Source of the DNA: Jaapia argillacea MUCL 33604
Lineage: Eukaryota; Basidiomycota; Agaricomycetes; Jaapiales; Jaapiaceae
Assembly: GCA_000697665.1 (NCBI GenBank)
Contig: KL197712.1
Location: 1,452,403-1,484,045, forward strand
Direction of reading: 5' to 3'
Length of the DNA stretch: 31,643 bases
The stretch's first letter is position 1, and every line of letters starts with the position of its first letter. The notes below the pieces were generated by a model, which had not been told where the DNA came from, did no database searches, and was given only the letters and a program-made list of their open reading frames with translations. Both the position numbers and the translations under genes were made by a program. Positions 1 to 31,643 of this stretch are shown one piece after another.

Positions 1-115
1 ATCCCATCCCACCCCATCCCACCATCCCATCCCACCCCATCCCACCATCCCATCCCACCCCATCCCACCATCCCATCCCACCCCATCCCACCATCCCATC
101 CCACCCCATCCCACC
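1..115. repeat. 23-bp tandem repeat (C/A/T-rich satellite)
   Basis: Five head-to-tail copies of a 23-nt unit built from ATCCC/CACCCC words, essentially identical between copies, starting at the window edge, so the array probably continues upstream. A pyrimidine-rich tract (CCTTCCTCCTCCC...) follows to about 170. Strand asymmetry is extreme (almost no G on the plus strand). Confidence 0.95.
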
Positions 116-786
116 TTCCATCCCATTGTCCCCTTCCTCCTCCCTCCTCCCCATCCCCTCCCTCCTCCTCATATGATCAAATAGCCCAGGCTCAAGCCCA
201 GGGCTCAGGCTCTCTGGAACTCAAGCCTGAGCCCTCAGCCCCTTGAAGCCTTCATGGAGGCTGGGCTTGGTTGGGCTCCACAGGGCTTGGTTAGGCCAGG
301 CTCAGGGCTCAAAGCCCGGCCTTGCACAACACTACGCGTGCAGAATCGGCAATCACATCAGCCAAAGAACCTGATTTCAGGATGTCCCCCTCACCGCCAG
401 ACCTGGCCAAGTGAAGGTGTGATTAATGACTCAGTGAATCACAACGAAGAAGCTGATTTGCGAGCCAAGATTGTGTATACCGAGACTTTACTAGAGGAAG
501 TTGGGGAGAGGTTGATGTCGATAGGAAGGTTGGGTGGTTGGAGGGTTAAACTCAGTGCCCAACTGCTGGCCATCTCACCTTCCAAGTCGGCATTGTCAGT
601 CATCACAGGCAGGTCTGAGGTCTTTGGCAAACTTAGCTGCCATTATATTGGCATTGTCGTTTGTTTGTTTGTCCGTTTCGTAGCCTTCATCTGTGGTAAG
701 AGGGGGCAAATCACTTTCATGATATGATCGACCTTGGTGTAGAGTGGGACGTTGGCAAATAACTGTGACCATAGTTCAGTTTCAGG

Positions 787-1125
<339 letters not shown>

Positions 1126-1308
1126 TCAGAGACCTCACTTGATCCAACTTGAGCCCAGAGGAGTCCCAGGAACAGGATTGACTCATCCTTAGTTCAAATT
1201 GCCTAAAATATGGTTGTGAGCTGTTCTAGAATTGTAAGAGAGGTGCAGAGTGGATGTGAGGAGGGCTGAGGAATGGCTGGGGGGGGATTTCAGCACCCTC
1301 GGAGGCCT

Positions 1309-1344
1309 GGTTATTAATGTGTTACTAACACCCTGTTAATAACC
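1309..1344. repeat. Nested inverted repeat (cruciform-capable)
   Basis: Outer arms GGTTATTAA / TTAATAACC enclose a second palindrome GTGTTA-C-TAACAC. Two hairpins can form, one inside the other. Function unknown. Confidence 0.7.
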
Positions 1345-1680
1345 TTGTTAGGAAAAGGCATGTTATTCACGGAACACTAGGCCCGACAGGATAAATTAGC
1401 TTGGGGTTAGGTTTGAACATTAAAATATGTTCCACCAAATTGCAACTTTAACTGCCCTGAAAGCCCTGTGCCTCGGCGATTCAAAAGGTCACCAAGATCA
1501 CACGCTCTAGGAGCTCACAATAGGCGGCACCTGCTCGGAGGGCTTTCTACTTCATCTTCCAAGCGAGTAACAGGTCGAAAGGGCCGCAAACAGGTATGGC
1601 ACTGAAATGACCTTGTGTTCGGTATATTCGACTGTCTCACCTACCGCTGCCAATGCATGGCCGTCCACTCCTTGCTCCTA

Positions 1681-1855
1681 CAGCAGGTTACAAATCGATA
1701 GTCAGGTTCTGAAAATTCGTTCACAGTGAGACTGACTGATGGGAGATCAAAAATGTCCAAATATGACCGGTGTCGGTGACAGCTGTTGCTCGATGGTGCT
1801 AGATTCCGTTGTTTCGGGATGTTGTGATCGCTGGGCAAATCTGAGCCTGACCTGC
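1681..1855 (+). repeat. Left terminal inverted repeat of the transposon
   Basis: Matches the reverse complement of 5619-5793 without gaps. Weaker similarity runs on to about 1905 and includes the counterpart of the transposase start codon (ATG at 1876), which here is followed at once by an in-frame stop (ATG GTT TGA), so the left copy does not encode transposase. It lies about 370 bp upstream of the passenger gene and probably belongs to its 5' region. Confidence 0.9.
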
Positions 1856-2221
1856 TTGACGTCCCCCCTCACTCCATGGTTTGACAACACAGGAAATGAG
1901 GCCAGCTCAAGGAGAAGTCTCCATGAGCCATTGCTGCTGCACACTCTCGCGACCCACCGTGTGTGGTAGTCTCACTCTCGTCGCTCCTCTCCTCGCTGCT
2001 GCGCCTGATTCCAGGAGCTCATTGATACATCGCCCCCCCAATATTGCGGGTACTTAGCGAGCTCCCATCCCTGACCCGCAACCAAGGCGCATGTCAAGGC
2101 AGCACCAAGTAACTGCCTGTGCGACGCGCGTTCAGCTCATCTGTGGAGATAAAAGCCCAAAATAGTCAGTAATCACTCCCCGCACTCCTCCCAAATCCTT
2201 TCTCAAAATTCCACTCCTATC

Positions 2222-4267
2222 ATGGCTTATCCTCACAGCAAAGTCGTTGCAGCCCTTGACCGCGCCGTCGAAGAGGCTCATCACCTTGAACAGCATGCGG
2301 AATGACCACCAAGTCCTGGTTTGGCAGCACCCCCACCCCCCCATGGTTTGCCATTCGATCCGCAAGCCGGCCACTATCCACCTGCTTTTGGCCCCCCTCA
2401 CTTTCCTCCGCATGCGTATCTGCCTCCCCAAGCACCATTTCAGTATCCGTATGGGCATGCTGGTGGTATACACCATCCCATTGAGTGGGCTCCTCAAATG
2501 CGAGATCATAATCCATTCAAGCCCCAATACCCGCTCCTCCAGCAACCCTTCCCCCTGCATTTTCACCCTCATCCTCCTCCGTATGCTCTCAATCTGCTGC
2601 CACACCTGCAGTCCCCGCAGATGCCACAACGGGTGCACGTGCGGAAGCTCTCGGCCATGCAGGCTGAGTCGAGTGGTTCTCAAACTTGTATGTACTATCC
2701 TGACTTGTATGTACTATCCTGACTTGTATGTACTATCCTGACTTGTATGTACTATCCTGACTTGTATGTACTATCCTGACTTGTTTTTTTTCACCCTTCT
2801 CATGAACCGGTTACTCATTTTATTCCCAGGTCTCAGTTACAAGATCATTGCGATCGTCAACCCTCCTCGCAAATTCAAAGTCGCCCCTGATATCACGTGG
2901 CAGGACTTCCAGTCACAAGCATGCGCAAACCTTGGAGGACTTCCCGCTACAGCCACCTCCATCGGCTACAAGCTCTCTGGTGACCCAAAGAGGATGAACC
3001 CCACCCCTTTGTCATCGGATGTGGACTTGCAATATGCCTTCGAGAAGCTGGAAGAGAAGCTTCAGCGAGCTCGCACAATTATGTACGGTTTGGAAGTATA
3101 TGATATGGTCCGTACTTTTGTACCTATCCTGACTCAGCGGAACCTTTTTCACGAGATGTTCTTCAGTCTCCCTCGCCAGTGGGTGGAAACCCAACCTCAT
3201 CCAAAAGAGGTACGAAGTGTTCTTGTTATGAAGATATCCCACCCGCGGTACCTCAAAACCTGCTTGACGGCGCTATCACGAAATCATTCTGCCTTCTTCG
3301 GCGTGCCACTGCATGTGAGGCTTGTGGTGGTCACTGTCATGTCACAACTGCGGGTGGAAAGCACAACCACCAACCTATAAGTGACAAGGACCTCTCCTTT
3401 TGGGCGAAGGAAATTGTATGTTTGTCCCTACATTTCTGATGGTCAATTGCTCATCCTTTCAACCCTCTACTGTAGGCACTTGATAGGGCCACAATTGATA
3501 CTCCACCTCAGGGGCTTGCGTTTGACGTTGTTGTGAAGCGGCCAAAACGTGAACCGAAGTCGAAAGTTCCAGAAGTTCATCTCCACTTCAACAACTCCAA
3601 CAACTCCAATCCTCTCATGTTTGGTGGCAGTTTTTTGGGAAATATGGGTACGCCCGATAGCCCCATTTCCATTCCATCATCCTCCCTGGGCAGTTTTACC
3701 CTCAGTCCGAGGATGATGGCATCGTCCTCCCGTGTTCAATTGACCCCGAAAGCGTCTTCCTCCCGGCTTGTCCCTTCACCTTCAAAGCCATATCTTGGCA
3801 CCCACCACCACGATAACTCTCCACCTGTAGACCTCACCACATCACCTCAACCTGGGGGCTTACTTTTGCAAGAACTTTCCTTGGACCCAAACCTCCTCAG
3901 TCTCCCCAGGATTGATGCCGTTCTCGCCACACTTCATTCACGAAGGCCCAATTCCAATTTTCCATCTATGGAAACTGCACTCCGCGGGGTTGGCATCGCA
4001 TATCTTGACAATATCATGCGGTGCACCATTGATGAGATTGTTGGCTACACCAAGCTACCTCCCGTTCTCGTCAGGATTCTTCACGATTACGCTTTGGAAG
4101 TTCTTGGGGGACTTGATATTGTGGGAAGGTTGGATGACGGGCTTGGTGAGGATCAAGAGGCCAACAAGGATGCTTTGAGGAGGTACAATTCACGTCTCAA
4201 GGAGAATAGTGTAACGGATGATGATAGCGAGGCTAGTGAGGAAGTCGCAACCCACCGTCACCATTAG
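2222..4267 (+). CDS. Passenger protein with PB1-like and SAM-like segments; in-frame TGA at codon 28
   Basis: Four exons: 2222-2687, 2830-3095, 3167-3415, 3476-4267 (1773 nt, 590 codons plus stop). All introns are GT-AG and the frames join exactly. Residues about 30-155 are Pro/His/Gly-rich. About 156-244 (SYKIIAIVNPPRKFK onward) resembles a beta-grasp/PB1-like fold. About 245-327 carry a Cys/His cluster (CEACGGHCH). About 490-540 look like a helical SAM-like end domain, followed by an acidic tail. I know similar proteins as multi-copy, uncharacterised families in mushroom-forming fungi; the function is unknown. The clean frame suggests recent selection, but TGA at 2303-2305 interrupts it. 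Either this is a fresh nonsense change, or translation starts downstream (first in-frame Met about codon 93), or there is readthrough. A GATAAAAG motif at 2148 may serve as a TATA box. Confidence 0.7.
2688..2782 (+). repeat. Five 19-bp repeats inside intron 1, each with a donor and a branch site
   Basis: Five exact copies of GTATGTACTATCCTGACTT fill the 5' part of the 142-nt intron 2688-2829. Every copy contains a consensus fungal donor (GTATGT) and a branch-site-like CTGAC. Only use of the first donor avoids an early stop: reading into the repeat meets TGA within the third copy. Confidence 0.95.
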
Positions 4268-4411
4268 GTAGTCGTTTCTCAAATTAGTGTTCCTGCCTTG
4301 CTCACATTATTTTTTCCATACCTTACTGTCGTTTCTACCTCCCCCACTCACTCAAAAAATCTGACTTACGGATCCCTGGTTAATTACTACTATGTGTTCC
4401 AAAACTCATTG

Positions 4412-5593
4412 TTATACATTGTAATGACTATGCTTGAACCAACCCCGAGTCTTCTCAGCCGTGACAGTATAAATGGCTTCGTAAAGCATACAATATGGAT
4501 TTGCAGTTGGGTGATTGGAAAGTTCATTCTGTACATAATCGCGGTTGGCTCGAATCCATGCCTTGATGGACGAGAAGGCTTCTTCAATGGGATTGAGATC
4601 TGGTGAGTAGGCAGGAAGGTAGATAACACGCATACCCCTGGAAGTCAGGTCAGTAGATTATCTCGTTACTGATGGACAAATAGCTCACCGATCCTCGACC
4701 AGCTGCCTCAACTCTGCAGTACGATGAATGGATGCATTGTCCATGACCAGAACTGAGTTCTTCTGAGGCCATGGATTCATCTGATTGAGTACTCCATCAA
4801 TAAAATTGAGGAAGGTGGCACCAGTGAATGATCGGTCGAGAACCTCCGCAAACAAGATACCATTGAGTGAGAGGGCGGGGAGGAGGGAAAATCTGCAAGA
4901 GACATCAGGAAAGAACACCACCACACATACATCAACCATACCGTTTACCACGAACAAAGAAGTCCCTACGACGGGCATGAGAAGGTCCCGGAGCCCAAGC
5001 GTATGCTCGCTGACTCGACCGTCGGTCCACAGCACTCTCGTCAACGAAAACCAGCTGATCAGCACGGAAGTGATTAGCAATGAGCATCTGATACTGAGCT
5101 CGATCATCTGCATCACGCTCAATTGCAGGTCGAGTGACCTGCTCAATGAATTTAGAATTGGCAGCTACATGATTATCCAGGGGCATTCTAACCTTCTTGT
5201 ATGTCAAGCCTCTCCTACGAAGGGTACGATGTATGGTTGCGATACTGACATCTACTCCACATACTTCTTCCAGCCGAATCTGGAGTTCACCCAGATACAT
5301 GTCGGGTTGCCGCTCGAGCAAGCCCTCGAGAAACTGAGAAGCTGTCAGAGGTGATGGCACAACAAACATCGTCAACGCACATTTGCCTTGAAACCAGTGA
5401 GAATGTGGGGGCGGCCACTGCGGAGAGGGACCTTGACCACGTCACCAGTCAATTGATGTAACCTCCGGATGCGGTATATTGTCCGCTCATGGATTCCACT
5501 GAGGGTACTGAGGCGCTTCACCGTCATCGAAGGGTGTAAAGACATACGCAGGATGACATGTTTCACTTCCGCAGGGATGTGTCGTCGAACCAT
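4412..5593 (-). CDS. Tc1/mariner (IS630-like) DD34E transposase
   Basis: Four exons on the minus strand: 5593-5381, 5333-4942, 4892-4689, 4637-4412 (1035 nt, 344 aa), joined by introns of 47, 49 and 51 nt with GT-AG ends. The frame stays open throughout, so the apparent frameshifts are introns. The N-terminus (MVRRHIPAEVKHVILRM, then a helix-turn-helix with RTIYRIRRL) binds the termini. A GRPH linker and a second helical region follow. The DDE catalytic triad is visible: Asp in LVFVDESAV, Asp in VLVMDNASIH and Glu in DLNPIEEAF, with 34 residues between the last two. It closely resembles the intron-containing DDE_3 transposases common in basidiomycetes. The start was chosen because it gives the usual MxRR(H/R)I N-terminus. 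It looks intact and potentially active in cut-and-paste transposition at TA. Confidence 0.92.
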
Positions 5594-5618
5594 GGTGTGA
5601 GGGGGGACGCCGAGCACT

Positions 5619-5793
5619 GCAGGTCAGGCTCAGATTTGCCCAGCGATCACAACACCCCGAAACAACGGAATTTAGCACCATGGAGCAACAGCTGTCACTG
5701 ACACCTGTCATATTTGGACATTTTTGATCTCCCATCAGTCAGTCTCACTGTGAACGAATTTTCAGAACCTGACTATCGATTTGTAACTTGCTG
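5619..5793 (-). repeat. Right terminal inverted repeat of the transposon
   Basis: Inverted partner of 1681-1855. It ends just upstream of the transposase ATG at 5593 and so probably carries the transposase promoter. The terminal ...GTAACTTGCTG abuts TA at 5794-5795. Confidence 0.9.
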
Positions 5794-6265
5794 TAATGGA
5801 GTCGGCAATGGAGAGAGCATCAAATTTTCTGAAGGCGGCACTTAACCGGATTTTTTTTACAGCGAGGAAACGCACCTTCCACGCCAGTGGCAGGCAACTG
5901 CGGTGTCGAGTCGTGGCACTCATCAGAAAGTTGCGGTAGGCTGTTGGCTTTGCATTGGGAGGATCTGTCGTTCATCATTGCAATTTTACTTCGCGTCAAT
6001 CGGCCAGATCCAAATTTTATCTTGTCGCTCTCCATTCCATTACATTGTAATTCACGTCCGGATCCTCGCTTGTGCACATAATGTCCTATCTGCTGACTCT
6101 CTGGAACCCTCAAGTTGGCAGTTGGTGTGGTTCTTGTACTATGGGTCCGTTCCCCACCGTCCCGGCCCATTGTGAAGTTGCTGACGGTTCTTTATGAACT
6201 GTTGCACCCTGTCCCTCATCCAGTAGATTCATTTGACGTCACGGTTGTTCCACCCGTAGACAGAG

Positions 6266-6487
6266 AATAGTATTTGGATTGTTGTTCGGTCCAATATTGC
6301 GAGAGAACAACTCCAGGCTGGCAACGAGGGGGGCACCCCGATCCCACCGCGTCCCATACTGTACAGGAGTGTTCTGTAGCAACGGACCCCAATAGTATTT
6401 GGACTTTTGTTCGGTCCAACATTGCGAGAAAAAAACTCCAGAACGGCAATGAGGGAGGCACTCCGATCCCACCGCGTCCTGTACTGT
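6266..6487. repeat. Two-copy tandem repeat, period about 125 bp
   Basis: AATAGTATTTGGA starts at 6266 and again at 6391. The following roughly 97 bp are alike with scattered substitutions (GTTCGGTCCAA, ATTGCGAGA, CCGATCCCACCGCGTCC), separated by a unique spacer. Probably part of a dispersed high-copy element; no coding function seen. Confidence 0.85.
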
Positions 6488-6611
6488 CACCGTGACCATG
6501 GTGCTGTGCATCTTGGATGAAGGATGTCTCTCATCTGGATGCAGATCAAGTTAGACAAATGTAAGGTCACCGAAATTTCGCTATCGTCTCAGCAACAGAC
6601 CCTCTAAGATG

Positions 6612-6649
6612 AAGCCAATATAGAGGGAAATGATAGTATATATTGGCTT
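6612..6649. repeat. AT-rich hairpin
   Basis: AAGCCAATATA and TATATTGGCTT are perfect inverted arms of 11 bp around a loop of about 16 nt. Could be a small MITE remnant; no function assigned. Confidence 0.6.
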
Positions 6650-6898
6650 GGTGTTGAACATTGAATGCCAAGCCGAACTCCGCCCTCGGTGGTTGCAATA
6701 GGGACATAACAAACAACTAGACCGCCGCCAAGCCAAACCACCCGATGAGTACACTGGAGTCTGGGCACAATGAATGATGTTCTGAGGCCGGATATTGCCA
6801 AAACATCCAAGGAACATTCATCAATCCAACAAACACACAAGCACCCTCGATGTTCAGCATGATGTGTGGAGGCCGAAATTGGTCATTGCGCCAAGTGG

Positions 6899-7030
6899 TT
6901 TACTGGCAAGTCCAGGAGAACACTGCAGATTGCCCCGGCTTTGTGCAACCTGTCGAACTTTTGTTGCAATGACTGGGCAGGCCACGAGGCGGCCTCGGGT
7001 ACGAGGCAGACACAGGCATGATGCAGACGC
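6899..7030 (+). repeat. Upstream repeat shared with 14222-14345
   Basis: GTTTACTGGCAAGTCCAGG and the next roughly 110 bp recur at 14222-14345 with small differences. Each copy sits a few hundred bases upstream of a type A kinase gene in the same orientation (7188 and 14639), marking a duplicated gene module. Confidence 0.85.
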
Positions 7031-7105
7031 GGGATTAGGGAAGAAGTGGCTGTGCTGATGGGGACCTGAGTTTCAGTTTTGCATGTAGCACTTCATCTAC
7101 GCACC

Positions 7106-7113
7106 TATAAAAG
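7106..7113 (+). promoter_or_regulatory. TATA box of the kinase locus at 7188
   Basis: TATAAAAG lies 82 bp before the start codon at 7188. TATA motifs at a similar distance precede most other members of the family here. Confidence 0.55.
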
Positions 7114-7187
7114 AAAATGGCCTCAACGCTGACCTTCATTATCTCTGCCCTCTCACCTGTCCAGCTACTATACACTGCTCTACTAGG

Positions 7188-8483
7188 ATGTCTTCTCGCA
7201 CGCTGACCTTGAATGTTGCAGAGGGCGCCCTCCATGCTTCGTCAAACTCCAGCCCTAGGTGAGCTCCAATCCTTCCATCGATTTCTTCCTAAAAATTGCT
7301 GACATCGAGTAGCTTTCCATCACAATACTCGCTGCCTGACTTAAGCACTTGACTCGGACTCATCGACCACCATTGCCAATCCCAAGGACCTTTTTACGAT
7401 GTACGCAAGGGAGTAGTCCTTCAAGGCGATGCTGAGGTTCTCGTGAGTCGAACATTCTTTATCCTCATATCTTATCCTCTTATCAATCACTTGTTTGGAG
7501 GTCGTCATTACGATCTTCAGACTTTCCCCGGACGAGCAAAAGAATGCCTTGATGTGTGAAGTCAGCGTATCCTCCCCCAACCACCCACCTCCATACTCAC
7601 CTATGCTCACAGAAATTTCTCCGAGAAGTTCTGGCTTACAAATTCGTGGGGCCTGACTACCCACATGTCACCGAAGTCATGGGCACTGCAACCATCGGAG
7701 GTAAGCCTGCCATTGTGATGAGATGGCACATGAACGGCAATGTGGAGCAGTACACCAGCCTCAACCGAGGCACCGCGGTTGACTTGGTAAGTCTTTAGTT
7801 CTCGGATCCTGGCGCTCAGTCACAAATTCGTATCTCAGATTATGAGCGTTGTTGAAGCTGTCAAGTACTTCCATACTAAGTATCCACGTTTGGTTCATGG
7901 TGACTTGAGGCCTGTGAGCAGTCCGATCTCCCCTCTCACTCCCTCATCCACCTAACATCTCTTCATATAGTCTAACATCGTCGTTGGCAATGATGGTCGA
8001 GTGCTCATCTCAAGCTTGGCTTCAGCTCACGTACCTGGGAGTGCCAAACTCACTGCCAAAAAAATCAATGGGTTGCATCGATGGATGGCACCCGAGCTCA
8101 TTGTCATTGACGAGGATGACAATTCCCAACCTCCCGCCTCAACGTTCGAGTCTGACATGTGGGCACTCACATGCACCACATCTCAGGTTTCTCTTATCCT
8201 CTCCATGAACCCTTCCGTGGATTCTAACTTCGGCTGACAGTTCATAACTGGCAAAGTGCCGTACGAATTCCGTCGCTACTCCCTTCAAGTCGTCCCCTCG
8301 ATCGCCAAGGGTGTCATTCCTTACCATAAGGCTAGCTTCGTCAACGCAGCCGAAGAAGGTGGCGTCATGTGGGGCGAGGAGCTTTGGCAGATCCTCGAGC
8401 CATGTTGGGAGATGGATCCGACTTGTAGACTGACCATTACTGGGCTCCAAGCTTCCCTCCGACGCATGTTTGACATTGCCTAG
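7188..8483 (+). pseudogene. Type A kinase-like pseudogene (nonsense codon in exon 2)
   Basis: Seven exons: 7188-7258, 7313-7442, 7501-7560, 7613-7786, 7839-7913, 7971-8186, 8241-8483 (969 nt). Frames join as in the intact paralogue at 14639, but TGA at 7350-7352 (after LPDLST) falls where paralogues have Gln, and no Met follows before the nucleotide-binding Lys region. Other losses: the beta-3 motif reads VVIT instead of VAVK (no ATP-binding Lys), the catalytic loop reads HGDLRP, and DFG is replaced by SLA (LISSLAS). The donor of intron 3 is a weak GTCAGC. WMAPEL and the C-lobe (FITGKVPYEFRRYS) are preserved. A catalytically dead kinase fold now also interrupted. It is tail-to-tail with the type B gene ending at 8662, 178 bp away. 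Confidence 0.85.
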
Positions 8484-8661
8484 TGGCATGGTCGTAGACG
8501 CATTCCTGTCCCTCTCCCATCTGAATGTTTTGATCCTGCTTGTTCTCATTTCAGTTTTTGCACATGGACTCCAGCTACAATACCTCTACTTTTATTCACC
8601 TAAGCTAATCATGTATCAACCTATGTTCGTTACCATGTATTCACACCTGTACCGAGGAACA

Positions 8662-9933
8662 CTATAGTTCATAAGTTCCCGATAAATTTTGGACCAAGCC
8701 TCCAAATTCTACAATGGTCGGTCTGAGAGCTGGATTCATCTTCCAACTCTTCTCGAGGACCTGCCAAAGGACTTTGCTTCCGGTACTCCCATTCCTGATG
8801 TGGTTGTTGGTCAAGTTGGCTTCTGTGTATGGAAGGACACCGCTCGCGATCAAGATGGCGACTTGGGATTGGGAACAGCGGGTATGATAGGGTTTTTTAG
8901 ATGTGATGATCAACATCCCGTATGGTGAGTCCTATGATGAGAGGAAGGAGGTATAGAATGAAATACCTCGCCGACGGTACAGCCAAGAGACCATAGATCG
9001 GAGGCGAAAGTCGGTGCCGGTGGTGGAGAATCGTCGTTGATGACGGGGAGAAGTTCTGGTGCCATGAATCGGCACAAACCACTGAGGCTGGTGGCGGTAA
9101 ACTCAGTACCGCCCAGGATGTAAGCTGGACCAAAGTCAGAAAGGATGGCGCGTCCATCATCGTCGACAAGAATATTCCTCTGCAAGTGTCTAGTTTAGGC
9201 GATGATAGGTTGTGAGAAAGAGCGGATCAACTCACAGGTTTCAGGTCACCGTGTACTATCGGGGGATAGTTGGAGTGTAAAGAATTGAGTCCTTGTACGA
9301 TGTCAAGTGTCTAGATGGGTGATTGTAGAGCTAAATTGGCGAAGAACTCAGATGATGACAAGAGACTTACCAGCTTACGAATGCAGATGTGAGGGTTGAG
9401 GCGGAAGTATTGAGAGATGTCGCCATTCTCATACCATCTCATGACGAGGGCAGGTTTGTCTCCGATGGTAGTGACACCCAGAACCTCAGCTATATGTGGG
9501 TTGAGGGGGAGGAGTTCGTATGCCTGAACCTCTCGGCGATAGTGCTGTACATGTATGGCTGAGAGGGGAGGAGAGACGCAAGAGGTAGACTAACCTCAAA
9601 TACCAGGGCATTCTTTTGTTCATCCTTGCAAACCCTGAATATCTTGAGAGTGACCTAGAAGAAAAATCAGATTCAGATGATAGTGTGGTGACCATGAAGG
9701 AAACACTAGGTTTCACCTGGGTGTGAACATTGTCCTGAGCTAGCATCCCCCTGTATACATCGGAGAAGGAACCTTGAGCACGTGGAAAGTCATCGATGGA
9801 TCTGAGTTGGACCCCCAAATCCCGCAGCTTGTTAGAGGGTGGTGATGTTGACAAGGAACACGCATCAGCTTCACTGGGGAGCGGAGGGTGAGGAATATGC
9901 GCGCTAAGGACGAGGATAATGGGCTCACCTCAT
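8662..9933 (-). CDS. Type B protein kinase (TKL-like), probably active; damaged last splice site
   Basis: Seven exons on minus: 9933-9929, 9873-9717, 9654-9595, 9544-9371, 9310-9236, 9179-8967, 8931-8662 (954 nt, 317 aa). Exon 1 is only ATGAG. A degenerate glycine loop (AQGSFSDVYRG) is followed by VTLK (residues 55-58), HYRREVQAYELL (C-helix Glu), VHGDLKP with Asp 154, DFG (172-174) and FMAPEL. HGD replacing HRD is frequent in fungal TKL-type kinases. The protein is a lone kinase domain, likely a cytosolic Ser/Thr kinase of unknown substrate. Oddity: the acceptor used by paralogues (...GTAG) reads GTTG here, so the model uses an upstream ATAG, giving a 35-nt intron and seven extra residues (DSPYGML). 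If that is not spliced, the C-lobe is lost. A TATA box lies about 100 bp upstream. Confidence 0.75.
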
Positions 9934-10026
9934 ACTGGACTGGATTGAAACATTAAAAGTATTTTGCAGAAAGTCAGTCAGTGTGGATGGGAGTACCTAG
10001 GTCATTGGGACCAGTCAGGACCCCAT

Positions 10027-10034
10027 CCTTTATA
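10027..10034 (-). promoter_or_regulatory. TATA box of the kinase gene 8662-9933
   Basis: TATAAAGG on minus, about 95 bp before the start codon. Downstream sequence (GGGxxC...CAATGACC) resembles that after the TATA boxes of the paralogues at 20969 and 30416. Confidence 0.6.
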
Positions 10035-10145
10035 CACGGGAGAGAGGGTTGAAAAGTCCTGGAACTGCTTTCCAACGATACAAAACTTTGTTGCTCAAGG
10101 GCCGTTGTCTTTTCCCAGCCTGTTGGGTCCGGTTGACGGTTCTGT

Positions 10146-10177
10146 GTAACAAGTTGCCTCATAAGGCAACTTGTTAC
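10146..10177. repeat. Perfect palindrome, 14-bp arms and 4-nt loop
   Basis: GTAACAAGTTGCCT - CATA - AGGCAACTTGTTAC. A stable hairpin upstream of the type B kinase promoter. No oligo-T follows; origin and function unknown. Confidence 0.95.
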
Positions 10178-11164
10178 CGCGACGAGAAATCGCCTATTGG
10201 ACCACCTTCCCTTTGGAAAGGACTTGCCCTTGCAGGCGGATGGACGGATGGACGACGGGGGTTTTGATCCATTGTTTCGGGTAAGCACAACTTTCCTTCT
10301 GAGGTGAGGTCGAACTAAGGTTGAACAGGACATTCTGGGATTTGAACTTGATTTGAAGAGCGATGACCACAGAGTGAGGAGTGGGAGGGAGTGGGTGACA
10401 CCGCACCCCAGACACATGGAGGTTGTCAAAATTTGAATCGGGAATGCCGTCATCCTTGGTACTTTGCCTTCTCTTGGCCCGAAAGTCTCGTGGCCTTCAC
10501 GTCTGCGCTCATTCAGGCCCGATTCTTGGAGGAGGCCATCAGCTATCCCATAGAGATCTGGCAGCCTGCGGTTTTCAGCATTTCCCAGAGCTTTCCAGAG
10601 AAATTTAAAGGGCTGGCTAGGTTCAAATTCGTCCAGCACCAATTCTCGGACGCCAGAAGGTATACCGCCAACACCACCAGAGACCATAAGTTTTGAACAA
10701 AAAGGTTGTTTCAATGATCAAACACCATATTTGTGGTGGATGATATTGTGGGGAACCTGGATTGAGGTAAGGATGGACTGGAGAGACGAGCGCCGACTTC
10801 TGAATGGTTCAGAGGGCGCTGAGCCAAACGTGGATCCGGAATAAAATTCGCGGCCTGCCAGCAGGCAATGAGTACCAAAAGTAGTCAGAGGATGCAGAGG
10901 ATCGTAAATCAGGTTGAACAGCTGAACATTGCATGGGCCGCACTAGGGTGTCATTAGCAACATCAACTTGCTAAGGAACACATTTGCAATCCTGAAGACC
11001 AGATGCACACGAACTGTAAATCAGGGCAGCAGGGCCGGGGGGGCTGGGAGGGAATGGAAACCAAGAAAGACCTCAATGATCCAAATATGATCCAAGAACG
11101 ACTCGGAAAGGCGGGGATGTTACGGAATTGACACAATCCCACAATCCTCTTAGCCTAGCAGATA

Positions 11165-11342
11165 CGTAACAGACAATCACTGGATCAAGCTTTCAAACTT
11201 GCCTTCTTACAGCTCCATATCCCATCATCCCCCAATGACCTTCCGCAGCTCCAGAGCTCCAAAGAGGGTGACTTGTGAACTGAGATGGGGAATGTGGTAA
11301 GATTTCTGGCATTTTGATGATCTATGGATTTCAGCGAGAATA
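11165..11342 (-). pseudogene. Type B kinase C-terminal relic
   Basis: Aligns by eye with the ends of the paralogues at 19698 and 29243. Reading minus, the final SLIQ-stop codons (TTGATCCAGTGA) match the end of the 29243 gene. The tract GCTCCATATCCCATCATC... matches the WEMDP-coding stretch. GATGACTTGTGAGTTGAG-like sequence and the last-intron region follow. The segment between them (about 70 bp in paralogues) is deleted. All upstream exons are missing, and a MITE sits exactly at the break. Confidence 0.65.
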
Positions 11343-11457
11343 GAGTGTATTTGCACGTAGGATATCCTAGCGGAGTAGCCAATCAGGTTGCAGAAAAGCT
11401 CAAAAATTTCCTTTCTGGTTATTCCAAAGTGTAGGGTATCCTAGTGCAAATACACTC
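11343..11457. mobile_element. 115-bp MITE with TA target duplication
   Basis: Inverted termini GAGTGTATTTGCAC(G)TAGGATA(T/C)CCTA: the first 14 bp are perfect, then one extra base and a mismatch over about 27 bp. TA flanks both ends (11341-11342, 11458-11459). The inside has no coding capacity. A TA duplication suggests mobilisation by a Tc1/mariner-type transposase, but the termini differ from those of the element at 1681-5793, so that transposase is probably not its driver. Confidence 0.8.
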
Positions 11458-11459
11458 TA

Positions 11460-14221
11460 ATGAGAGATGGTTTGGGATATGGAAGGGATATGGAGAATGC
11501 ACAAACAAACAAATGACCATGTAATGTGTTGGCACACTCAGCAAAAGTTGGGGTAGTCTTATGAGGGATTATGGCAAATTTTGTCATGTAACCAATTGTG
11601 GCACCCGAGCCTCCAGTGGTAATCATCGTATAACACCCCTGCAAGTGGCGACAACTCCACTCCAAGTTGTGGCAACCGAGCCCCAAGACACCACAACTTC
11701 TCAGAAGAGTGTTACAACAGTTTTTGGGATTTTAGAGCTCCGTGCTCCAGAGCAATAATATCTCATATCAGTGATAAGTCTCAGACTGGGGATGCCTATA
11801 CCTATCCTCCAGCCATGAGTTAGACCGACTGAAGATCTCATACGAGGAGAAAACATGTGCATAACACCTCCTTATCTATGCTTACTGGCCAAGCTATGGA
11901 AAGTACACACAGACGATCCACAATCCATCTGATACGAGCAGCTATACACTAGAAAGGGACAAAACCTTGAAATTAACAGAAATTGAGAATGAACCTGATT
12001 GAACCGAGCGCAAAGGAGCAGAGTGTCTGCCAGATAGAACTACAAGTAGTACGGAATCAATATATTGATACCTCGCAGGCGAGAGGCAGTGGCCAAGTTT
12101 GGGTTGTTCCTGTGTTTGGGTGGTGTTGGTCAAGCCTCGGTGGCCCAGCAGCGGTGGAAGGGCCAATGAGCATGAGCATATATGGTGGCACTGTAAATAT
12201 AGGTGTAGTGGTCCTGAGTAACAGACAGAAAAGAATTAAATTAAATCAGATGGGAGGGAGGAGGGGGGGAGACAGACACAGCAAAACATGTCGTATAAAT
12301 CTCCTAATTCAAGGGTAGAGCTTTCCTCTTTGTGGGGTTGTGGGGAGCCTCAATTCCGCCCCGAAACTCACAAAAATCAGGGTAAAAAATTCAAAACCCC
12401 TCCCTCGAGGGTAAGAGGCATGTGCGCATCACAGAACAGGAATATTTCACTCAGGAATTGGGGTACAAGATGCTGGGGCAATGGGATACATGGTAGAGTA
12501 TGTGCACTAAGATACGGACCTGGCTTTGGGATGAAAACCAGGAAAACCTTAAAATTCTCTGTAAGTGGCAGATTCATACCTAACCAAGACTCTCCAACCA
12601 CTGGCAGAGCATGCTAGTGGCTCCACAGTTATCCAGATCAAGACTGGGAGGAGAATGAGACATGATGATCACTCACATTACGAAGAAAAGTCACCCCAAT
12701 GTTTTGCTCAGAACTGCTGTCCCTGGTGGGATATCAGCATTTTCGGGGCCAAAAAAACGAGCTGCCAGGAATTCTTGTTCTTGAGAGCTCTCGAGATATG
12801 CTTGTTTAGAGTGAGGACCAAGAATGAAGTCGCCGCTTTGATGAGACTCCGTGAATGGGGTCAAACCCCGATTTTTGCCTTGTGGCTTTGCCAAGCGCGG
12901 GGAACAGTAAAATTCAGACATCTCAAGAGGTATCGAAGGGAAATGGTGCCGCCATATCGGCCATACACGAAGCACAAGAGGTGGGATTGAGTATTGCGAG
13001 TCAAAAGTCGGGGAGGCAGTGGATGTCGGGAGAAGCGGCAAATCAAAATCGAAAACCTGTCAGATTGTTACATAGCGAGGTTACTGATGAGGGCCTAGCA
13101 CCCAGCGAAGAAACTGGGAGGTATCCAGTATCCAGAGAGGAGGTAAAGACAAATGCGAGGTGAATTGCGCCAACAGCCACAGCAGCCATGTGCGATATAA
13201 TCTTGTTTGGCTTTACTTGGTCTGCACCCCGAATGCAGCATATCCCAGAAAAAAAGTTATATCACCAATGCACTACACCTATATTTAGTTTGCCTATATG
13301 GTTGCACGTGCCCTAGCATTTTAGGCCAGCTTGGTCAAGTTGGATGGCGTCGTGTTGGAAATGTAAGCCACGAGGCCCCAAGTTCAAATCCCGTTGATAA
13401 ACTAGCCATTTCTCCAGAAATGGGGGTCACGGTTCCATAAATAGACCGAGACACATAGGACCCCATAAGGGATTGAAACCCCTTGGGAGGCAGATGAGAC
13501 GAATGGCAGGTGGGGTTCCATAGAAGAGCGAGGGGCTTCAGAAGGCAGCGGCGATAACCTTTGGCCCTTGTGTTTTGACCATCTCATAGGATGTGGGGCT
13601 GGGACTTGCAAGTGTTCATAAGTACCGCCACTGGGCATTATAGTATATGATAGGTTAAAGCAGAGTAGTTATCGCAAGTTATCACAAGATAGAGCTGTTG
13701 TCCCTACCTGATAACATGGCCAGGTGATTTTCTCAGATTATGATGATTATAAGTGCTTATGCGTGCCCATATGCCAACCCCACTTTTTTCTGAAGCAGTT
13801 GAAGTATAAGTGACTTATCAATGATGCTAAGCCACTTTTTCACTATGCGCGACTCTACTCCCGACATTCGAAGTAGTTCAACAGCAATGATTGGATGAAC
13901 ACAGGTTTATACATGGGAATAACACTCAGTGCAGGCGGAAAATTTTGCCATTACACTGGGGGCAATGATCAATGTTGGGACGTTGGACACGACAAAGAAA
14001 CGGAAAGAACATTGGTCAAATCGCCAAACATAGAAAGAACATTATTGATTCTCAATGTTTGGAGAATACCAGAAGGCTTTTCGGAGGTTGGAAATTGAAC
14101 CTTCCGCCCTGTGTTAAGCGGTGAAAGAAGCGTAGCTCGCTTAGTTGTCCGAAGATGGTAAGCTCAGTTCCTTCACAATCTCACGCTTCTCACTCCTCAA
14201 ATTCGTTCTCGACCCAGTGTC
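11460..14221. other. Gene-poor spacer
   Basis: Only short open frames (141 codons at most, 12565-12990 plus, overlapped by 116 codons on minus) with no recognisable domain. At 11590-11700 the words TTGTGGCAxCCGAGCC and ACAACTCCACTCC recur, suggesting a small internal duplication. A decayed tRNA-like sequence lies at 13325-13403. Otherwise nothing supported. Confidence 0.5.
13325..13403 (+). other. Degenerate tRNA-Ser(GGA)-like sequence (pseudo-tRNA or SINE head)
   Basis: Box-A-like GGTCAAGTTGGATGGCG, a possible TTGGAAA anticodon loop (GGA, Ser), a variable-arm-sized stretch and a box-B-like AGTTCAAATCC occur in tRNA order and spacing. The T-stem (CCAAG/CCCGT), the anticodon stem and the acceptor stem do not pair properly, so it is not a functional tRNA. 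A tRNA-derived SINE is plausible; I saw no second copy in the window. Confidence 0.4.
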
Positions 14222-14345
14222 CTGTTTACTGGCAAGTCCAGGAGAACACTACGGATTGCCCCCGCTTTGTGGTGCGACCTGTCGAACTGTTGTTGCAATG
14301 ACTGGGCAGGCCACGAGGCAGACGCGGGAATGCTGCAGATGTGTG
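14222..14345 (+). repeat. Upstream repeat shared with 6899-7030
   Basis: Second copy of the module-associated repeat (GTTTACTGGCAAGTCCAGG... GACTGGGCAGGCCACGAGGC). It lies about 300 bp upstream of the type A kinase-like gene at 14639. Confidence 0.85.
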
Positions 14346-14638
14346 CCAAAGGGGTGACACTATGTCTCCAAGTCCTGGCTTCGGCCTCCTTCGTTTTTTT
14401 ACGGACGGCTCGGTATCAAGAGATCATCCATCCACTGTATTGGGTCTTACACCTGCCCGACCCCCTGATCCTGAACGCTCTTCGCTGCTTCGTGATTAGT
14501 CGAGATCTCCTCCGGCGATCTTTTCTCATATCCTGTTTTAGTAACGCAACACCAGGTGCACTCACTCATCTCCGAGTCTTGGTACAAAAGAATGGCCACT
14601 ACACCCTGTCTCCCTCATCTTTTCACCCCCCACCCGTT

Positions 14639-15963
14639 ATGTTCTCTCCTCTGATCCTGCCCTCGAATATCGCAGAGACTACCCTCAATCCTTCACCCAA
14701 CTCCAACCATAGGTGAGTCCCTCCTTCAGTCGATTCCTCCCCCCCCCCCTTTTCAACAATTGTTTACCATGAGCGAATAGGACCTTGGTTCCTCTGCCCA
14801 CACCGTCATACTCACTGCGCGACTTGAGCACCCAATTTATGTCCATTGACCCCTTTCCCAAAGCTCAAGAGTTCTTTTACGATGTGTACAAGGGAGTACT
14901 CTTCCAAGATGATGCTGAAGTGCCCGTGAGTCGAGACCTCTCACTTATCATTCACTCCCTTACCCTCTCATTGCTTCTTCGTTTGAGGTCGCCGTCAAGA
15001 TTTTCAGAATTTCCGTAGACGAACATAAGAATGCCTTGATGCACGAAGTAAGTGCTACTCTCCCTCCCATATTAACACTCACATATGTACACAGCAATAT
15101 CTCCGGGAGATTCAAGCTAACGAGTTTATCGGACCCGACTATACACATATTACCGAGGTCATAGGCACTGCAACCATCGGAGGCAAGCCTGCCATCGTGA
15201 TGAGGTGGTATACGAACGGCGATGTAGCGCAGTATACCAGCCTCAACCCACACTCTCTGGTTGACTTGGTAGGTCTTTGGTGCTCGAGTCCCCCCGCTCA
15301 CTGATGAGTTCTTCTTTCAGATCATCAGTATCGTTCAAGGTGTGAAGCACCTACACACTAATGATCTATGGGTAGTTCACAGTGACTTACAGCCTGTAAG
15401 CTGTCCGATCCACCCGCTCTCATTCCCCCCATTCATCTCACATCTCGTAGTCTAACATTCTCGTCGATGACGACGGTCGAGCACTCATCTCAGGCTTGGG
15501 TTTGATTTACGTCCCCGGCAATACTGTATTCACCACTGCAAATATGAGTGGCCCTTGTCAATGGATGGCACCAGAACATATTGTCGTCGACGAGGATCAT
15601 AATGCTCAACCACCTGCTCCAACGTTCCAATCTACTATGTGGGCTGTTGGGTGCACAATCGCTCGGGTTTGTTTTGCCTTCTCCATTAACCTTTGAGTAT
15701 CATCTAAATTCAGTGAACAGTTAATAACTGGAAAAGTGCCATACCAATCCCGTCGCTACTCTCCCCAAGTCGTCCCCTTGATCGTCAGGGGTGTCCTTCC
15801 CTACATCAAGGCTGGCTTCGTCGACGCAGCCGACGCGGGTGGTGTTCTCCGGAGCGAGGAGCTTTGGCAGGTCCTGGACCAATGTTGGGAGAAGGACCCG
15901 ACTCGTAGACCTACCATTACTCAGTTCGAAGCTTCCATCCAGGGCGTGTTCGACATCAGCTAG
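14639..15963 (+). CDS. Type A kinase-like protein (predicted pseudokinase)
   Basis: Seven exons: 14639-14712, 14781-14925, 14988-15047, 15095-15268, 15321-15395, 15451-15666, 15721-15963 (987 nt, 328 aa), all GT-AG, no internal stop. A degenerate glycine loop (AQEFFYDVYKG) leads to VAVK at residues 74-77 and QYLREIQANEFIGPDY. The catalytic loop reads HSDLQPSN (Arg to Ser, Lys to Gln; Asp 173 kept). DFG is GLG (191-193), so the Mg-binding Asp is missing. MAPEH stands for APE, and the C-lobe starts LITGKVPYQSRRY. The fold is complete and the frame clean, so it is probably expressed, but phosphotransfer is unlikely. A role as scaffold or allosteric partner is inference. It lies tail-to-tail with the type B pseudogene at 17316. 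Confidence 0.85.
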
Positions 15964-16649
15964 TGGTATGGTCGTATACATGTCTGCTGGCTGTAACGTC
16001 TCCATCCAAATCTTTCTTTGATCTTCCAGTCGTTGGCTCTCGTTTCAGTTGTGGCTCACACATACCGGCTGGTGGCCATCGTCTGATATCCTCGCATTTT
16101 GATTCACCTCCGAGTCCGCTGGATGTTATTCCCATATTTATGCACCTATGTTCATCCAGCCGATACTGCTTTCACCATTTCGAATGTCAGCACCAGGGTC
16201 CCACATCGTGAAAGAGTGGGGTAGAATCATCGATATGTGAGCTCGGAGACGAATCTCGTTGGAGTGATAGGATAATTGTATTCTGAGACACAACTATTTC
16301 ACAAGGCAGTGGAGGTCGAGGAAAGGTTTTGGTTGGATCTTCAGAGTTGCAATAAGGGGACATTGTTGAGTCAGACCAAATATTGTACGTTTGAGAATAG
16401 CCTCGCCTTGAGTCCCTGCACGTGCTAGCTATGGGAGGGTGGATCTGAAAGGGGGTCACCGAAACTTTAACGCCAAGCGCTCAACGGTTGGCAAAACGGG
16501 TGACTGCGACAGATATGTACAGGATGTTGCCTGGTCGAGGTTGCCGGCCATTGACTCTGAGGCTGCGTCGAGTGCCGCAGTGAGCAGCCTCGAGTCTGAC
16601 CCAGAGGTTTCTGGAGATGGAGAACTCAAAGTGGGAGAGCGGGACCGTC
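15964..16649. other. 3' flank of the type A gene, no gene seen
   Basis: The first bases after the stop (TGGxATGGTCGTA) resemble those after the stop at 8483, consistent with duplication of the whole gene including its 3' end. Otherwise unremarkable. Confidence 0.5.
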
Positions 16650-16931
16650 ACACCGACGACGACGACACTACGTCACCAACCCTTGAATCAGACACGCAGT
16701 CTCTTGGTGGTGCCATGGCCCAGCTATTATTTCCGCCGGTACAACTTCCAAGTTGTCCGGTTGGTCAGGAACGTTGTCCCCCCTCATACCGAGGTCAGTT
16801 TCGTCAACGACGTTGCAAATGGTATCGATTGGCTCGGGGAGCGCTACAAGATACTTCGAAATTGTTTGGAGGCAGACCCTGCTCGACGACCAACCATAGT
16901 TGAACTCGAGTCAACTTGTTACTCCAACTGA
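16650..16931 (+). pseudogene. Kinase fragment: end of exon 6 fused to exon 7
   Basis: DDDDTTSPTLESD...AMAQ matches the end of kinase exon 6 (DDDTRPPTPTFESD...VAQ in the gene at 24402). It runs without an intron, and with a frame change, into YYFRRYNFQVVRLV...EADPARRPTIVELES, the exon 7 C-lobe. The last intron and the ITGKV segment are deleted and nothing of exons 1-5 remains. Residual third copy between the tail-to-tail pair 14639/17316. Confidence 0.7.
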
Positions 16932-17315
16932 GTGGAGCCTAAGGGATGTAGGTTCGTATACATTGCTTTTTATTCGGACTCCGTGTTTTGGTTTGCATGA
17001 TATCCATCTGAGTGGTTGTTTTCAATTTCTTCCTCTCGCCACGTACATTATCCGACATCTGATTTTATTGAAAGAGCAACATAACGTACCAATATTTCCG
17101 AATGCATCTCGGTCCCTTCTGTTGGGTGTCGGGGTCTTGTCCATGAGGTATTTCTTGCTATCGGGGTACCATGCAAACAAACAGACACTGTTCAATCCAC
17201 GGCTGATTTACAGCTTCGAGGCGACAGAGAATTGAAATCAAAGAAGGGTCTAAGATCGATACTTGAGCAAGAACGAAAACTGGATGACGACGAAGTATGG
17301 GAGGAACAAATATGC
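16932..17315. other. Spacer between kinase relic and type B pseudogene
   Basis: An open frame of 111 codons (16900-17235 plus) has no recognisable content. Nothing else supported. Confidence 0.4.
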
Positions 17316-18605
17316 TCAGCGAGGGCCAAACAAATTTGGGGCCAAGCCTTCAAAATCTACAATGGTGGGTCTGAAAGCTGGATCCATCTCCCAACACTTC
17401 TTGAGTATCTGCCAAATGTCTTTGCATCCGGAAATCCCATTCTCGGTATAGTCGTTGATGAAGTTGGCTTCCGTGTAAGAGTGGATACCGTTTACGATCG
17501 GGAAGACGACCTGAGAGTGTGAAGGGCGGGTGTGGTAGGGTTTTTTAGACGTGAGGCCCTACATCACGCGTGATGAGAGATGTGAGGTGAGGAAGGAGGT
17601 AGGGAATAAAAGACCTCCGAGATGATACAACCGAGGGACCCCATATCGGATGCGAGAGTCGGCTTGGTTGATTGAGTATCGTCATCGAGAATGGTGGGTA
17701 GCAATTCGGGTGCCATGAATCGAAACGAACCGCCGACGTTGGTGGCACTAGCAGCAGTGCCGTTGACAACGTGAGCCAAACCAAGTCGGAGAGGAGGAAA
17801 CATCCATCATCGTCAACCAAAATATTGCTCTATTCAAATAAAATTAGACTGATGCGAGAGTGAAGTCTAGGCGGGTTAGGTGAGTGTGCAAGGACTTGAT
17901 CCCCTCTATAATGTTGAGGACCTAGAGCAGCAGGAGCAAGTCGATTGGGTGAAGGTTTCAATCGAATACGAACGACTCACATAGCGATGAGCAGATGCAT
18001 GAGGATTGAGATGGAGGTATTGAGGAGCATTGCCGTTCTCGTACATTTTGATAACAATAGCGGGCCCGCCTCCGATGGTAGCTACACCATGGACTTTCGC
18101 AACGTGCGGGTGATTAGGGCTAAGAAGTTCATAGGCCCGAACCTCTCGACGATAATGCTACGTGCAACATCATGATGTGAGCGAGGAGAAAAGGGAGGAT
18201 ACCAATGACTGACCTCGAGGATCGGGATGTTTGTCTCTTCGCCCTTGCAAACCCCAAAGATCTTGATGGCAACCTGTACGGCAATTCTTCATGCATTCAG
18301 AATTTAGTATGACAATCATATTGGAAGGCTAGGCGTACCGATATGTCAGTGGTGAGGCTCCCCTTATGCACATCGGAGAAGGACCCCTGTGCTCGCGGAA
18401 GGGGGTCAATGGACGAGACCTGTGCACTCATATCATACAGCCAGTGGGAGGGCCATCGCGCAGTCGGAGCCTGAGGTGAAAAACCTGTGGCTCCGCTGAT
18501 GAAACCATCGTGAAGTACAGATCCTGTGGCAGATCAAAGGGAGGGGACTCGCCTTGCACTGAATTCATACACAGGTGTGAGATTAACCGAGGGATTGGAG
18601 CTCAT
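17316..18605 (-). pseudogene. Type B kinase pseudogene (catalytic loop deleted, DFG frameshift)
   Basis: Recognisable exons on minus: exon 1 from ATG 18605 (MSSNPSVNLTP), exon 2 ending ...FSDVHKGSLTTDIS, 18273-18214 (VAIKIFGVCKG), 18157-17981 (HYRREVRAYELL), exon 5 from 17921, 17829-17615, and 17558-17316. Lesions: exon 5 stops after SLHTH and the HGDLKP loop with its donor is deleted (near 17880); exon 6 is 215 nt instead of 216, with one T missing from the DFG codons (17781-17786: GACTTGG for GACTTTGG); the conserved Trp of SDMWSLGC is Gly. The exon 1/2 junction is ambiguous (a GC donor in one reading). TATATAA lies at 18683-18690, about 80 bp upstream. Kinase activity is excluded. Confidence 0.85.
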
Positions 18606-18720
18606 GTGAGTAGGAAATGGTGTAGGTAGGTGAAAGAGGAAGTGGGTTGGAGAGACTGAAATTCGAGGTAATAGTTTCTTCCATTATATAGTCCTCCTCC
18701 GATGCAGCTCATCAAGACGG

Positions 18721-18915
18721 ATGAGCGCTAGCGCAAGTAACAAGGTAACAAGTCAGTGCCCGCTGGGCGCTTCCCCTGCCCGGGAACGGATGAGCGCTGG
18801 CGCTTCTGTGCCCATTAGAAACAAGGAGCGCTGGCGCACAGGACAAAGTACTAGTACGAGGGATCTGTGCTTGTTGGCGCTTAGCTGGGGACTGAAAGAA
18901 AAAAGCGCTAGCAAA
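18721..18915. repeat. Cluster of AGCGCT(A/G)GCGC palindromic motifs
   Basis: Occurrences of GAGCGCTAGCGC, GAGCGCTGGCGC (twice) and AAGCGCTAGC within about 190 bp, upstream of the type B pseudogene start at 18605. AGCGCT is self-complementary and the longer motif nearly so. Could be a protein-binding array or a decayed palindromic repeat. Confidence 0.6.
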
Positions 18916-19039
18916 CCCAAAGCTGTGCGTCATTCTTCCCACAGGCACTCCTGGCATGATAAACTTATCTCGGCGTCAAACTCAAAATCTCTGCTATGCA
19001 CTGCTAGTCGTCTATGGAGTATACGCACCTCACGAGCGC

Positions 19040-19235
19040 CTGGCCTGCACATGGGCGTCTCTATCTAGCAGACAAGCATCTCGCTATCCTGAAAGCTGGT
19101 GTCTCCATCTTAGGCAAACAAGCGTCTCGTCTATCTTGAAAGCGGGCGTCTGTCCTGAAAACGGCTGTCTCTACCTTGCAAACAAGCGTCTCTATATTGA
19201 AAACGGGCGTCTCTATCCTGAAAATCTGGTGCTCC
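19040..19235. repeat. Degenerate minisatellite, about 20-22-bp unit
   Basis: Roughly nine imperfect units of the type GGCGTCTCTATCCTGAAAAC, some carrying an extra GCAAACAA. Unit lengths vary. Confidence 0.7.
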
Positions 19236-19697
19236 TCTCCTGCTCACTGACGCATCTCCGCAGTTTCTCTCCCTGCCATGCTTCTGTCAGCAGTTCCTGA
19301 TGACCACAGAGTGAGGTTGTGTGGTAGGCACAGTCAATTCCGTGACCTCTTTGCCCCTCAAAAGTCTCACTGAAGTTCCACGCTCGAAGTAATTCACGTC
19401 ATCTCAATGTCGTGTCGGTCCCGACTCTGGGAAGATACATTTGATTGATAATTAGTAATATCATGCTGAACGTAGCACCTCCAGAAGTCCAGGACCTCTT
19501 TGATTCTCTGATGCATAACAACATCAAGTTGTCACATGGTATACAATCCTGGAAGACCGGACTCTCACCAGCTATAAATCGGAAAGCTGCCAGCAAGGAT
19601 GGAAATCATGAAACAGGTTAAAGTTTGAGGGTCCAATGAAGAAAGCAAGGCGTAGAAGTCACGGTAACACAGTAGGCAGTGTCCCAAGTCCCTCTCA

Positions 19698-20969
19698 CTA
19701 GCTAACAAACGATCGCTGGATCAAAATTTCAAACTCGTCAACTGCAGGCCTTCTCACCGGGTCCATCTCCCAACACCTCCCAACAATGTCCCACAGATCC
19801 CGACATTGGTCAGCTTCGCTTATGGTCTGTGCGTTTAAGAAGTCGGCCTCATTGTATGGTAGTATTCCGTTCACGATGGAGAGGATGACTTGTGAGTTGA
19901 GAGGACGAGTGCGATAAGGTTTCTTGGATGTGATGAGCTACGTTCGACGAGAAAGAGAGGAGATGAGATATAATTTGGTACGGAGAACAAATGATGTACC
20001 TGCGCGATTGCACAACCGAGAGACCAAATGTCAGACATGGTCGTTGGGACCGGCGATGGAGAATCGTCATCGATGAGGGTCGGGAAAAGCTCTGGTGCCA
20101 TCGATCGACACGAACCGCTGAGGCTAGCGACGGTAGACTCAGTACCGTCAAGGATATGAGCCGAACCAAAGTCGCAAAGAACGGCACGTCCGTTGTTATT
20201 AACAAGAATATTGCTCTGTGAGGGGATAGTTTGATTGGATGTACATCAGAAGAAAGCGGGTCAACTTACAGGTTTCAGGTCACCATGAAAAATCGGGGGA
20301 TCGTTGGAGTGTAAATATTTGAGCCCTTGCACGATGTCGAGTGCCTAGATGGGGTTGTAGAATTAAATCGGCGAATAATTCGGACGAGGACAAGAAACCT
20401 ACAAGTTGACGAACGGAGACATGAGGTTGGAGGTGGAGGTAGTGAGAGATGTCGCCGGACTCGTACCATTTCATGACAAGGGCAGGCTTGTCTCCAATGG
20501 TAGCGACGCCGAGGACTTCAGCTATATGTGGGTTGAGGTGGAGGAGTTCGTATGCCTGAACCTCTCGTCGATAGTGCTGTACATGTATGCTTCAGCAGGG
20601 AGGATGGAGGCGGGAGGGATGACCAACCTCAGATACCACAGCATTCTTTTGTTCATCCTCGGATACTCTGAAGATCTTGACAGCGACCTAGAAGAAAAAT
20701 CACGCTAAGACGATAGGCGGTGACCGTGAGGGAGACACTAAGTTTCACCTGGGTGTCAACATTGTCTCGACTTAGCATCCCCCTGTACACATCGGAGAAG
20801 GAACCTTGAGCATGCGGGAAGTCGTCGATGGATCTGAGTTGGGCCCCCAAATCTCGCAGCTTGTTGGAGGGTGATGATGAACGTGACGGGGAACGCGCTT
20901 CGGCTCGACTGGGGAGATGGGGGTGAGGCATAGGTTCGCTAATGGGAAAGGATAGTAGCCTCACCTCAT
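19698..20969 (-). CDS. Type B protein kinase (TKL-like), predicted active
   Basis: Seven exons on minus: 20969-20965, 20908-20749, 20687-20628, 20576-20403, 20344-20270, 20215-20000, 19937-19698 (930 nt, 309 aa), all GT-AG and in frame. The first coding exon is ATGAG only. The Ser/Arg-rich start (SRAEARSPSRSSSPS) leads into AQGSFSDVYRG, VAVK (56-59), HYRREVQAYELL, FHGDLKPSN (Asp 155), DFG (173-175), SMAPEL (APE 198-200), SDIWSLGC and the C-lobe LITSKKPYRTR...WEMDPVRRP. All catalytic residues except the HRD Arg (Gly here, common in fungal TKL kinases) are present. It is a stand-alone kinase domain with no regulatory domain, signal peptide or membrane segment; target unknown. Best-preserved type B member here. 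Confidence 0.9.
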
Positions 20970-22160
20970 ACTGGCTCGCTATTGAATATGTTCTCCCAAA
21001 GTTGGTGTGTGCGGGTAGGAATACGGGGGTAGTTGGGTCATCAGTGGCCCAACATCCCTGCTTTTATACGCGGGCGGAAGGTCATGATCAAGCCAAGGAT
21101 GGAGCCGTTGGATGGAAACAGGAACATAATCAGTAACGGATGTCGTGTGCGGTCACGGTGCTGTAAAGGCTTCGCAATGTCTGCCCGGTGGTCGGGACGA
21201 AAGATCTCGCTTAGATAACTTCTAAAAACCGCTTAGATCGACACACTAAACCATCTAAACGCGGCAGCTGCCACCGCCACGACGCTTTGCTTCCTTCCAG
21301 CCCCAGCTTCCACTGCCGCCTCAGGTCCACCACTACTTACTCTAGTACTTACTGGGACTTAAAACGCGCAAATATTCCGCCTGCTATTCAATGCATTGAC
21401 GCACACTTGATTCGGAACATCGGGTCGAGTGCCCGAACTCTGCAGTCACTTAGATTCGAGGGATCTTGCTAGCTGCTGTACTGTACTCAGCCCTACGTGG
21501 CTGCCTCAGAGTCAATGTCCGGCGACCCCGACTAGGTACTAAACCCTCTGCGTACACATCGCACCGATGCGCCGAATGAGCGCCCGACGTACGCTTCAGC
21601 AATGGGCTTAAGCTTTCGGATCCATCCTGTCGTCACGGTATCTGGCGAGTACGGGGTGTCGTTCCCAACGGAGGCGATGTCCAATTGCATACTACGTTCG
21701 GAGCTTGGTCGTCCTCAGCAATGTAAGTATCCTAATTCCTAAGATCCAACGAACACCCTTGACTTCAGGCCAGATCACGCGTTGATCCTTCTGACCCACA
21801 CTCTCACCATGCTCGACTCCAGCACCGACTCCTCAAATTCTTGCTGCAAGAATATCGCCATCACCCTGGCGCATCCGTCTGTATACGGTAGTGACAAATA
21901 CCACGCCCTCCATGACTTCCTACAAGATGTGCCTACCTGAACAGCGTATCCGCACGATCCTCCAATGCGAACAATGAACTCGCTCTCGTAGAAATTTGGA
22001 TCGCAGGTTTGTATACGATAACATGAGCATTAGTCACATGAACTAGACTGAAGTAAAGTACGAGGAGACGACATGATGAGCGCGTGAGTGAGAACTACAA
22101 TGATAACAAAGATTAACCATAACAAAAAGCAATATTCGTGGAATACAAAAGATGGTACAA
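20970..22160. other. Spacer; 5' flank of type B gene plus a duplicated segment
   Basis: From about 21535 to 22160 the sequence is a diverged copy of about 23785-24401 (for example ACACATCGCACCGATGCGCCGA against ACATCCGTCGCACCGATTCGCCGA, and GAAGTAAAGTACGAGGAGAC in both). It is the shared 3' flank of the two type A genes on minus. No gene recognised. Confidence 0.7.
21061..21068 (-). promoter_or_regulatory. TATA box of the kinase gene 19698-20969
   Basis: TATAAAAG on minus, about 95 bp before the start codon, followed by GGGATGTT...GATGACCCA, which recurs after the TATA box of the paralogue at 30416. Further upstream, TCTCGCTTAGATAAC (near 21205) recurs at 30737. Confidence 0.65.
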
Positions 22161-22687
22161 TCAGCGAATCATGACGCTATAAAGGACCGAAGACATCTCG
22201 GAGGGCAACTTCGAACTGAACAACAGTGGGTAGTCGAGCCCCAGAAACTCGTAAACTCGAACCTCCTGGAGATATTGCTGTGTATCCACATGTGAGTATG
22301 GGTTTGGGATGGAGGGGGTGTTGTATTGACCTCACGCATCATGTCATTCTTTTGCTCGTCCGCAGAGATTCGAAAGGTCTTGATGGCGACCTTGAACAAA
22401 GGTAGAATAAACAAGAGGATAAAACAGCAGAAGTGTTTGACTCACCGGAACTTCAGCGACGCCTTCAAAAACTACTCCCCTGCACACATCATATAAAGGT
22501 TTCTGGAATTCACAACGGCGGTCAAGGGGTCCCAGTCGAGCACTCAAATCGGGAATTGGGCGTCGGAACGGGAGGCTGGTCGGCGGTCGAGGTAAGCAAT
22601 TGTTAGAGTGGGAGGTATGGTAGCAGCTCACTTAACGCCAGGGAACGAGGTAGTGAGGGTGCCCTCTGCGACATTCAAGGTGAGCAT
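22161..22687 (-). pseudogene. Type A kinase with internal deletion, N-lobe only
   Basis: Exons on minus: 22687-22632, 22575-22446, 22390-22331, 22277-22161 (363 nt, 120 aa, open). Residues read MLTLNVAEGTLTT, then PIPDLSARLGPLDRR, PLYDVCRGVVFEG, VAIKTFRISADEQKND and QYLQEVRVYEFLGLDYP. There exon 4 jumps into the end of exon 7 (CTGTTGTTCAGTTCGAAG...), out of the exon 7 frame, ending at TGA 22163. Exons 5 and 6 and the introns between, about 700 bp, are gone. The junction lies at similar sequence (CGACT-C-C-CT) in both partners, consistent with microhomology-mediated deletion. Its exon 1 resembles that of the locus at 7188. TATAAAA at 22741-22747. It could still make a short N-lobe peptide. Confidence 0.8.
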
Positions 22688-22740
22688 TGAAGAAATCTAT
22701 TAGGGAAAAGCCAAGCGGGTGGAGACAAGGACATACATTG

Positions 22741-22747
22741 TTTTATA
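22741..22747 (-). promoter_or_regulatory. TATA box of the deleted type A locus
   Basis: TATAAAA on minus, about 55 bp upstream of the ATG at 22687, the same spacing as in the intact type A gene at 24402-25685. Confidence 0.5.
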
Positions 22748-22959
22748 GGTTTCTGGCAAGTCTCAATAATTGAGAACAGCGAGGTACGAGACGATCGAGC
22801 GTGAGCAAAGCCGAGAGTCTAAGAGAGGAGATACGGCAGCTCTCGAGGAGCTATGTCATGTCAATTCAACCATCACATGTACCACGTGGCGCCAAACAGG
22901 ACACCTTCATCGTCTTTCTGAGTCTCTGACATATCATGCGCCTCAATGTTCCTCCTGGA

Positions 22960-23540
22960 GCTCGATCTTCCTTCCTGAACCGCCTGAAGTCGACCACTCC
23001 ATCTTCCTCCAGGCACCCTGATCCTCCTTGCTAAATCTTGGTCTTCCTCCTGCGCCTTGATCTTCGTCCCTTCACCTTGACCTTCCTTCCTGGATCTTGA
23101 TCTTCTTTCCTGAATCTCGATCTTCTTCCCTGCACTTCGATCTGCCTTTCCGAACCTCGATTTTCCTCCATGCACCTTGATCTTCCTCCGTGCACCTCGA
23201 TCTTCCTCCATGCACCTCGATCTTCCTCCATGCACCTTGATCTTCCTCCCTGCGCCTTGATCTTCCTTCCTGAATCTCGATCTTCTTCCCTGCACTTCGA
23301 TCTGCCTTTCCGAACCTCGATTTTCCTCCGTGCACCTTGATCTTCCTCCATGCACCTTGATCTTCCTCCATGCACCTTGATCTTCTTCCCTGCGCCTTGA
23401 TCTTCCTTCCTGAATCTCGATCATCCTCCCTAAGCTTTGATCTTCCTCACTCCCCTTTGATCTGCCTTCATGAACCTCGATATTCCCCCCTGCACCTTGA
23501 TCCTGCACGCTGATCCCCGATCTTCCTTCCTGAGCGCCCC
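22960..23540. repeat. 20-bp minisatellite with 160-bp higher-order period
   Basis: About 28 units of a 20-nt word of the type TGATCTTCCTCCATGCACCT. A block of eight units (starting near 23097, with TCTGCCTTTCCGAACC as a marker unit) recurs 160 bp later. On the minus strand the unit has no stop in any frame, so all three frames are open over roughly 23072-23371, giving repetitive peptides (GRSRxREEDQGAxRKIxVH). I regard the long open frame 22873-23508 as a by-product of the repeat. Confidence 0.9.
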
Positions 23541-24401
23541 GGGATCAAAATGACTCTCCCCTCGCCGGAGTCCCCTCAGCTGCTAGATAGAACTCACTCC
23601 AGGGTGATGTTCAACTAGTAAGCTGTAACCACCTCACGAGACGGTTACAGTGCCATGAGAGAATTATGATGTGCCATCCTGTTCGAAGCATGTCCCATCC
23701 CCGCTTGAAGGCTTAAAGTGCTTTGCATCACAAACCGGAATCGTGCTCCAAGACACTTCAATCCTCCACCAAGAGAATCACGCAACCCACCCCCTCTACA
23801 CATCCGTCGCACCGATTCGCCGAGTGACCACCCGATAGCCACGCCTTTACACTTTCGGGTCTATCCTACCATCTTTAGTGCATATGGGTAGCCGTTTTCA
23901 ACGCCGAGGCGATGTTGAATCGCCTATTAGTCCGGAATTTGGTCACCCTCAGCAGTGTTCACTATTTCCTATCATCCAACGGACGTCCTGCACTCCGGGT
24001 CAGATCACGTATCGACCATTCGACTCAAGCTGATGATCAACTCCGCGAGACCACTCTAGCCTATTCAAACGCATCATTTTCCCATCTGATAGTTACGAAT
24101 ACCATGTTCACCACGACTCTCGCACAAGATGCACGTACCTATACAGTGTATCCGCAACGATCACTTTCGAGTCGGTGAAGACTGCCTCGAATGCAAACGA
24201 TGAACTCGCTCCCGCATTTCCGAATCAAGGCAGGTGTGTATACGCTAGCATGAGCATCGGTTATTAGAACCAGAGTGAAGTAAAGTACGAGGAGACAACA
24301 TAATGAGCGCGTTAGTGAGAACTACAATGACAACAAGATGGATCATAAACAAAACAATATTCGTGGAATACAAGAGATGGTCAAATCAGCGAATCATGAC
24401 G
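23541..24401. other. Spacer; second copy of the type A 3' flank
   Basis: From about 23785 it matches about 21535-22160. A small hairpin CTGTAACC...GGTTACAG is at 23623-23650. An 88-codon frame at 23912-24178 lies inside the duplicated segment and has no recognisable domain. Confidence 0.6.
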
Positions 24402-25685
24402 CTATGAAGCACCCAAGACATCTCGGAGGGCAGCTTCGAACTGAACAACAGTAAGTCGACGAGTGGGGTCCATCGCCCAACATTGCTCGAGAACGTGCCA
24501 AAGGTCCTCGCTTCGGGTGACACCAACCGCCTTGGCTGCATCAACGAAGCTAGCCTTGTCGTACGGAGGGACGCCGCTGATGATCAAGAGCACGACTTGG
24601 TGCGGGTAGGAGAGGTGGTACGGCACTTTCCCAGTAATGATCTATGTCGCTCAAGTTAGGAGATGCTGAATGGTTGATGTAGAACGAATGAGACGAACCT
24701 GGGCGACGGTGGAGGCGAGAGCCCACATATCGGACTCGAACGTTGGAGTTGGAGGTCGAGTGTCATCGTCTTCGTTTACGACGACGAGCTCAGGCGCCGC
24801 CCATCGAAACGAAGCACTGATTTCACTGGCGGTGTACTCGGTACTTCCTGGAACGTGAGCTGAACCCAAGCCTGAGATCAATGCTCGACCATCATCGCTG
24901 ACTACAATGTTAGACTAGTTGAGGATGTGTTAGAAGAGAAAGACAGGACGCGAATTGGACGACTCACAGGGTGCAGGTCGCCGTGGACTATTTGGGGACT
25001 GTTGGTGTGCAAGTACTTGACACCTTCAACAAGGCTGATGATCTAAACGATGAACTCGTCAAGGAGGGGTGGGACTCGAGAACTGAAGACTTACGAATTC
25101 GACTGCAGAGTATAAGTTGAGTCTAGAATACCGAACAACATCGCCATTCGCGTAGTATCTCATCACGATGGCAGGTCTACCCTCGATTGTTGCAATACCC
25201 AGGACTTCGGTGACAAATGGGTAGTCGGGCCCGAGAAACTCGTAAACTCGAACCTCCCGAAGATATTGCTGTGGAAACATATGTGAGGACAGGGATGAGA
25301 TGGAGGGGGTAGTACTGACCTCGCGTATCAAATCATTCGTTTGCTCGTCTGCTTGAGTTCGGAAGGTCTTGATGGCGACCTTGTACAAAGATATAATATA
25401 ACAAGAGGATAAGAGAGCAGAAGTGTTTGACTCACCGGCACTTGAGTGACACCTTCAGCGACTCCTCCCCTATACACATCGTAGAAAGGTCCTTGGTATT
25501 GACAATGATGGTCAACGGGTCCGAGTTGAGTGCTCAAGTCGGGGAGGCGGTGTGGAAGCGCAAGGCTAGCAGGCAATTCAAGTCGGAGTGAGAGAAACGT
25601 GAGCGGGTGTGTAGTAGATGACGTGATGACGGGCAGCTCACCTAAGGTTGGCGTTCGATGTTACTGTGACAACCAATGTCGACAT
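24402..25685 (-). CDS. Type A kinase-like protein (predicted pseudokinase)
   Basis: Seven exons on minus: 25685-25642, 25565-25436, 25379-25320, 25268-25095, 25042-24968, 24914-24699, 24641-24402 (939 nt, 312 aa), intact and GT-AG throughout. Start MSTLVVTVTSNAN, then LPDLSTQLGPVDHH, a degenerate glycine loop QGPFYDVYRG, VAIK (59-62), QYLREVRVYEFLGPDYP, VHGDLHPSN (Asp 158; the catalytic-loop Lys is His), GLG instead of DFG (176-178), RWAAPEL and the C-lobe IITGKVPYHLSYPHQVV...CWAMDPTRRLTV. ATP could still be bound through the beta-3 Lys, but the Mg-binding Asp is missing. It neighbours its own truncated duplicate at 22161. Expressed role unknown. Confidence 0.88.
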
Positions 25686-25740
25686 TGACGATGCCGGCTA
25701 GGGCGGTGTGCGGTGAGTGGGCAAAGACCAGCAACGACAT

Positions 25741-25747
25741 CTTTATA
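25741..25747 (-). promoter_or_regulatory. TATA box of the kinase-like gene 24402-25685
   Basis: TATAAAG on minus, about 56 bp before the ATG at 25685. Confidence 0.55.
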
Positions 25748-25749
25748 AG

Positions 25750-27300
25750 AGTGTGAATGGCCCATAGTGGACAACCAGCGGATTGCACCCGTTCGCGGAG
25801 GAGGCCCGGGAGTGTATTGGAGTGGCGTGGGTACCGGCACCATTTAGTAGTTCATTATCGAGGCTCGATCGAGGCCAAGATCCCAGTCAGATATGAGTGC
25901 TGCCAAGCTTCTCCGTCGACCAATGATATAGCCGCACATCAGGAAAGGCGCAAAGACTGTAGTTTCTCCTAGATGCCATCCTGAAGATACATATCACACT
26001 AAACAAACAAAGTCATGGACGGAATAGCAATCCGGCCGCAACCACATACATACGCATATACACCGCCCGCGACCGTGACCAGTGCGTTTTTGCCTTATAA
26101 CTTGGTGTTCGGAGATTGGGCCGTCAATTACTGAAACATAAATTTAGCATGGATAAAGCAATGTCCGAGTCTATCAGCCTCTGCTCAACCAAGGTCGACG
26201 AACCCTTGTCCTGTACGTACGCCACCCAATTACCATACCAGAACTCCGATGAGTTAGCCCGAGATATCGACGAACGGCTACCCTTCTCGTTCCTCCGTCC
26301 AGCTGAGTTTGATCTCGATATCATGTTGTCCCCGTTCTCGAATTATTTCCATTGCCTTCCAAGTTCTTCCAACTCCCGGCTGGTCGCCGAACCCAGATCA
26401 TTGGCTCTCCTCATAGTTGGTGGGTGGTATCCTTACAAGCCTGGTGTATGTCTGGATCGCTGAATCTCCCCACATGGCGACGCAGAATTCAGTACCTTAC
26501 GATAATGCGAACATCAGAAAGTTCAACTACATGGAGCCTTTGGCTAGTATGGCACATAGTAGACATTTACGTGAAGAGGTTTCCCGGTGGAGCCACAGTT
26601 CATTGTAAGAGCTTCGTTCTACCATGCAAGGCAAGCTACTATATAACCGAGGGCCGGGTGAGCAACTCTATGCCTACCTTTGATGGGTACAACCGTAATT
26701 CACTGCGGTACTCCGCACCACCACCGTGCCAATCGGTACTTTCCTAAAATAATCCGTACGCGCGGCCCCACCATCTTTGGAAAGTTTGATGCACTGGGGG
26801 GAGGAGGCAACACCTGAACTGATAACTGATAGCGGCTACAACCGACCGACCAGTTACCGCACGTTCATCCGAGTCATCCTTAAGACCCCCGCCCGTCCCC
26901 GCCTTCGCGTGCTAGCCCTCCTCCTCTCCAACTCTATGCACAGCATAAGATGAATCTCCTTTCCGGCCCTGATGTCCACCCCCATATCCATGTTAGTAAT
27001 GCCTTCGAGCACCAAAACGTCCCCCTCTACCGAACCGGATCAAGCTTGGGACGAGGGAGAGAGAGGTCATGGAAGAGAGCAGTGCGACTAACGGATCCGG
27101 ACTTGTCGTATGACATATGCGCGTTTGAATGGTCTGGCAAGAATGATATGGCGGTCAGTACAGTTGCGCAGCTATCGCCAGAGATAACTGACCATACATC
27201 AACACCAACATCCCAACCACCCCCCAACCTACCTCACTTCGACCACACTAAACTCCATTTCGCCTTCACGAACCTCACGCGTTCCTACCCTACACACCGC
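25750..27300. other. Spacer with weak open frames only
   Basis: Two plus-strand frames, 26116-26463 (115 codons) and 26950-27321 (123 codons), have balanced composition but no domain I recognise, no convincing splice partners and no signal peptide. A TATA-like TTATAACTT lies at 26096 just before the first. Treated as unassigned. Confidence 0.35.
26116..26463 (+). other. Unassigned open frame
   Basis: 115 codons from ATG (MGRQLLKHKFSMDKAMSESI). Near the end, LALLIVGGW is mildly hydrophobic. Downstream frames in other phases (26352-26747) might be later exons, but no joint I tried was compelling. Possibly a decayed gene. Confidence 0.2.
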
Positions 27301-27303
27301 CGG

Positions 27304-29015
27304 TCAAAAATTCAAGGGTGAAATCATAGGATCGAGGAAGAGTCGCACCTCCCAGCCTACTACATCTACCATGATCCTACCAACACGAGACGTTCTCACA
27401 ACCTCCCTCGCGGCCGCAATGTTAAATAGGTCGAAAAGGTTTGTACCTTCCACGAATACGTCTTCAGGCGGGGCGATCATTTGCCGTAAATCTCGATTGG
27501 GGAAGTTAGTCATCATCGAAGGGGGGAAGGGAGAAGGAAGGGACTGACCTAATGTTCCCAGCCAACTCCGTCAACCAAGGCCTCCAACCTCTGCAAAGCT
27601 CCTCGAACGCGAACGAAGCATAACCTAAACTCTCCTTTCCTCCCACCGGTCCCACTATTCATCTCACGAGAAACTTGCTCAGCAATCTATCCACCTTCAC
27701 TCCGCCCCTAACCCATCATGAGCGATACTGGGTGTGCAGCGACGCCGAGAGTTCTTGGCCATTCGGATTGTGAATGAAGTGAACCAAGATGTTTGTGTTG
27801 TTGATGACATTAGTGTGTTGGTGCGCTTGATTGTTAGTTTGCGGAGGATGGGGAGGGTGGGTGTTATGGTGGGAGTTTGAGTTACTGGACATCCGTGAGT
27901 AATGGTCCAGGGGAGAGAGGAGAAGGAGGTGGGATATACCATGTCATGAAAAAGAGTTAACTCCTCGAGCGCGCTCATCAGACCATTCAACACGAGATCC
28001 AAATCGAGAATTTTCGCAGAGGTTGGTGTAGCGCGAGAATACCAGTCGATAGCAGACGAAGGATGCCAGCGTGATCGAACTACAATTGCCCTACATAAAT
28101 CCCTCCTCAGCGCATATACGAGCGCACAAGGTACAAGGAGCGAAGTACCTTGAGGTGGAATTCGCGGGAGGTGGGTCGAGTTAACCAGGTTGGTGAGGGA
28201 TATTATTCCGCGGATTCAGATCAGGGTATGAATTTTGCTCTCCTTTGCCTCTACTTGTCATCCTCCTTTGTCAACCTCCACGTCCTCGTCTTCATCCACT
28301 TCAGCGATCGTACCACCAAGTGGCCCCTTCAGCCTATGATCAAACTATCCTCTCTCGATCACACAACTCATATCACTCCAACTGATTCAACCTCCTGGAA
28401 ATCTGCTTGAGGACAAGTCGAGGAGGAGAGGATTGAAGGAGGTAATCGGTGGGTGTAATTCTGAGACCACGGAGGGAGGCCCGGGAGATTGGGGGGATTA
28501 AGGTCAGGGGAGTGGTGACGAGGATTGGGGGGCTGAAGAGGAGAAATAGGGGTCCTGGAGAAATCATGTTAGGTGCGAATGGTTGTGGGTTTGCGAGGGG
28601 TGCCAGTGGTTGAACCGGCTAAGTATCCTGAGTCGTTGGATTTGAGTTGCGATGTGAGGTTTGGTGCGGACGTGAATTGAGATTGCTGGGAGAAAAGTGA
28701 GGGCATATTATCAGTTTCATTGGGTAAGATCGGGATGCACGCACCTTGTCAACTTCGTCTCGCCTGTAGGATACATGATCTCCTCGCATGCGAAAACCTT
28801 TCAGAGGAATCAAGGTTAGTAACTTATTTGAGACGTGTGGGAGGTGTTGTTGGCCAGGGTAGCTGAGATGAAGGATGGTTTGGGTAGGTTTGCGAAGATG
28901 AGGGAGAAGGTGTCGAGAGAAGATAGGAGGGAAGGTAGGGCTCTGTTGGCATTGTGTATGCGCTCGCGAGGGTTGATGGGAGTGAAGTATGGCAGCAGCT
29001 GAGGGACGGTCATCT
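27304..29015 (-). pseudogene. Fragmented gene, possibly F-box/LRR-like
   Basis: A run of minus-strand open pieces: about 29013-28816 (MTVPQLLPYFTPINPRERIH), the overlapping frame with LPHVSNKLLTLIPLKGFR, 28567-28373, 28002-27697 (SALEELTLFHDMVYP, LPILRKLTIKRT) and 27516-27304 (AAREVVRTSRVGRIMVDVVGWEVRLF). Leucine spacing in several pieces and the final helix-strand look resemble fungal F-box/leucine-rich-repeat proteins, a large family in Agaricomycetes. I could not build one continuous spliced frame, so it is either decayed or my exon calls are wrong. Identity is tentative. Confidence 0.3.
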
Positions 29016-29242
29016 GTATACCTCATCGATCATCTCAATGTTGGTCCCGACTCCCGACGTGGATGTATTTGTGATAAATAATAATATTATGCTAACTAAG
29101 ATGTACTCTGTTGTGCGGTACACTTACAATCCCCCAAAGAGCAAATCGGATCGCTGCCGGCGCGGATGGAAATAAATAAGTCAATGACCGAAAAGGCGAG
29201 TAAATGACGGCGTATTCATACCTCGAAGCGGGAAACAACCAA
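29016..29242. other. 3' flank of the type B gene, shared with 19385-19620
   Basis: CATCTCAATGTTGGTCCCGACTC, TAATATTATGCT and GGATGGAAATAAAT have counterparts downstream of the gene at 19698, which in addition carries about 80 bp of extra sequence there. Shows that duplication of the two type B genes included flanking DNA. Confidence 0.6.
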
Positions 29243-30416
29243 TCACTGTATCAAACTTTCAAACTCATCAATTGTAGGTCTTCTCGCAGGATCCATCTCC
29301 CAACACCTCCCAACAACCTCCCACAAATTCCGACATTGATCAGCCTCACTCATGATGTGTGCGTTTAAGAAGTCGGCTTCAGTGTAGGGCGGTGTCCCGT
29401 TCACGATGGAGAGGACGACTTGGGAGTCGAGACGGCGAGTGCAGTAAGGTTTCTTGGATGTGATGAGCTACATTCGGCGAGAATGAGAGGATTTGAGATA
29501 TAATTGGTTACGGAGGACAAATGACGTACCTGCATGATTGTACAACCGAGAGACCAAATGTCAGACCTAGTTGTTCGTACTGGTGGTGGAGAATCGTCGT
29601 CGATGATGGTGGGCAAAAGTTCTGGTGCCATGAATCGGCACGAACCAGCGAGATCGGTAGTCGTAAATTCAGTACCATCCAGAGTGTAAGCCAAACCAAA
29701 GTCGGAAAGGATGGCGTGTCCGTCATCATCAACAAGGATGTTGCTCTGTGAGGGGACCGTTTAGGTGAGTGTACACCAGAAGAAGGAGTATCATCTTACA
29801 GGTTTCAGGTCTCCATGAACAATCGGGGGATAGTTAGAGTGTAAGGATTTGAGGCCTTGCACGAGGTCAAGCGTCTGGATGGGTAGTAGTGAATTAAATG
29901 GGCGAAGAGCTGGGACGAGGAGAAGAGAGTTACCAGGTTATGAATGGAGACGTGAGGGTTGAGGTGGGGGTAGTGTGCGATGTCGCCGTTCTCGTACCAT
30001 TTCGTAACGAGTGCGGGTTTGACTCCGATAGTAGCGACACCAAGGACTTCAGCTACATGTGGGTTGCGGTGCAGGCGTTCGTATGCCCGAACCTCTCGGC
30101 GATAGTGCTGTACACATATGACTGAGAAGGGAGGAGAGACGCGAGCGGGTTGACCAACCTCAAATACAACGGCATTCTTTCGTTCATCGTCGCAAACCCT
30201 GAAGATCTTGAGAGCGACCTAGAAGAAAACAAAGGAGTCGGATAACGATACTATGGCCGCGAGGGCAGCGTCGGATCCCACCTGCACGTCAACGCTCTCC
30301 TCAGTTATTAACCCCTTGTACACATCGGAGAAAGACCCTTGAGCATGCGGGAAGTTGTCAATGGATCCCAGTTGGGGTTCCAAATCTAACAACTTGTTGG
30401 AGTGTGGTGGTGTCAT
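29243..30416 (-). CDS. Type B protein kinase (TKL-like), predicted active; lost first exon
   Basis: Six coding exons on minus: 30416-30282, 30218-30159, 30107-29934, 29874-29800, 29745-29530, 29467-29243 (885 nt, 294 aa), open and GT-AG. Paralogues start in a 5-nt exon (ATGAG) about 50 bp upstream. Here that site is mutated (CCAGTACAG for CCAGTATGAG), and translation can begin at an ATG inside what was exon 2, giving MTPPHSNKLLDL. Motifs: AQGSFSDVYKG, VALK (46-49), HYRREVRAYERL, VHGDLKPSN (Asp 145), DFG (163-165), FMAPEL, SDIWSLGC, C-lobe LITSKKPYCTR. It ends seven residues earlier than the gene at 19698 because CGA has become TGA. Catalytic residues are present. Upstream of 30416 there is a TATA box at 30615-30622. 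Confidence 0.85.
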
Positions 30417-30484
30417 TGATACGGAGAACGCGTCAATTGGCGATGATAGTGTTCACAATAAACTGTACTGGATGTCGAAGATAA

Positions 30485-30580
30485 GTGTAATCCAGAGGTC
30501 GGTGTGTATGGATAGGTATAGCAGTACACTTGTCCAAGAAGGACATAATCCAGAGGTCGGTTTGTATAGATAGGTATAGA
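30485..30580. repeat. Short direct duplication in the 5' region of the kinase gene
   Basis: TAATCCAGAGGTCGGTKTGTAT and GATAGGTATAG occur twice about 58 bp apart. The duplication lies between the TATA box and the start codon and lengthens the leader. Confidence 0.8.
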
Positions 30581-30614
30581 AGATTCCTGGGTCATCGGTG
30601 TCCGAATGTTCCCT

Positions 30615-30622
30615 CTTTTATA
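30615..30622 (-). promoter_or_regulatory. TATA box of the kinase gene 29243-30416
   Basis: TATAAAAG on minus followed by AGGGAACATT...GATGACCCAGG, the same arrangement as at 21061. The distance to the present ATG is about 200 bp because the ancestral start near 30465 is lost. Confidence 0.6.
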
Positions 30623-31169
30623 GGTTCGTGGAGGATTAAGCAGCTGTCGGATGAGGACGCAAACATCGTCAGTGTAGAATGCCGTGTATGGTGGAAAATG
30701 GTGTTGATGGCCTTGTTGATGGCTCTGAGATGTCTCTCGCTTAGATAATCTCTAAATCCGGACTTGCTTCTAGCCTTCACGCTCTCCACGCTCCGATCTG
30801 GGCAATCTGGGTTTGCAATAAAGTTCACTGATAGGGATCGAGCAACGCGTTATAACCACGCCGAGTGCTTCGCAGATATAACTTCCCAATCCAGCAATGG
30901 GGATGGGAACCACGCTTAGAGAAGGTATCAGAAGCAGGGTGGTGTGATCGAAACCACTAAACCCTAAAGGCGGCTGGAGAGCATGAAGACAGCACACCGA
31001 CCTGTTGTTTGTACTGTACATTGAGGTCCCTGTCAACTTCGACTTAGGGCCGGCGTCTGAGTTTCGGCTTTATCCTCCTGAACCACTCTCTCAGCTATGC
31101 CACATCGGAAAGTCGGTAATGAAAACCGACCCGACCCAACACTCCGGTTTGGAGTTTCTGGTCTGGTCA
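30623..31169. other. Spacer, no gene seen
   Basis: The first part is the 5' flank of the type B gene, sharing CTCGCTTAGATAA...CTCTAAA (near 30737) with about 21205. The rest has short open frames only. Confidence 0.5.
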
Positions 31170-31542
31170 GGTCGACTTCCAAACCCTCTCAAACTGGGGA
31201 CCCCGATCGCCATCTTGAACAAGAATCCACTCAACTACCTATCCTTGTCCGAAGTGTGCGTTTGCTATGTCCCTTGACAATGGGACCGAAGCTAGGGTCG
31301 ACTTCCAAATTCTCTCAAACTGGTGCCCCCGATCGCTATCTTGAACAAGAATCTACTCAACTACCTATCCTTGTCTGAAGTGTGCGTTTGCCACGTCCCT
31401 TGACAATGGGACTGAAGCTAGGGTCGACTTCCAAATTCTCTCAAACTGGCCGATCGCTATCTTGGACAAGAATCCACTCAACCACCTATCCTTGTCCGAA
31501 GTGTGCGTTTGCTGCGTCCCTTGACAATGGGACTGAAGCTAG
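31170..31542. repeat. Three tandem copies of a 121-126-bp unit
   Basis: Units start at GGTCGACTTCCAAA at 31170, 31296 and 31422; a fourth begins at 31543 (GGTCGGCTTC) and diverges. Copies differ by few substitutions and the third lacks about five bases near CTGGCCGATCG. TATAAAAG at 31555 follows. Two overlapping plus frames stay open through parts of the array, as expected of a repeat, with no recognisable product. Confidence 0.95.
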
Positions 31543-31643
31543 GGTCGGCTTCATATAAAAGGACGTGGTAACCAACTTGTGCATCAGGAAAACCGGTTCT
31601 GGCTGGAAATTGATCCCATAGCCTTTTTTAGAAATACCTTATT

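What the first reader, a model, noticed from the sequence alone, without database searches (positions are those of the whole stretch)
1681..5793. Tc1/mariner element that seems to carry a non-transposase passenger gene
Two 175-bp inverted termini (about six mismatches, no gaps), each ending at TA, enclose a complete DD34E transposase gene and a convergent four-exon gene for a PB1/SAM-like protein. Tc1/mariner elements normally encode only the transposase. A two-gene element would explain why this passenger family is multi-copy in mushroom genomes, and it might modify transposition or act on the host. The transposase lacks a terminal repeat on its own left side, which argues against a simple nested single-gene element.
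Basis: partly seen in the sequence, partly recalled or inferred. Interest (0 to 1): 0.85.

Follow-up and report, generated by a model that had tools for sequence, protein, structure and literature searches.

The report
Two-gene Tc1/mariner transposon in a fungus
This is a jumping gene of a very common class, but besides its usual single enzyme gene it carries a second gene that travels and evolves with the first, and the same pairing recurs in most related elements of this fungal genome.

Summary
Window 1681-5793 is a 4,113-bp element with 175-bp terminal inverted repeats (6 mismatches, TA on both sides) enclosing a DD34E transposase and a convergent second gene. The pairing is not an accident of this locus. 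Of 21 transposase loci of this kind found in the genome, 18 have a convergent second gene of the same broad family; the other three are fragments or truncated. All 13 elements whose two ends I located enclose both genes, 11 with TA on both sides. Four copies of one subfamily are about 95% identical across both genes up to the repeats, in different flanks: the pair moved as a unit. The two genes diverge together (Mantel r 0.50-0.69, P 2e-4), and the second shows protein-level constraint. Two unrelated Tc1-type elements in the genome have one gene only. I read this as an undescribed lineage of two-gene Tc1/mariner elements whose second protein is probably an accessory factor; its function is not shown. 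PB1/SAM labels stay unproven, relatedness between passenger groups rests on one short module, and the focal passenger has an early in-frame TGA. Ciliate TBE and Tec are multi-gene precedents, so this is a new variant, not a new kind.

The parts
1679..1680 (.). TA flanking the left terminus
   Evidence: sequence
1681..1855 (+). left terminal inverted repeat, 175 bp (CAGCAGGTTACAAATCGATAG...)
   Evidence: matches 5619-5793 without gaps, 6 mismatches
1863..1891 (+). degraded extension of the left repeat holding a copy of the transposase's 5' leader and first codons (ATGGTTTGACAACACA against ATGGTTCGACGACACA)
   Evidence: inverted repeat I2, 83% over 46 nt; alignments
2222..2687 (+). passenger exon 1 (predicted), proline-rich; in-frame TGA at 2303-2305
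   Evidence: translation; intron boundary placed by eye
2684..2784 (+). 19-bp tandem repeat, 5.3 copies, over the predicted donor site and intron 1 of the passenger
   Evidence: 28% identical to the same region of the C15 and C40 passengers; hit by the C40 passenger query at E 2.6e-7
3216..3415 (+). passenger exon 3 (predicted, start approximate): shared C..C..H..WA module
   Evidence: 46% identical relative at C18
4415..5593 (-). Tc1/mariner transposase, DD34E, three predicted introns (5394-5342, 4941-4893, 4688-4638), start ATG at 5593
5619..5793 (-). right terminal inverted repeat, 175 bp
5794..5795 (.). TA flanking the right terminus

Best explanation
Window 1681-5793 is one copy of a lineage of two-gene Tc1/mariner DNA transposons. 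TA-flanked terminal inverted repeats bound a transposase gene at one end and a second gene at the other, tail to tail. SHOWN by sequence: the two genes lie inside the same repeats in element after element, one subfamily has moved as a two-gene unit, and the genes have diverged together with protein-level constraint. INFERRED: each repeat supplies the promoter of the gene next to it; the second protein is nuclear (a basic stretch recurs beside its conserved module or its C-terminal region); it works in trans as an accessory factor that helps the transposase (synapsis, end binding or import) or tunes element expression. Nearest functional analogies, recalled: mudrB of maize MuDR and the Myb-like second protein of PIF/Harbinger. 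The confidence below is for the two-gene mobile element; for the accessory role itself I give about 0.55.
For: Termini and both genes. Recurrence: 18 of 21 transposase loci (a lower-bound list). Passenger groups: A (focal, C18, C22, C40, C15) linked by tblastn, E 2e-6 or better; B (C31, C16, C52, C1, C34, C61, C64, C33) linked to each other by protein search; C (C4b, C23) likewise; C41 and C49 by a profile of the middle module built without them, E 0.0021 and 0.0024; C9 by position and weak similarity only. Links between groups: B to A by module profile, probability 80.8%; C to A by weak hits E 0.04 and 0.11 and the shared motif. Both ends located in 13 elements, 13 of 13 with both genes, 11 with TA at both sides. 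Mobility: C1/C16/C61/C52 are 94.7-95.6% identical; homology starts at the left repeat in all pairs compared and ends at the right repeat in C1-C61 and C61-C52 (C16 is interrupted there). Co-divergence: Mantel r 0.69 (19 loci), 0.50 (15, one per subfamily), 0.64 (11), P 2e-4, the floor of 5000 permutations. Constraint: passenger pN/pS 0.177/0.739 (C4b-C23), 0.26-0.27/0.67-0.71 (C31 against the four C1-family copies); transposase 0.17-0.18/0.67-0.70 in the same C31 comparisons. Passenger queries, loci beside a transposase: 2 of 2, 8 of 8, 2 of 2 strong, 5 of 5. Control: two other Tc1-type elements, 1,557 and 1,560 bp, hold the transposase alone by ORF inspection.
Against: Nothing here shows what the second protein does. 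Its folds are unproven: no Pfam match, single-sequence models with mean pLDDT 47.2 and 46.5, weak PDB sequence hits only, the best of them for one profile being designed barrel proteins. The focal copy has an in-frame TGA in exon 1. No empty site. Between groups only the middle module is recognisable, its segments were picked by eye, C18 lacks its first cysteine, and the module profile of group A and C did not find group B. Constraint is weaker in some pairs: passenger C31-C64 0.423/0.694, C64-C33 0.098/0.156; transposase C1-C16 0.057/0.037; synonymous sites are near saturation in the old pairs and only stretches recovered by tblastn were compared. The inverted repeat of C31 is weak (E 0.038). 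Ends were not both found for 5 of the 18 (C18, C22, C23, C33, C9). The censuses miss divergent copies (C22 was not found), and none was run with the C41, C49 or C9 passenger. Three hits at E 0.26-0.84 (C45, C4:1583313, C14:562976) have no transposase within 1.5 kb. One genome only.
Confidence: 0.9

Rival explanations
1. The second protein acts against host silencing (chromatin or small-RNA control) and not on the transposition reaction itself, as VANC does for VANDAL elements (recalled).
For: Basic, nuclear-type stretches next to the conserved module or C-terminal region (translations); constraint on the protein; kept in 13 of 13 complete elements of this clade while one-gene elements of another type exist beside it.
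Against: No chromatin-reader, methyl-handling or RNA-silencing domain was detected in the pieces scanned. Nothing here separates this from a direct role in transposition.
Confidence: 0.25
2. The passenger is a selfish hitch-hiker gene inside the transposon that benefits itself or the host (for example interference with rival elements), neither helping nor hindering its carrier.
For: Constraint and co-mobility would look the same.
Against: No clear free or differently carried passenger was found by four queries, and 0 of 13 complete elements has lost it; 13 is a small number.
Confidence: 0.1
3. The second gene is a host gene captured by the focal element, cargo without a role in the element.
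For: DNA transposons are known to capture host genes (recalled); the focal copy has an early in-frame TGA.
Against: The same gene family sits at the same place and orientation in many diverged subfamilies and co-diverges with the transposase; no clear counterpart outside elements was found; constraint.
Confidence: 0.04
4. A one-gene transposon lies beside an unrelated gene, and the left repeat comes from a second, truncated copy.
For: The left arm also carries a degraded copy of the transposase's start-codon region, as a truncated inverted copy would.
Against: Both arms are 97% alike and TA-flanked; the repeat DNA was found only as this pair in the genome; 13 of 13 complete elements have the same layout; the four-copy subfamily moved as a unit.
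Confidence: 0.03

Closest known systems
TBE and Tec elements of ciliates (Tc1/mariner superfamily)
   Same: DD34E transposase plus further ORFs inside the same terminal repeats, one in the complement in Tec; purifying selection reported for ORFs of TBE (PMC7325037, section 8 read)
   Different: Three ORFs; the extra ones are a zinc-finger protein and an ORF of unknown function in TBE and, in Tec, a site-specific recombinase among others; ciliate hosts. Relationship of the extra proteins was not tested here.
Tc1 family elements, including TIR_1 of the mushroom Pleurotus ostreatus
   Same: DDE_3 transposase and TA duplication; TIR_1 has long repeats of 214 nt (PMC4905642, passages read)
   Different: TIR_1 is listed at 1.6 kb with a transposase, and no second gene is mentioned in the passages I saw; Tc1 elements have a single ORF and a mean length of about 1300 bp (PMC7325037, passages read). 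The window element is 4.1 kb with two genes.
MuDR of maize (Mutator superfamily)
   Same: Two genes, mudrA and mudrB, each with an adjacent terminal repeat, TIRA and TIRB (PMC8224964, passages read); convergent transcription from the repeats is recalled
   Different: Unrelated transposase superfamily; likeness of the second protein to MURB was not tested. The resemblance is in layout only.
PIF/Harbinger elements
   Same: Second gene encoding an accessory protein of a DNA transposon (recalled)
   Different: Different superfamily and target site; the Myb-like second protein was not compared (recalled, not tested).

Membership tests
Tc1/mariner (IS630-Tc1-mariner) superfamily | DDE/D transposase of DDE_3 type | tested here: met
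   PF13358 E 4.7e-29, over its cut-off; HTH_Tnp_Tc3_2 only below its cut-off
Tc1/mariner (IS630-Tc1-mariner) superfamily | catalytic spacing, DD34E for Tc1 | tested here: met
   34 residues between second D and E
Tc1/mariner (IS630-Tc1-mariner) superfamily | terminal inverted repeats flanked by TA | tested here: met
   TA on both sides in 11 of 13 elements with both ends located
Tc1/mariner (IS630-Tc1-mariner) superfamily | TA target duplication shown by an empty site | tested here: inconclusive
   joined flanks match only the two flanks themselves
Tc1 family in the narrow sense | single ORF, about 1.3 kb | tested here: not met
   4,113 bp and two genes; 2.9-4.1 kb in 11 of the other 12 elements and 4.4 kb in C16, which holds a nested insertion
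TBE/Tec-type multi-gene Tc1/mariner | extra ORFs homologous to those of TBE or Tec | not tested
   no ciliate sequences were searched
PB1 domain proteins | PB1 fold or Pfam match | tested here: inconclusive
   no PB1 match in Pfam; profile against PDB sequences gave one hit, E 0.98, an RNA editase; model mean pLDDT 46.5
SAM domain proteins | SAM fold or Pfam match | tested here: inconclusive
   no SAM match in Pfam; PDB sequence profiles: group B best hit designed barrel proteins E 0.007, SLA1 E 0.059; groups A and C NusA E 0.004, SAMSN-1 E 0.95; model mean pLDDT 47.2

The most novel reading that the evidence does not exclude
A whole undescribed lineage of Tc1/mariner elements in mushrooms is an obligate two-protein transposon: the second protein, with a shared C..C..H..WA module between two further regions, is required for transposition or for escape from silencing. 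Families of unannotated mushroom proteins would then be transposon accessory proteins and not host genes.
Probability: 0.5. Interest if true: 0.85.

Novelty: new variant of a known kind. Interest (0 to 1): 0.72.

Why it matters
Tc1/mariner transposases are generally regarded as self-sufficient, and for that reason serve as gene-transfer tools (recalled). A fungal lineage in which a second gene has stayed with the transposase through deep divergence suggests that some members are not, or that they need help against the host. It gives a concrete test system (transposase with and without the second protein), explains a set of unannotated genes as transposon genes, and warns that such genes could be miscounted as host gene families in mushroom genomes.

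Tried and rejected
Rejected: simple nesting, chance neighbours and host-gene capture (see rivals). Led nowhere: empty-site search; single-sequence structure models of two focal regions, mean pLDDT 47.2 and 46.5, not used for fold searches; PDB sequence searches; profile comparison of the C-terminal regions between groups, nothing convincing in nine comparisons, the best being B against C9 over 17 columns at 62%. One search ran tblastx but my script printed only its error stream; I replaced it by open-frame peptides with tblastn. In one search the codon comparison of the C1 passenger exon with its three sisters failed because the typed peptide was not found as one open frame.

No listed title or abstract start described a fungal Tc1/mariner element with a second gene, but lists were cut (25 of 34, 15 of 96) and only open-licence papers are held, so this is no proof that it is unpublished. 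Passages only were seen of PMC4905642, PMC8224964, PMC7599177 and PMC10799480; passages plus section 8 of PMC7325037. Muszewska and others 2017 on fungal cut-and-paste transposons, a likely place, is not held.

Cautions: transposase loci without a passenger are C14 (N-terminal fragment), C57 (two short pieces) and C66 (its downstream side is retroelement-like coding, judged by eye). The C1 locus holds 448 masked bases. The Mantel test uses open-frame scores, not trees; 19 of 21 loci entered (C14 and C66 left out); the loci are not independent, and between groups passenger similarity is mostly zero; nearest-partner agreement is 10 of 15, 8 of 11 and 8 of 11 in the three sets.

Full report
WHAT WAS CLAIMED.

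The arms 1681-1855 and 5619-5793 match over 175 bases without gaps with six mismatches, and TA lies just outside each. The match falls abruptly after 175 bases but continues in degraded form to 1891/5578. Two searches of the 43.7-Mb genome found this repeat DNA only as this pair. The minus-strand gene starting at 5593 is a DDE_3 transposase (E 4.7e-29) with DD34E spacing and three predicted introns; one search lists the alternatives for the first intron. The plus-strand gene fits four exons placed by eye, about 2222-4267. Two corrections: codon 28 of the first exon is TGA (2303-2305, translation), so this copy may be broken or may start later; and no PB1 or SAM domain is recognised by Pfam in the pieces scanned.

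THE SECOND GENE RECURS. A protein search with the transposase gave 53 matches at 21 loci (the tool warns that such counts are lower bounds). At 18 of the 21 a second gene lies downstream in convergent orientation. They fall into groups. Group A is the focal element, C18, C22, C40 and C15, linked to the focal passenger by tblastn with E from 4e-51 to 2e-6. Group B is C31, C16, C52, C1, C34, C61, C64 and C33, found together by one protein query. Group C is C4b (the second element on contig 4) and C23. C41 and C49 match a profile of the middle module built without them, E 0.0021 and 0.0024, the best matches among loci not used in building it, with C22 next at 0.0034. C9 rests on position and weak similarity. 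The groups are linked to each other only weakly: B to A by the module profiles (probability 80.8%), though the A/C profile did not itself find B; C to A by hits at E 0.04 and 0.11 and the shared motif. The three loci without a second gene are C14 and C57, which are fragments, and C66, whose downstream side is retroelement-like.

THE TERMINAL REPEATS ENCLOSE BOTH GENES. I located both ends in 13 elements (focal, C40, C15, C1, C61, C52, C16, C4b, C34, C49, C41, C64, C31). The inverted repeat of C31 is weak by itself (E 0.038). All 13 hold both genes. Eleven have TA at both sides; C15 and C52 do not. Termini begin with CAG, except C49 (TTGCC) and the right end of C31 (TAG). Lengths run from 2.9 to 4.1 kb, and 4.4 kb for C16 with its nested insertion, against the 1.3 kb usual for Tc1 (PMC7325037, passages). 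For the other five passenger loci (C18, C22, C23, C33, C9) both ends were not found. As a control, the DDE_3 census gave three further loci of another Tc1 type. Two are complete, 1,557 and 1,560 bp between termini, with the transposase alone by ORF inspection; the third, C10, is a fragment. So one-gene elements exist in this genome and the method sees them.

THE PAIR MOVES AS A UNIT. C1, C16, C61 and C52 are copies of one subfamily, 94.7-95.6% identical over about 3.1 kb spanning both genes. In the four pairs compared, homology begins at the left repeat. It ends at the right repeat in C1-C61 and C61-C52; C16 is interrupted inside its right repeat by a nested insertion, so its comparisons stop there. 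Part of C1 is masked, and C52 has an internal insertion. No homology was reported outside the repeats in the flanks compared (plus strand, E 1e-5). No empty site was found for the focal element: each flank occurs once.

THE GENES DIVERGE TOGETHER. Similarity matrices of transposase and passenger agree: Spearman-Mantel r 0.69 for 19 of the 21 loci (C14 and C66 left out), 0.50 for 15 (one per subfamily), 0.64 for the 11 of these with any passenger similarity, each P 2e-4, the floor of 5000 permutations. Nearest partners agree in 10 of 15, 8 of 11 and 8 of 11 cases. Trees were not built.

THE SECOND GENE IS UNDER CONSTRAINT. Nonsynonymous/synonymous proportions for passenger stretches recovered by tblastn are 0.177/0.739 (C4b-C23, 85 codons), 0.26-0.27/0.67-0.71 (C31 against the four C1-family copies), 0.328/0.754 (C31-C34), 0.423/0.694 (C31-C64) and 0.347/0.854 (focal-C18, 76 codons). 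The transposase gives 0.17-0.18/0.67-0.70 (C31 against the C1 family), 0.314/0.741 (C31-C34) and 0.255/0.83 (C31-C64). So the passenger is constrained, somewhat less than the transposase. Between young copies the signal weakens: passenger C64-C33 0.098/0.156 (transposase 0.07/0.196), transposase C1-C16 0.057/0.037 and C1-C61 0.058/0.036. That fits decay after insertion. Synonymous sites are near saturation in the old comparisons, so ratios are rough.

NO CLEAR FREE PASSENGERS. Four passenger queries found 2 loci, 8 loci, 2 strong loci and 5 loci, all beside a transposase. One search also gave C40 at E 0.04, beside a transposase, and three hits at E 0.26-0.84 with no transposase within 1.5 kb; I take those three as chance. 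The censuses are not exhaustive: C22 was found by none of them, and none was run with the C41, C49 or C9 passenger.

WHAT THE SECOND PROTEIN IS. The common core is a module of about 50 residues, mostly C-x(2)-[CH]...C...H...WA..IV, invariant in C, C, H, W and A over the eight members; C18 lacks the first cysteine, and group B (C1, C31, C34, C64) keeps little more than the later part. PDB sequence profiles gave only weak hits: designed barrel proteins 0.007 and SLA1 0.059 for group B, NusA 0.004 and SAMSN-1 0.95 for groups A and C, an RNA editase 0.98 for the N-terminal region. Single-sequence models were useless. Basic stretches such as KRPKREPKSK (focal) and KRKR (C1; C31) recur beside the module or the C-terminal region, so a nuclear place is likely (my reading, not tested).

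MECHANISM. Shown: the layout, co-mobility of one subfamily, co-divergence and constraint. Inferred: each repeat carries the promoter for the gene next to it; the second protein enters the nucleus and assists or regulates transposition. If it were dispensable cargo, one-gene deletion forms should exist among complete elements of this clade; 0 of 13 is one, though 13 is a small number. I give about 0.55 to a direct or regulatory accessory role, 0.25 to anti-silencing and 0.1 to a self-serving passenger.

COMPARISON. Multi-gene Tc1/mariner elements are known in ciliates (TBE, Tec; PMC7325037 section 8), so the kind is not new. A mushroom Tc1-mariner described earlier, TIR_1 of Pleurotus, is 1.6 kb with 214-nt repeats and a transposase (PMC4905642, passages). 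The layout resembles MuDR, with a gene next to each terminal repeat (PMC8224964, passages). Nine term searches of the open-licence library listed no fungal Tc1/mariner element with a second gene; two of the lists were cut.

VERDICT. The finding is broader than the window: in this genome the two-gene form is the rule for this transposase clade.

Noticed in passing
window 1863-1891: The left terminal repeat runs on into a degraded copy of the transposase's 5' leader and start codon, with CG-to-TG/CA changes, as if the passenger-side end had once been copied from the transposase-side end.
   Followed up: partly
window 2684-2784: A perfect 19-bp tandem repeat (5.3 copies) sits across the predicted donor site and intron 1 of the passenger.
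   Followed up: no
window 6266-6487: Two 97-nt direct repeats, 87% alike, starting 125 bases apart, just right of the element.
   Followed up: no
window 22873-23508: A 211-aa repetitive ORF (minus strand) overlaps a 20-bp/160-bp minisatellite at 23001-23502.
   Followed up: no
window 1-126: The window begins in an ATCCC-type tandem array (23-bp unit).
   Followed up: no
L044 250-587 and 4807-5145: The C15 two-gene element sits between a further, larger inverted repeat (339 bp, 95%) that is not its own terminus.
   Followed up: partly
C16 element, right end (stitched coordinates 4352-5665): Another sequence with 107-bp inverted repeats is inserted inside the right terminal repeat of the C16 copy.
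   Followed up: no
G000:C66:1-1200 (L059): Retroelement-like coding (judged by eye) abuts a transposase fragment related to that of C49.
   Followed up: no
genome G000: KDZ-type transposase matches are many: 71, against 27 matches to the DDE_3 family.
   Followed up: no
L067 and L068: Two ordinary Tc1-type elements with ACACTGAGGGACAAAAGT termini, about 1.56 kb; the C28 copy has a 368-residue stop-to-stop transposase frame.
   Followed up: partly
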